From NCBI GenBank assembly GCA_012862575.1, contig BLSF01000022.1, positions 62,001 to 126,000 of the forward strand: a DNA stretch of 64,000 nt, given 5' to 3'. Source of the DNA: Parietichytrium sp. I65-24A. Taxonomy: Eukaryota > Sar > Bigyra > Thraustochytrida > Thraustochytriidae. The notes under the pieces were generated by a model that made no database searches, was not told where the DNA came from, and saw only the letters and a list, made by a program, of their open reading frames with translations. Each line of letters begins with the position of its first letter. Position 1 is the first letter of the stretch. Shown here in pieces: positions 1 through 64,000 of the stretch. Both the position numbers and the translations under genes were made by a program.

Positions 1-1766
1 AGTGCAGAAAATCGGGTCCGGCACCGGGAACCTGAACGGTCTCTGAACTATAAGAGAGTAAACAACTTCGTACTTGCGAAGCACCACATGCAAAGATGAA
101 AATGAGCCGATTCCAAATTATCAAAGTCCGAGTCGAGTCGGAACGAGAGCTTACCTGAAATCTGAATTCTTCTGAATTCTGAATTTTTCTGAATTCTGAA
201 CTGAAGTTTGACCTCCGATCCGAGACGACAAATGCCTCCAGAAGCGCTGAACAACGCTGTTCACCGAATCTTGATTCTTTATAAAACGACCAGCTTGGCC
301 ACTGCGACTCTCATCATCGTGCTCTTCGTGTTAATAGTCATCACATCATCACATAGACAGTAAGTCAGTTGTGTTTTGAGAAATCAATGATGTGTCTGTT
401 CTGTCAGTGTCCTTATTTGGCTCTTTTTTTTTGCGGAGCGGAAGTGCAGTTGACACTGTCAGTGTCAAATGCAAATGGCACATGCTTGCTTGCAAGCTAG
501 AGACTTTTGGCACGACGCTACCTTATCGTTAGACAAATATATAGCAGTAAGTACGTCATCTCTTCCTTCCCCAATGCTCCCGGCCCATTGAGAGTATTAA
601 TAGATCACTCTAAACATCTCTACAGGTGGTCTCACTTTGTGCCGACTCCTAGTCTTTCCTACTGATGTGTCTATACAGTGCTAGACTTTGGGGCTACGCC
701 TTCTACACGGCTTATGATTGGGTACACTCCTAGCCTAGAGGAGGGGTGTGCTAGCGAGGTGGGTAGAGGATAATAAAGCAGGCGTAGGAATGGCACCGAA
801 AAAAAGCCGCCTGGAGGTAGCGTTATTAGGCATGGTGGTAAGACTGGGAGTGCAGTTGCTGGAAAGCAGCTACGGGAATGAGTATTCTGTTTGAGAAAGG
901 AGAGCGCAAAAGAGCAGGACGCACGATCTTTCTGAGCACATTTCTTTCCCCGCGTCAGCCTTGAACTCTGAACTCTGAACGCAAACTTGTTTCATATTAT
1001 TCCTCTCCGCAAGTATCCAAAAAGTGTCAGCACAGAATCCCGTCCAAAAGCAAAGGCAAAACGTATCGATACGAAATACGTCGATACGCATTCACTAACC
1101 GCATAGCTCGCTTCTTTGACACCTTCGCCAAGAACTTGCAAAGGAAACAAAGAGGCCTAGCCTCGACTCCTAGCCTCACACTAAATATCACTACTCCAAC
1201 TCTTCCCGTTGGGAGGTCCTTGTACCACCTGCTACCACAATGCCTACCAATTCCTACTAAAAGCAACTACTCCGACAGTAGCCACGGTAACCCTCCGAAA
1301 CCGTGGCGGTCGTAGCACCATCTCCTATCCCAACGCGTAATGAGATTGGGTATCTCACTCTCGCGAGCAATAATCAATAAGCTCAAATGATTAGCGCTCT
1401 CTCAGGCTTTTCGATAGCAGCTGTGAGAAGGAGTAGATGGGATAGCTGGAAAGTAAGAGCCTTGAGGAGCTGGAAAGTTAGAGCTTTGAGGAGCTGGAAA
1501 GTTAGAGGCAGGAGGGGGCGGAAAAGAGGACGAGCAGAGCGCGAAGAAGAGGCGGCGTCTGCGCGTGTGTGCGAGTTGGACTTGCGCGAGAGGTTTAGTT
1601 AGTTTAGGTTAGGTTAGTTGGCAGGCAGACCCGCTTCGATCGAGGAGAGAGGAGAGAGCTTGGAGTTTGGAGTTTGGAGCTTGCTGCGTGGCACTTTTGG
1701 GTCGATATCGACGGCTAGTTGGTGCCAAGTTGGGTGGGTAGTTTGAGAGGGACAGCAGAGGGGAAA
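1..1766. other. Intergenic, no gene recognised
   Basis: No open frame here resembles a protein I know. Around positions 155-205 there are repeated TCTGAATTC motifs, and at 451-467 a short perfect palindrome (TGACACTGTCAGTGTCA). A 24-base tandem repeat at 1445-1508 lies close to the following gene and may fall in its 5' leader or promoter. Confidence 0.6.
1445..1508. repeat. 24-base tandem repeat, about 2.7 copies
   Basis: The unit starts GCTGGAAAGT and repeats at 1445, 1469 and 1493 (last copy partial) with two or three mismatches. It lies about 260 bases upstream of the CHMP2 start codon. Confidence 0.8.
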
Positions 1767-2621
1767 ATGGGCAACCGCATGTCCTTGCAAGAGCAGATGC
1801 GCGCGAATAAGCGCGTCATCAACCGCGCCATTCGTGAGATGGACCGCGAAAGGGCGGCTCTCGAGAGGGAGAAGGCCAAGCTGGAGCGGGATATCAAGAA
1901 GCTTGCCAAGGAGAACGAGATGGCCGCGGTGCGCGTTATGGCCAAAGACCTGGTGCGGACCAAACAATATATAAGCAAATTTTATGTTATGAAATCCAAT
2001 CTGCAGTCGCTCAATCTCAAGATGCAGACTATGAAGACCACCCATGAGATGGGCATGGCCATGGGCAAGATGACAAAGGTAAGTCGATGTAGACATGCAC
2101 GGATCTTTAGTTGAGTCGCGCCGCGGATGGTTCCTTTGCTAACGGTTGTGTTTCCACACCCTGTTTTCTTTTCGCGCACAGGCAATGAAGAGGATGAACA
2201 AGAAGATGAATGTCCAGACTATCACCAAAATTGTCAGAGAATTCGAGATGGAGAACGAGAAGACTGAGGTACGTTTAGTTCACTCGCTGGGCCCATGCAT
2301 GGAATCGAGAGGACACTTTCACTCACGCACATTGAACTTGCTTTTCCTTGTCTTTTACAGATGACAGAAGAGATGATGTCGGACGCCATCGGCGACGCCT
2401 TCGAGGACGGCGAGACTGAGGAAGAGGAGGATAAAATTGTCGCCCAAGTTCTGGACGAAATTGGCGTGTCACTGACTGGCGAGCTTCAAGCCGCACCTAG
2501 CGCCCCAGTGCAACATCAGAATACTGTACAAGAGAAGGCTCCAGAGCCTGTGGCGGAAGTCGAAGACTCTGCAGTGTCGGACCTCGAGGCGCGACTCAAC
2601 AACCTCCGCCGAGGAAACTGA
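1767..2621 (+). CDS. CHMP2A: CHMP2-type ESCRT-III subunit (Vps2), three exons
   Basis: Charged multivesicular body protein 2, a subunit of the ESCRT-III filament that drives membrane scission away from the cytosol (endosome sorting, cytokinesis, membrane repair) and recruits the Vps4 ATPase. Exons 1767-2078, 2182-2268 and 2361-2621 join in phase 0 across GTAAGT...CAG (103 bases) and GTACGT...CAG (92 bases) introns and give 219 residues, close to the usual 220. The basic N-terminal helix (RAIREMDRERAALEREK), the MAKDLVRTKQYISKF core and an acidic tail are seen. The C-terminus carries a MIM1-like motif (DLEARLNNLRR) for binding the Vps4 MIT domain. The start is the first ATG of the frame; upstream codons of the frame have no ATG. 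Paralog assignment to CHMP2 rather than CHMP3 rests on the MAKDLVR region and the MIM1 end. Confidence 0.95.
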
Positions 2622-5538
2622 TGACGGAACTGAATGTTCTTTATTGAATGTGACCGATTTTTCCCTTTCCCACAAACTTGTAGCCTTGTAACGACGAAGA
2701 AATTATTGTTCGCAGTTGAATTTTTTTTCCCTCTTTGGTTTCTCGAAAACTCTATTTCTACGATTGCCGACTGTGGCAAATCACATTAGCGATCCACCGG
2801 TTTTTCTCAAGACCAACTCTGTGTAAAAGCGCCATAAAATCATGATGAAGAAGAAGCAAACGTATCTCTTTGCCAATTGCGCAGTTTTGAGTAAGACTAC
2901 TGCACACAGGAGGTCCCGCTGAACTTGCTCGAGCGCTGGGGCCATTCTGGCCTCTCACCAAAGTTTGCGGTAGATTTTCACCCTCGGGGTCCGCATTATG
3001 TATCGCTTCGGAAATGTCCTCCTCAAATTCTGCGACAGTAATAATTGTAAACACACATAAAAATAGAAATTAGGACATGCAACAAGCTGTTATTGCCGGC
3101 ACAGTCAGTTTGGAGAATCTATCCAACCTCCAACGAAGTCAGCGCCGCAAGCCGCTGAGGAATTCAAGCCCCTCGTAAAACACTGCAGAATGCTCAAATT
3201 TTCGACACCGTGCTTCTGCTAAAGCATCTGCGGCATGTCCGAGCCCTTTCAAAATCCTGATCGGCGCATTCTTTCCAGCCATTGTAGTTGCCGGGCAGCG
3301 CTTGCGCTTTTAGATCTGTCATCAGAATTGACTGTGTCGAGCACGCTCATCACATTGACAACGAGGGCGAGCTCTTCAGATTGATGCTGCTGCAGAACAC
3401 TCATGGTGTTTCTGTTTTAAGTTTTCTCGGCTCTTAGAAATAAATGAGCTACCCATCATCAACGGCGAGCGATCCTTGGCAGCAGGCGTATGTTTCGTAG
3501 GAGGACGAGCCCCACACGCAGCGGGGCTGAGCTTGAGCCTGAGCCTGAGTCTGGCGAGAAACATTCCTGAGACCTGCTCTGATCGTTTCGATCCAGGACG
3601 CCGTTAAATTGGGTTGTACTGCTTTGACTCGTGGGTTGTGGTGAATCTCGCTAAGCCATTTTGTCTTCTTATCCGTTCTTCCGTCATGACGAGAGAGTTC
3701 GCCGCTCGATGAAAATTCTACGCCGCAAACGCAAACTCAAACTTCAAATGGCTGGCACCCAAACTTGCACGTGAGACAACAAAGAAGTTACTTCGCCGCT
3801 TTACTTACATTCTTACATTCTTGCTCATGCAATTGCGAAAACTGCTTTTGATTTTGCTGAAGCAACAGCGACTTGCTCGGAGCGCGCAAGCGGGCCAATC
3901 ACACTCACTCATTACCAGCTCTCGAGATCCGTCTCGGGCAAGAATGCGAATGCGAATGCAACTGCATCAGGTTGGCATCGAATGCATACCGGTAAGTCAT
4001 TCCAATCCAACGCAGGGCCTTTAACGACAAGGACTTCAACACGCAAGCTGAACAACAAGATCTTCGCGGTCACCTGAGCTCAAAGTGTACTCACAGTCAG
4101 TACGCAAGTAGAATTTAGAAACATCTCACTCCCACAGTCTCTCTTCACAGAAGAAACAGAAGAAACTACAAAGTAAACAACTGATGACTGACTGATGAGA
4201 CAGATGAGAAGAACACTCTCTCTACTAGCTAGACTAGGCAAGCGAACGAGACTTCCGAGGTGACGTCACGGTGAGCAAGGCTACCTGGTAGGCTAATTTG
4301 ATGTGTTTTATCTTTTGTTTGATGCTTTTTGGGCTAGCGAAGTTGTCCTAAGTTGTGAGTAAGAAGAAAATCTTGACGTCGTCGAGGTCTGAACTACTCC
4401 ACTCCTGCTTCACTCATCATGATCCACTCACTCACTCGCTGTCAACAACTAACGCTCAGATGTCATCGCTCGAATAAGTTAAAGGTAAGGTGAGTCGTGC
4501 AAGTCGTGCAGCACTTTCATCTGCGACATGCTCTGCGACATGTGCCGTGACTTATCGTGACTGATCGTAACTGTGGAGCTCCTGCTCCTGCTCCTGACCT
4601 CGCTGGCTCACTCACTCACTCACTCACTCGCACACGTACTCACGCACTTGGCACGCAAGATGGATGAGTCGGCACAAATCGCCTGGAGGCTCACCGGCTT
4701 CACTTGTCAAATCTGTATCAGTGATCACACACCGCGCAAATACTGCGCCACGTAGCTGGCACTGATCACCACGTGCTAGGAGCCGCGTTTTGTAGACCGG
4801 GCTAAGCCAATGGTTGGACGGAGCGAGGAAAAGTTCCTGGCGGTTTGTGACAGTGCAAAGACTGCCTGGCCGTAGTCCTGTTCTTGTTCTTTGCTTCTTG
4901 CTCTTGTTCTTCTTATGAACTTAGCGCTCGAATCAAGTCATTCGATGATTGTGTGATTGATTGTCTTACCATCTCCGACCAGAGGCGTGCGCGCGTCTCC
5001 GGGAAGTTGTGAATTGGCTTAGTGAGCGAGTGTTTCTTGCTGCCAGGTGCTGCGAGAAAGTCGAGTAACACGCAGAACGTTCAGGGCCTCTCCCTAAATT
5101 CGTTCGATGAACATTGATTGATTGAATGATGGAGCAATCGATAACAAGAAAGTTGTTGCGGTCTTCGGGCGCTCGACGATTGGCAGACTACTGGGTGCCG
5201 ACTGTGATTACCTTGTACGATTGATTGCCTCGTCGCACTTTTGCCCTCAATGTACTAGCGCTACAGAGGACGCAACGTGTGAGGCGGGTGCTGTTGTGTG
5301 AGGGCGCTGGCTAGCGCTTTAGTTAACGGAGAGAGAGTGAGAGAGAGAGAACGTAGACCTGATAGAGTTCGTGATCGCTTGTTTGGATAGATTGATTGAG
5401 CAGATCCCAAACGTTTGGCAGGTGTCGGACGAGCGAAAGCAAGCACATCGAATCGTCAAGCAATCAATTGACCAGTCAAGAAGAAGAGAGGAAGTGATAA
5501 GTGAAGCGGATTGGAAGTTGAACTTTAAACTTGAAAGA
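2622..5538. other. Intergenic, possible degenerate gene on minus strand
   Basis: No complete gene is recognised in this long gap. On the minus strand between 3560 and 2758 there are several short frames with protein-like composition that do not join into one reading frame (see findings). The rest holds short CACT/CTCA runs (for example 4607-4630) and no convincing gene. Confidence 0.5.
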
Positions 5539-5835
5539 ATGGCTCTCCGTGTGTTTCAAAAGAGGTTTGCGTCTTCCGTGGCACAACCCATGGTGGAGGA
5601 GGTGTCCGGGCAGGAGGTGCTCGCCGTGTACAAAAGGTTCATGAGGGCGAGCCGCGAGTTCGCAGATTACGACTTGCGCGAGTTCATCCAGCGCAAGGCG
5701 CGCTCTGGGTTCAAGGCCAACAAGGATGCAAGCCCCTGCCAGGTCGCGGAACTCTTGGGCAAGGCTCAGCAAGAGCTCGCAGTGGTTGAGAATCACGCTG
5801 GTATCAACAAGCTCATGACACAGTCCCGTGTATAA
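5539..5835 (+). CDS. LYRM4: LYR-motif protein ISD11 (LYRM4), Fe-S cluster assembly
   Basis: ISD11 stabilises the mitochondrial cysteine desulfurase NFS1 (with acyl carrier protein) and is needed for iron-sulfur cluster synthesis in the matrix. The frame gives 98 residues from the ATG at 5539, near the 90-95 usual for the family. The first 16 residues (MALRVFQKRFASSVAQ) look like an amphipathic, basic mitochondrial presequence. The family pattern follows: VLAVYKRFMRASREF, then YDLREFIQRKARSGFKANKD, then a helix with LGKAQQELAVVENHAGI. The LYR tripeptide is V-Y-K here, a conservative variant. The open frame continues upstream to 5371, but without family similarity, so the later ATG is preferred. 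Single exon, no partner genes nearby. Confidence 0.85.
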   Translation: MALRVFQKRFASSVAQPMVEEVSGQEVLAVYKRFMRASREFADYDLREFIQRKARSGFKANKDASPCQVAELLGKAQQELAVVENHAGINKLMTQSRV

Positions 5836-7376
5836 ATCTTCCCGTCTACGCATTCATACTTGTATCGTTTTATCCTGCTTTTGATGCGTTGAGATGGGTC
5901 TCCGTTCCCGTCAGCGCATGCAGCTGAATCACTCTGCAGAGGCAGACGCCGGAGTGCTCGACGTCATCTTTGACTCGCGACTCTAGCCGTGCACTTGCCG
6001 CTCTGCTCTTTCACGTCCGGCTCACAAGCTTTCGTTGTAACCAAAGCTCCGTGACGTCACGCTCAAGGAATCAGGAAACATGCAAGCAAAAGCGCTCCCG
6101 CGCCGGTTTAGCAAGCCTCGGTTTTCTTCCTGCCAACTAGTTTTTGTACTTCGTGTTATTTCTAATCTATGTTTCCTCCTTTGCACCACAATCCAATTCG
6201 ACCGTAGAAGGCGGAGTCTCTTCGCTGTTCTGCTCTGCTCGGTCTGGCTTCGAGAAGCCGCCGGATGGCTTCTTCGGGGTCCGCATCCGCTTTCAAACAA
6301 AGGTTCACGATTGCACAAGCTTTTGCTCACTTGAGCCTGGACGAACGCAGCTTTCCTGCTGTCCGATTTCAGCTTTCCTGGCGACCTCGACTTTCGAAAG
6401 CTAGCTATTTCTCGACTGGAGACAGAGACAGACACGGCGAATAAAAATTGCAAAGCGCGCCAGTCGAAAGTCTCGCTCTAGCTAGCTAGAGCACTCTAAA
6501 AGCGGAGTCAAATCCTGACGATGGAACACTGGCTTCATTCAAGCGTAGTGAAAGCGAAAAGCCCCTGCTTTTGGTTTCATCAAGCGAGACCCGGATTCCT
6601 TCAGAGCAGAAAGACGGTTGAGCACAACGTATCCTATCACCACCTCTCACGCAGGGGCCATCCCAGCGACCACGTGCGCGCTCGACACGGAGATCCCGCA
6701 CTGATCCGACCTCCCATTGCCAACTGCATACCATCAGGAGCGGCACGAGCGACACGAGCGGCACGGGCGACAGAAGCACAAAGCACCTATAAGCGCCCAT
6801 CTTTGAGGCTCGCCACGGTAGCATCATCATCAAACGCAAAGCACCTCGCCATCAGCCATCAACGTCCCCGCATTTGGCCATTCTTGGCGTTCTGTTCAAA
6901 AGCATCCGTTCAAGCTCCCAAGACCGACGTCGAAGAATGTCGAAAAAGACAGACACGAACAAGACTGACACGAACAAACCAAAACCAAAACCAAAACCAA
7001 AACCAAAACCAAAACCAAAACCAAACATTAGGATCTTGCCAATCTTGCCGGTGCAACATGCTTGTGCTAGGACCCGCAGCAACATGACGCTACTCAGCTA
7101 CGAGTACAGTCAGTGTACAGTGTACACGTGCTCTTAGTTGCACTGTTTGCATTGTTGTTTGTTGTTGCATTGTTGTTTCATTCATTCTTTCAGTGAACTG
7201 TGTCAATGAAAACATTGTTGTTGCAAGAGTTGCGTGAATAGATGTGAACAGAGAAAGGCATTTGGATATGTACTTGTGCGTGTAAAAGTGCGTGGACGTG
7301 TGAGCGCGTTGGGTCGTTAGTCGCGACGTAGAGCAGAGCTGTGCAGCGGTAGTGCGTAAAGCGCGGAAGAAGGGAA
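5836..7376. other. Intergenic, no gene recognised
   Basis: Several medium open frames overlap one another on both strands, all with low-complexity or unbiased composition; none is recognised. A hexanucleotide repeat lies at 6979-7025. Confidence 0.6.
6979..7025. repeat. CCAAAA microsatellite, seven full units
   Basis: Perfect CCAAAA hexanucleotide run. It makes Lys-Pro and Gln-Asn repeats in spurious open frames on the plus strand. It is not telomeric in form or position. Confidence 0.95.
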
Positions 7377-7997
7377 ATGGTGGTGGGCGAGAAAGAGGAG
7401 GCGAAAGGGGAGACGCTGTTTGCCACGGCGGTGGCTCAGGAGGTCAGGCCGGTGCAGTCCACTGCAGTTCGCACGGAAAGATGGCAGGAGCATGAAGACT
7501 CGAGGACGGCGGTGTCGTGGGTGGGGAATTTGCTGTGGATCTGGCTCGCTGGAGGAGTCGTGGTTGCTGCGGTGTACTTCATCTTTGGCATGTTCCTGGT
7601 GTGCACGATTGTCCTGGCCCCGTTCGGCTTCCAGCTCATCAAGCTCGGAGAAATGGCGCTCTTCCCTTTTGGCAAGTCGGTGAGAACCTGCTCCGCGGGC
7701 TCTGCCTTTGAAGGCGTCTTGAATACCGTGCTGAATATTCTGTGGCTTCCCATTGGAGTCATCTTGCTTGCTTGGCACACGATTATGGGCATTCTTTGCG
7801 CGTGCACATGCTATGGAATCATCTTTACATTTCAGCACATCAAGCTCGCGCAAATGGCAATGTTTCCATTCGGCAGCCAAGGGTCCTCCGAGAGAATTAT
7901 TGAGCGGAGTTTTGTCACGACCACAACAACCTCGTCGTACGACTCCATCCCGCACGTTAGCACCCACGAAGCGGTCCCTTTTAACGCACAGCTTTAG
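7377..7997 (+). CDS. Protein with two YccF-type inner-membrane component domains
   Basis: Membrane protein of 206 residues with two copies of a YccF-like domain (Pfam inner membrane component domain, best known in bacteria, function not established). Copy 1 spans about residues 51-99: NLLWIWLAGG, a hydrophobic helix, then APFGFQLIKLGEMALFPFG. Copy 2 spans about 120-163: NILWLPIGV, a hydrophobic helix, then FTFQHIKLAQMAMFPFG. The paired pattern NxLW...FQxxKLxxMAxFPFG is the reason for the call. The N-terminus (50 residues) is charged and the C-terminus is Ser/Thr-rich, both probably outside the membrane. Single exon; first in-frame ATG used. It converges on POLA2 with a 409-base gap. Transport substrate or cellular membrane cannot be read from the sequence. 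Confidence 0.75.
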   Translation: MVVGEKEEAKGETLFATAVAQEVRPVQSTAVRTERWQEHEDSRTAVSWVGNLLWIWLAGGVVVAAVYFIFGMFLVCTIVLAPFGFQLIKLGEMALFPFGKSVRTCSAGSAFEGVLNTVLNILWLPIGVILLAWHTIMGILCACTCYGIIFTFQHIKLAQMAMFPFGSQGSSERIIERSFVTTTTTSSYDSIPHVSTHEAVPFNAQL

Positions 7998-8406
7998 CCT
8001 AGCTGGTCTCGTCTTCTGCATCGTGTCGCCGCCCCTGTAACTGAAAGGACACGCCATCGCACGACAAGATACCCTATTTATCAACATATTCTCAATACGA
8101 TTTTGCTCGAGTCCGTGACCCACACCCGATCAAGCCGTGACAATGATATATAGATTGAAAAGATTAATGGATGCTCAAAGCTATAATCGATGCAACGCTT
8201 TTGCGCTCCAAGTAGAATTCTCTGAGCTTATAGCCAGTAGCTAGAGTAGAGTAAGAGGAATATTTAAATGGACTCTGAGAGAAAATGACATCATGCTTTG
8301 ACAGACTTGCAGCGCGCACTATGCAGGTTGATTTTCCTTTTGCTTTTTTGTTCTTTTGCTTATTTAGGTATTTCTTTGTTCTTTCAAAGAAAAAGGAGAA
8401 GAACTT
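7998..8406. other. Convergent 3' gap between YccF-like gene and POLA2
   Basis: AT-rich stretch holding the two 3' ends. No gene is seen; polyadenylation signals could not be decided. Confidence 0.6.
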
Positions 8407-10488
8407 TCAAATGCGGGTCAGTTCCACTCTTGTCCGCCCACATACGTTGTTTGCCACATCCTCGGCATCACCGCTCTTCTCGATGATTTGAGACGTCTCC
8501 CTGTTTCTGACTGTCAAGGTCGCGTATAGACCGCCGGTGCGACCACGCGAAAGCTTGCCGGGATTGATGAATAAAGTATCCATCGTTTCATGAACAAAGT
8601 GCTTGAGCTTTGACGTCAGCAGCATGATATCTGGCCGGACAGGAAGTCGTAAAGAAGAAAGTTGGGAGACATCTAGCTGCGCTTCTGGACTTGGAGGGAA
8701 CAAGGGGTAGAATGAGCTCTGATTAAGCAAGTGCTCGCTGAGGCGAACAATTCTCCCCTTCTTCGCTTTGCTTGGGTCAATCTTGGCAGCATCGTCCTTT
8801 GCAAAGTCCATGAGAATGTCTTGGGTGGAGACCCCGATACAAACGTCATTCACGTAAAAGACCGATGGATTTGACAGCAATTTGACTTGGTCTGGAACGC
8901 GCAGTCCCAACTGTGAAACGTCGTATGCAAAAGCAGGCTGCGGGTATGAGGCATGGTGCGTCACATCTTGCGTGCTTGGCACCAGAAGGACTTTTGTGGA
9001 AGAGGTATCGGCAATGGCAACTATCCGGTACAACACGATTTCAAAGAGGTCTTTGAACGACAGTGCGATTTCTGTGCCTTCCACAACCTTTGTACAAACC
9101 CCACTTTGCACGTTGGGATGCTCCGCGTCGACAAATGGGCCCATGAGGATTAGCACGGATGGCTTCTTTTCCGCGACGTTGGCCAGGAGGTCCTCTAGAG
9201 GGTCGTACTCCAGGTCCTCCACCGTGGTGAACGGTCCTGCGGCAACCATGATGGTCATCGGTTTATCATTGGCAGTGGCAAAGCGCAGGGCCGCTTCTCT
9301 CGGCAGTTTGGCGGATGGCGCTATAACGCTATCGTACAGCTCCTTGGCGTGCAATGTGTGCCCGCTGGGGCAAAGTCCTCGGATCGCAACAATCTGACCT
9401 GGAAAGAGAGAGAATTCGGAGAGTGCCGAAGTAACGTCCACCTTGATGCGTGCTCCGTTCGAGTCTCTGCGAGAACCCTCCAGGACGATTGATGCAGCGT
9501 TTAGTTTGCCATTTGTAGCCTCGCAACAGATCCTGCCGCACACCAGCACCGGACTTTGGCTCATCACGCCCACAGGAGAAAAGTCTTCGTCTGTCCATTT
9601 ATACATTTGCTTAAATTTCTCCTGTGTCTCAAGAAGGTGGTCTTCGAGGTCTGCAGCCCGCTGTTCCAGTGTAGTGTACATGTACTTGTAAGAGTCCACA
9701 TCCAATTTGATCTCAACCTGCGTACTGCAGTCGCCCTTTGTTAGGTCGCTGGGTGCAAGCGCTGGGACGTGCTCATTGTACACGAGCTCTACTTGCCCCA
9801 TGTTGCGTCTGTCAGCATATCCAGGCGTATTTGCCACGCCTTCGCCTCCCTGAAGTCTCGCCTGCTTGAGCCCGGCCAATGGCGTGGAGAGTAGCGGCTT
9901 TCTCTTGCCGCTGTTATCTGGTGTGCCAGCAAGCCCGAGCGCCTCGGCGCCAGCAAAGTCGTCGACACGTCGCCCATGACCTGGGAGCCGTCTGATAGTC
10001 CTTGTTGTCATGATCGGAGAGTGCACCGAGCTCAGCTCCGCAGGTGGTTTGTTCTTTGCCCGCGAGGCACCTTTCGCCAAAGAGTCCTTCAGCTTCCTCA
10101 GCACGCTCTGCGGCTTGAGCTGTGGGTTATTCAGCGAGATGATCTCCCAATGTGACACCAACGCATCTCGCGAAAGAGCATTCTCCAGTGCAATCTTCAA
10201 GCCTGCAGCATCGCATGAAAAACCATTAAATCATTTCACCCACCACAGAAAGCAAGAAAGCAAGCAAGAAAGCAAACACGCGTCAACACATACATTTCCC
10301 ACGCAGGCAGCAGGCAGCAGACACGAAAAACATTCATTCAAACACTCTGTCAGCCCACTCCTCGCCAATGCAAAACGACTCGTCTCTCCAACATCTCACT
10401 CACACGTCGATGCGAATTCATCGTCCACCTTCACATCCGGGATACCTTCGAACGCTGCCCTCACATCTTGTTCGCTGCGCACCTCCAT
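8407..10488 (-). CDS. POLA2: DNA polymerase alpha subunit B (POLA2), two exons
   Basis: Regulatory B subunit of the DNA polymerase alpha-primase complex that lays down RNA-DNA primers at origins and on the lagging strand in the nucleus. Exon 1 is 10488-10404 (ATG at 10488), exon 2 is 10202-8407; a 201-base GTGAGT...CAG intron splits a Cys codon. Without the intron the long frame has no ATG start (it opens with TTG). The joined protein has 626 residues. After a helical N-terminal domain and a Pro/basic linker, an OB fold lies at about 245-320 (LVCGRICCEA onward). The calcineurin-like inactive phosphoesterase domain follows at about 340-590: MTIMVAAGPF, SVLILMGPFVDAEHP and VLLVPSTQDVTHHASYPQP. 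These motifs are typical for the family. The 5' flank has a GGGAGA/GAGA repeat just before the ATG. Confidence 0.92.
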
Positions 10489-11497
10489 CTCCCCTCTCTC
10501 CCTCTCTCCCTCTCTCCCTCTTCGCTTCTCACAGCGACCGCCGGCAAGTAAGCAAGCAAGCAAGCAAGGAAAGGCGTCCCACAGCGTCCCCCACAAGTGT
10601 CCCCCACAAGTGTCCCCTGGGCCAGTTTCCTCTGCGAAGTGCAAGCGTGTCCCGCGAGTGTACTCGTGAGAGCAATTTGAATTTTTGAATTGGGTTTGAG
10701 GTTTGAAAATGTTGTGTTTGAAAAAATGTCGACCGAAATTGGAACAAAAAATAGGAATTAATTCGAGAGAAATTAGTGCTGATCTCAGTGAACTACAACT
10801 ACAACTACGATGCTACAATAGCTACAATGTTCCTTAGGAATGTGATACTAAACAGTCTTCTTAATACATCCTATTAGCTAGGAAACGCGATTTGAATTTT
10901 GAATGATGTGTACGCGCTGGTAACACTCTTCTAATTGCCTTACCGCAAGGCGATTCATGGGATTTCATGGGTCAGGGTACGGCAACCCTTAACCCACACA
11001 ATTTACACACATCCCTCTTCGTTATTAACACTAACTACTCATTTGATTACACCTGCGTTCTCTTTCACGTCACCAAGACCTCACCTCGTCACGTCGCGTC
11101 ACCAGGACGTCCCTGTAGACTCGAGGGAAGCGAACGGGGAGCGAACAAAGGAACTCTTCTGGGCCAAAGATCGGCAATAAAAAACCCTTGTGAGGAACGT
11201 GAATGAATGTGAGGAAAGAAGCCAAGATCGAGAGCCAAAGAAGCCAAAGGCGAGGACGGTGGGACAGTGGGACGGGAAAGGGAAGGACATCGGGCCGAGA
11301 AAAGGCCGACCGGGCGGGAGAAGGAAGGGCAATTGGCCGAGGAGGACCCCCTGTTTAAGGAGGGAAAGAGGAAAGGAGAAGGGAGAGCGAAAGAATATAT
11401 TTGGGCGGTTCGTGGAGTGCAATACTTTTGTTATTTTAATTAAAGTGAGCTCTGAAATTGGTGGGCATTCTTTTGGGCGACCATTGTTAAGGTCAAA

Positions 11498-11532
11498 GTT
11501 GTTGTTATTGTTGTTGTTGTTGCTGTTGTTGT
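11498..11532. repeat. GTT trinucleotide repeat
   Basis: Imperfect run of GTT (CAA/AAC on the other strand), about eleven units with ATT and GCT interruptions, in non-coding DNA. Confidence 0.85.
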
Positions 11533-11819
11533 GCAGGACATTTGAAGCTGGTTTGGAGCTGCACTGCACGGTATATATCGCTCAAGAGCTCAGTGGCCAC
11601 TGGTGGAAAAGTTCGATTTGCTCGATTTAGGCTGGCACCGAGCGCGTTGAAAAAATTGTGGAGCCGCATTGCCCGTCGTGCCGGGGGAAAAGGACCTGCA
11701 TTTGGTTGTGCTGAATAATCAGCGCTGAAAACGCGCATATACTTTGGCTCGTACTCGTACGCGAGTTTCTTTTCCCCTGGCCATCGCGCAGCCGCCTGCA
11801 CGCAGTGTAGTGTATAGTG

Positions 11820-11863
11820 GTGCGTGCGTGCATGCGTGCGTGCATGCGTGCGTGCGTGCGTGT
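11820..11863. repeat. TGCG/TGCA tetranucleotide repeat
   Basis: Run of TGCG units with two CATG interruptions, in non-coding DNA about 350 bases upstream of the cyclin start. Confidence 0.85.
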
Positions 11864-12212
11864 GGTTGCAAGAGCCCTGCTATTCTTCGTGTGCGCTGCT
11901 ATTTCAGTCAGACAGGCCGTCTCTTCTTTCCGTTGTTGACATTCGGGCTGCGGTGAAGAGTGTCTGTCAGCCCATTTTGGTGGAAATTGGGGTGACGGCT
12001 CACAGTCTCCTGCGGGCCTTCGCCTCAATCGCACTGGCCCTGCTTATCTGGAAGCGTTAAAAACTGCGCTTTGCCAAAGGCAGGCACGTGTTTGTCCGCG
12101 CGTCATTAGATTTTGCAGAGGCGGGCAGGGCGAGTCAGGTTGCGGGTCTCAATCAGCAGGATACACTTGTTGCCCAGCATTTGCTGCAAGCCCGGTTCGC
12201 AAATTGCAACGA

Positions 12213-14117
12213 ATGATGGGGAAGAAGCGCATTTTAAATGCCAAAGCACGTGTGGAGTTCAACGATGAGCTTGGGGACGAGATAGATAAGCAACATGTTT
12301 CAAGTCAAGAGGTTTGTGAGATACTGCGTACCTGGGCGCGTCCGCGTGCGGCAGAAACCCGGCCACTTTCAGGGGCTCGGACCACCAGCTCAGAAAGTCT
12401 AGTCCCGGAGAAAGTTAGGCCGGAGAAATCTGTACAAAACCAAGCCGTGATGGACAGCCACCGAGCTGTCCCATGTAAAGCGGGCTCGATGGCGGACAGT
12501 GCAACTTCTGTGCCTCAGCCTGTCACTCGGAGATCGAGCTCAGGCCGCTCGAGAAGTGGCCTTTCGTCGAGAACTGTAAGTTGATGTATGGTTGGTTGTG
12601 GAGAGAATAAGAAGAAGCTCACGTGGATTCCCCTCCCCCCCCCCTCTTCAACCTAGGCCTCTGACTCCTCGCGTTCTCAGCCAAGAGATCGGAAAGTAAA
12701 TGGGAGAGTTGCAAGCGAAGCTAGCAGTGCCGGGTCGGGCAAACAGGTTCAAAAGCGCGGGCACCAGATAGACGCGCAGATCTCGGAGTCCGCAAGTAAA
12801 AGAGCTAGGTACAGCGGAAACGCACGTGCGAGCGGCGCCTCGCAGCTTCGAAGCTCCACTCGTAGCGCAAGTGCGCAGAATGCTACCGAGGCAAGCCCAT
12901 CCTTGTCGCAAGAACCTTCTCCGCCAGCTGGGCGACCGAAGCCGAGAGTGGATGAGTCGAAACTTCTTGGTGTTCATTATTTCCCCCAGGGAGAGATGCT
13001 CGAGATTGGCGATGGCATCTTGTACTCCATGAGAAGGCGAGAGCAGCATAATAGGCCACGAATGTCGTATCTCGAATCACAAAGGTTCATGTCCAACGAG
13101 ATGCGTGCAACGCTCTTTGACTGGATGTACGAAGTGGGGCAGGAATTCCTAATGACACGGGACACGTTGCACACGGCATTAAACTATGTCGATCGCTACT
13201 TTTCCAAAGTGCCGAACGTTGAGCGTAGGCAGCTTCAATTGGTGGGCGTCACGGCTCTGTGGATTGCAGCAAAAAACAAAGAAGTCTACGTGCGGACCGT
13301 CAAGGACTTTGTCTATTCCACGGACCAGGCCTATCGCAGGAATGATTTGGTCAACATGGAGGCTAAAATGCTGGTCACTTTAGACTGGATCTTGGACCCA
13401 ATCACTTGCTATACTTGGGTTGATTGGTATATCCATCAAATGTTTAAAACGGAGGATGCCGTCGAAAGCCTCTCACTGTCATTTAACCAGATGCCGCGCC
13501 CATCTCAAAGTGAGCGGGCGTCACGCCGTTCCAAGTCAGAGAGCTCGCGGGAAGCCCCCATGCCTTCTGCTGGCAGCAACGTAGCTGGACCTCCAAACAC
13601 TAGGAGGGCACCAGACTGGCTGAACCCATCAGAGCTTTCTGACGACAACCTTTTTAACGAGATCATGGAATTGATTGATCTAGCACTTTTGGACATTCAA
13701 TCAAACTACTTTTACCCCTCCATGATCGCCGCTGCTGCAATACTGCACCTCGTTGTGCGGGAGTACCAGATGGTAACCTTGGCAAAATTTTCGCGAGTTA
13801 CAAAGTACGAAGAAAGCGAGCTTCAGGAGTGCCTCCATTGGATGGACTTTGCTACTGAACGCTACTTTGAGGGGAGTCTAATATCGCCCTCTCACCACCC
13901 CAAGCAAGAGCAAATAGCAGTGCTGTTCGAAAGACGAGACTGGTATTGCCTTCAGCGACACAATCGCAATTCGCTAGCATACTACAATACCGCCACCATC
14001 ACCAGTCTGATTCAGGAGCATGGGATTGCTGACCCCGATCTCGACCTTAGCTCTCCCTTCTCGCGGACTCTTACTGTGGGTTCTGTAGTGGATTTGGAGT
14101 CCACTGAGAGCCTGTAG
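12213..14117 (+). CDS. Cyclin E-like cyclin, two exons
   Basis: Activating subunit of a cyclin-dependent kinase, nuclear, probably G1/S. Exon 1 is 12213-12575 and exon 2 is 12657-14117, joined in phase 0 over an 81-base GTAAGT...TAG intron with a long C/T tract; the protein has 607 residues. The N-terminal 250 residues are Ser/Arg-rich and disordered. The N-terminal cyclin box is at about 265-395, with MRATLFDWMYEVGQEF, the LQLVGVTALWIAAKNKE helix and ILDPITCYTWVDWYI. A second box follows at about 480-570 (LDIQSNYFYPSMIAAAAILHLV), separated by a Ser-rich insert of about 60 residues. The Leu-x-Pro-Ile-Thr-x-x-x-Trp pattern after box helix 5 is closest to E-type cyclins, but A/B origin is not excluded. 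Two consecutive ATGs (12213, 12216) open the frame. Confidence 0.85.
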
Positions 14118-14654
14118 TCTGCTCTGCTGCTGCTGCTGCTGCCGAATACAAATACATACAAAGAAATTTAAAAAAATACTCTTCATTTTTTCGACGTTGT
14201 ATTTCCTTTGCTTTGCTCGTAAAAAATAGAGTGTGCCTTATATCTATCCCCGGTAGAATGAAAATCCTTAGTTTATTTACTCCACCCGCTTCGAGGAGAG
14301 AAGCGTGTTGTTTTCTCTCCTCCATCCGGCATCCGGCAACACATTTCAATTCTTGAGCCTCCTCCCCAAGGAAGCTAATTTTTTAAACAGCGATGAAACA
14401 TGTGCGTCTGTCTCAGGCCAAAGTGGTCATTCCCGACAAGCTCGAGCTCGTCCCCCTCCGCCAAGCTGCTTCGCATCGCTCTCGCAATGTTCTCCTTCCA
14501 TTGATCGAAAGCGCGAAACACGAAACACGAAACACGAAACACAACTGCGCGAATACGTACGTGTACTGAGTACATGTCCGTGTCCAAATGCCACCAATCA
14601 CAATTTCTCTCCATCTCCATCTCCATCTCCATCTCATTCTCCATCATTCTCCAT
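14118..14654. other. Convergent 3' gap, simple repeats
   Basis: Lies between the 3' ends of the cyclin and PRCC-like genes. Contains CTG (14126-14142), ACGAAAC (about 14517-14542) and CCATCT (about 14609-14640) runs. No gene is recognised. Confidence 0.65.
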
Positions 14655-15500
14655 CTACCTCTGCCGCTTGATACTAGCTGCCAGTTTGCTGCTAAAGTCC
14701 GTTTCCTCCTGATGAGCCTGCGCCGCGAGTGCCGTGAGCTGATGCTTCCTTCTCATCATCGTCGACACGTGTCTTGGGTCCACCGCATAGTTCGCATTCC
14801 CCATGCCCATGCCCATGTTCATCCTCGTTCCTTGTTCGTCCAGGCGATCGTCGATGATCTCCCTCCTCGCGCGCGCCTTCTCCCTCGCGTCCGCGGCCAT
14901 GTCCGCGCCGCGTACCGTTACTGTCTCCACGCCCAGCGCGGACACCTCGGCCCCCGCAGCTAGCATGCGCTCCATGCGTATGTCCCGTCCGCGCGACGAC
15001 GTCTCGGACTCGAGGGACTCCGCGGACGCTGCGTACGCAAAAGTGTCCGCGGACGCCTGCGTGTCTGGGCGTGGCTGTTGGGCGTGTGCGTGTGGAAGCG
15101 GGGACGGGAAAGTGTCCTCGGGCCCGGGCAGATTTGGGCCCTGAGAGGATGCTAGTTGCTGTGGGGGACCGTGATCGTGATCGTGATCGCCCCACAGGTC
15201 CGCGCCGAGGACCAGCGCGTTCCGAGGAGAAGCCCCCTTCCCCTTCCTCTTCCTCGAACTGTTCGATTGTTCGTCGCCATCGTCAGAGCTGCTGCCGGAG
15301 TCCACGTCCGGTGGGGACTCGAGCAACGGCAGAGTCCTCTGGCGTTTCTTTTTCTTTTTCTTTGTCTCTTTCTTCTCTTTCTTCTCAGTGGGGACAGTGG
15401 GGACGACAGTGGGGACAGTGGGGACAGTGGGGACAGTGGGGTTGGGCGGCGTCTCTGTGGCAGAGTCCTCGGAGTCCGAGCCGTAGTCCGCGACCAGCAT
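14655..15500 (-). CDS. PRCC: PRCC-like nuclear protein
   Basis: PRCC is a nuclear, proline-rich protein associated with pre-mRNA splicing factors. The 281-residue frame opens with MLVADYGSDSEDS, like the short LV-x-YxSSDSE start of the family. It continues with a Pro/Thr-Val repeat (PTVPTVPT), a lysine cluster (KKEKKETKKKKKK), and a long acidic and Ser-rich region. The C-terminal 40 residues carry the family's only well-conserved patch, MRRKHQLTALAAQAHQEE (about 248-265), matching the RKHQITxL-type motif. Middle regions are low complexity and not conserved. Single exon, ATG at 15500. It is convergent with the cyclin gene. The call rests on the two ends, so it is moderately certain. Confidence 0.68.
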   Translation of the reverse strand: MLVADYGSDSEDSATETPPNPTVPTVPTVPTVVPTVPTEKKEKKETKKKKKKRQRTLPLLESPPDVDSGSSSDDGDEQSNSSRKRKGKGASPRNALVLGADLWGDHDHDHGPPQQLASSQGPNLPGPEDTFPSPLPHAHAQQPRPDTQASADTFAYAASAESLESETSSRGRDIRMERMLAAGAEVSALGVETVTVRGADMAADAREKARARREIIDDRLDEQGTRMNMGMGMGNANYAVDPRHVSTMMRRKHQLTALAAQAHQEETDFSSKLAASIKRQR

Positions 15501-15939
15501 TTTCGCTAGGGCGCGCTTCCTGCGGGGACAGCCGCTGGTCTTGTGAGGAGGGTCGAGGGTTTTGGCTGTTTTGGCACTCGCAAAGTCGTCTAGGATTTCT
15601 AGGATGCGGAGTACCGACCTCTTATGGGGAAGGGGACTAATGGGAGAGTGGAATGGTTCTAGGCTAGAGCTGGCAAAATTCCTTCCCCTAACTTATGCAG
15701 AGTGTGGACAACTGTGCCCTCAGAACAATCACTGAACCCTTTCAGTGGGATGGTATACGCTAAACTAATAATAACATGACGCCTCCTCTCAACAATACGA
15801 AATCCTTCTACGTCGCTCAATTTAGGAAAAACTTGGCCGACCGCAAAAGTCGCAAAAGCTATCTGAATTCTGCTAGACTTCCGCGCTATGTGTCGCTAGC
15901 CTGGCACGGTAACAAACCTCTGCTCTGCTACTCCTTTCC

Positions 15940-16482
15940 TAACTCACTCTCTGTCAACTCTGTCAGTTCAGAGATTGTCAGACTCAGACATACTCGGACT
16001 GGAAATCAAGTCTCGAAAAGGTCTAAAACTTCCAACAAAACTAAACTTCAGAATTCAGAGTTCACAGTCAGTACCAAAAGGAATTGCTAAATTCCAAACT
16101 GTAAAAATTCCAAACTGTAAAAACTCGAATCAATTTCCATCCTCGCGAAACTAAGGCCTTCGTTCAACGAGCTGTCCCAAAACTCGAAGTCATTTGCTTG
16201 CTCGCTTGCTTGCTCCATTGCTTGCGTTCATGCCTGCGTGCTTGCTTACACTTGCGCATCTTTTGATTGTGTCTTTTGTCAAATTTTGTTACTTTCAACT
16301 GTTCAGTTGATTCCAATGGCTTGCTTTCATTCGTTTTACATTTTAGGTTAGAATGAATGAATGAATGATGAATGAATGAAAAAGAAAGAAGGAAACGTGA
16401 AGTTTCGAGTAGACCTGAAACGCACCAGCACAGAAGGAGAGTCCACTTTTGCGTGCCAGTCACATCGCCCCGCAGCCAACAA
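15940..16482. repeat. Left copy of near-identical non-coding duplication
   Basis: Starts TAACTCACTCTCTG and ends GCAGCCAACAA immediately before the N. Its first part (15940-16189) matches 16484-16714 and its second part (16190-16482) matches 16928-17218, with a few substitutions and small indels. Confidence 0.9.
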
Positions 16483-16483
16483 N

Positions 16484-17218
16484 TAACTCACTCTCTGTCA
16501 ACTCTGTCAGTTCAGAGATTGTCAGACTCAGACATACTCGGACTGGAAATCAAGTCTCGAAAAGGTCTAAAACTTCCAACAAAACTAAACTTCAGAATTC
16601 AGAGTTCACAGTCAGTACCAAAAGGAATTGCTAATTCAGACTGTAAAACTCGTAATCAATTTCCATCCTCGCGAAACCAAGGCCTTCGTTCAACGAGCTG
16701 TCCCAAAACTCGAACTTCGGATGAAACATCATCCATTATCTTCACAGCCTGAGTGTCAAGTCACAACTTGAATCTCAATGAACGAACGTGTTCATTCACA
16801 GTCTTCACCGCCAAACTGACTCTGAATGAAGCCTTAGGTTGCATTGTTGACATTTGTTGACGCATTGATGTATCGACGAATGCCAAACTTGCAAGGTCTA
16901 CTTGACACATGGAGAACAAAAACCTGTGTCATTTGCTTGCTCGCTTGCTTGCTCCATTGCTTGCGTTCATGCCTGCGTGCTTGCTTACACTTGCGCATCT
17001 TTTGATTGTGTCTTTTGTCAAATTTTGTTACTTTTAACTGTTCAGTTGATCCCAATGGCTTGCTTTCATTCGTTTTACATTTTAGGTTAGAAAGAATGAA
17101 TGAATGAATGAATGAAAAAGAAAGAAGGAAACGTGAAGTTTCGAGTAGACCTGAAACGCACCAGCACAGAAGGAGAGTCCACTTTTGTGTGCTAGTCACA
17201 TCGCCCCGCAGCCAACAA
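16484..17218. repeat. Right copy of the duplication, with 213-base extra segment
   Basis: Starts immediately after the N with the same bases as 15940 and ends in GCAGCCAACAA at 17218. It carries an extra block, 16715-16927, absent from the left copy. Order and orientation are the same as in the left copy. Confidence 0.9.
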
Positions 17219-17363
17219 CGCAAGCAGCGGAGAGCAGAAGAGCGAATAGGAAGGCGGCGGCGAGATCATCATCAGGACAAGTATCAGGACAAGGTTCGGG
17301 ATTAGGTGGGTCTTCCGGGGCGCGAAAGCACACGACGAGTTGCCGCGGGGGCGGGCAAGGTGA

Positions 17364-18267
17364 ATGGTTTCGACGGTGTGGAGACTAGTGAGCGTCAGGG
17401 ACGAGGAGTTGGTGGACCATGTGGCTTTGACGAGGTTTCACAGCCATGCTCAGCATTCTGTGAACAATCTAAGAGGTAGGTTGGTCGGTTGGGGACTGGA
17501 GCAGGCGAAATGCACGTGTGCCTTTGCGGGAGCCTGACTGACTGTTGATTGGGGGTTTGTGTCTTTTTTTAGCCGGAAAGTACGTGTTGCACGTGTATAT
17601 GTATACCGGGCAGGGGACGCACGAAGAGAACGACGCAGAGGCTGGACCCACGCAACCATCAGAGACTATCCAAGTCAACAGTCCGAACAACGGTTTGTCG
17701 AGCTCGAGTAATCCGGAAAGAAAGAGCGCGCCGAGGTTTTTTCGAAACGCTCTCAAGACGGCGACGCTTGGCAAGTTTGGCAAACTGGAAGTGCAGGTGG
17801 AATGGCAGCTCTTCTCGTGGAGAAACCCCACCAAACACATTTCCACGGAGCGGTGCATCTTGAGCCTTGATGACACTCCGGCACTTCGGCTCCCTTTTGA
17901 AATCGACGAAAACTCCGCTCCGGTCTCGGGATTCCTTTGCCTCACAAGCACATCCACAGTAACTGTGCTCAACGTTGCTGCTCAGCTTTGCAGAGAGTTC
18001 GACGAACCTGCCCGTGCGCAAGAGGCAGAAGGGAATGGAAGCACCTTACTAAACGCCGCGAGATCCCGGCTACGCAGATTCTCATCAAGTGCTGCTGTAG
18101 AATCACACGTACTGTCTGCGTGTGCCGTGTTTTTAGGATGCATGATGGGATTTAGCTCTCTTTCGAACAGCTACTTGGCAGCGACCATTGTGGGACTCTA
18201 TTTGGTTGTGTTCAGCTGCAACCAACTGCAGTATGGCCAGTACTACCACAAGCACAAGATTCAGTGA
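17364..18267 (+). CDS. Unknown membrane protein, two exons
   Basis: I do not recognise this protein. Exon 1 17364-17475 and exon 2 17573-18267 join over a 97-base GTAGGT...TTTTTTTAG intron, which keeps one frame (a Gly/Ala codon is split after its first base) and gives 268 residues. Visible features: a soluble N-terminal part, a Ser/Asn-rich linker (about 55-100), a region with alternating hydrophobics (KLEVQVEWQLFSWRN...), and two adjacent hydrophobic helices near the C-terminus (about residues 223-255, ACAVFLGCMMGF and AATIVGLYLVVFSC) ending in a short basic tail, QYYHKHKIQ. A hairpin membrane anchor is plausible. Further upstream exons cannot be excluded. It converges on the zinc transporter with only 134 bases between stops. 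Confidence 0.6.
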
Positions 18268-18401
18268 TGCCATTCTTTGCAGATCAAATTAAAAACATTG
18301 GTATCTAGCTCTTATACATGGTAGCCCTTAAATTTGTAAATATCTGCGTCCTTTCCTCTTCAGAGGCGCACATGTCACCCTTGAGGTTTGGCACGAAAAC
18401 C

Positions 18402-19802
18402 TTAGTGAGGCTCGTATTCTGCGATGAGGACCATCATGTAGACACTACAAATGCCAAATGCACATTACAATTAAATACACACGAGTCAGTCAGTCCACAG
18501 CGGTCACATTCAATTGCAGCATCAAACCAAAGAAACTCACCCCACTCCAAAAGAGATCAGTTGTCCGATAATACTGAAAAAGCCCCCGCTATCTTCAAGC
18601 AGCTCCGGGAAGATGGAGCACAGAGAAATATACACAAACCCACCTGCTGTGAACCCAAGCACAAACGTTGGCTGCGAGGTGGAAACCATGATGCCAAAAA
18701 AGCACCCAAGCATTGCTCCGATAGCAGAAACAAATTGTGCCTTGAAAGCTCCCCAGCGCGAAAACCCCTGACTCACAAGAACCGCAAAGTCTCCGATCTC
18801 GTGCGGAATTTCGTGCAACAGCATCGCCACAGTTACTGTGGCACCAAGATTGCGTGAGATTTGAAATGCTGCGGCAATGCTCATTCCGTCTGTGAAGTTA
18901 TGCAGAGCATCGCCCGTCATATTAAGAATTGCGCCTGGTTTGAGTCCGAAAACCAGAGGCACCTCTGCTTCCTCCCCCTCACTTTTGTGTGACGCCCCGT
19001 GCGAATGAGAATGCGAGTGAAAACTACGTCCAGCAAGACGCAACAGCTTCTCCATTGTGAAGAATGACGCAATGCCAGCAAGAACTGCCAGAGGAACCGT
19101 ATTATCATGAACGTGGGCGTGTTCCTCGTGGGAGTGGTCGTGCGCATGCTCCTTGTGGCTATCACCTTTGTGATCGTGATCATGGTCGTGGTGGCTGTGC
19201 TCTTCTTGACCGTGTTTGTGGTCGTGAGAGTGATCATGGCTACCTTTCCCGTCATCATGTTTATGGTCATGCTTGTGGTCGTGGTCATGTTCATGTTCAT
19301 GTTCATGTTCATGCTCGTGTTCATGCTCGTGTTCGTGTTCGTGCTCATGTTCATGGTCGTGTTCATGTTCATGATCATGGTGGCTGTGTTTCCCATGGTC
19401 ATGATCGTGCTGTCCGTGGACATGTTCGTGCTCATGAGAGCCGTGATCGTGCCCGTGGCCCTCCATAGCATGGGGGAGCAAATGCAGGAAGGAGTCTCCA
19501 AGCAACGCTCCCGACGCGAACGCAAGCATCAAATTCAGCACCGGCTTCGGCAGGTCAAACTTCAAAAACAGCAAGATCACCGCATTCCCACCAAACGTGA
19601 TCGCCAGCGTGCCAGCAGCCGCGTCCAGCGAGCTCTGTCGGGACAGTACCTCCATGAGGCCGGGGCTCTCGCACTTCCCCGCACCCAGCCCGCCCATGTC
19701 CTCTGTGGCCGCACACGAGTCAGACACATCCCGTGCGCTTGCGCACACGCTGGCCAGTGCCAGCACGGCGCAGAGTACGGCGCAGAGTCTCTGCAAGCGC
19801 AT
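18402..19802 (-). CDS. SLC39A7: ZIP zinc transporter, SLC39A7/KE4-like, two exons
   Basis: ZIP-family transporter moving zinc into the cytosol, probably from the ER/Golgi as in KE4 proteins. Exon 1 is 19802-18541 and exon 2 is 18444-18402; a 96-base GTGAGT...TAG intron splits a Gly codon and restores the family's last helix (VYMMVLIAEYEPH). The protein has 434 residues. It opens with a signal peptide (MRLQRLCAVLCAVLALASV, cut near Ala-22/Ala-24). A very long His/Asp/Glu loop (about 113-237, HEHEHEH and HDHDH runs) is a probable metal-binding segment. The metal-site helices are HNFTDGMSIA (about 302) and HEIPHEIGDFAVL (about 327), matching the LIV-1/KE4 HExPHExGD signature. Without the small last exon the protein would end abruptly inside the final transmembrane helix. 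Confidence 0.93.
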
Positions 19803-20042
19803 TGTCTATTTTCGCACAAGATGAGCACAGCCTTTCCTCCCTTATCTGACCTCCTTTCCACACGCCCGGTGTCTCGCTGCCTGGCCTCTCGCGGACTGTT
19901 CCTCCCGTCCTCTATGTACTCGCGTACGTTGCCTGTCAAGCAAATCTTGAAGAGATTGGTACTCACTGTCAGTACTCACAGTGTCAGCGCTCACAGAAGC
20001 AAATCTTCGCATGCCTCACATGCCTCTGTCGAAACTTGTATC

Positions 20043-20073
<31 letters not shown>

Positions 20074-20377
20074 CAGAATTCAGAATTCGGATTTCAGATG
20101 AAGTGGCAGTTCTCATTCACTGTCGCAGTGTTCAAGTTGGTGTTTTAGTGGATTGGAGGCAGAACAAGACAAAGCAAGAGTGCGTTTTCATGTGTGCAGA
20201 GCATGCAGAAGCAGACATCACAGTCAGGACAGATTGCAGAATACAGAATACAGAATGGAGAAAATGTGTTGTGGTGTTGGTGGAAAATGCGAAGGTGACA
20301 GATAGTGTGTCACGAGTCGAACGTGGAGTACAAATGAGAACAAAATTAAACTAAACGTGGAGTGAATGTACAGCTCC
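19803..20377. other. Intergenic; AATC repeat
   Basis: Upstream of the zinc transporter and downstream of the ABCC gene. Contains the TCAA repeat (20041-20067) and GAATTC/AGAATACAGAATAC motifs. No gene is recognised. Confidence 0.65.
20041..20067. repeat. TCAA/AATC tetranucleotide repeat
   Basis: Perfect TCAA run. The same motif recurs at about 55242-55261 and in short form elsewhere in the intergenic DNA. Confidence 0.9.
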
Positions 20378-23300
20378 TTACATGGCGGCCGTGTTGGAGT
20401 CCTGCACCATGCTCGAGTATACTGAGTCTGGGTTCGCGAGAAGGTTCGCGGGCGAGTCGAATTCCAAAAGGTGCCCGAACCCAAGAACGAGAATCTTGTC
20501 AGAGTCCGCAATCGTCTGCATGCGATGTGCGATGACCAGCAGAGTCTGCGTCTTGAACTCCTGACGGATCGCTTGCTGGATCAGCGCGTCGGTTGCACTG
20601 TCAATGTTTGCGGTCGCTTCGTCCAGCATGATGATGCGAGCGCCTTGAAGCACGGATCTCGCGATCGAGATCAGCTGACGCTCTCCGACACTCAGATTCG
20701 AGCCCTTCTCGTACAGTTGCATATCGAGACCTTGCCCGGCCAAGTTGCTCAGCTGCACGCGGTCCAGTACCCGTAAGATCGCCTCGTCCGACTGACGACC
20801 CCATGGGTCCAGGTTGAAACGCAACGACCCAGAAAAGATGATTGGCTGCTGCGGAATGATTCCAAGCTGCATACGAAGATCGGCGAGCCCAATCTGGGAC
20901 GTGTCGATACCATCGATGATGATCTTGCCGCTCTCGAGAGGATCCACCAGTCGGAACAGAGCCGCGCTGATCGTTGTCTTGCCAGCACCAGAGCGACCAC
21001 AGATGCCCACCTTTTCTCCGGCCGAGATCTTGAAGCTCACATTATGCAACACCGTCTCCAAGTTTGGCCGGTAACGAAGCGATACATTTTGGAACTCGAT
21101 GGCGCCTTTGCTTGGCCATGCGTCATCCGGCTTGGTGTCTGGGAGGTGAGCTTCCTTCTCCTGCGGGATGGAGGTGGCGTAATGGTCCAGCCTTTCCACC
21201 GACGTGAAGGCATTCTCGGTCTCCACGCTGAGGCGAATGGTGAACTGAAGCAGACCCGTGAGCTGGATAGCGTAGATAATTGCGAGAGACATCACATTTG
21301 GATCGACAGAGTCCCACACCACCACTGCAAGGATTGCAACGGAAGTCTGAAGAACACATATGAGCAAGTCGAGGCGAAGAGCAAACCATCTGGCGGCCAT
21401 CCAGAAGAGGAAGAACGCGCGCCCATTGTTGTCGACCAAGTACTCGTGCTTCTTTGTGACGTCCTCTTCGATGGCAAAGGCTCGAATGGTGCTAATCCCA
21501 GAGACAGCTTCGGCAAAATTGCTGTACAGAGGTGAGCGTGAAACGGACTCCATGCGTTTCAGCTCCCTGCTCGATGACGAGAAGTATCGACCAAGAAGAA
21601 TGAACAAAACAAAAAGTGGCGCAAGGAAGAGCAAAAAGTATGGGCTGGCCCATGCGCACAGGATGAGCGAACTCAGCACCTGAAAAATGTTGGTCAGAAA
21701 ATTGTAGAAGGTTTCCGGCAGAAGCTGGTCCACTTTGTCCAAGTCGTTGGAGATGCGATTGATGATTCGACCAGCCGGCGTGATGTCGAAGAAGAGGTTC
21801 ACCGGAGCACGGAAGATGTTGTAGATGAGCTTGTTGTGCAGGCTCACTGAGGTCCGAGTCGCTACGAAAATGAACATGACTCCTCTGAAGAACACGAAAA
21901 AGGTCATCAAGGCAATGAGAGCGCCAAAGACTCCAAGTCCTACTGGTGTGTCGTATTGCTTTTCGGACCAGATTCCGAGCCAGTACTCCGATGCCACCTT
22001 GAAGAATTGCCCACCAATGAACAGAATGGCGAGTAAGAAAAAGGTAGGATACACCATGTTGGGCGGCACACTTGCGCGCAGCCAAGTCATGTAGTTCGAA
22101 AAGTCCAGTTTTCCACGCTTTCTGTTTTCATCGGTGTACAACTTTCCATCCTTTGCTGCCTGCTCGGTACCCTTGGGACGAAGAATGCTGGACAGACGGT
22201 CCTGCTGTTCCATTGCTGACTCTGGGCGTTCAGCTTCCAGGCTGAGATCACTGTTGGAAGCATCGCTGGTCTTCCTGCTATTTACTGACTCATTGTCAGC
22301 ATTTTCCTCTGGCTGTTTCTCGGCGTCGGTTTGGAGGGCAACAAGGTGGTGAAGGACCGGGTTCTTCAGTGCATCTGCGGTCTTCTCGTTGAGAACAATT
22401 TTGCCTTGATCGATACCAATGACACGGTCAAATTGCTTCAACAAATGCATCTGTGAGTTCAAAACCACGATACGTGTGGTGCCACTCAGCAGCTCGATGA
22501 CAATCTGCTGAAATACTTTCAAGCCAACGTGTGGATCAAGGGCCGAGAAACAGTCATCCATGAGAACAAGCTCTAGGTTGTGGTAGAGAGTGCGATAGAG
22601 GGCGCGAGCGATGGTGACGCGGCTCTTCTGTCCTCCGGAGAGGTTCACGCCTCGATCGCCGATCTCCGTGTGAACCCCGTTTGGAAGAATGCGGATATCA
22701 GGAATGAGCTGCGTTGCGCGAACGCACTTTTTAAACAAAGCTTCATCGGCTGGTTCCCCCATTGGCTCCGCATCATCTTGCTGCATCTCCGTAGAAGCTA
22801 CGCTGCTGACAGCTTGCGCGCTCTGGAAGAGAATATTTTCCCGCACGGTAGCATTTTGAATCCAAGGCTCCTGTGCAACGTATGCGATTCCATCGCGAGA
22901 TTCCTGGCTACTGCCGCTCGCTGTCCCCGCGAATGAAGCGACGTGCCCAGGTTGCGCGAGCTTGGGCCTGACATTCACTTCCACGGAGCCGGACACCCGA
23001 CTGATCTCGCTCAAAATAGCAGACAGAAAACTAGTTTTGCCGCCTCCTACGCGTCCTACAACCGCTATAAGCTCACCTTTCTTGCACTCAAAGTTGATGT
23101 TCTCCAGCACTGGGGTCTGGTTTCCATCATTGGGTGCGTCCCAAGAGAAGGTTCCGTCTTTAATGCTCACAACGGGTCTTTGAACTGCATATTCCTCCGG
23201 TGCGAGTTGTTGCGGGGCATCATCGCCTTCCTTGTCTGTCACGATCTGGATACCTTCGTCCAAAAGATCATGCGAGATCTCGCCAAGCGCCAGGAACTGG

Positions 23301-24583
23301 CCAACACGGCCGAAGGAAACGACAGCTTGCGCAAGAGCGGCTAGAGCGTGAGGAAACGTCATAAAGCTTAACCTCAGTGTGTTGACCATGGCCAGAATAA
23401 AGTACACTGTTACGAAGGAAAGGCCATTTTCGTCCAGGTAGGCGAGCGCGATAAAGATCGCAAGAGCCACAATATTCGGCGCGATGAACAAGAGCCAGTT
23501 GTTCAGGTTGAAGAGGTAAAGCACTTTTCGGCCAAGAGACATCTCGTTGATTCGGGCAGCCTGAATGCGCTCGGACATGCGCGGTTCCCAGGCATTCATT
23601 TTAATCACATTGATTCCTGTCAATGCCTCGGACGTGACACCCACCCTTTGGTCTGTGATCTCAAGCATACGCCTCTTCTGCCTCCCAATACGTTTACCGA
23701 GGTCCACCTGAGTAGGTATGATGAAAACAATGACTGCGAGACCAGCCAGGGAAGCGATCCCAACCTGAGCGATAAGAATAGCCATGACCACAATGATAAT
23801 GATCGGTGAAACCCACAGCATGTGCGATGTCAGAAGGGACAGGAAAATGCGCTCCGTGTCATTGCTCATGAGGTTGACTATCTCTCCACTGGACGACGAT
23901 TTGGAAGCGGTCGGGCTGGTGCGAAGGCTCTTGGTGAAAATGACGTACATGATAGCCGCTCGTGCCCTCGACCCCACGCTAGCGAGCAAAACGAATCCTA
24001 CGTTCGAGGAGAAGGACGTGATCAACAGCGACATGACAAGCGCAGCAACTACTCCTGCACTGGTCTTAATTCCCAGAAACGGGCTCTCGTCATACTCCTC
24101 AGGGGTGCTCAGAGCCTGAAGGAGGGCTTGGAAAAGCATTGGTGCCACAGTGGTTCCTGCGACGTAAAGAGACAAGAAGAAGCCAGCCAGAAGCCACTCC
24201 TTCCAGAAACACCGGAGCAGGGCCTTTGCGAAAAGCCACGCGTGATTCTTCTTGGCGCCATCTTTGTTGCCATCATCCACGAAAGCTAGCCGTCTCACCT
24301 CCGCCTCCAGCATCGAGCCCACTACTTTGGCGGACATGTCCTCCGCAACGTCTGGCAGATCCTTCATCTCGAGCGGCTTTTTAGCGCCTGCGCGAATGAT
24401 GTACGTGATCCACGTGAGCGTGCAATACGAAAACCAGGAAGCATTTTCCACGGGACTTTTGCGTCTCGCCACTTCCCCGTTCGGACTTGCATCGTTGCTC
24501 GCTGAAGACGCGGATCCAAGCGAAACTTGCGGCACTGACTCGCCCCCGGCTTCGATGTCTTTCTTTTTTGAACTATCCTTCAT
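20378..24583 (-). CDS. ABCC (MRP-type) ABC transporter, copy 1
   Basis: Full-length ABC exporter of the C subfamily (organic anions, glutathione conjugates or similar; substrate not predictable). 1401 residues from the ATG at 24583; upstream codons in frame lack an ATG. Order: cytosolic N-terminus, TMD1, NBD1, linker, TMD2, NBD2, without the extra TMD0 of long MRPs. NBD1 has Walker A GRVGGGKTS (about 507), signature LSGGQKSR (about 646) and Walker B VLMDDCFSALD (about 670), with Asp where the catalytic Glu is usual, as in ABCC NBD1s. NBD2 has GRSGAGKTT (about 1194), LSVGERQ (about 1296) and IMLDEATANID (about 1314). The linker is Ser/Asp-rich and a likely phosphorylation region. It has a close tandem paralog downstream on the same strand, at 26785-30927, whose C-terminal half is almost the same DNA. 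Confidence 0.95.
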   Translation of the reverse strand: MKDSSKKKDIEAGGESVPQVSLGSASSASNDASPNGEVARRKSPVENASWFSYCTLTWITYIIRAGAKKPLEMKDLPDVAEDMSAKVVGSMLEAEVRRLAFVDDGNKDGAKKNHAWLFAKALLRCFWKEWLLAGFFLSLYVAGTTVAPMLFQALLQALSTPEEYDESPFLGIKTSAGVVAALVMSLLITSFSSNVGFVLLASVGSRARAAIMYVIFTKSLRTSPTASKSSSSGEIVNLMSNDTERIFLSLLTSHMLWVSPIIIIVVMAILIAQVGIASLAGLAVIVFIIPTQVDLGKRIGRQKRRMLEITDQRVGVTSEALTGINVIKMNAWEPRMSERIQAARINEMSLGRKVLYLFNLNNWLLFIAPNIVALAIFIALAYLDENGLSFVTVYFILAMVNTLRLSFMTFPHALAALAQAVVSFGRVGQFLALGEISHDLLDEGIQIVTDKEGDDAPQQLAPEEYAVQRPVVSIKDGTFSWDAPNDGNQTPVLENINFECKKGELIAVVGRVGGGKTSFLSAILSEISRVSGSVEVNVRPKLAQPGHVASFAGTASGSSQESRDGIAYVAQEPWIQNATVRENILFQSAQAVSSVASTEMQQDDAEPMGEPADEALFKKCVRATQLIPDIRILPNGVHTEIGDRGVNLSGGQKSRVTIARALYRTLYHNLELVLMDDCFSALDPHVGLKVFQQIVIELLSGTTRIVVLNSQMHLLKQFDRVIGIDQGKIVLNEKTADALKNPVLHHLVALQTDAEKQPEENADNESVNSRKTSDASNSDLSLEAERPESAMEQQDRLSSILRPKGTEQAAKDGKLYTDENRKRGKLDFSNYMTWLRASVPPNMVYPTFFLLAILFIGGQFFKVASEYWLGIWSEKQYDTPVGLGVFGALIALMTFFVFFRGVMFIFVATRTSVSLHNKLIYNIFRAPVNLFFDITPAGRIINRISNDLDKVDQLLPETFYNFLTNIFQVLSSLILCAWASPYFLLFLAPLFVLFILLGRYFSSSSRELKRMESVSRSPLYSNFAEAVSGISTIRAFAIEEDVTKKHEYLVDNNGRAFFLFWMAARWFALRLDLLICVLQTSVAILAVVVWDSVDPNVMSLAIIYAIQLTGLLQFTIRLSVETENAFTSVERLDHYATSIPQEKEAHLPDTKPDDAWPSKGAIEFQNVSLRYRPNLETVLHNVSFKISAGEKVGICGRSGAGKTTISAALFRLVDPLESGKIIIDGIDTSQIGLADLRMQLGIIPQQPIIFSGSLRFNLDPWGRQSDEAILRVLDRVQLSNLAGQGLDMQLYEKGSNLSVGERQLISIARSVLQGARIIMLDEATANIDSATDALIQQAIRQEFKTQTLLVIAHRMQTIADSDKILVLGFGHLLEFDSPANLLANPDSVYSSMVQDSNTAAM

Positions 24584-26784
24584 CCTGATTATATATAGAG
24601 AGATGAGACGCCTGTCTTCCTTCCCCTCCAAGCCGTCTAGTTTACCGCCACCACCGACGACCTTTGTTTGCTTTGCATTCGGGGTTTGCTGGCGTCTCGT
24701 TTGAAGTTTCAACTTTCCCTAAGGAGCAAGCTACATGTCCAATCCCGCACATCCCAGCTTGGGGTTTCTGCTGTAACTTTCACTATTCTCCATTTTGACG
24801 CTGTCTTGGCTATCTTAGACTCACAGTCAATCAATCAACAAGAGACAGGGTGACAGGGTCAAATTTCAACTTTTGAGCATACCCTTGAACTTGGAGAGTG
24901 AGATCCGAGCCAGTCGCACACGCACACGCCACAGCTCAGCGTTCCAGTAAGTCTCTTTGTCGTTAGACAGGCCGTAGCCCGGAGGGTAAAATGCGACACA
25001 TCCAAGCCGTTCTGGCAGCAGAAAGTAGCTCTCACTGCCTCCCAGCGTAGCGCGCCATAGCGAGAAGCGTGGGCGGACGTTATCGTCGACAAGTTAATCC
25101 TTCGTCTATTCCGTCTATTCTGTAAAAGAGAAGAAGCACAAAGCGAAAAGCAAACGCGCCAAGTGGATAGAAAGAAAGAATGAAAGAAAGAAAGAATGAA
25201 AGAATGAATGAATGAATGATGAATGAATGAATGAAACCTCGTCGTTTGCACTGTCGGGTCCGACACCCCCCCACCGCCATGTCTGCACACGGCCTTCCAT
25301 TCCGCCGATGCCCAATGGCGACTTCGTTGTTTCATCAGTCACTCAGTCACTCACAGCCAACCTTACCACGTGTGCGCCGCCGCCATGTCTCGTGTCTCGG
25401 GTCTCCTGCCTACTGTCCTTGATGTCTCTGTCTGAAAATGGACGATGAGATGTCGCCCTGTCATTGATGCAATTGTTGTTCTTGTTGTTGTTGCTTTTGC
25501 AGAATTCAGAATTTTGCAGAGGCTCTCTTTCTTGCATCGTTCAGCAAAGAGAGAAATGGAGAGATGGAGGGAGAGTCGTTCGATCGCTCATTCACATTCA
25601 CGAATCAACGAGCTAATTTTAAAAAGCAAGTTCAACTCGTTCGCCGAGTCTCAAGACTCTCTACGGTGGAGCTTCACACGCTACGAAGGTACTTGGCGGT
25701 CAGTAGGCGGCGAGTAGACGCTGGTAGATGATGCAATTCTCGAGCCGCGAGCGCTGGGAAGATTGCTCCGGCGCTGGCTAGCCGATTGCGTGAGCTCGCG
25801 TAGCCTTGGCTGTCGGTGTATCTCGATGGGCTCACACTGTGAGAGATTTCTATAGGCATTAGGTGAGAAACGCCTGTCCCATCACGGCTTCTACGATCTT
25901 CTACTGTCGGCCGAGCTCTCTCTGCACGACACATTCAGGGCGGTCCACACCTTGTCTTGCGCGAACAGGAATCTCTTACTGTCTCTAAATAAAGTGTTTT
26001 TTCGGCGAAATAGTACCGACTAGAATTTAGAAAACTTGAACGTTCACAAGTTTTGAACGTTTTGAACGCCGTTGGTCTCGGAATGTCGTGAATGTGCGAG
26101 GAAGGGGTTTGGATGATATTTTTTTCTTGATTGAAAATGGAGTCGCTGCTCACTCAGGCTGTCAGTCGACGTTCTTAGAACGCATGCTTCATTCCTGTGC
26201 GAAGGAGATTCTGTGTCCCAGTGGAAGAGCTCGTCGCCGAGCCTGAGGGCTTGATTGTCGACGCTGAGAGGTCGTTCGTTGCGAGCTTGCCGCCAAGTTG
26301 TGGAGGCGAATGAGTCTTTTCACAGAAATTCAGAAGTTAAAATTAATAATGGAAAGTGACAAAACAGAAAGTCTTCGACTTGGCAAAAGTAGAAACAAAG
26401 AACGAGAAATTGTTGAACTGCAACTATAGCTGGAAATGAACCTCCGAAGAGATAAGAATAGAAAAGACCGTGGTTTGGAACGACGAGAAGGTCGGGCTGC
26501 AAGAGCTGGTACCAGTCGTCGCTCAAAGCTGACAGCCTGCGAGTTTCGCGAAAAGAAATAACTTACAGAAAAAAAAAGTGGAATTTGCCGAGCAAGAAAG
26601 TCAAACCCCAGGTTTCGCTCGAAATCTTGTACAGTATTGGAACCACTCACTCACTCACTCACTTACTGTCAACACTCGAGTGCGTACCGGTGCAATGTTT
26701 GATGACTGCGACTTTAACTTCGTTGATTATTTTTTAAATTTTTTAAATGATAATTCAAAAGTAATGAAAAACGACAAAATTGGT
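24584..26784. other. Intergenic between ABCC paralogs
   Basis: Separates the two ABCC genes. Includes GAAA/GAAT repeats at about 25167-25240 and scattered short homopolymers. Open frames on both strands are translations of repeats or unbiased; no gene is recognised. Confidence 0.6.
25167..25240. repeat. GAAA/GAAT simple repeat
   Basis: Mixed GAAAGAAT and GAATGAAT units. Related GAATGAAT runs occur at about 16351-16381 and 17093-17117. Confidence 0.9.
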
Positions 26785-29700
26785 TCACGCCATGGCAGCG
26801 TTCGAATCACGGATCATGCTCGAGTATACCGAGTCTGGGTTCGCGAGAAGGTTCGCGGGCGAGTCGAATTCCAAAAGGTGCCCGAACCCAAGAACGAGAA
26901 TCTTGTCAGAGTCCGCAATCGTCTGCATGCGATGCGCGATGACCAGCAGAGTCTGCGTCTTGAACTCCTGGCGAATCGCTTGCTGGATCAGCGTGTCTGT
27001 TGCACTGTCAATGTTTGCGGTCGCTTCGTCCAACATGATGATGCGAGCGCCTTGAAGCACGGATCTCGCGATCGAGATCAATTGACGCTCTCCGACACTC
27101 AGATTCGAGCCCTTCTCGTACAGTTGCATATCGAGACCTTGCCCGGCCAAGTTGCTCAGCTGCACGCGGTCCAGTACCCGTAAGATCGCCTCGTCCGACT
27201 GACGACCCCATGGGTCCAGGTTGAAACGCAACGACCCGGAAAAGATGATTGGCTGCTGCGGAATGATTCCAAGCTGCATACGAAGATCGGCGAGCCCAAT
27301 CTGGGACGTGTCGATACCATCGATGATGATCTTGCCGCTCTCGAGAGGATCCACCAGTCGGAACAGAGCCGCGCTGATCGTTGTCTTGCCAGCACCAGAG
27401 CGACCACAGATGCCCACCTTTTCTCCGGCCGAGATCTTGAAGCTCACATTATGCAACACCGTCTCCAAGTTTGGCCTGTAACGAAGCGATACATTTTGGA
27501 ACTCGATGGCGCCTTTGCTTGGCCATGCGTCATCCGGCTTGGTGTCTGGGAGGTGAGCTTCCTTCTCCTGCGGGATGGAGGTGGCGTAATGGTCCAGCCT
27601 TTCCACCGACGTGAAGGCGTTCTCGGTCTCCACGCTGAGGCGAATGGTGAACTGAAGCAGACCCGTGAGCTGGATAGCGTAGATAATTGCGAGAGACATC
27701 ACATTTGGATCGACAGAGTCCCACACGAGGACAGCAAGGATGGCAACGGAAGATTGTAGGAGGGAGATCAAAAGATCGAGGCGAAGAGCAAACCATCTGG
27801 CGGCCATCCAGAAGAGGAAGAACGCGCGCCCATTGTTGTCGACCAAGTACTCGTGCTTCTTTGTGACGTCCTCTTCGATGGCAAAGGCTCGAATGGTGCT
27901 AATCCCAGAGACGGTCTCGGCAAAATTGCTGTACAGAGGTGAGCGTGAAACGGACTCCATGCGTTTCACTTCTCTACTAGTCGCTGAAAAGTATTTTCCC
28001 AAATAGATGAACACCAGGAAGATTGGAGCGAGGAAAAGCAAAAAGTACGGGCTGGCCCAGACGCACAGAATGAGCGAACTCAGGATCTGGAATATGTTGG
28101 TCAGGTAATTGTAAAACGTCTCCGGCAGAAGCTGGTCCACTTTGTCCAAGTCGTTGGAGATGCGATTGATGATTCGGCCAGCCGGCGTGATGTCGAAGAA
28201 GAGGTTCACCGGAGCACGGAAGATGTTGTAGATGAGCTTGTTGTGCAGGCTCACCGAGGTCCGAGTTGCCACAAACATGAACATGATACCGCGGAAAAAG
28301 ACAAAAACTGTCATGAACCCTACGAGACCACCAAAGACTCCAAGACCGATCGGCGTCTCGTACTGATTCTCGGACCAGACACCAAGCCAGTACTCAGACG
28401 CGACCTTGAAAAATTGACCACCAATGAATAAAACAGATAGGAGGATCAAGGTCGGATAAACAAACGCGCTTTTGACACTTGCGCGCAGCCAGGTCATGTA
28501 GTTTGAAAAGTCGAGTCTTCCGCGTTTTCTGTTCTCTTCCTTGTAGAGCTTACCATTGTTCGCCAGCTCCTCAGCGCCTTTGGGGCGCAGGATGCTGGAG
28601 AGACGGTCCTGCTGATCCGCCACAGCATCTGCTTTGCCGTTAACCAAATCTTCGTCAGCTTCGGACTCCATACTCTTCTTCCTGCTAGACTCAGAAGATG
28701 TGTCATCCTCAGGGCTTCCTTCGACGGGCGGCTCTGCCTCACTCTGCAGTGCGACAAGATTGCGGAGCACTGGGTTTTTAAGAGCATCTTCTGTCTTTTC
28801 GTTGAGGACAATCTCGCCCTGATCAATACCAATGACTCGGTCGAACTGCTTCAGAAGATGCATCTGTGAATTCAAAACGACAATGCGAGTGGTTCCACTT
28901 AGTAGCTCGATGACAATCTGCTGGAACACCTTCAAACCTACATGAGGGTCAAGGGCTGAAAAGCAGTCGTCCATGAGAACCAACTCCAACTTGTGATACA
29001 GGGCTCGATAAAGCGCCCGTGCAATGGTGACTCGGCTCTTTTGTCCTCCAGAGAGATTGACGCCACGGTCGCCGATCTCGGTGTTGACACCGTTCGGCAG
29101 AATGCGAATATCGGGAAGTAACTCAGTCGCACGGACGCACTTTTTGAACAAGCCCTCATCCGCTGGGTCTCCCATGGACTCCTCGCCGCCGCGCCGAGTG
29201 TCCTTGGAGACAAGGCTGCTGACTGCCTGGGCGCTCTGAAACAGAATATTTTCGCGCATAGTAGCGTTTTGAATCCATGGCTCCTGGGCAACATATGCAA
29301 TTCCGTTCCTCACATTCTGCCCCGTAGCTCTTCCGCCAACGGGAGCAAAGGACCCCGCATAGGGCGACCCAGCTGCGTGTGCCTTCAAGTTCACTTCCAC
29401 ACTTCCAGAAATTTTGCCGATCTCGCTCAGAATGGCCGACAGGAAACTGGTTTTGCCTCCTCCAACGCGCCCAACAATGGCTATAAGCTCTCCTTTTTCG
29501 CATTGAAAGTTGACGCCTTTTAGGACCGGTGTGCGCGGGACCTTGTTCTTTGGGTCCCAGGTGAACGAGGCGTCCTTGATCACCACGACAGGTTTGACAC
29601 TCTTTCCAGTGCCTTGATGCCCATCAGTTGGATTTTCGGGCTCCTCCTTGTGGTCGGCCTCGTCTCGTGTAACCTCACCTAGTGCCATGAACCGCCCAAC

Positions 29701-30927
29701 ACGGTCGAAAGACACGATAGCCTGAGCCAGCGCAGCGAGTGCTTTAGGAAAGATCATAAAACTCTGACGCAAAGTGTTCACCAAAGCCAAAATGGTGTAC
29801 ACCGTGACAAGAGTAAGCTCCACTGAGCTCATGAGGGCAATAGCAATGAAAACGGCCAATGCGATAACGTTTGGCGCAATAAATAGCAGCCACATGTTGA
29901 TGGAGACGAGGAAGAGAACCTTACGCCCCATCTTCATTTCCTGGACGCGCGCCGAGTGCACTCGTTCGGACATTTGCGGCTCCCAGGCATTCATTTTGAT
30001 GACGTTGATGCCTGCAAGGGCCTCTGAAGTCACGCCGACGCGCTGGTCTGTAATCTTGAGCATCTTTCGCTTTTGCTTTCCGATGTCCTTGCCAAGTTGT
30101 ACCTGTGTGGGCACAATCAGCAAAATCACCGCGAGGCCCGCAAGGGCAGCGATGCCGACCTGTGCGATAAGCAGTCCGGTAACCACCACGATCATCATCG
30201 GAGAGACCCACACCATGTGTGAGGTCAGTAATGACAGAAAGATACGCTCTGTGTCGTTACTCATCAGATTGACAATTTCTCCGCTCGAGCTGGTATTTGA
30301 CGCGGTTGGGCTCGTACGCACAGCCTTGGTAAAAATTACATACATGATGGCTGCGCGAATTTTGGTTCCCAAGGCCGCCAACATCATAAAACCAATGTTG
30401 GCCGTGAACGATGAAACGAAGAGCGTCAAAGCTAGCGCAAAGACAATGCCGGCCTCGGTGCGAATACCCATGAAAGGCTCCTCAGCATACCCCTCAGGAT
30501 CGCTAAGCACCTGCAGAAGAGCCTGAAACACCAGCGGACTCAGCGACGTCCCTGCAATATACGTCACGAGAAACATTCCAGCGATCATCCACTCCTTCCA
30601 AAAGCATCTGATCAGCCCTCTGACGAACGGCCAGCCAAAGCTTTTTCTGTCTTTTACGTTATCAGGCGCAAACTCCTGCTCCAGTGCATCCTCCAATAAC
30701 TTGCCAGCCTCGCTGGCCCGGGTCGCAAAAGGCACATCTGGCAGATCGCCCATTTCAAGCGGTCTCTTCGCCCCGAGCCGGATCCATTTCGTCAGCCACG
30801 AAATCGTAAAGTACGAAGCCCACGAAGCCCTATCCACAGGCGACTCCATGCTCGTCTTCGGAGTCTCCTGAGACTCTCCACTCTCTACGTCCATCGATGT
30901 CATCTTCGCTCCGCTGGAGCCCTCCAT
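26785..30927 (-). CDS. ABCC (MRP-type) ABC transporter, copy 2
   Basis: Tandem paralog of the ABCC gene at 20378-24583, with the same TMD1-NBD1-TMD2-NBD2 layout and 1380 residues from the ATG at 30927 (a second ATG, MTSMDVESGE, eight codons later is an alternative). NBD1 has GRVGGGKTS (about 483), LSGGQKSR and VLMDDCFSALD; NBD2 has GRSGAGKTT (about 1174), LSVGERQ and IMLDEATANID. The N-terminus, the NBD1 flank and the inter-domain linker differ clearly from copy 1. From mid TMD2 to the stop the two genes are near identical in DNA in patches, including silent positions. The last residues differ (RDSNAAMA against QDSNTAAM). Probably a plasma-membrane or vacuolar exporter; the substrate cannot be named. 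Confidence 0.95.
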   Translation of the reverse strand: MEGSSGAKMTSMDVESGESQETPKTSMESPVDRASWASYFTISWLTKWIRLGAKRPLEMGDLPDVPFATRASEAGKLLEDALEQEFAPDNVKDRKSFGWPFVRGLIRCFWKEWMIAGMFLVTYIAGTSLSPLVFQALLQVLSDPEGYAEEPFMGIRTEAGIVFALALTLFVSSFTANIGFMMLAALGTKIRAAIMYVIFTKAVRTSPTASNTSSSGEIVNLMSNDTERIFLSLLTSHMVWVSPMMIVVVTGLLIAQVGIAALAGLAVILLIVPTQVQLGKDIGKQKRKMLKITDQRVGVTSEALAGINVIKMNAWEPQMSERVHSARVQEMKMGRKVLFLVSINMWLLFIAPNVIALAVFIAIALMSSVELTLVTVYTILALVNTLRQSFMIFPKALAALAQAIVSFDRVGRFMALGEVTRDEADHKEEPENPTDGHQGTGKSVKPVVVIKDASFTWDPKNKVPRTPVLKGVNFQCEKGELIAIVGRVGGGKTSFLSAILSEIGKISGSVEVNLKAHAAGSPYAGSFAPVGGRATGQNVRNGIAYVAQEPWIQNATMRENILFQSAQAVSSLVSKDTRRGGEESMGDPADEGLFKKCVRATELLPDIRILPNGVNTEIGDRGVNLSGGQKSRVTIARALYRALYHKLELVLMDDCFSALDPHVGLKVFQQIVIELLSGTTRIVVLNSQMHLLKQFDRVIGIDQGEIVLNEKTEDALKNPVLRNLVALQSEAEPPVEGSPEDDTSSESSRKKSMESEADEDLVNGKADAVADQQDRLSSILRPKGAEELANNGKLYKEENRKRGRLDFSNYMTWLRASVKSAFVYPTLILLSVLFIGGQFFKVASEYWLGVWSENQYETPIGLGVFGGLVGFMTVFVFFRGIMFMFVATRTSVSLHNKLIYNIFRAPVNLFFDITPAGRIINRISNDLDKVDQLLPETFYNYLTNIFQILSSLILCVWASPYFLLFLAPIFLVFIYLGKYFSATSREVKRMESVSRSPLYSNFAETVSGISTIRAFAIEEDVTKKHEYLVDNNGRAFFLFWMAARWFALRLDLLISLLQSSVAILAVLVWDSVDPNVMSLAIIYAIQLTGLLQFTIRLSVETENAFTSVERLDHYATSIPQEKEAHLPDTKPDDAWPSKGAIEFQNVSLRYRPNLETVLHNVSFKISAGEKVGICGRSGAGKTTISAALFRLVDPLESGKIIIDGIDTSQIGLADLRMQLGIIPQQPIIFSGSLRFNLDPWGRQSDEAILRVLDRVQLSNLAGQGLDMQLYEKGSNLSVGERQLISIARSVLQGARIIMLDEATANIDSATDTLIQQAIRQEFKTQTLLVIAHRMQTIADSDKILVLGFGHLLEFDSPANLLANPDSVYSSMIRDSNAAMA

Positions 30928-32468
30928 CGATGCCAACTTCTTCCTCGCGCAAGCACAACTTCTCCAAGAGCAGCGGTCAAAAATTCAAACTTTCGCTCCA
31001 ATCCTCAGACACATTCCACACCGACGAACCTCTCCTACCGCCGCGTACGCACGAGCTCCCCGCGCCTGCGCCCTGTGATATAAGACGTACGCTGTACGAT
31101 GCACGATTTGTATTCTGCGATGTATTCTGCGATGTATTCTGCGATGTGCGAGGACCGTGACTCGACTGAGTTGAGGAGGAGAAACGGATTTGCCGACCTC
31201 TCCAGTGAGGCACGGTGCAGGAACGTATTGAGTCTTATTGTTTTGCGCATAAACGCGTTATCGTACCGTCCCACTGCGGGTTTACCCGTGCCATTTTCGG
31301 ATCGAAGTGCCGGACAGTGAGTGGTTCTTACCTGACGCGGCGTAGTTAGTTTTCCTGTTTGTGGAGGGTAATCCAAGTTTGGTGCAAAAGAGCCGCTCGT
31401 TGGCTCTTGCAAACACATCTCTACAGCAAAGGAAGCTCAAGAATTGCGACCAACACTTCTACTGCTTCGATTAATTAGAACATAGCCCTGGGAATCGCAT
31501 TAATGCACATACCTATTTTAAGCTAGAGTTTATTATAGATTAGGCACTCGATGTGGTAAAGCTAGATAGGGGATATGCTAGTAGTGGAGTTGCTGGCCTC
31601 TTCAGTCCTCCTGAAAATCCTTCCGACACCGAGTAGTAGTAATTAGCAGTGCTTTAATGCTTGTAGTGTGTGCCCGGTGAATTCGGGAAACTTCTTTCAA
31701 TGAGCCGAATGCACGACAAAAAATATTTCAACAAACTTTCATACAACACATCGCTGTCATGGTTTCTCAGTGAGACTGCGAGCACAGTGAGCTTGTGTAC
31801 AACTGCCATTCGTCTTCGTGCATTGTACTAATGCTCCGTATCAGCTCGGTTTCAACCAAGTTGGGGATTGTGAGGTGTCAGAGGAAATATTGGTGTCGCG
31901 ATAGTCGCCATTCTCGCGATTTGTGACTCGTGGGAATGTGAGATTTGATACATTCTCGATTTGAGTTATGCCTTCACTAAAATCATGCACAGCCAATACA
32001 GTACAGGACCCGAGTACTGGGCCTACTTGCACCTCGGCATCAAAACGAAAATTCGCATGTGTCGAGAAAGAAGTTGGTTTACTTGAAAGATATGCCGAGA
32101 GAGGCAGGTGTGCTACTTTTCAGTTAACAATAACCTACGAAAGTGCGTCATGCGTTAGGATCAGGGCTGCCAGTGTGTGGGAGGGCTGGCAGGCACCACT
32201 GGGATACCTTTGGGATCCGACGAGTCTTCGCCGCGTCATGACCAGCAGACTTTTTTCGCTCGTGGGTTTTCTCGGTTAGAACTAAGTTTCGCCAACTTGT
32301 ATACCCATCCGATCAGACACCGGTACCCATACTCTCTTCTTTTCTAAAAAAATGCCGCGACCACTGGCAAGTTAGCGGAAAAAGAGTAAACCTTGAAAAG
32401 GCCACAGCATATCACCACAACTGCGCCTCTCGGCTGTCCCGATCCGACAGCATACAAAGATGAGCACC
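30928..32468. other. Intergenic, no gene recognised
   Basis: A 12-base tandem repeat occurs at 31111-31146. Otherwise there is nothing recognisable; open frames are short. Confidence 0.6.
31111..31146. repeat. 12-base tandem repeat, three perfect copies
   Basis: TATTCTGCGATG repeated three times without mismatch, about 185 bases upstream of the ABCC copy 2 start codon, so possibly in its promoter or 5' leader. Confidence 0.95.
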
Positions 32469-34400
32469 TCATGGCTCGATGGCTTCTGCCATTAGATCGC
32501 CAGATAGATTGGAATTACTCTGAAAGGGATTTTCGACGGCCCCGAAACCAGCTTGCTCATGGATAATGAAAATCAGAGATGTGACGCTCCATATCAGCAC
32601 GGCAAATACAGCAACGTTGCTCTGGAAGGGTGACTTGTAGGGGTTGGTATAATTCTTGAGCGCACTGGCGCTTTGTCTGCGCGCGGAAACAACCAGCCAG
32701 CATGGGAAGAGGAACTCGAGGGCCAGGCCCGCATAGCTCCCAGTGAATTCGACAATCACGCTCACATCACTTACAACGTACGCAATCCCAATTGGGGGCA
32801 CTGCTACCAGGAGAGAGTGCCAGAGTTTGACTTCTCCGCTATTGGAAGTTCCCGCCACGGATGCTTCCGACGCAACTTTACCATTCTCCCTTTCCAGTAG
32901 GTTCGCGCTGTCATCCATTTCATTGCCGGCCTCGTCGTCCTTCTTGCCGGAATCACTGCGCTCCAATCTACTCATTTCCACCTGGACTGGAGCTTGGGCG
33001 TAGGCGCCCTTTGTTGTTTGGCGTCTTCCCCGCAAAACGCCGTAAAAGTAATCAAACCACTGTGCAAGATTATTGCGGGTTGTGATTGCAATCAGCGGGT
33101 AGTTGGTAAAGCAAATGAAGACTGGGAGCAGAGTCAAGAAGTCCGCAAAGAAGGGGTGCTCCTCGTTATTGAAATTGAGAATGTATATTCTCTGAATGGA
33201 GCACGAGAGGTCGTCGTCCTCTGGCTTGCCTGAACAGGTCTTGTCCTGCCACGTCCCGAACGCCAGAAACGCAGTGATGCAGAGTGTCAAATAGCAGCAA
33301 AGGATTGCGACATAGTCCAGCGCCAAAATCCAGACCGCACTTCGCCGGCTTCGATCCTCGATGGGGAAAATGATCGAAGGTATAGAATGATGGCACATGA
33401 ATGAGTATGTCGCAGCGCCAAAGAGTTTTGGGATTGCGTGCCACTCGGTGACAGGTATTGGAACGTCTCTGCGCTGTGCCTGAAGACCGCCTTCATGGTC
33501 AAAGAATCTGGCCAGCGCCAAACATATCATGAACAAGAGCGCCAAGTTTCGGTACGTACATGTGAAAATCTGCAAGTGCTTTGTTTTCTGAAAGTTGAGG
33601 CAAGAGAGGGGTACAACGATCACAGCAAATAGTAATAGCCACGCAGAGTACGCGGACTCTTTGCTTACAGGCACTTCAGAATCCATATACGGTATTGAGA
33701 TAGACTTCCGGTTCCCTGGAAACAGGTTGACAAGGGTCGTGGGCGTAGCCGACGCATATATAGCCAAGTCCCCGTACAGATACAAAGCCGTGATCCCAAC
33801 CAAGACTCGGTACCCGCGAGTACCGAGAAAGAGCTTTGCCATGTCTCCAAGCTCCATTTGAACTCGCAAGTCAAATGGGTCGTCTGCGAGACATTCGCCG
33901 CTTCCGGGACTGCGTACCTCCTGCGACTTTTCGCGTCGCTGGGTGGTTCCGCTCTGTCTCAACACCAGCTTTGGAGCATTTTCTTCTCCAATCGCCTCTC
34001 GACCCTCAGCCCCAGCGCCTTCGTCGCCATCACCCCTATCAAGAACATCTGACTGTCCTTTGCGAAGCGCTATCACCGCATTTCCAATAGCCATGCACTC
34101 CACTACGTATGTAGCTGTAACATATGAGACGCACCCAAGTACCGTCTGCCGCAAAAAAGAAAATACCAAAATACCTCCAAACAACGAATTAGAATTTAGA
34201 AGCCAATGTCGGAACAGAACCCAACCAGTTTCCACACATCGCAAATAACTTACAAGAAACCCAGATGCGAGCAGGTACCCAGCCTCGTGGAACACATACG
34301 GCAGCGTGAGCGCTCCAAAGCCCACCACCAAGTTGAACACATACACAAATCCAACCACTCCCGAGTACCGGCTGCCGTCCGCCACGCCTCCGCCCGCCAT
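32469..34400 (-). CDS. TMEM104: TMEM104-like amino acid transporter family protein, two exons
   Basis: Multi-pass membrane protein of the TMEM104 branch of the amino acid/auxin permease superfamily; substrate unknown. Exon 1 34400-34254 and exon 2 34145-32469 give 607 residues. The 108-base intron (GTAAGT...CAG) is a multiple of three with no in-frame stop, so an unspliced frame also reads through. Removing it restores the family's first helices (AGYLLASGFL joined to TVLGCVSYVTATYVVECMA), the same spacing as known TMEM104 proteins. Other hallmarks: MAGGGVADG start, YSGVVGFVYVFNLVVGFGAL, VQMELGDMAKLF, LYLYGDLAIYA, NFQKTKHLQI, YSFMCHHSIPSII and the GSYAGLALEFLFPCWLV end. Two acidic or Ser-rich insertions (about 70-150 and 470-510) are likely cytosolic loops. 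Confidence 0.92.
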   Translation of the reverse strand: MAGGGVADGSRYSGVVGFVYVFNLVVGFGALTLPYVFHEAGYLLASGFLVSYLRCVETGWVLFRHWLLNSNSLFGGILVFSFLRQTVLGCVSYVTATYVVECMAIGNAVIALRKGQSDVLDRGDGDEGAGAEGREAIGEENAPKLVLRQSGTTQRREKSQEVRSPGSGECLADDPFDLRVQMELGDMAKLFLGTRGYRVLVGITALYLYGDLAIYASATPTTLVNLFPGNRKSISIPYMDSEVPVSKESAYSAWLLLFAVIVVPLSCLNFQKTKHLQIFTCTYRNLALLFMICLALARFFDHEGGLQAQRRDVPIPVTEWHAIPKLFGAATYSFMCHHSIPSIIFPIEDRSRRSAVWILALDYVAILCCYLTLCITAFLAFGTWQDKTCSGKPEDDDLSCSIQRIYILNFNNEEHPFFADFLTLLPVFICFTNYPLIAITTRNNLAQWFDYFYGVLRGRRQTTKGAYAQAPVQVEMSRLERSDSGKKDDEAGNEMDDSANLLERENGKVASEASVAGTSNSGEVKLWHSLLVAVPPIGIAYVVSDVSVIVEFTGSYAGLALEFLFPCWLVVSARRQSASALKNYTNPYKSPFQSNVAVFAVLIWSVTSLIFIIHEQAGFGAVENPFQSNSNLSGDLMAEAIEP

Positions 34401-35392
34401 GCCCACACTAATCTATGTCCCCTCAACACTGAAAACACTCAAAACAATCAAAACAATCAACACACCGCGGGCACTATCGTATCGCCACCTCTTCCCGAGA
34501 CAACTTTCAGAGAATCACGTCCAGCCTTTGACTCTGTTCTCACACAAGAGCAACTTGAACCAACTATGACCAACTGCTCAATTGAAACAAAACCGAACAA
34601 CAAATTATATACTTTTGGAGAGCGCTGCAGTTGTGGTTGTGTGGTCTGGTGTTTCAGACTATCACTCGCGCCAACGGAGGAGGGCGCTTTCCCCCTCTGC
34701 TGATTCGCAGAGTACGTCACCAAAGTTTTCGTTAATTGCGCGTACTGCTTCGCGATTTTGCGATGTATGTGAGAGTAATGTGGTCTTCGTGCACTGTCTT
34801 CTCCGTGTTACTGTTTGTAATAAACGCGCCTACACTCACATAGTCATAAGGAATTGATTGAGTATCATTAATCTAGACTTTTAATAGTGGTATGACTATA
34901 TGGACGATCTTCGTATTGAGACATAGTCGCCTCCTTTCCCTTCACTAATATTACTTATCTTATTCTCATTGAACGCTGAACCGCGTGTGGCGATGTATAA
35001 AAAAGCTTCGATGTACTAGGAATGTGAAGTAGCCTCTTACGCGTAACGTGCGTGGAATTTACCTATGGTTAACTATAGCCTCTCACTCGGTGACTTACAA
35101 GAGATACAAAGTGTCCTCGCGACTATCACTGACATCAGACAAAACAATAAGGTCCGTACGCCGTCACGCACAGCTCACCTTCTCAGATCTAACAATCTAG
35201 CTACTAGATAGCTAGTAGTCTACTTCTGTTCTGTTAGAACAGGGGAAAAAGTTTTGATATTTTTGAAAAGCAGAGTGTCCTCGCGTACCTCTTTTTTTTT
35301 TCTGCGTACATTTGGAGAGCAAGTTGCATAGGTCGAGCTGATAAGAATCACGCAAGTTGTAGCGGAGAAAGGTAGTATTCGGCAAAAGAGCA
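34401..35392. other. Divergent intergenic region TMEM104/TRAPPC5
   Basis: AT-rich, divergent promoters expected. No gene or RNA is recognised in it. Confidence 0.6.
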
Positions 35393-36193
35393 ATGGATAT
35401 CGTGAGCAGACCTCTGGGGAATGGCAGCAAAGTAGTGGGACGCAGTGCGTTCTCGTTGCTGTTTGCGGAGATGTTTCAATACTGCCAGCAGAGAGTGGCG
35501 GACGCGCAGGGGCTTGAAGAAAAGTGCGTTGTTGATTGTTCTATTTTTTATTTTTTTTTGTTGTTGTTGTTTCGTGCGCGCTCTGTGCATTGCGAATTGT
35601 TTGTTTGTTCCAAATTGTTTGTTTGTTCCGTGCGCAGACTGATGCCAAGGAGAATGTGTTTGTGATTGCAGGCTCAAGGAGATGGGACACAGCGTAGGCG
35701 CGAGGATGCTGAATTTGATCACTATTAGGGATAAGCTGAAGAAGAGGGAGACGACCCCGGTGGGTATGCTGCGATTCATCACATCAGTAAGTTGCTGGAG
35801 CCCTTTGCATGGATACGCGATTAATGTTTGCGTGTCTGGCTAACAAACTTTGTCATACAACCGCAGACTTGTTGGAAGGCGTTTTATGGCAGGGAGACCA
35901 ACTCTCTGCAAAGGAGCACAAGTAATGAATTTGAGTACTTTATTTACGAGAACGATCCACTCCCAAACCAGTACATCTCTGTGCCTCGCGAATTACAAGG
36001 CCACATCAACTGTGCTTCGTTCAATGCCGGCTTGATCCGCGGCCTCTTAGATGCTGCGCAGTTTCCCGCTCAGGTGCGCGCTGTGATCCCGCCTCAAACG
36101 GATGCAAACAAGAATGGCGGAAGAAATAATACAGTAGCGTACATTATCAAGTTTGACCAGAGCGTGGTCACAAGGGAACAGCAACGCAAGTGA
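35393..36193 (+). CDS. TRAPPC5: TRAPP complex subunit 5 (Trs31), three exons
   Basis: Bet3-family subunit of the TRAPP tethering complexes, which act as Rab1/Ypt1 exchange factors in ER-to-Golgi traffic. Exons 35393-35523, 35672-35786 and 35867-36193; introns 148 bases (GTGCGT...CAG) and 80 bases (GTAAGT...CAG), the first splitting a Lys codon. The protein has 190 residues, matching the family's usual 185-195. Motifs: SAFSLLFAEMFQYCQQRV, MGHSVGARMLNLI, TCWKAFYGRETNSL, YISVPRELQGHINCASFNAGLIRGLL and the IIKFDQSVV strand near the end. The ATG lies at the start of the frame. A GTGAGT donor overlaps the last codons, so an alternative terminal exon is possible (see findings). It converges on the dynein gene with 115 bases between stop codons. 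Confidence 0.93.
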
Positions 36194-36308
36194 GTCTCGT
36201 ATCATCTCATATTATAAAATTGTTTTATCAATGTTCTGAATGTAATTTTATAAATCCAATACCACAAGTACCTTTCCTCGAATCAATTCAGGGCTGCTTC
36301 TTCTTTTT

Positions 36309-39300
36309 CTAGCGCAAGAAGAAGCCGACTCCAGAGAGAATCCACTTAGACGCACTCTCTCCCTTGCGCATTGGAACGTCAAGTTCAAGCAACATGGTCT
36401 CGCGGTCAAGGCTCTTGTACAGCGGCAAAGATACACAGCTTCCTGTTGCTCTGATTGCAGAAGCTTCGTCAACAGACGTAAATGCTAAATGGCAAGTCGG
36501 GGCCGAAACCACCTCTGCTGCATCCGACTCTGGCTCTCGGAGACGATCTCCCTCAAGAATGGCGCCTTGCATCATGAGGCCTTCCACGCTGACGGAGAGC
36601 GCACAGTTGCGGAGAGAGTCTTGGGACCAAGATGAAATGAGCGCAAGCCCGTCCATTGAGCATTGCATTTTGCGAGCGGTCTGCTGTCTAAGCGCGTTTA
36701 GGAAGGTTCCCGGATTGAAGAGCTCGGAGAGGTCAAACGGATGCTCGAATATGGAGCCCTTCTCGCACCTTTGCACCCATGAGCGAAGCGCGTTGCGCCG
36801 GGATGCGAGCCCGCGAAGCCATTCCAGAGGAGCACTTGGGCCTTCCCAAATGCCTGTCCACTCGGAAGGTACCTGGTGCTGCATCAAAGTGGTCGCACAA
36901 GCTAAAATCTGTGGCGACAAAAGACCCGATCCAGCCACCACAGCTGAAATACTACGGATCATGCGATCGACCTTCTTGACAATCGTTGTGGCGAGCTTTT
37001 CTTCAAGCAAAACAAACGCATGCACCGGATCAGACGCCACCTCTTCTCCTCGCCGGTTACTCTTGCTGTCAATGAAGGCTTTACTCAACAGACCATCGCT
37101 TGAGCCTCCGGAGCTCTGAATAAGGCGCTCCCAGCCCTTCAATACTGGCTGGAGCTTCCTCTTCCATTCTTCCCGGTCGAAGCTGCTCGAGCCACCAAGC
37201 ACGGCAGAGAGCGACTTGAGGGAAGAAACCGTCTCGGTAGACCTTGCGCGCTGGACTGACCTTTCGATGTTTGCTGGCAAGCCGAAAACCACAGGTGAAT
37301 CAGTGTCTTCGAGCTCCCCAATCCAATCGAGGTAGCTTTGTTTCTCCACGGACGGAGGTGGAAGCTCGAGGCCATCTACAAGCTGGGTTCCCCTCTTCCC
37401 TTCCAAGAGCGCATCAGTAAAGTATTTCGAAAGATACGCACGGAGCACCCGAAGGTCGAAGGGATTGTCGATTCGCCCACCATAGACGGAATTCTCCATA
37501 AGCCCATGGATGTAGGACCAGTCGATGGTGCCATCGCCATCACCTTTCTCCTCTCCTCCGGAGCCACCTTTTGCGATGGTCTCCACGGCAAGCTGCAAAA
37601 CTCCAAGACCGGAGCGCAAGTCTCCAAAGGAAAACTCGTAAAACTTGGTCCAGCCTTGGGGGATATATGTTCTGCGCTCCTGCATGAGAGCGTGCAGCCA
37701 TGCGAGCAAAAACATAAGCTTCGCCTGCAGTTCTCCGCCGCCCTCGATAGCGTCTTGATTCCAAGATCCGTATGTGCGCTGGAGATTCTTTTTGATACCT
37801 GGAGGGGCCTCGAACGTGACCTTCAAGCTTTGCTGCAATAAAATTGGCGAAAAGTTTGCAGACTCTTCCGTTGATAGCCACAATCGAAAGCCATCGTGCT
37901 TGTTGTCAAGAGAGTTAAACTCCTTCTCAAGTCTAGGAATCCATGCGGAGACAAGATGCAGATTCTTGAGACAGAGCCAGTCTCCATTTCGCGCAGCTTC
38001 ACGCAACATCGTGATCGCATCGTCGGTCTGGCCGCCGCCCATGGCCAACTCAAAGTACTTGTCTTGACCAATTGTCTTTGCAGCGTACTCTTGCAGCTCT
38101 GCCGTTGGGTCAGCCCCCGGAGTGGCGATCAGAAGAACTGGAGTGTCCTTGTCTCCAGTGATTTGATCCGTGGACTCCACCAGCGCCGGAATGGACGTTG
38201 GGGGAGGCGACAAAGATTCTACATCAAGAGCGTCGTTGCAGAACATGCTCATTGCGGACTCCAAGCGGTCTGGGCGAAGAGCAAAGGTCACCAACACCCT
38301 CTGAAACGCGCTAAGCCCCACGCTTGAAGGAAAGATCTTTTCGCATTCTGGGTGGCGGCCCCACTTGGCCCAATCGCTTGCCTTTTGGCCGTTGAGGTCC
38401 ATCTTCGAGAAGAGCCGAGGAAAAGTCTCGCGAAAGCTTTCGATCACCGAACCACGGTCAGGCGCCGCCCACGAAGGCAGAGTGGTGGAGTCCCCACGGG
38501 AAGAAGACTTTTCTTCGTCCTCCACGCCATCCTTGCCTTCTCCGTCGTGTTTGGACCTCGACGAGTTCAACGTCGACATCGAGACTCCCTCCCCAACAAG
38601 AAACTCCCATTCCCCCTGCTGGAAAAGCTGTGGGCGAATGTTCCGCACCAAGTGCATGGCAAACATCAACCTATGACGCTTAAACAAGGCCCGGCCGCAA
38701 AAGTAGAGCACCCGCTTCTCAAGTGACCCAATCAGAAGATCCATCTTGCTAGTGATGTCGTCTGTTCCAGTGTATCCGGCTAACGTTGATCGGAACAGCT
38801 TGATGAATGACTGCAGCGAAAACTGATACATGTGGTTCGCCTTGGACAGGCTGGTGATGGTAAAGTAGAGCTGCGAGCCGGCGTGGGCAAATGAGCGGTA
38901 CTGGTCGCGCTCTTTGTCCAGTCGAATAGATACCTTTGCGGAGTTTTCCAACGAAACGGAGACCTCCGCGCTCTTTTCCTTCGTCTTGGACAACGTGTCC
39001 AACAGAGCCTGGTTTTCAAGCAGGTTTCCTTCGCTGGCCGCCAGGGTGTCGAGGAGCTCTTTCTCGAGGTCGGACAACTGCACTTTGAACTCTTCTTCCT
39101 GCTTCAATACGTCGGACTTTTGTTGCTCCAGCTCAGGCTGCTCATGCTGCACTGTGACGCCAAGTAATTGACCTTCCAAGCCGGACCGTGTGACTGTAAA
39201 GTTGACTTCGCACACCAAAGATGAAGCATCCGGCGGGAGATTAGGCTCTGGGTTCCTGGTAACAAGGATCAGCTGAAACTTTTCGTTGTAATCAATCAGC

Positions 39301-42300
39301 TTGTCTCCAACCTGTACAACCCAGCGAGGTCCTTGGCGCTTCAGATCGCGACGAATTAGGGGAAAGAGCATCGGCTCTACACCGTCGACTTCGGTGATGA
39401 CAAGAGTCTTTCCGAAACGCACTGACAGCTCAACCTGATTCACGAATCGCGAATCTTGCTGAGGCACCACCTCGTAACTGGTTCCTTCAGCTCTTGAGAG
39501 GTGAGACTTGATCCATCTGGTCGCAGCCGAAGCGGGATCGACAACAAACGGGCATCTGCTACCCGGACCGTTCAAAATAATGATGGCATTCTCCATGCTC
39601 AGATCATCCCCAGGCAGACTCTCCATGGACTTCCATACCAGCATTTCTGACTCCGAGCTCAGAATGCGCTTGACATCAAAGCCCTGCTCATGTGGAGCCT
39701 CATCGCCTTCCTTGCCTTCCCTTGCACCAGATGTTTCTCCGAGATGGCAAAAGTCTCGGCTCCACTTCTTGATCTCAAGTTCACGAACATCTTCCGTCGT
39801 CTTGCCAAGATAGTTTACGAAGGCTGCAGAGAGAAGAATTCGCATCGGCAGAGTGCCCATTATCCTTCTCAACTCATCTGCTTGGTTGGACCACCGTTCT
39901 TTCTCCCCACCTAGCTCTTTAAGCAACTTCTCCGCTTTTTCCAAGGTAGCTTCGGTATCTTGAAGCTTAATGTTGAGCTCCGTCGCCTCTTTGGTTGTCT
40001 TCTTGAAGTTGTCTTGCAATCCTTTTACTCGTCCATCAATTTCTTTGAGCTCCTCCTCGCACTCCTGCATGCGCTGTTGAGCGCCTTCTAGAGCGCGAGT
40101 CGCTTCGTCCAGCTCAGCTTCTAGTGGCTGAATTTTCTCCAGCACCAAGCTATACCTGATGTTTGCTTTGACCCAAGCTGCAAACGGCGCCGCAGCCACA
40201 GAGACACGCTGGATTGTTGCCTTTTCGAACGAGTTAGCCTTGTTCCGCAGTAAATTCATGACTTGGTTTCGGATATCGTTTGTGATCCTGTGTGTATCAA
40301 AGTTGAGGATATCTTCCTTAACTCCACGGTTTCCCAAAAACTTTTTCATTGACAACCAAGAGGTATCCTTGATTCCAAGAAGCATTAGGACCGCGCTCAA
40401 AACATCTGCAACCGGATCTGGAGGCATCTTGAGACTTCTCAACTCGTTGAGGTTGTCCGACTTGATCTTGCCCACTGCTTCTTTGGCACTTTCGAGAACA
40501 GGCTGGATCTCAGATAACTCGGTTTCAATGTTGGCTTTGCGTGCGAGTGTCTCTTGTTCAGCGCTCTTCAGCTCCTCAGACAGCGTTTCAGTCTCTTTCT
40601 TGGTTTTGCTGGCGAGCTGAAGGGCTTCGGTGATTTCTTCCATCGATTGATCAGCAGCCGCCTGCTTCTTCTGAAGCAAGACTCGCTGCCTACCCGCGTC
40701 TTCGTTCAGCTCGTCCACAGTTTTGGCAGCTTCTTCGAGTTTGGCAAGGCCGCCAAGAAACTGAGACACCTTCTTCTCAATGGCACCTGCCTTCGAGAGG
40801 TGGAGATGCTCAAAGCATTCCAGAAAAGTCACCATTTCTCGAGGGGTCGCTCCGCGTGCTATGCAGGATTCGTGGATTTGCACTGCAGCGTCGCAGAGGG
40901 CTTCTGAGTTCCACTCTTCTGGTGCATCCGGCCCAAAGTATTGTGGGTACAAGAGTCTTGGAAATTCTTCCAATGCGCTTCGACTCCATTCTCCGAACCA
41001 AAGTGTGGAACAGGATGTGTAGAGGGCAGGATTGCTCTCGCATCGGAGGAGGAACTTCTCATTGGTTGGATCCATGGACACTGCGACGTGCAGGTATGTT
41101 TGTACGCGGCGCAGGAAGAACTCGTACGGAGTTCGAACAGAACCGTCGCCAATCTCCTCGTTCATCAACTCTTTGAGCGGATCCAAGAGAGGAACCAGCT
41201 CTTCGTGCTTGTAAAGCCCAGGAACCTCTCCACTGCACAGGAGGGAGTTGAGGGACTCCAAAATCTCTTCCGTAAACAACTGATGGTCTTCGACGTACAG
41301 CAAAGTGTGCTGCCCATCCACTCCCGCACTCTGAATGACCTGCTTCAAGTCATTGCCGAACGCTTTCAGATTCGTGGCTTTATCTCCACAAAGCATGTTT
41401 GGAGTGAAGTATCGCATACCATTCATGTGTGCAGCAAGAATGGTAGCAGTTCGGCGTCCAACTCCGCTTCTTCCGACGAGGAGCAAGGAGCCTCCAGGCT
41501 TGCTCAGCACGCGGTCTACGTAGGCAATATGATCGAGCACTTCTTCGAAAAGCTTTAAATTCAGCTCTTTCTCCTCGCGCTCGTACATCATAATCCCATG
41601 CTCCACAATTGCAGTAAATTCTTCTTGCACGACTTTGCTCAGGATGCGCCCTTCCCGAGATCTTGTCGCGCTTCCAGATGTTCCCGCATCACCAGACTTT
41701 GCCTCGGCCTCCCCGTCCTTTGACTCTGACTGACCCGTGTGAGAGCTTCCCGAGGAAAGGGAGGTGAAGTACGCTCCCTTCAAATCGTCGAGACGAGCAT
41801 TCCACTCTTTGCGAAGCACGGTAGAAAGAACGGAATCAAACCTGCCTTTTGCCTCTGCTCCGACGAGTTTGTCCCGGAAGATTCTTTGCCCCTCGTATGC
41901 AAGAACAGTCAGCAGATCTTCAGCCACAAGGTCATAGCGGAGCAGACCCAAGACCCATTGCGTAAGATCGCGCGGAGTGAAAAGGTAGTGTCGATGTTCG
42001 TCTACGGAGAATTTCGTGCGAACTTGCTTGTAAACGTCGACCATACTCTCTGCAAGCTTTTTAAGATTGGACATGTTGGACCACCTTGGATCGGCGATCT
42101 CTACGCGGCCAAACTCCTCTCCTTCGCTGTTTCTTCCCCCGAGGAACGCGGTCTCCAGAATTGCAGTGTACACGCCGACGAGCTCTTCCGGATTAGGATA
42201 ATCGATATACGCGATACGAACCATCGCAGTGAAGCGCGACGACAACGCGTGGCGTCCGACGGTAGTCGACGGGTTCATGGACGCAACGATGTGAATGCGA

Positions 42301-45300
42301 TCAATTCCCAAAAACTCGAGATTCTCATCATAGAAGCCTTTTTGGGTAATGAGCTGCTGAAGGAAAGCGATGAGCATGCACGTATCGTACATGTCAGGCT
42401 TTGGCAGATTGATGTCTTTGAGGTAAAGGACGAGGCGCTCTGATTCACGCGGGCGATACACTCGACCAGTGTTTGTCGAGAAAAGGGAGCAAGACTGTTG
42501 AATCTTCTGAATGACGTGTTGCGCTGTAGTTTGCGCATTACAGTGGAGAGTGGTAACTCCCGACGCACGTCCTGCTTGCCTAAAGCAGTGGGTAAGCAAC
42601 ATCGTCTTCCCACTTCCCTCCGGACCCACCAAGATGAATGGTTCCATCTTGTCAACCCAGCCCTGAATGAGATCCAGATCTCGCTGAACAGAGACTGTTT
42701 GAATGATTGCACCGCTCTTAGCCAACCGATCAAATTCCCCTTCAAGCTCGTTCTTTGCGGAGTAGGTTGTTAGGACACCACGATCCGCAAAGCACTCGAG
42801 AATCGCTTTCGGGTTTGGTGGCGCCTCTCCCGCCGTCTCGAACATAAATTTGGCAAAATCTTTGCGCGACTCTAGGTCCATATTTCCGCCCAGCCCGCGA
42901 ACCATGCCCAAGATAAACTCCGAACGAGATTTTGCTTTCTCAATGTGGGACAGTCCGTTGTTAACCGTCCCAACCATGGTCGTTTCCACAACAAATGCGT
43001 TCCGATTGAGCACCCAATCCAAGCCGGCGTAAAAGAACTCGTCGATCCATCGGCCCAACGCATCGACGTCGACCTCCCCCTCGCTACTCTTCGACCGAGC
43101 GCTGTCGCTCTGTTTCTGCTTTTTCGCGTTGGAGTCGCTTGCCTTCTGCTCCTCGCTATTACCCTCACTGTCTGCGATTTTGGCGCTTGGAGAGAGCTTA
43201 GACTTGAGCCAGCAAGAGATCAGTCTGCGCACATCTACGTCCTCATCCGACAAGAAGATCATTCCCATACGAGAGATGGTGGCAGGCGACGCAAAGCGCA
43301 GGTCATGCGTCTCGAAGATGAAATTTACATTTGCGCCAAAGGAGATACGCTCACCGTTTGGCATGGTCAATAACTTGTTGTCATCGAGAACAGAGTTGAG
43401 CGACTCAATCCATTCAGGGTCCACATCTCCATCGCAGACGATCCACGACCGAACTTCCTTCGGCTCCTTGACAACTTGCCGGGCAGCGTTGGTGAGAACT
43501 CCATCAAACCATTCTCTTGTATCCATATCCATGTGACCCAAAAGTCTCTCGCGAGGCATGGATTTTGGATTCATAACGTAGGTTTTCACCACCACCCCGG
43601 TTTTCTTGAGCGCGTCACGGAGTACGGACCACAGTGTTGACTTTCCGCACCCGCTAGGCCCAACGACCACGCATCCCATCCGCTGATCAAGGGATTCCTT
43701 CAGCTGCATCATCTTGCGCACTTGAGTGTCGCTGTACTCCAAACCGTAGGCTGGGCTATCGAGAACATCGCGAATTGCGTTTTCAAGGTCTTCGTAGGCC
43801 ACGTCTCTGGACTCTGCGCCAGGGAAGATGTCCCCGATGAGGCCGACGAAGGCTCGCGAGTCCGCGAATGTCAACTTGGACAAGGTGTTGACGCGAATAG
43901 CTTTAATAAGCAACTCGCGCTCCATTTCAGCGTTCACTCCTGCAGCGCCTTCGGCACTTCGCTTGTGCTCGAGGAGAAGCTTGCCGCCAGTGTTGAGCAC
44001 GGCTTTCATAGCACGCAAGCCCCAGTCGTAGTGCAATTGCGGAGACAGCAGCTCCTTCGACAACTGGTACAAAGACACCAGCTTTTGGCCAAGGTCTCGA
44101 GCATCTTGAAAACCTTCCGAATAGAGTATCACCTCCGCAATGAGGTTGTTGTCTGGCCTTGACATTGCTACTGGGCGGAACAGCTGTTTCAAGTTGTCCG
44201 GAAGCTTGGAGCGACCTCCGTATCCCTTTCCTGCAGGATTCATGGTCACGAAAATTCCTGCGTTGCAATCAACATCGATGACTTTGCCGAGTAGTTTGAC
44301 TGACGGCTTGCGCTCTTTGATAGCAGCCTGAATAACTTGAATTTGCTGAGAAACCGCGGAAAGCTGATCTTCTTTCAAACGGTTGAACTCATCAAAGCAT
44401 CCCCACGCGCCACACTTGACGAGCCCCGTGAAAATGCGGCCCATGGATTGAAAGTCAATGCCCTCGTCACAGTTGAAGACAAGGACTTGGCGTCCAAGGC
44501 AACTTCCAAGCGCCTTTACGGATTCGGTTTTTCCAGTTCCTGCAGGACCGTAAGGTGATCCTCCAAAACCCATATGAATACCCTGAGTGAGCGTCAGATA
44601 ACACTTGTCCGTCAGAGGGGTATGTACTAACTTTGCAGCATTTCCCCAGTACTCGTAGGTGTACTTTATCTCGGCATCGCACATTCGAACGACGCATTCG
44701 TTGTTGGTATTCAAGTAGTATCGGAGTTGTTTGTCCCAATGCCAATCCTCAAGAGTAGTCACGTTGGCCTTTTCAAGCTGCTCGCAAACGTCAATGTGGT
44801 GAACAAGGTCGAGAATAAGCGCTTTGACCTTGAGTTGGTTCAACGGCTGTGAGGTCAGGTCGGCACTGGTGTACCCTTGCAGAGTCTTCATGAGAAGCTT
44901 CTGAAGTGCATTGATTTTTCCTTGCTTTATTGCATGCTCACAGCGGGAGGTAAATTTGATGCTTTCGGCAAGACACAACACCTGGCTGGGAAATGCATCC
45001 AAATTGACCTGCTTCTTCTCGTGAACGCACCTTGTCAGTAGAACTTTGAGAGTTCTCCTAACTTCATCACTCAGGTTTTGCAGCCAAGCATCGACGTTGT
45101 CCGAAAGAGCGACCGGGTCTTCTAGGTCCACGCGCTCTCCAGCGGAGGAACAGACAGCAATAATCTTGCTCTGATCTTCGTTGAACAGGACGGAGTTGAT
45201 TCCTTGGAAGAGCTTTTTGAGGTGCGACTGAATGACAGTTGGATTCTTTGCCTGACCAAGAATTTCAAGAAGGTCGTCGTCACCAATGAAGTAAAACCGA

Positions 45301-48300
45301 GGTAACTTGTTTCTCTTGGATTCGAGAAAGTCGGCTAGAGCCTTTTGGCAGCGCTCGAGCTGGTCAACCATAGTGGAGAGTACGTTGCTCATTCTCGGGA
45401 AGATTCCCTCGTCGCAGAGGTTGAAGAGCAGCGGTTCTGGAGCGAGCTTGTTCATAATGTCCACCCAGTCATCGTCGATGCGGCGAAAGCGACTAGCTTC
45501 ACTCGGAAGCGCACCTCGGCCAAAAATAGGCTCAAGATAGAGCCATTTGCGTTGAATCTGGTTCATTTTGCTCAAGTATTCATCAAGGGCAGCCATGTTC
45601 TTTTCGTACACTTCTGCCTGCTGCTCAAAAGGCTTAAAGTATTGCGACTCTTTAAGCGATGCGAGCAAACTCTGGTTGTCCCCGAGTTCGGTGAGGACAT
45701 CTTTCCAGTTTTTAATGAGAGGAGTGACACGACCCATTTCCTCGTGATCCATCATTTCCAGCGATGCTGTTTCTGCCCACGATTTGAGCTCCGTGATTGC
45801 TTCGCGAATTGTCACCTCGCCTTGGGCGCGAGACGTCATATCCTTTGCAAATTGCAAATTCTCGGCGACCTTGTCAATGACGTCCACAAAGTGCCCAAAG
45901 GTGAGATTTTGAAGACTGGTCCCTTTAGGCATGCCAAGCTTTCTAAACAATGTGGACCAGTGCTCCTCTTTGTAAGGCTCCCCGCGCATGAACTTTAAAG
46001 CAGGAATCGACTTCCGGATAGAGTTGCAGATATCGGCGATGTGGTCGAGCACTTGACCTTTTGCTTTTCCTTTCATATTGTCCAACCACTTCCGGGAAAA
46101 ATCTTCAGCGTCGTAGAGGTTGGTTCTAAAAGAGATCCAGTCTTTTACGCGCAGTCCGCCGAGCTCCTCCACAAAAGACTTGTACTGAGCCCATTCCGAC
46201 TGCGTAGCGTGGTAGTCCTTCTCCACATCCTCAAGAAGCTCGAAGCGCGGCGCTGGAAGTTCAAAGTGCTCGCAGTTGGATTTGCAAGTCTCAGTTACCT
46301 TCTTAATCTCGTCAAACTGCGTTTGCCATTCCTCTAGCTCGCCAAAAATGTTCGCAACCGCTTCGTCGTCCCAAGACTCCACGCCTTCCCGAGCGGGCTT
46401 GAGCGAATTCCAGCGAGACACGAATTGCTCCACCTGCTGATGGCAATTTTGCACGTCGTCGTCCACCCTAGCCTTCAGAGCTTCGCGTTGGTCCTCAACC
46501 ATATCGTTGAATGCAATGAGAGCGACTTCAAAATTTTCCCACTTGCCCGGTAGTCTGCTGTACAGCTCAACAACCTCTGAGACATCGATCGCTGAGCTGT
46601 ACTGCGAGGAGGAAGTAACTGCAAGGAGCAGTTTGCGGCTGTCTTCAGACTTGTCAAAGTTCTTCTTCCAATCCGGCTTGGCTGCTGATATCACGTTCCA
46701 CTCCGCGGTGGCTTCGGAGATTTCCTGGATACTTTCAGGTCTCTTGCTGAGACGTTCCATGGACGAGTCCAGAAAAGTCTCAACCTGCTTCAAAACCCCA
46801 AGAACCCTTTTGCGCAGCGAGACCACGAGAGCATCCCCAAGTCTTGTCAGTTGATCTTCAACTGCCATTTTAAGTGGGAGAGTGCTAACGGAAATACAGT
46901 CAACTTTGCAAAAGTCTTGCACCTTGTCGAGGTCACGCCTTTTAGCCTTCAAAGACTTGAAGTTGACTTCCCAGTCTGCGCTTTCCACGCAAGCCTGCTC
47001 CACGAGCGCGTCAAGGTCTTGAATTTGGCCCAACACGACGTAACCCTTCATGGATTCCGCCAGCTGGTCGAGTCGATTGAAGATAGCTTCAGCTTTCTGG
47101 TACACTTGAACAAGTGACGCGGAGTTGCGATCCGCCATTTTTGCGAATTTCTCCCGCGCGGCGGAGCCTCCGCTGAAGCCCTGGAACGCAAAAGGGATGG
47201 AGATAAACTTTCTCATCTTGCGATAGTAGCTGGACCGCAGCTCCTCAAGCGGCGGCCGGAATTGCAGCGTGTGGCTAGAGAAAACGAGTTCAGCCTTGAT
47301 CTCTCCGAGATTTGTATTGAGAGACTCCAAGCCCATTTTGAATGATGCTTCCAAGCACTTGTACACCTGATCATCCCAGTGCTGCTTCCACTTGGCCATT
47401 CGTCTTGGTTCGTAGGCCCCTTCTAGCTGGCTCATGGTGGAAGTCAGCTTGGCCCACTCCTGTTTCCAGCGCTCGCCCTGGCGCAACAAGTCAATGTCCA
47501 TCAGCTTGACGATCTGAGTGCCAAGATTCTCATGAATTTTGTGCAAGCGGCGATTCTCAGAGCTCAACTTGTCAGCGGCTTGGCGCAAGCGCTCTACGTA
47601 TATCTGACAGTCTGAAGCGTCGCCCCAGGTGACCATCTTGCCTTCTTTCTTCGAATTTCGGGACAAGTGCGGGCTCGTGACTTCTTTCTCAAACGCAACG
47701 AGCGCGTCGAACAGCATAGCCTTCTGCGAAGGAATAATCTGCGTCTCGATGGAATTGAAGAAGTTGGCAATCTTTTTCAGCATGACACCGTACCTAAAGT
47801 ACTTTTCGGCTTCTTTGGCAGCTTTCTTGACTTTGGCAGGAATTGACAGTCCAAGCTCTCCCAGCTGGCGCACTTCGCGAAGTAGCGTGACAAGTCTCTC
47901 GGAGAAATTGACTTGTAGGATTCCGTTCATGTCTATTTCCATGAGCTGGCCATTGAGATGTAGGCAGAGCTCACCGTCTTCGAGCTGCTCTTCAATGTCC
48001 ACACTCCAATCGCGGAAAACGTCGGACACCCACGACTCGATACGAGAGAGTAGAGAACCAGCTTTTCTTTGAAACTTTTCGTAGGAGTTGAGGTCATCGA
48101 AAACCTGCGAGCTGGATCCAAGCATCGTTTCAAGGACCCGAAGCAGCTGGCGACCCCATACAATAGCGTTGACGGTTGGAGAGATGTTTCTTGCCTGAGG
48201 GATCGTGTTGTGCCGTGCAAACTCTCTCGAGCGAGCCCCGGCGGTGCCCTGCTTCTCCTCTTCACCTCCGTGCCCTTGGTTTACTCGCGCCGCAGCCGCA

Positions 48301-49880
48301 GCAACTTCGGAACTTCTGCTTTCGAAATCATGGTCAAGTTCCTCAACAAAGGAGAGGAGCTGCGACAGAAGCGTCTCTCTCTCGCTAAGAAGAATTCGCC
48401 TCACCTCGGGCCTTGTCACCAAGCTCTTGTATCGCACAAACTCACCGAGTACTATCTGCGGGTTCTTCTTGGAAAAGGCCTTGAGTTTTTGAGCAAGTTT
48501 GGAGGCCAGAGTGCGCTCCACTGGGATAATAAATTTCTCAAACTGCAACAAGGCGGCTTCCCAAAGCGGCTGGGTGTACTTATTTGCGAGCAAGCACTGT
48601 ACCCCGTCAAAGACCTGGAAGGCCTCTTCGATGTGCAGGCTCTCTTGCTCCTCTATGGAGAGCAGTCTCTTGAGTTCTTCCGTGGTGGTCCGCACGCGCA
48701 TAATATCGTCCAAACGGCGAGAGAACAATGTCAAGGAAGCATCCTCGAAGCCCGCGTGATCATCATCGTCGTCGTAGTCGCTGTCCTGTTTCAACTCGCT
48801 ACCATCGCGCTCCGGGGCGGCCTTCGAGTCCGGTTTCCATTGGTGCTTGGATCCCGCAACCCAAAGCGCGGTGGTGAGCTCCTTCGTCGCATGCCTCCAC
48901 GTTTCGATGATTCGCTGTGCATCATCCAAGGACGCACGAAGCCTCGAAAAGGCGTCATGCCAGATGTCCATTCTCGACAGGGTTTCCACAATCCGGTTAA
49001 TAATGGCCACGCCGATGACGCGGAAAAGGTGCGTCATTCGCGCTTGAGGGTACTGATCGGCTGGGTCCGCAAACTCTAGCTTCCAAAGTTCGTCAAGACC
49101 TGCCTGAATCTCATCGACTGCGTCGCCGACCGCAGCCAGAGATGCAGAGTTGGCGGGTCCTTGCGAGGAATTGGTTGAGGACACAACCTCAGCCTCCAGT
49201 ACCGCAAAAGGTTCTCGAAGTCGAGTGAGAGCCTTGAGGTACGCCTCTGCTTTTCGTTTCTTTGAACCTCGCGCTTGGGCCAGCGCCTCATTTTCCCAGA
49301 ATTGTATCTCGTCGTTTGGGCTGAAAACTCCAATGGTCAGTTCCTGGTCCTGATTGGACTTGGAGTTTGAATGGCTGCTGCTGTTCTCGTTGCCGCCTCG
49401 AACGAGATTTTCCAGACTACTATCCAGCTTGCAAAGCAAGGATTGCGTGTGCTGGTCGAGCTTGGTTGACCAAGCTGGGTTGTTGAGAAGCTGCGGAGCA
49501 TAGACTTCGTGAAGCGAGTGGTAAAGTGCGCTGACAGGAGATGAGTGAACAGCTGTGACGGAGACGAGCTGACCAACATTTTCCTCGGTGAGCTCTTCCA
49601 AGCTGTTTTTCACAAAGTGTACCTGGCCAATTTCGCGCGAAGAGGCCAGCTCGGCCTGACACCGATCCTTGAAGTCTTGCTGTCCTCCCGCAGAGGCAAC
49701 AAAGTGCACCTTGTTCTTGTCAGAAGCCGACTGAAATGCGGCCACTTGCAGAACTCTGCACGCAGAGTCATTCAAGAAGCGGTCCACGGCTTGGTCCGAA
49801 TTCAGCGCCTTACTTGAGTCCTTGAGCGAGCACAGTGACTCGACGCATCGCGAAACGAACACATGGCGATCGTCCGACAT
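36309..49880 (-). CDS. DYNC2H1: Cytoplasmic dynein 2 heavy chain (IFT dynein), single exon
   Basis: Motor subunit of dynein-2, which carries intraflagellar transport trains from tip to base in cilia. 4523 residues in one uninterrupted frame from the ATG at 49880 (animal orthologs have about 4300). The dynein-2 identity rests on the N-terminal pattern SPVSALYHSLHEVYAPQLL, on RFYFIGDDDLLEILGQ in the linker and on the VPMRKGESASKWILSGVGFFLR-type end. The AAA ring has AAA1 GPAGTGKTES (about 1778), AAA2 GPSGCGKSTLW (about 2074), AAA3 GPEGSGKTML (about 2417) and AAA4 GRSGVGRR (about 2800). A coiled-coil stalk flanks the microtubule-binding domain (about 3050-3380), and IPQGWTKFYEF marks the C-terminal part. 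Extra length sits in acidic or Ser-rich inserts (for example about 375-390 and 2710-2735). Indicates a flagellated life stage. Confidence 0.97.
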   Translation of the reverse strand: MSDDRHVFVSRCVESLCSLKDSSKALNSDQAVDRFLNDSACRVLQVAAFQSASDKNKVHFVASAGGQQDFKDRCQAELASSREIGQVHFVKNSLEELTEENVGQLVSVTAVHSSPVSALYHSLHEVYAPQLLNNPAWSTKLDQHTQSLLCKLDSSLENLVRGGNENSSSHSNSKSNQDQELTIGVFSPNDEIQFWENEALAQARGSKKRKAEAYLKALTRLREPFAVLEAEVVSSTNSSQGPANSASLAAVGDAVDEIQAGLDELWKLEFADPADQYPQARMTHLFRVIGVAIINRIVETLSRMDIWHDAFSRLRASLDDAQRIIETWRHATKELTTALWVAGSKHQWKPDSKAAPERDGSELKQDSDYDDDDDHAGFEDASLTLFSRRLDDIMRVRTTTEELKRLLSIEEQESLHIEEAFQVFDGVQCLLANKYTQPLWEAALLQFEKFIIPVERTLASKLAQKLKAFSKKNPQIVLGEFVRYKSLVTRPEVRRILLSERETLLSQLLSFVEELDHDFESRSSEVAAAAARVNQGHGGEEEKQGTAGARSREFARHNTIPQARNISPTVNAIVWGRQLLRVLETMLGSSSQVFDDLNSYEKFQRKAGSLLSRIESWVSDVFRDWSVDIEEQLEDGELCLHLNGQLMEIDMNGILQVNFSERLVTLLREVRQLGELGLSIPAKVKKAAKEAEKYFRYGVMLKKIANFFNSIETQIIPSQKAMLFDALVAFEKEVTSPHLSRNSKKEGKMVTWGDASDCQIYVERLRQAADKLSSENRRLHKIHENLGTQIVKLMDIDLLRQGERWKQEWAKLTSTMSQLEGAYEPRRMAKWKQHWDDQVYKCLEASFKMGLESLNTNLGEIKAELVFSSHTLQFRPPLEELRSSYYRKMRKFISIPFAFQGFSGGSAAREKFAKMADRNSASLVQVYQKAEAIFNRLDQLAESMKGYVVLGQIQDLDALVEQACVESADWEVNFKSLKAKRRDLDKVQDFCKVDCISVSTLPLKMAVEDQLTRLGDALVVSLRKRVLGVLKQVETFLDSSMERLSKRPESIQEISEATAEWNVISAAKPDWKKNFDKSEDSRKLLLAVTSSSQYSSAIDVSEVVELYSRLPGKWENFEVALIAFNDMVEDQREALKARVDDDVQNCHQQVEQFVSRWNSLKPAREGVESWDDEAVANIFGELEEWQTQFDEIKKVTETCKSNCEHFELPAPRFELLEDVEKDYHATQSEWAQYKSFVEELGGLRVKDWISFRTNLYDAEDFSRKWLDNMKGKAKGQVLDHIADICNSIRKSIPALKFMRGEPYKEEHWSTLFRKLGMPKGTSLQNLTFGHFVDVIDKVAENLQFAKDMTSRAQGEVTIREAITELKSWAETASLEMMDHEEMGRVTPLIKNWKDVLTELGDNQSLLASLKESQYFKPFEQQAEVYEKNMAALDEYLSKMNQIQRKWLYLEPIFGRGALPSEASRFRRIDDDWVDIMNKLAPEPLLFNLCDEGIFPRMSNVLSTMVDQLERCQKALADFLESKRNKLPRFYFIGDDDLLEILGQAKNPTVIQSHLKKLFQGINSVLFNEDQSKIIAVCSSAGERVDLEDPVALSDNVDAWLQNLSDEVRRTLKVLLTRCVHEKKQVNLDAFPSQVLCLAESIKFTSRCEHAIKQGKINALQKLLMKTLQGYTSADLTSQPLNQLKVKALILDLVHHIDVCEQLEKANVTTLEDWHWDKQLRYYLNTNNECVVRMCDAEIKYTYEYWGNAAKLVHTPLTDKCYLTLTQGIHMGFGGSPYGPAGTGKTESVKALGSCLGRQVLVFNCDEGIDFQSMGRIFTGLVKCGAWGCFDEFNRLKEDQLSAVSQQIQVIQAAIKERKPSVKLLGKVIDVDCNAGIFVTMNPAGKGYGGRSKLPDNLKQLFRPVAMSRPDNNLIAEVILYSEGFQDARDLGQKLVSLYQLSKELLSPQLHYDWGLRAMKAVLNTGGKLLLEHKRSAEGAAGVNAEMERELLIKAIRVNTLSKLTFADSRAFVGLIGDIFPGAESRDVAYEDLENAIRDVLDSPAYGLEYSDTQVRKMMQLKESLDQRMGCVVVGPSGCGKSTLWSVLRDALKKTGVVVKTYVMNPKSMPRERLLGHMDMDTREWFDGVLTNAARQVVKEPKEVRSWIVCDGDVDPEWIESLNSVLDDNKLLTMPNGERISFGANVNFIFETHDLRFASPATISRMGMIFLSDEDVDVRRLISCWLKSKLSPSAKIADSEGNSEEQKASDSNAKKQKQSDSARSKSSEGEVDVDALGRWIDEFFYAGLDWVLNRNAFVVETTMVGTVNNGLSHIEKAKSRSEFILGMVRGLGGNMDLESRKDFAKFMFETAGEAPPNPKAILECFADRGVLTTYSAKNELEGEFDRLAKSGAIIQTVSVQRDLDLIQGWVDKMEPFILVGPEGSGKTMLLTHCFRQAGRASGVTTLHCNAQTTAQHVIQKIQQSCSLFSTNTGRVYRPRESERLVLYLKDINLPKPDMYDTCMLIAFLQQLITQKGFYDENLEFLGIDRIHIVASMNPSTTVGRHALSSRFTAMVRIAYIDYPNPEELVGVYTAILETAFLGGRNSEGEEFGRVEIADPRWSNMSNLKKLAESMVDVYKQVRTKFSVDEHRHYLFTPRDLTQWVLGLLRYDLVAEDLLTVLAYEGQRIFRDKLVGAEAKGRFDSVLSTVLRKEWNARLDDLKGAYFTSLSSGSSHTGQSESKDGEAEAKSGDAGTSGSATRSREGRILSKVVQEEFTAIVEHGIMMYEREEKELNLKLFEEVLDHIAYVDRVLSKPGGSLLLVGRSGVGRRTATILAAHMNGMRYFTPNMLCGDKATNLKAFGNDLKQVIQSAGVDGQHTLLYVEDHQLFTEEILESLNSLLCSGEVPGLYKHEELVPLLDPLKELMNEEIGDGSVRTPYEFFLRRVQTYLHVAVSMDPTNEKFLLRCESNPALYTSCSTLWFGEWSRSALEEFPRLLYPQYFGPDAPEEWNSEALCDAAVQIHESCIARGATPREMVTFLECFEHLHLSKAGAIEKKVSQFLGGLAKLEEAAKTVDELNEDAGRQRVLLQKKQAAADQSMEEITEALQLASKTKKETETLSEELKSAEQETLARKANIETELSEIQPVLESAKEAVGKIKSDNLNELRSLKMPPDPVADVLSAVLMLLGIKDTSWLSMKKFLGNRGVKEDILNFDTHRITNDIRNQVMNLLRNKANSFEKATIQRVSVAAAPFAAWVKANIRYSLVLEKIQPLEAELDEATRALEGAQQRMQECEEELKEIDGRVKGLQDNFKKTTKEATELNIKLQDTEATLEKAEKLLKELGGEKERWSNQADELRRIMGTLPMRILLSAAFVNYLGKTTEDVRELEIKKWSRDFCHLGETSGAREGKEGDEAPHEQGFDVKRILSSESEMLVWKSMESLPGDDLSMENAIIILNGPGSRCPFVVDPASAATRWIKSHLSRAEGTSYEVVPQQDSRFVNQVELSVRFGKTLVITEVDGVEPMLFPLIRRDLKRQGPRWVVQVGDKLIDYNEKFQLILVTRNPEPNLPPDASSLVCEVNFTVTRSGLEGQLLGVTVQHEQPELEQQKSDVLKQEEEFKVQLSDLEKELLDTLAASEGNLLENQALLDTLSKTKEKSAEVSVSLENSAKVSIRLDKERDQYRSFAHAGSQLYFTITSLSKANHMYQFSLQSFIKLFRSTLAGYTGTDDITSKMDLLIGSLEKRVLYFCGRALFKRHRLMFAMHLVRNIRPQLFQQGEWEFLVGEGVSMSTLNSSRSKHDGEGKDGVEDEEKSSSRGDSTTLPSWAAPDRGSVIESFRETFPRLFSKMDLNGQKASDWAKWGRHPECEKIFPSSVGLSAFQRVLVTFALRPDRLESAMSMFCNDALDVESLSPPPTSIPALVESTDQITGDKDTPVLLIATPGADPTAELQEYAAKTIGQDKYFELAMGGGQTDDAITMLREAARNGDWLCLKNLHLVSAWIPRLEKEFNSLDNKHDGFRLWLSTEESANFSPILLQQSLKVTFEAPPGIKKNLQRTYGSWNQDAIEGGGELQAKLMFLLAWLHALMQERRTYIPQGWTKFYEFSFGDLRSGLGVLQLAVETIAKGGSGGEEKGDGDGTIDWSYIHGLMENSVYGGRIDNPFDLRVLRAYLSKYFTDALLEGKRGTQLVDGLELPPPSVEKQSYLDWIGELEDTDSPVVFGLPANIERSVQRARSTETVSSLKSLSAVLGGSSSFDREEWKRKLQPVLKGWERLIQSSGGSSDGLLSKAFIDSKSNRRGEEVASDPVHAFVLLEEKLATTIVKKVDRMIRSISAVVAGSGLLSPQILACATTLMQHQVPSEWTGIWEGPSAPLEWLRGLASRRNALRSWVQRCEKGSIFEHPFDLSELFNPGTFLNALRQQTARKMQCSMDGLALISSWSQDSLRNCALSVSVEGLMMQGAILEGDRLREPESDAAEVVSAPTCHLAFTSVDEASAIRATGSCVSLPLYKSLDRETMLLELDVPMRKGESASKWILSGVGFFLR

Positions 49881-51608
49881 GCCAGGCCAACAGCTCTAGC
49901 TAGACACACCAAACCTTTGTCACAAATGCCTTCTCCGAGCCTGCGCCGCCAGCCGTCGATGAATCAATCTTCCGTTCGCGACTATCCAATCTATCACCCC
50001 TCCCGAGCGCCGAGACTCCTGCCAGCAAGAGATTCGCACACTTTTTGCCGCCAAAATCGGTCAAGTCCCAAACACAACTCCTTCTCTCGAGCTGCCAATT
50101 GCCCCGCTTCCCTTTGTCTTGTCTTGTCTTGCCTTTGTCTTTGTCTTTGTCTTGCTGCTCTCTAGCTCTGCTCTAACGCTGTCGTAGCACTTCCACATAT
50201 AATTCCTTCCAATTTCCACTCGCAACCCATCGAAAGGTCAACGATTGTCAACGATTGTCAACGATGATCGACCGCGGACGTGCGGCGAAGGCTAGTGGTA
50301 TCTACCGCGGTGGTAGTACCCGCCCAGATTTGCTGTTGCGTTAGCGTTTCGTGTGGTGTGGGAGAGTAGGACTAAAACCGTTAGCGAGCGCTCGTTTGTT
50401 CGTGGAGAAGAAGGGATCGTTGTTCGGGAAGAGATCGTTGCTCGCGAAGAGTTCGTTGGACGCTGAAGCACGCGCTGCACGTGCCTGGGGCAGTAGTGTT
50501 GGCATAGAGTGAGAGTTAGTGAAAGAGGGAAAAATGGCCGGGTCCTATGGCCGGCTGGCTAACGGAAAGGTTATGCGAAGGGGGATGAGAAAATTGGGGC
50601 CGTGCACTTTTTTTCTTTCTTCTCTTGGTACAATCTTCATTCGATTTCGATAATTAATTCTGAATTAAAATACGTTCTCGACCGCGAGCCATCGTCCGTA
50701 AGAAGTCAAAAGTTAAGAAAAATTCAACTGTAATTCAGATTGGCAGCACGCATGGAAAAAGGACGCTGTGGGTTATGTACATTCGGTGTCTTTAACTAAC
50801 TAATCAAAGCACACACTTGAGGGTTGTTTCTAGTTTGTCGCGAAAGGGAGAAGGGCGTACAGTTACATGGACGCTTTTATACTTTCAATCAATCCTGGGA
50901 GTAACTTTAAAGCCATTCGAGGGCTCGCTCGAATTCGGCCTAGGTTTGGGTTCTTCGGGTTCTTCATTTCCTTTCGTTTCTTCAGCGGCTGCGCGCTCAG
51001 CTGTTGGACCCCGTCTCTTGCTACTGTTCCTACTAGCCAGCGATCTTTCAGGGCGCCGAGGAACCGGTTTCTTCGCAGTCCCCGTGCGGCCAGAGATATG
51101 TGGAGAACCCAAGTCAGACCAGGATTGCTCGGAAATTGTTCCTCTCTCGGTTCTCCCTCGCCAGAGTTGTAAGACCCGGCTATGGTATGTTCTAAGCCTT
51201 CGTAGGGAGAGCGGAGGCTCCTGGGCCTTGGCCACTAGGAGCTGCTCACTGCAGAGCGTAATGAAGATTTAGTACTTGCTGCCAAAACGACGACTTACCA
51301 GGGGAAAAAAACTATGATTCCATTTTCGGTAATTCTATCTTTCTCGATATTTGCCACTAGGGTCCTCCCCACTTGTGAGAAGCTGCAGGGGAAATCTCAG
51401 ACTACTACTACAAACCCTGACCATCCACTACCCTCCCAAGAGGAACCTCGAACAAAAGAAAACAATGCAAATTTCACCAATCACGCGACCTCCTAGACTC
51501 TATCTACTCAATCCCTACCACTCGCAGTCCTGTTTCCTGCCCTCACAAACACACACTCTCCCGCCGCACCCCTACTCAAAATCATGGCCACCTCTACTCC
51601 CCGCGGCA

Positions 51609-51658
51609 CAGAGAGAGAGCGCGATAGAGAGAGAGAGAGAGTGATAGAGAGAGAGAAA
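51609..51658. repeat. GA-rich simple repeat
   Basis: Interrupted GA dinucleotide run. It creates an Arg/Glu repeat in a spurious open frame starting near 51584. Confidence 0.9.
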
Positions 51659-51771
51659 GTTAGAGAGAACTCGCGAACTTGCGAGGAGGAGGAAAGAAGA
51701 GGTAAAAAAGGAGAGAAAAAAGCGCGCAAAAAGACGAGAAAAGAGCACAAGAAAAGGTACCAAGTCCCCTC

Positions 51772-51811
51772 ACGTGTACGCGCGCACCCCAACGTGTACG
51801 CGCGCACCCCA
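51772..51811. repeat. 20-base tandem duplication
   Basis: ACGTGTACGCGCGCACCCCA occurs twice with no mismatch (51772 and 51792). Confidence 0.95.
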
Positions 51812-52126
51812 ACGTTTTACCGAGGACGCTTTTCAATAGGGGACACTACCTCTACACCTGTACGACGCACGGCCGCGCGCGCAGAGCTTTGTTCGGCGCA
51901 GTCCTCTGTGTTCCGGATCGGTTTGGGTAAGTCGGGGGCGTAACAAGACTAGGTGTCCGCGCGCACCCCTCGGCCCTAGCTGGGGCGTGTAAAGAGGACT
52001 AGGAGAGAGGCTGAGTGTCCGCGAGCAGGTGTGGCGAAATTCGTGGTGAATTTCGTGGCGGATTTGGGCGAAAGGTGGTGGAAAGCGAGAAAGTTAGAGA
52101 CCGGGTGACGTCAAATTGTGCATGTG

Positions 52127-52178
52127 TATATATATAAATATATATATATTCAGGAGGGAAATTTCGCGGTCGATTCCA

Positions 52179-52212
<34 letters not shown>

Positions 52213-52239
52213 CAGGAGGGAAATTTCGCGGTCGATTCC
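52127..52239. repeat. TA-rich tracts with duplicated 27-base core
   Basis: Two TA dinucleotide tracts, each followed by the same 27-base core (CAGGAGGGAAATTTCGCGGT and then CGATTCC) at 52151-52177 and 52213-52239. It lies 130-250 bases upstream of the CCT-motif gene and is likely in its promoter or leader. Confidence 0.95.
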
Positions 52240-52372
52240 TCCGGGCTTGAGCAACTCGTTGACTTTTGAGACTTGAGAGTTCCAAGCGTTCGATCGGATT
52301 AGCTTTCAAAGCGTGAGAGATTCGAGTGTGGGCTGGAGCTTGAGTTTGGTAAATTCGGGCGGCTGCTGGAAG

Positions 52373-53923
52373 ATGCAGGGTAAAACGAAGACCATGTTGT
52401 CCCACACGCCTCCGGTGTTCTCGGTGGGAAGTATGGACCCGCTGATGAAGCGTGCAAGGAGTGGCAGCATCAGCAAGCGCCTGCGCAATGCTGCGGAAAT
52501 GTGCGAAGAGAGCCAGCTGGACAAGGAGGACCAAGGGGCGCTGAAGGACATCATTATCAGGGATGACCCGCGCTTGCAACGCGCGATGCAGCGTATTGAA
52601 GCTGGTGATAGGGAAGTGCTGAAGGAGATGCTTGCGGACGGGACGATTGCTTCCGCGCGAAAAAACTCGATTGACTTGATGGGTGACTTTGGGGACCTAA
52701 ACTTTGACTTTCTCACAGTGGACGATGATCTCGGCGGCGGGGGTGTGTCGCAGAAGGACGCGTTCATGGACGCAGATGACCAATTCGAGTTTGCCTTTGA
52801 TGATGGCCTCGGGTTGGGACTGGGGCCCTCGGCAATTTCCGGCAGCATGGGAAACACTATGGATCCAGATCTTGGTGACAATTCGCCCCACCTGGGTTTT
52901 GGGGCAGCCAAGTCAAATCCACGCCTAATTCGTCCGTCGTCAGGAGCGTCAGGACGTCACGCACTAGAACACGATCACGGTTTAGACCCACACATTCGTC
53001 CCCTCCCGGTCAAGGTGAGAAACAGCCGAGCCGAATCGTTCGGCCAGCCGCTCCCCGACCTCTTCGACTTTAATCTATTTGATGACGTTTCCGGCCAGGT
53101 TTCATATTCCCCGATGTCGAACTCTCCTCCAAGAAGTATGGGGTCTCAGGGTGGACATCGCCCGCTCCATCGGGACTCGATTGCACACTTGGAAGACTTG
53201 CTGTTGCCCACAGGCTCGTATTCGAGCGCCGGGGCTTCCTTCGACGGCTCAGACAATGCTGTTTCTGCGCCGATTGGCATTCCCGGAGACAGACATTCCT
53301 CGTTGTCCAAAGCTTCTCTGAGGTCCGTTTCGCACGTTTCAGATCAAGTTGATGGGTCCAAATTGGCCTCGGGCTCAATTGCACAAAAACCAAAGCGCGC
53401 TATCGCCTCAAAGCCGCGCGCTAAACAGTTTGCCCCGGCGCCTCAAGGGGCAGCGGCGACAACACCCACAAATCCCGTGCCCGCCGGGCAGCCTGGCGGA
53501 CGTGTTCCAATAAAACCAGTTGTTCCGTCGACGTCTACAAAACCCCCGCTCGCTCCAACAGGACCTGTCGCAATGCCTGGAGGTGCTAGCGGTGCGCGAA
53601 TGATGGGCATGCCTCCGGCGCGGCCGGTCAAGCAGGACGCAGGTGCAGTGCCCGGCGCAAATGGCGCGGTCCCCCCGGTGGCCCAAGCCTTGGATATGAG
53701 CTCAACAAACATGCAAACAGGTTACATCGGTGGCTATTCGCCGGATTCGCGACGGAGGAGGGTGGAGAAATTCTTGCAGAAGAGGCATAATCGTATATGG
53801 ATGAAGAGGGTAAAGTACGATGTCCGTAAGAATTTTGCCGACTCACGGCTCCGTGTGAAGGGTCGATTCGTGAAGAAAGAGGATGAGGAAGTTTTGCGCG
53901 AGCTTATCGTAATGACTTTATAA
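52373..53923 (+). CDS. CCT-motif protein with acidic region
   Basis: Putative transcriptional regulator of 516 residues from the ATG at 52373. The CCT motif (CONSTANS, CO-like, TOC1) is at about 459-502: SRRRRVEKFLQKRHNRIWMK, then VKYDVRKNFADSRLRVKGRF, with the conserved Arg/Lys and the RxxR...KxRxxFADxRxRVKGRFV form. In plants the motif acts in nuclear import and NF-Y/DNA binding. The first 100 residues are helical and charged (RNAAEMCEESQLDKEDQGALKD), then there is an acidic Phe/Asp/Gly stretch (about 105-150, DLNFDFLTVDDDL and QFEFAFDDGLGLGLG) like activation domains. The 300-450 part is Pro/Ala-rich and disordered. No B-box, REC or other known partner domain is seen, so the role (light, clock or other) is not predictable. 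Single exon. Confidence 0.85.
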   Translation: MQGKTKTMLSHTPPVFSVGSMDPLMKRARSGSISKRLRNAAEMCEESQLDKEDQGALKDIIIRDDPRLQRAMQRIEAGDREVLKEMLADGTIASARKNSIDLMGDFGDLNFDFLTVDDDLGGGGVSQKDAFMDADDQFEFAFDDGLGLGLGPSAISGSMGNTMDPDLGDNSPHLGFGAAKSNPRLIRPSSGASGRHALEHDHGLDPHIRPLPVKVRNSRAESFGQPLPDLFDFNLFDDVSGQVSYSPMSNSPPRSMGSQGGHRPLHRDSIAHLEDLLLPTGSYSSAGASFDGSDNAVSAPIGIPGDRHSSLSKASLRSVSHVSDQVDGSKLASGSIAQKPKRAIASKPRAKQFAPAPQGAAATTPTNPVPAGQPGGRVPIKPVVPSTSTKPPLAPTGPVAMPGGASGARMMGMPPARPVKQDAGAVPGANGAVPPVAQALDMSSTNMQTGYIGGYSPDSRRRRVEKFLQKRHNRIWMKRVKYDVRKNFADSRLRVKGRFVKKEDEEVLRELIVMTL

Positions 53924-56860
53924 GAGTGCAATGTTCGCTGCCCCTCAGAAGCACTTCTTGCGGGAAGCAAACGCACGCATAGACACAAACGCCCACGCCC
54001 ACAGCTACAGCCGCCGTTGCTGCACATAAACAGATAGCATTTGACACGAAGGTCGAAGGAGGTTCCTCGATCCCTTCAAGTAGCTCTTGCAGTTGAATTC
54101 GTTACTTTTTCGTTTCCAAGATTGTTTTCTTTTCGTCATCGTAAAGGCCGGGCCAAAAGGCTCTGAATCGTGTTGGGTTCTTCCAAACTTGCTCTGCGCG
54201 AGCTACACTCGACAGCAACGCTTTGGTTCTCCCGATCCCACTTCCTTGTCGGCCATTTCGCCGATTCTATTTGGACTTCCAAGCGGCTCCTCATGGGCGT
54301 GCTTTGTCGGTTCTCATGACATCTCGGGTTCGAATTGCTGCGTCTTTCGTCTTTCGTCTTTTGTCTTTCGTCTTTCACTTTTTCTCCTCGGGCTCCATCA
54401 GTTCTTCCATCACACCTCTTGAGTTCGAAGAGTTGTGGCCAGAACCTAAATTCTGAACTTGAACCTTCACAGACATAAGGCCGTCTAGCCTCGAACCGCG
54501 CCGCTCAGGTGGACGTGTGGGGCCCCGCCGTCATCATCAGTACATCATAAACCCCGCGCTGGTTTCCCCGCAAGGAGCTACGATAACTCGGTTGGGACAA
54601 ATCAAAGCAACGCTGCCGTTCCAACCTGCTTCTTCTAAATTGCAGGGGCCCAAAGACGCGGAGCGATATCAGCTCAGGAAACGCAGACTTCGGACGAAAT
54701 GCCTCGAATTTGTGCGCGCTATTCATGCTTCTCGGCCGCCAGCGAAACTAAAGTGCTAATTGTGGGAAGACTCTATTAATTCCGCACAAGCAACACACGT
54801 GTGCTACCTGCCTGCTTTGTAGGCCCCTTTAGCGTATTGAGTAGGAGGGCGACGTCGGGAGATATTGTCCGGGGATTACATTGCAGGTTTCGGTTTGGGC
54901 ATATTCCAGCAACAGGCGGGAACAGCTTGTGGAGAATTAGGCGCCTTTTTATTGCCCCGAAAACACTGCATGTATGGGCTCTCTTGCCGCGGAAAAATTG
55001 TATCTTCATTCGCGGCGAAGAGTTGTTTGTCAATCCAGACAAAACTGAACATTAGTTACATACTCCGTGGTTACAACAAGCTAGCTAGTTAGAGCTGGGT
55101 AGCCTTGTACACCTCTAGAGGGTGCGGAGAATCTGAATTCTGATCATGAGATTTTCTATTTGTTTCGCCGACTGTAAGGTGTGGAAAACCGAGTTCAATT
55201 ACTTGGTCGCCAACTGTCTTTTTTAAATAAATGTTGTAATCAATCAATCAATCAATCAATCTTGAAATCAATAAAAACAAACGATACAGCCACTGAAAAA
55301 ACAAGAACAAACGTGGCAACAACCAACCTCGGAATTCGGACTTTTTGTCATCAATGCCATCCACTGTGGTGGTGGTTTGGATTGATATTTCTCGGGTCGG
55401 ACACTTTCGTACAAGCGCAAAGAACCGTGCAAGCGGACTTTTCGGAAGGCTTCTGAGATGAGATGTACCTCAACCGTGCGGCCTACTCGCCAGTTATGGT
55501 CCTCGCAACAGTCTGTCAAACTCAAGTGAAAGTACTCTGTACTCAGTACGCTGAGCTTTTGTGACACCATTTTCCCTTCCGGTTTGACCGCATTGGATTT
55601 TTTCACCGCGAAATATCATCCAAATTAATTCAACAGTAGAAATAAACCAAACAAAGAAAAACACCTTCTTCCAGCCACATCGTGTCAGAAAGTCTGAACT
55701 TGTTCTGCATTCTGACGATCGGATCGTAAACTGTCACCGGATATCATGGTTGGAGTACAGCAAGTGTCATTGTTACCGAGGCAATAGCGGTCGACTGTAA
55801 GCGATAAACTCCGGCAGCTATAGACCGGCGAGACGTTTCAGGGAACACCTGTCTCGCAGGAGTCTGTTCTAGGCAAACGGCTAAACCAATTCGCAATTTC
55901 CACGGCGTTTGTCGGTTCACGAGTGTGAAGACTTTTGAATTTTGAGAGAATCATTTTAAGCAATTGAGTGTCAAAAATCAGTCCAACTCACAAGCGGAGA
56001 AATGCGGGAGGGGGGACGCCGGCGGAATTGACTATTTTTAGTTTACCCGAGAGGGAGGGCCTTCCGTCGCTGTGGTAAAATCACACGAAGAGGAGTGTAC
56101 ACGGAAGTATAGCTGACTCTTACGGTGACTCTCTGTCTCCCGCTCTCTCTCTGCTGTCCATTTTCGCATCCGGAGAATATCCATTCATCCACACATCTAC
56201 ACACGAGACTAAGGAGCTGTATGGTTTATTGCTGGTGAGCAGCGAGTGCAAGTCGATGACACGGTATCGCGAGTCAGTAATTTAGGTAGGTTGCTCCTAG
56301 TGCACGTCGCGAGGTACTGCGTGGATAGAGTTCGTGCTATGTAAGCCGGTAGTCTTCCGCCTGTTCCGCAGAACCAGCGGAACAAATAGCCACAGTCTTA
56401 TTCTTCATATGCCAACAACTCTAGCACGTCTACCCTGGGCAACGATATCATAGCAAACTGCTAATGCACAGACTACTTCTAGTATACCGGCGCACAACTT
56501 CCTATCCATTTACCGTATCCACACGTAGCCCTGCGGCTAAACGTGTAACCCCATCTTAAACACTAATAACACTTACGTAATGCTGAAGCTATGCGAAAAG
56601 CTGGTTGCTTCCAACCCCTCCAAGACCATAGCCAGGTCACCTAATCCAAACCATAATGTCAGCTCCGGCAAGGCCTAGGGGCGCGTAGCGGAGTGCTATC
56701 TCGCCCGTCGAGTGCATAGTCGCATTGAGGGAGTGGAGAGCGGTGAGGATTGGATGTGCAGCAAACCCCAAACTCCAAGTTTGCAAAAAGCGAATAGCAA
56801 CAAAAGTTGAAAGCTGAAAGTTCGAGAGCAGATAGTGAAAGTGCCAGGAAACAGAACAAG
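53924..56860. other. Intergenic, no gene recognised
   Basis: A long gap with a TCAA repeat at about 55242-55261. A modest open frame at 54517-54759 (+) has a slightly protein-like basic C-terminus but no recognised similarity. No RNA gene is recognised. Confidence 0.5.
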
Positions 56861-57463
56861 ATGAGAGGAGATGCAGTATTCGAGAGCGCCATTGCCGCGG
56901 AGGCATTGGACACGATGAGCAAGGAGGAGATCAAGGAGCAGGCGCACTGGATTTCGCTCAAGGCTGGCATGAAGACGTTTGCGATCACGTCTATGATCTC
57001 GATGCCAGGAACATGGGCAGCCGTCAAGTACTGGCCATGGTTTAGAAAGAGCACCAGCACTTCCAGCAGGGTCGCCACGGCTTTCATGCCTGCGGTGTTT
57101 GCCTTCGCCTTTGTTTCGGAGCAGACCGCCTCCCGGTTGGCACACCCTGAGTCGTACGAGAGGCTGAAGGACCAGAAGGAGATGACCATGAAGGAGAGCT
57201 TTCAGAACATGGTGGACGAGAACCCTACCAAGCTCCTCGCAATGGTTGGCCTTCCTTTGATCGGAGGTATCTTTTACATGAACGGCAAGAACTCGCATCT
57301 CACTTTGTCTCAACGCGTCATGCACACCCGTGTGATGGGCCAGGCTAGTATCCTGGCACTTTTGTCCGGTGTAGCTCTGTACCACTTGCTGACCGACGAC
57401 GATGAGGCTTCCAAGAAGAATCAGCCACACCACAACTACAACAAGTTTCAGGAGGCAAAGTAA
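56861..57463 (+). CDS. HIG1-domain mitochondrial membrane protein
   Basis: Protein of 200 residues with a HIG1 (hypoxia-induced gene 1) domain at its C-terminal part, about 126-176. HIG1 proteins such as Rcf1 and HIGD1/2 bind respiratory complexes III and IV in the inner mitochondrial membrane. The domain shows two hydrophobic helices (LLAMVGLPLIGGIFYM and SILALLSGVALYHLL) around QRVMHTRVMGQ, which is exactly the Q-x3-H/R-x-R-x3-Q motif of the family. The N-terminal half contains two further hydrophobic segments (about 50-67 and 84-98), as in longer Rcf1-like forms. The tail is hydrophilic (HHNYNKFQEAK). The ATG is the first in frame. Single exon. Confidence 0.72.
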   Translation: MRGDAVFESAIAAEALDTMSKEEIKEQAHWISLKAGMKTFAITSMISMPGTWAAVKYWPWFRKSTSTSSRVATAFMPAVFAFAFVSEQTASRLAHPESYERLKDQKEMTMKESFQNMVDENPTKLLAMVGLPLIGGIFYMNGKNSHLTLSQRVMHTRVMGQASILALLSGVALYHLLTDDDEASKKNQPHHNYNKFQEAK

Positions 57464-57731
57464 GGTCTTTTGCTCTTCCTTGTGAATACATGCGTAGTGG
57501 AATGTCCTGTCAATGAGCTATATAACTCACCCAAAACTGAACTCGAAAAATTCGTAAAAAAAAGCAACACAGTACTGATTTTTTAGCATCCCATTCAAGT
57601 TTGTTCTCGATGAGGATATCAAGTATTTACTTGGCACTGATGTGGGTGGAAAGCGATATCTTCATAAATTAAATTAAATGTCGATTGTTTTGTAAACAAG
57701 AAACTAAATTACAAAATGTGTATGTAGTGGT

Positions 57732-58052
57732 TCACAAGGACGCGAGTCGAGCGCTGCGGCGAACAAGTCTTGGGCTGTGGCGGATCATTCTGACCAGTTT
57801 TTTATGGCTCTTTGCTGCTACAGGCGAAAGCTTTGCGCGAATGCGCAGACTTCTGCGCAGAGACTGCCTCCTCACTCTGCGGCTGCTTGCTGATGAAGAT
57901 GAAGTCGACGATGTGACGCTGCTCGCGCAAGAAGACGATGCCCTTGAGCGTGGCGACAGAGATGGAAGCTCCATGAGCACAGCCTTGCGGAGTGTCACGG
58001 CATGTCGGGTGGACTTTGCTGGAGATGCGCAGGTCATTCTTGTGAAGATCAT
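57732..58052 (-). CDS. Basic Ser/Arg-rich small protein, family copy 1 (inverted)
   Basis: Unknown protein of 106 residues, the only family member on the minus strand. The start is the ATG shared by all five copies (MIFTRMT); the stop is TGA. Layout: N-terminal MIFTRMTCASPAKSTRH, a Leu/Glu patch with LRKAVLMELPS, a run of serines (SSSCASSVTSSTSSSS), then a strongly basic C-terminal third (RRVRRQSLRRSLRIRAKLSP; RLVRRSARLASL). No signal or membrane segment is seen. Composition suits a nuclear or nucleic-acid-binding protein, but this is inference. The end (AAKSHKKLVRMIRHSP) shares the SHKK variant only with copy 5. It differs upstream: the extra bases break the N-terminal extension present in the other copies. 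Confidence 0.55.
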   Translation of the reverse strand: MIFTRMTCASPAKSTRHAVTLRKAVLMELPSLSPRSRASSSCASSVTSSTSSSSASSRRVRRQSLRRSLRIRAKLSPVAAKSHKKLVRMIRHSPRLVRRSARLASL

Positions 58053-58693
58053 CTTTATGTTTGCTGTGATGTGGAAGATGTGATGTGCTGTGCTGCTTTG
58101 TTCGACTTTGAAGGCTGTGTGTTTTGGTTTTGAGTTTGGTAATTGCCAAAATCGTACAAGTCATCGGCGTAGGAAACTGCGAAAGCCTCTTCAATCTCTT
58201 CAATATCAATTCCAATTTCGGTTCAACTTATTCAACTTGTTTCAACTCGTTCAACTTCAACTTCAGCTGACTCTGTTGTTAACTAACTAATGTCACCACG
58301 CGTTCTGCACTGAAGCTACCAAACGCAGCAACTTGATCGCCACTCCTCTCCCATCCATTCACACTTTCTCTCTCCTCACACTTTCACTACCCAAGTCCTT
58401 AACGGTAATTCTAGCGAGACCACTCTCTTCCCATGTTCAGTGAGCCACTAAATGTGGTCGTTGTGGCAACCCATAGCAAGCCATAGAAGGTCATAAAAGC
58501 CATTAGAAGCATTTAGAAGCCGGCTCTCCAGCGCGTTTTGCAAATTGCGTTCTCCAAATCTTGGTGGATTTTTCACATTCATTTTGGAATGCGAGCAATC
58601 ACCAAACTCGAAAGCACCCAAACCCAAAACAAAAAGCCTTCAAAGTCGAACAAAGCAGCACGTCACATCTTCCACATCACAGCAAACATAAAG
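58053..58693. other. Head-to-head spacer between family copies 1 and 2
   Basis: Common 5' flank for two divergent family members. A TTCAAC/GTTCAAC simple repeat lies at about 58220-58265. The array proper begins near 58500, where bases align with spacers between later copies (the CCGGCTCTCCAGCGCGTTTT stretch). Confidence 0.65.
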
Positions 58694-59014
58694 ATGATCT
58701 TTACCAGAATGACCTGCGCATCTCCAGCAAAGTCCACCCGACATGTCGCGACACTCCGCAAGGCTGTGCTCATGGAGCTTCCATCTCCGTCACCACGCTC
58801 AAGGGCATCGTCTTCTTGCGCGAGCAGTGTCACATCGTCGACTTCATCTTCGTCGAAGAGCAGCCGCAAAGTGAGAAGGCAATCTCTGCGCAGAAGTCTG
58901 CGCATTCGCGCGAAGCTTTCGCCTGTAGCAGCCAAGGGCAACAAGAAGATCATTAGAATGATCCGCCACAGCCCAAGACTTGTTCGCCGCAGCGCTCGCC
59001 TCGCACATTTGTAA
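58694..59014 (+). CDS. Basic Ser/Arg-rich small protein, family copy 2
   Basis: Same unknown family, 106 residues, TAA stop. The frame remains open upstream to an ATG at 58589 (MRAITKLESTQTQN...), which would give 141 residues. That extension is shifted in frame relative to copies 3-5 over its first part, so the conserved internal ATG is taken as start. Compared with copy 3 I count about 15 differences in the 106-codon core, about ten of them at third codon positions of this frame. The basic C-terminus reads RKVRRQSLRRSLRIRAKLSP and then KGNKKIIRMIRHSP. Function unknown. Confidence 0.6.
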   Translation: MIFTRMTCASPAKSTRHVATLRKAVLMELPSPSPRSRASSSCASSVTSSTSSSSKSSRKVRRQSLRRSLRIRAKLSPVAAKGNKKIIRMIRHSPRLVRRSARLAHL

Positions 59015-59674
59015 GATATTCAATTCACACCAATTATCACCTCTTGTAAATATTTGAAGATACACCAAATTTCAAATTCATTATGTTTTTCATTCCCAAG
59101 AGCAAAGTTTGCAAAACAAAAGACTATTCACACATTCACACTTGCTCGGTCTCATTTGCAACATTAATCTAACTGACAAAGAGCATTGAACGATAGAGAC
59201 AGCTTAGACTGAGAAGCGTTCATCGAGATTTTGAGTCCAAAGTCTTCCGAGTTCAGAAAGCTGTCCAAAGGTTTCGAAACGCAGTCGCAGCGAGATATTA
59301 AAGCCAGTCTCAAAGTCCCAAACACATTTCGAGACAATTCGCTCCTGACCTGAGTTGCCGAACTCTTACGAGCTCGCTAAGTTGCATGATGTATTGTGGA
59401 AACCCGTAGCAAGTCATAGCGGCCATTGTAAGCCGGCTCTCCAGCGCGTTTTGCAAAAATGCGTTCTCCAAGTCTTGCTCAGTTTCAAGTGAATCACCCT
59501 ACCTTCCGATAGGTTTGGTTTACTGCAGTCACCTCGTGGCTCCACTTAAAGAAGTGAATGGTTTTAGAATGCAAGCAATCACCAAACTCGAAAGCAGCCA
59601 AAACCCAAAACACAAAGCCTTCAAAGTCGAACAAAGCAGCACATCGCATCACAGCTATCACAGCAAACATGAAG

Positions 59675-59995
59675 ATGATCTTCACCAGAATGACCTGCGC
59701 ATCTCCAGCAAAGTCCACTCGCCATGCCGCGACACTCCGCAGGGCTGTGCTCATGGAGCTTCCATCTCTGTCGCCACGCTCAAGGGCTCCATCTTCTTGC
59801 GCGAGCAGCGTCACATCGTCGACTTCATCTTCGTCGAAGAGCAGCCGCAAAGTGAGAAGGCAATCTCTGCGCAGAAGTCTGCGCATTCGCGCAAAGCTTT
59901 CGCCTGTAGCAGCCAAGGGCAACACGAAGATCATCAGAATGATCCGCCACAGCCCAAGACTTGTTCGCCGCAGCGCTCGCCTTGCACATTTGTAA
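59675..59995 (+). CDS. Basic Ser/Arg-rich small protein, family copy 3
   Basis: Same unknown family, 106 residues. An in-frame ATG at 59558 (MVLECKQSPNSK) adds 39 residues, a form shared by copies 3-5. Unique residues include PSS for SSS after LSPRSRA and KGNTKII in the C-terminus. A second ATG frame, shifted by one base (from about 59536), and an antisense frame overlap the same bases; neither keeps conserved ends across copies. Confidence 0.6.
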   Translation: MIFTRMTCASPAKSTRHAATLRRAVLMELPSLSPRSRAPSSCASSVTSSTSSSSKSSRKVRRQSLRRSLRIRAKLSPVAAKGNTKIIRMIRHSPRLVRRSARLAHL

Positions 59996-60650
59996 GATAT
60001 TCAATTCACACCAATTATCACCTCTTGTAAATATTTGAAGATACACCAAATTTCAAATTCATTATGTTTTTCATTCCCAAGAGCAAAGTTTGCAAAACAA
60101 AAGACTATTCACACATTTCACACTTGCTCGGTCTCATTTGCAACACTATGCGACACTGTTCTGTTGTCATTAAACGATAGAGACAGCTTGGACTGAGAGG
60201 TGTTCATCGAGACTTTGAATCCAAAGTCTTCCGAGTTCAGAAAGCTGTCCAAAGTTTCCGAAACGCAGTCGCAGCGAGAAATTAATGCCAGTCTCAAAGT
60301 TCCAAAAACATTTCGAGACAATTCACTCCTGACCTGAGTTGCCGAACTCTTACGAGCTCGCTAAGTTCCATGATGTATTGTAGCAAGTCATAGCAGCCAT
60401 TGTAAGCCGGCTCTCCAGCGCGTTTTGCAAAATGCGTTCTCCAAACCTTGCTCAGTTTCAAGTGAATCACCCTACCTTCCGATAGGTTTGATTTACCGCA
60501 GTCGTGACCTCATGGCTCCGCTTAAAAAAGTGAATGGTTTTAGAATGCAAGCAATCACCAAACTCGAAAGCAGCCAAAAGCCAAAACACAAAGTCTTCAA
60601 AGTCGAACAAAGCAGCACATCGCATCACAGCTATCACAGCAAACATAAAG

Positions 60651-60977
60651 ATGATCTTCACCAGAATGACCAACGCATCTCCAGCAAAGTCCACTCGCCA
60701 TGCCGCGACACTCCGCAGGGCTGTGCTCATGGAGCTTCCATCTCTGTCGCCACGCTCAAGGGCATCGTCTTCTTGCGCGAGCAGCGTCACATCGTCGACT
60801 TCATCTTCATCTTCATCAGCAAGCAGCCGCAGAGTGAGAAGGCAGTCTCTGCGCAGAAGTCTGCGCATTCGTGCAAAGCTTTCGCCTGTAGCAGCCAAGG
60901 GCAACAAGAAGATCATCAAAATGATCCGCCATAGCCCAAGACTTGTTCGCCGCAGCGCTCGCCTCGCACATTTGTAA
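60651..60977 (+). CDS. Basic Ser/Arg-rich small protein, family copy 4
   Basis: Same unknown family, 108 residues; two extra codons in the serine run (SSSSSSASSRRVRR) explain the length and keep the frame. N-terminal extension from the ATG at 60534 possible (147 residues). It reads MTNASPAKS rather than MTCASPAKS, as copy 5 does. Shares SASSRRVRR with inverted copy 1, so the copies look mosaic. Confidence 0.6.
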   Translation: MIFTRMTNASPAKSTRHAATLRRAVLMELPSLSPRSRASSSCASSVTSSTSSSSSSASSRRVRRQSLRRSLRIRAKLSPVAAKGNKKIIKMIRHSPRLVRRSARLAHL

Positions 60978-61643
60978 GATATTCAATTCGCACCAATTAT
61001 CACCTCTTGTAAATATTTGAAGATACACCAAATTTCAAATTCATTATGTTTTCCATTCCCAAGTGCAAAGTTTGCAAAACAAAAGACTATTCACACATTT
61101 CACACTTGCTCGGTCTCATTTGCAACACTATGCGACACTGTTCTCTTGTCATTAAACGATAGAGACAGCTTGGACTGAGAGGTGTTCATCGAGATTTTTG
61201 AGTCCAAAGTCTTCCGAGTTCAGAAAGCTGTCCAAAGTTTCCGAAACGCAGTCGCAGCGAGATATTAATGCCAGTCTCAAAGTCCCAAACACATTTCGAG
61301 ACAATTCGCTCCTGACCTGAGTTGCCGAACTCTTACGAGCTCGCTAAGTTGCATGATGTATTGTGGAAACCCGTAGCAAGTCATGGTGGCCGTTGTAAGC
61401 CGGCTCTCCAGCGCGTTTTGCAAAATGCGTTCTCCAAACCTTGCTCAGTTTCAAGTGAATCACCCTACCTTCCGATAGGTTTGATTTACCGCAGTCGTGA
61501 CCTCATGGCTCCACTTAAAAAAGGGAATGGTTTTAGAATGCAAGCAATCACCAAACTCGAAAGCAGCCAAAAGCCAAGACACAAAGTCTTCAAAGTCGAA
61601 CAAAGCAGCACATCGCATCACAGCTATCACAGCAAACATAAAG

Positions 61644-61964
61644 ATGATCTTCACCAGAATGACCAACGCATCTCCAGCAAAGTCCACTCGCCATGCCGCG
61701 ACACTCCGCAGGGCTGTGCTCATGGAGCTTCCATCTCTGTCGCCACGCTCAAGGGCATCGTCTTCTTGCGCGAGCAGCGTCACATCGTCGACTTCATCTT
61801 CGTCGAAGAGCAGCCGCAAAGTGAGGAGGCAATCTCTGCGCAGAAGTCTGCGCATTCGCGCAAAGCTTTCTCCTGTAGCAGCCAAGAGCCATAAAAAAAT
61901 GGTCAGAATGATCCGCCATAGCCCAAGACTTGTTCGCCGCAGCGCTCGCCTCGCACATTTGTAA
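61644..61964 (+). CDS. Basic Ser/Arg-rich small protein, family copy 5
   Basis: Same unknown family, 106 residues, last of the direct array. Extension from the ATG at 61527 possible. The C-terminus reads AAKSHKKMVRMIRHSP, like copy 1, while the serine run (SSSSKSSRKVRR) is like copies 2 and 3 and the N-terminus (MTNASP) is like copy 4. Its downstream bases leave the repeat just after the stop. Confidence 0.6.
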   Translation: MIFTRMTNASPAKSTRHAATLRRAVLMELPSLSPRSRASSSCASSVTSSTSSSSKSSRKVRRQSLRRSLRIRAKLSPVAAKSHKKMVRMIRHSPRLVRRSARLAHL

Positions 61965-62041
61965 GCTATTCAGCTCGAAATTTGTAGATCTTTGTACATA
62001 ACAGAAAACAAGACGTTTTGATAAATATTACATAATGCGAA

Positions 62042-64000
62042 TCAATTAGAAGCCGAAACAAGTGTAGCAGCAGTACAGCTCAAGCCGAAGAACGATACTT
62101 GTGAAAGGATGGACTCGAGTTGCTCCTTGACGCCATCAAGCTTCCAGTAGTTCAACTGTAAACCCTCGTCCACGCAAACGTTTGCAAAACCTTCTTTTGT
62201 GATGGTGTCATTATCATCATCTCCGTCAGCGTCATTGACCTTATTCCACAACTCAAACACGGCTTCTTCAGAGAGTTGTTGTGCGGGCTGACACGCGGCA
62301 ATGAGCTGCTGGAACTCGTCCAGAGAGAGCACCCCATTTCCGTCGTCATCAAAACGCACAAAAAGGTGCATAAGCATTTTGTGGTCGATGATGAGCTTCT
62401 GGATAAATACCAAAGTAATGGACTCGAGTACCAAATCGACGTCAACCCATAGTACCGTGCCGTCTTCTTTGATGTGCTCAATCTGGCACGCTGGTTGTGC
62501 AATCTTCTCCAAGCGGTCCAGCAAAAGCTGTCGAAGCTGAACAGGCATAGTCCAGCTCCGCTTGATGACAGACTTCTTGAGAGAGGCTTCCTGCTTGCCC
62601 TTCTTCTTGCCCGACTTCTGCTTTTGGCTCGACTCTTGCCGACCTGAGACCTTCGTTCCGTCCCCATCCCCACCAAAATCCGCAAAAGCCTCTTCCAAAT
62701 CATCGACTCGAAAGATCGAGCACGCTGCGTGCATTGCTGCTGCCATCGTAACATATGGATTTGCTCTAGAAAGGGAAGCAGTGACCTGCCCGGGAGTTCC
62801 GTACAAGCGACTGAGAAACTCGGTTGCCAAGTCGCTCAATACGGGAGTGTAGTAAGAGGACTGCAAGACACCACAAATGATGCCAAATGTTTCAATTCTC
62901 TTGCACTCCTTCCACGACATACGGAGTTTTTTGACCAGCCCGTAGGTGTATTCGTTCGATATCTTCTTCAGCCCGTACTTTTGGGTAAAGTAATCCATCA
63001 CGATATTGCATAGCGGCTTGCGCTGCCCAGTCTTGCGCACGTCCTTGTCAAGAAGGATTTTCTTTCCATAGATCTCGCCGATAATGCTAGATGTCAGGCT
63101 CTCCGTACTAATCTCACGAACCTTTTTCTTCGGGGAGCGGAGAAATTTCTCCCAAGGATGCGATTTTTTGAGCCCTTCTTCCCCCCCAGTATTTGAGCCA
63201 GCATGGCGCTTAAACTCCAGACGAGCGATGTAGGGTTTTCCCGTGCTGTACCGCTCAAAGTTTTTGATCTGCGCGCCATGCAAAGCATCTCTATCCTTAC
63301 CCGTCGTCAGGAAAGCTACCAGTCTCTCGGTAAAGTCAGCCTCACTATCTTCGCTGCCACAAACGAGGCCGTCTAAGGTCGTGCTCGTTTCCGCATCAAC
63401 GCTCTGGCCTCGGCTGCGCACGAAGAGCTCACTCCCGCGAAATTCTATTGATGCGGTGGCCAGAGAGCGAAGCCCTTCGTGGGAGGAGGACTCGTCTTCC
63501 GTGGCTTGGCTTGCCGAGTCTTGAACATTGTCATGCTGGAGCGAACTCTCGTCTTGCGCAGCCTCGGCAGTTGCTTCCCCACTCTGACCCTCTGGGACGT
63601 CCGCAGCGTGAATAACAGTGTCCAAACACGCATCAAAAGCGTTCCGAACTTCGGCAGATGTCAAATCGTTCGAGCTCTCTTGGCGAAGCAGCTGGGCAAG
63701 TAGTTTGTGACGCTCTTTCACTGACATGGATTTGAAGAGCAGCCCAAGTACCTGTGCGTCCCCAGCACAGATGTTGAGCATGTTGTCACAGCTCAGCAGT
63801 TGCTGAATTACCTCGGCCCTCGTCTCTGCTTTCGCGCTTTGTATGAAAGACTGTAATATTTGCAATAGCGTTTCCTGGCCTAAATTAGAAATGAAAAAGT
63901 AGAGCTCATCGCTGTTGAGCTCGTTCACCCTCTCACTCAGCTCGAAGGAGCTAAAGCCGGCCAACGTCTTGCGTCTGCGAATCTCCGAGAGCCCTTCAAG
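62042..64000 (-). CDS. EF-hand protein, partial at the window edge
   Basis: Frame of at least 652 residues, open to the window end at 64000; no ATG is seen at its start, so the 5' end lies outside. Function not recognised. Seen: an acidic, Ser/Gln-rich region (about 135-185), a basic region HPWEKFLRSPKKKVRE (about 280), a helical domain (KPLCNIVMDYFTQKYG; EYTYGLVKKLRMSWKECKR) of unknown family, a Lys/Gly-rich linker (about 460-480), then two EF-hands. Loop 1 is canonical (DDDGNGVLSLDE, about 548). Loop 2 (DADGDDDNDTITKEG, about 586) has about three extra residues, so calcium binding by it is doubtful. Probably cytosolic; the EF-hand pair suggests a calcium-dependent regulator. Single exon as far as seen. 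Stop at 62042. Confidence 0.75.
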   Translation of the reverse strand, partial: LEGLSEIRRRKTLAGFSSFELSERVNELNSDELYFFISNLGQETLLQILQSFIQSAKAETRAEVIQQLLSCDNMLNICAGDAQVLGLLFKSMSVKERHKLLAQLLRQESSNDLTSAEVRNAFDACLDTVIHAADVPEGQSGEATAEAAQDESSLQHDNVQDSASQATEDESSSHEGLRSLATASIEFRGSELFVRSRGQSVDAETSTTLDGLVCGSEDSEADFTERLVAFLTTGKDRDALHGAQIKNFERYSTGKPYIARLEFKRHAGSNTGGEEGLKKSHPWEKFLRSPKKKVREISTESLTSSIIGEIYGKKILLDKDVRKTGQRKPLCNIVMDYFTQKYGLKKISNEYTYGLVKKLRMSWKECKRIETFGIICGVLQSSYYTPVLSDLATEFLSRLYGTPGQVTASLSRANPYVTMAAAMHAACSIFRVDDLEEAFADFGGDGDGTKVSGRQESSQKQKSGKKKGKQEASLKKSVIKRSWTMPVQLRQLLLDRLEKIAQPACQIEHIKEDGTVLWVDVDLVLESITLVFIQKLIIDHKMLMHLFVRFDDDGNGVLSLDEFQQLIAACQPAQQLSEEAVFELWNKVNDADGDDDNDTITKEGFANVCVDEGLQLNYWKLDGVKEQLESILSQVSFFGLSCTAATLVSASN

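Follow-up and report, generated by a model that had tools for sequence, protein, structure and literature searches.

Five copies of one small frame crowd together near the end of the window, by which we mean the whole 64,000-nucleotide stretch of Parietichytrium sp. I65-24A DNA that was analysed. This raises the questions of whether the frame encodes a protein, on which strand, and what such a protein might do.

Six copies of one frame

The five frames of 106–108 codons, four direct and one inverted, lie where the first-pass annotation had placed them according to the open reading frame coordinates (Table 1). Successive direct repeats from copy 2 to copy 5 are spaced by 981, 976 and 993 bases. 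The five copies of that annotation stand, but a sixth had been missed. It lies on another contig (C108), is more diverged, has a frame 3 bases longer than that of copy 3, and ends 34 bases before the contig end. The ATG and the stop are kept in all six copies, with TAA as the stop codon in copies 2–6 and TGA in copy 1, and no frame is broken at divergences of up to 15.6%.

Table 1. Positions in the window of the copies and of their flanking sequence words
Feature	Position	Strand	Remarks
Copy 1	57732..58052	-	Inverted; 106 aa; stop TGA; no upstream-block words and no 3' UGUANAUA word
Copy 2	58694..59014	+	106 aa; ATG-to-stop frame
Copy 3	59675..59995	+	106 aa; ATG-to-stop frame
Copy 4	60651..60977	+	108 aa; +6 bases
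Copy 5	61644..61964	+	106 aa; array homology fades soon 3' of the stop
Upstream block of copy 2 (GGCTCTCCAGCGCGTTTTGCAAA...CTTG)	58522..58563	+	Starts 172 bases before ATG; 1 mismatch in 25-base core
Upstream block of copy 3	59435..59477	+	One inserted base; starts 240 bases before ATG
Upstream block of copy 4	60409..60450	+	Starts 242 bases before ATG
Upstream block of copy 5	61402..61443	+	Starts 242 bases before ATG
TGTAAATA PUF-type word, copy 2	59045..59052	+	30 bases after stop
TGTAAATA PUF-type word, copy 3	60026..60033	+	30 bases after stop
TGTAAATA PUF-type word, copy 4	61008..61015	+	30 bases after stop
TGTACATA PUF-type word, copy 5	61993..62000	+	28 bases after stop

Coding evidence and the choice of strand

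In the codon alignment of the six copies, 74 columns are variable, with 12, 13 and 49 at codon positions 1, 2 and 3. The third-position excess (49 of 74) gives a binomial p of about 8e-9, which is only a guide because the copies are related to one another. The pooled dN/dS of the sense frame was 0.19, and comparison of each of copies 1–5 with copy 6 gave values of 0.11–0.17. Comparison of copies 2 and 3 finds 15 changed bases in 321 (10 synonymous and 5 nonsynonymous changes), which reproduces an earlier hand count, and the length change in copy 4 is, as had been noted, a multiple of three. Within the frame the length changes are 6 and 3 bases; just upstream there are also changes in length that are not divisible by three.

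An antisense frame shares the wobble position, and the functional product might be that frame or a repeat-derived non-coding RNA, with the sense frame as a by-product. The antisense frame is open across copies 1–5 with a pooled dN/dS of 0.22. Among copies 2–4 the 3' spacer differs by 3.7–7.4% and the frame by 4.7–6.9%, so the spacer is conserved no less than the frame. Codon scores were compared with a reference of eight long window frames, chosen from 12 and assumed to be genes. On codon composition the sense frame scored -0.04 to 0.00 against 0.13 (SD 0.07) for the reference, and both the antisense frame (0.05–0.09) and the +2 frame (0.03–0.07) scored above it. The synonymous-codon score of the sense frame was 0.07–0.14, at or above the reference value of 0.06 (SD 0.04). 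Against the antisense or RNA product, the antisense frame is stopped in copy 6 and its start and end vary between copies. Columns that are synonymous only in the sense frame outnumber those synonymous only in the antisense frame by 12 to 4, a weak test with p of 0.02–0.06 depending on kappa. No Rfam match reached the gathering score in the window, and the 34 bases after the stop of copy 6 align with copy 2 mainly in one 15-base stretch. We consider an antisense or non-coding product very improbable. The stop in copy 6 and the variable antisense ends largely settle the first-pass worry about the strand in favour of the sense frame, with one codon score opposed.

Because of the codon-position skew, the dN/dS of 0.19, and an antisense frame that is stopped in copy 6 and has unconserved ends, the six copies very probably form a protein-coding family, with purifying selection on the sense frame and conserved ends.

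Flanking words and exchange between copies

A 42-base upstream block is found in all copies except copy 1. When its 25-base core was searched across the assembly with up to three mismatches, four places were found, all within this family; the block of copy 3 was missed because of its inserted base. The block is a possible regulatory mark. A histone-like promoter was considered and rejected, as upstream-core words near histone and H1 loci were only short and had one mismatch.

The PUF-type word UGUANAUA occurs 25–30 bases 3' of the stop in the same five of six copies, that is, within 40 bases of the stop in what we assume to be the 3' UTR. Outside the array there are 3 such sites per 119,360 window strand-bases, and 3 of 158 half-overlapping AT-rich 100-base stretches contain one. 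The words of copies 2–4 are common by descent, and probably that of copy 6 is too. The contig of copy 6 ends right after its word, so assembly overlap could mimic conservation there. In copy 5, the 3' region around the word is otherwise largely unlike that of copies 2–4. For comparison, 12 histone and H1 loci (10 of 14 PF00125 and 2 of 2 PF00538 matches) were examined with frames taken from the assumed match start. The frame of L007 ran off its locus, and of the remaining 11 only the H2B locus L014 had a PUF-type word within 300 bases after the stop. The genome has 27 PUF-repeat matches over the cut-off on six contigs, and the word is a possible regulatory mark. We rejected the idea that TGTAA is the poly(A) signal of genes in general, as it occurred only twice in the 120 bases 3' of 12 long window frames, some of which overlap and some of which are perhaps not genes.

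The copies resemble each other in a mosaic fashion, as gene conversion would give. Copies 4 and 5 have no differences in the first 161 columns of the codon alignment and 18 thereafter (p of 5e-6, with the break picked after the data were seen), and upstream they differ at 3 of 244 aligned bases. Such conversion might also keep alike a dispensable orphan frame that was recently duplicated in tandem and has no important function. The family was seen in one genome, and copy 1 has lost both the upstream-block words and the PUF-type word. We regard this as improbable given six intact frames at the divergence noted above and the low dN/dS of copies 1–5 relative to copy 6.

The protein and its possible function

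The predicted protein has a mass of 11.7–11.9 kDa, a pI of 12 and a charge of about +24, with 25–26 Lys and Arg and one Asp or Glu per copy. Copy 3 has 18 Lys/Arg and 11 Ser among its last 56 residues, which bears out the earlier description of a basic, Ser-rich C-terminal part. Ser-Pro sites SPAK, SPRS, SPVA and SPRL are present in all six copies, with SPSP in addition in copy 2. The AlphaFold2 model of the whole protein, built from only six near-identical sequences, had a pLDDT of 63.9 and a pTM of 0.34, with blocks from residue 61 on at 82–90 and low confidence in the Ser-rich middle. The C half alone was modelled as helices (mean pLDDT 80.3, pTM 0.44). In Foldseek searches of the PDB, the whole model gave a single row, a pre-40S particle chain (E 5.3, probability 0.03), and the C half gave none; against BFVD the C half gave three rows, all with E of 8.6 or worse. 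VIA structural comparison, with 2 chains available for the whole model and 0 for the C half, gave no match. Because there was no fold match, the helical model may mirror composition alone.

Sequence searches agree with the earlier view that the family is unrecognised. A Pfam search of the five window copies, run together with two neighbours, placed no copy in a family over the cut-off, and the C halves of all six copies had no match. With all six copies, NCBIfam gave no match and PHROGs gave one family in two of the six (best E 0.36). Against PDB sequences the best match was an antibody chain (E 0.35), and a further PDB sequence search gave none. Searches with two short N-terminal peptide patterns, which distant relatives could escape, gave 34 stretches in IMG/VR viral contigs and 12 in GTDB genomes, none of them confirmed. 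No mention of the family was seen in open-access work on gene families and on basic or nuclear proteins in thraustochytrids (including PMC12221091). As far as searched, in libraries other than those of eukaryotic genomes or proteomes, the family, with six copies or more, appears to be known from this genome alone.

We infer, with a probability of roughly 0.4, that the product binds nucleic acids in the nucleus, with chromatin as the likeliest setting, and that the array sets its dose and PUF regulation its timing. In this reading the basic helical C half would contact DNA (or RNA), and phosphorylation would adjust the flexible N half with its Ser and SP sites. Dose would come from the array and transcription from the common upstream block, and the mRNA would be stored or degraded by a PUF protein until the appropriate life-cycle stage. 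The first-pass suggestion of a chromatin or RNA-binding tail fits the basic Ser/Arg-containing C half, but the binding role is still drawn from composition and predicted helices with no fold match.

The protein might instead act on RNA or the ribosome as an SR-like, nucleolar or ribosome-associated factor. In Pfam, the splicing-associated SR-25 family (PF10500) gives the strongest match to any copy (copy 4, E 0.0044), and Foldseek pairs the whole model with a pre-40S chain only. SR proteins are defined by a long run of RS dipeptides, and no such run occurs here. The SR-25 scores (12.4–17.1 bits in four window copies, with copy 3 unmatched) are far under the cut-off of 40 bits and probably track Ser/Arg composition, and the pre-40S row has the low probability given above. 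We consider action on RNA or the ribosome rather unlikely. Mitochondrial import or membrane binding through basic helices is unlikely. The N-terminus has no acidic residue before E28, residues 16–28 are predicted with low confidence to be helical, and several basic helices look amphipathic when the sequence is judged by eye. However, residues 1–14 have a pLDDT below 50 and the basic C half equally resembles nuclear signals.

Against the preferred nuclear role, the genome has 14 core-histone matches (PF00125) elsewhere, none of them on C22 or C108, and two linker-histone matches (PF00538) on C3 and C8. Therefore, there is no chromatin gap to fill, and the idea that the family replaces H1 was dropped because of the linker-histone matches. 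A PfaA-type PUFA synthase model, used as a thraustochytrid marker and searched against the genome, gave 13 partial matches and none over the cut-off, in a search that can miss long models. A more specific possibility, which we regard as quite improbable, is a lineage-specific chromatin packager with a novel fold, an SP-bearing flexible N half and a basic three-helix C half. It would be encoded by a conversion-homogenised array and a PUF-silenced stored mRNA, for a protamine-like switch at a spore- or zoospore-type stage.

Should the product prove to be abundant in the nucleus, the family would be a case of a protist lineage inventing its own chromatin or RNA-binding component under post-transcriptional control. 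At the least, this is a family unrecognised by Pfam, NCBIfam and PHROGs with evidence of selection and ready-made motifs. Tandem orphan genes as such are common, so the wider lesson to be drawn is modest.

Linker histone H1 tails and SPKK sperm nuclear basic proteins are strongly basic and have Ser-Pro motifs near basic residues, and the array protein is like them in both respects. By contrast, none of its SP sites in the six copies is followed by two basic residues, so the repeated S-P-[K/R]-[K/R] motif is lacking, and it has a Ser-rich, low-confidence middle and a conserved helical C half. Neither the H1 globular domain (PF00538) nor the core histone fold (PF00125) was found over the Pfam cut-off in the five window copies. 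With SR-25 the protein shares Ser/Arg-rich low complexity and weak matches in four of five window copies, but its best score is 17.1 against 40 bits. Sperm H2Bs rich in SPK(K/R) are named in one report (PMC9903204). In the oomycete Pythium ultimum, the PUF protein PuM90 is reported to bind UGUACAUA in the PuFLP 3' UTR and to lower PuFLP mRNA (PMC8547697). Whereas the PuFLP product is flavodoxin-like and the array product is a small basic protein with putative PUF regulation, the two are alike in carrying UGUA[A/C]AUA after the stop (PMC8547697).

Copies in the assembly and their mosaic likeness

Five frames of a small basic protein (106–108 codons), four in direct repeats of about 980 bases and one inverted, were described by the first-pass annotation. 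These were confirmed at window positions 57732–61964, one on the minus strand (the inverted copy 1) and four on the plus strand, with direct-repeat spacings of 981, 976, and 993 bases. The count of five was incomplete, however. The assembly that contains the window (42.5 Mb in 172 contigs) was queried with one repeat unit as DNA and one copy as protein; we counted copies 1–5, one additional copy (copy 6), and nothing else. The basic C-terminal half of the protein (C half), used as the query, found the identical six copies and no others at E up to 10. Six extra whole-protein rows (E 0.08–4.6) had internal stops and none was counted as a copy. Contig C108 ends right past copy 6, which lies 34 bases from the contig end, and this suggests a second array there. 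Beside copy 6 (L005:2-352, minus strand), an open-ended frame running into ECPVCLDAVD resembles, by eye, the beginning of a RING-type protein.

Positions of features of the array, copy 6, and the flanking genes
Feature	Position	Strand	Remark
Copy 6	contig C108, 76849-77169 plus stop		DNA-unit and protein search of assembly
Extra stretch of ~70 bases, copies 3–5	window about 59480-59560, 60453-60535, 61446-61528
HIG_1_N-domain frame, flanking gene	window 56861-57463	+	E 2e-6, above its cut-off
579-codon frame, flanking gene	window 62042-63781	-	EF-hand match E 2.4e-5, slightly under cut-off

Differences between the copies were distributed in patches. Within the frame, copies 4 and 5 were identical up to alignment column 161 and had 18 differences beyond it, and upstream only 3 of 244 bases differed between them. 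Between copies 2 and 3, 10 of the 15 differences were within the first 132 columns, and pairs other than 4 and 5 had differing patterns. Such patchy likeness is what conversion or unequal exchange would be expected to give. Copy 6 is roughly equidistant from the other five (14.0–15.6%).

Elsewhere in the window, a TCATGT hexamer is repeated about 21 times (19255-19379) within both a 415-codon frame (19107-20354, plus) and an opposing 421-codon frame (18537-19802, minus). In the same assembly, an open frame of 5583 codons (G000:C66:8562-22499) has seven partial PfaA-model matches, four at ketosynthase-side positions 176–516 and none over the cut-off; this is perhaps a large modular polyketide-synthase-like protein.

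Coding status and strand

With six copies aligned, 12 variable columns fell on first, 13 on second, and 49 on third codon positions. Pooled dN/dS was 0.19 in the sense frame and 1.5–1.7 in four of the five alternatives. The remaining alternative, the antisense frame with the common wobble position, gave 0.22, so the earlier caveat that substitutions fit this frame too was right. By contrast, a stop breaks the antisense frame in copy 6 and the sense frame is open in all six copies. The antisense start and end vary from copy to copy. Synonymous-only columns numbered 12 for sense versus 4 for antisense (p = 0.06, 0.04, and 0.02 at kappa 1, 2, and 4 with opportunities counted), an excess that is suggestive only. 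Length changes within the frame are of 6 and 3 bases. Longer upstream frames were rejected as conserved because length changes in the aligned bases directly 5' of the ATG include non-multiples of three. Synonymous-codon choice fits the sense frame. Counting against it, its codon-composition score is exceeded both by that of the antisense frame and by those of eight window frames taken as a reference, and in copies 2–4 conservation of the 3' spacer roughly equals that of the frame. On balance, these data indicate that the sense protein is real.

Properties of the protein

The protein has a pI of 12, 25–26 Lys plus Arg, one acidic residue, and 22–25 Ser; the Ser-Pro sites SPAK, SPRS, SPVA, and SPRL are present in all six copies. 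AlphaFold2 modelled the C half of the whole protein as helical, with pLDDT below 50 at residues 1–14 and 29–54, and the C half alone as three helices (mean pLDDT 80, pTM 0.44). Fold searches with both models found no match. The family search gave nothing above any curated cut-off, PHROGs (a library with no cut-off) only E 0.36, and the PDB sequence search no match below E 0.35; no relative was confirmed in viral or GTDB contigs. The protein is an orphan only with respect to these collections, a eukaryotic one not being among them. It fits none of the definitions applied here (H1, core histones, SPKK proteins, and SR-25) and is therefore assigned to none of these groups.

Flanking marks and proposed role

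A block of 42–43 bases is shared by copies 2–6, starting 172–242 bases 5' of the ATG; copy 1 lacks its words. With up to three mismatches allowed, the assembly has four sites for the 25-base core, every one within this family, a count that leaves out copy 3 (inserted base). Between the block and the ATG, copies 3–5 have about 70 more bases than copies 2 and 6; this additional stretch may represent an insertion or a leader intron. The block is a possible regulatory mark.

The word UGUANAUA, the classical Pumilio/PUF element, lies 30, 30, 30, 28, and 25 bases 3' of the stop in copies 2, 3, 4, 5, and 6, respectively, and was not found after the stop of copy 1. In copy 5 it is TGTACATA, different at the N position, in a 3' region otherwise mostly dissimilar to those of the other copies. 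Seven PUF-type words occur on both strands of the window, four of them in the array and three in the 119,360 strand-bases outside it. The word may be a second regulatory mark, with the caveats that copies 2–4 and probably 6 have common descent, that the word of copy 6 is at a contig edge, and that such words also turn up in 3 of 158 AT-rich, half-overlapping stretches of 100 bases outside the array. PUF-repeat matches in the genome number 27, on six contigs. Among 11 judgeable histone/H1 loci, one H2B-like gene (L014, G000:C7:77621-77935 region) has TGTACATA 15 bases past its stop; the word is missing at L016, another H2B-like locus whose ends are the same. At window 18335 (plus), TGTAAATA lies 67 bases past a 222-codon ATG-started frame, possibly an additional PUF target.

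Coding status, selection, mosaic likeness, and the presence of the marks rest on these results; for the remainder, we infer that the protein is likeliest a nuclear nucleic-acid-binding protein, with chromatin ranked before RNA as its target. The array would supply dose and PUF control would supply timing. As a comparison, in the oomycete Pythium ultimum PuM90 reduces the level of an mRNA whose 3' UTR it binds at UGUACAUA, a reduction that facilitates oospore formation (PMC8547697).
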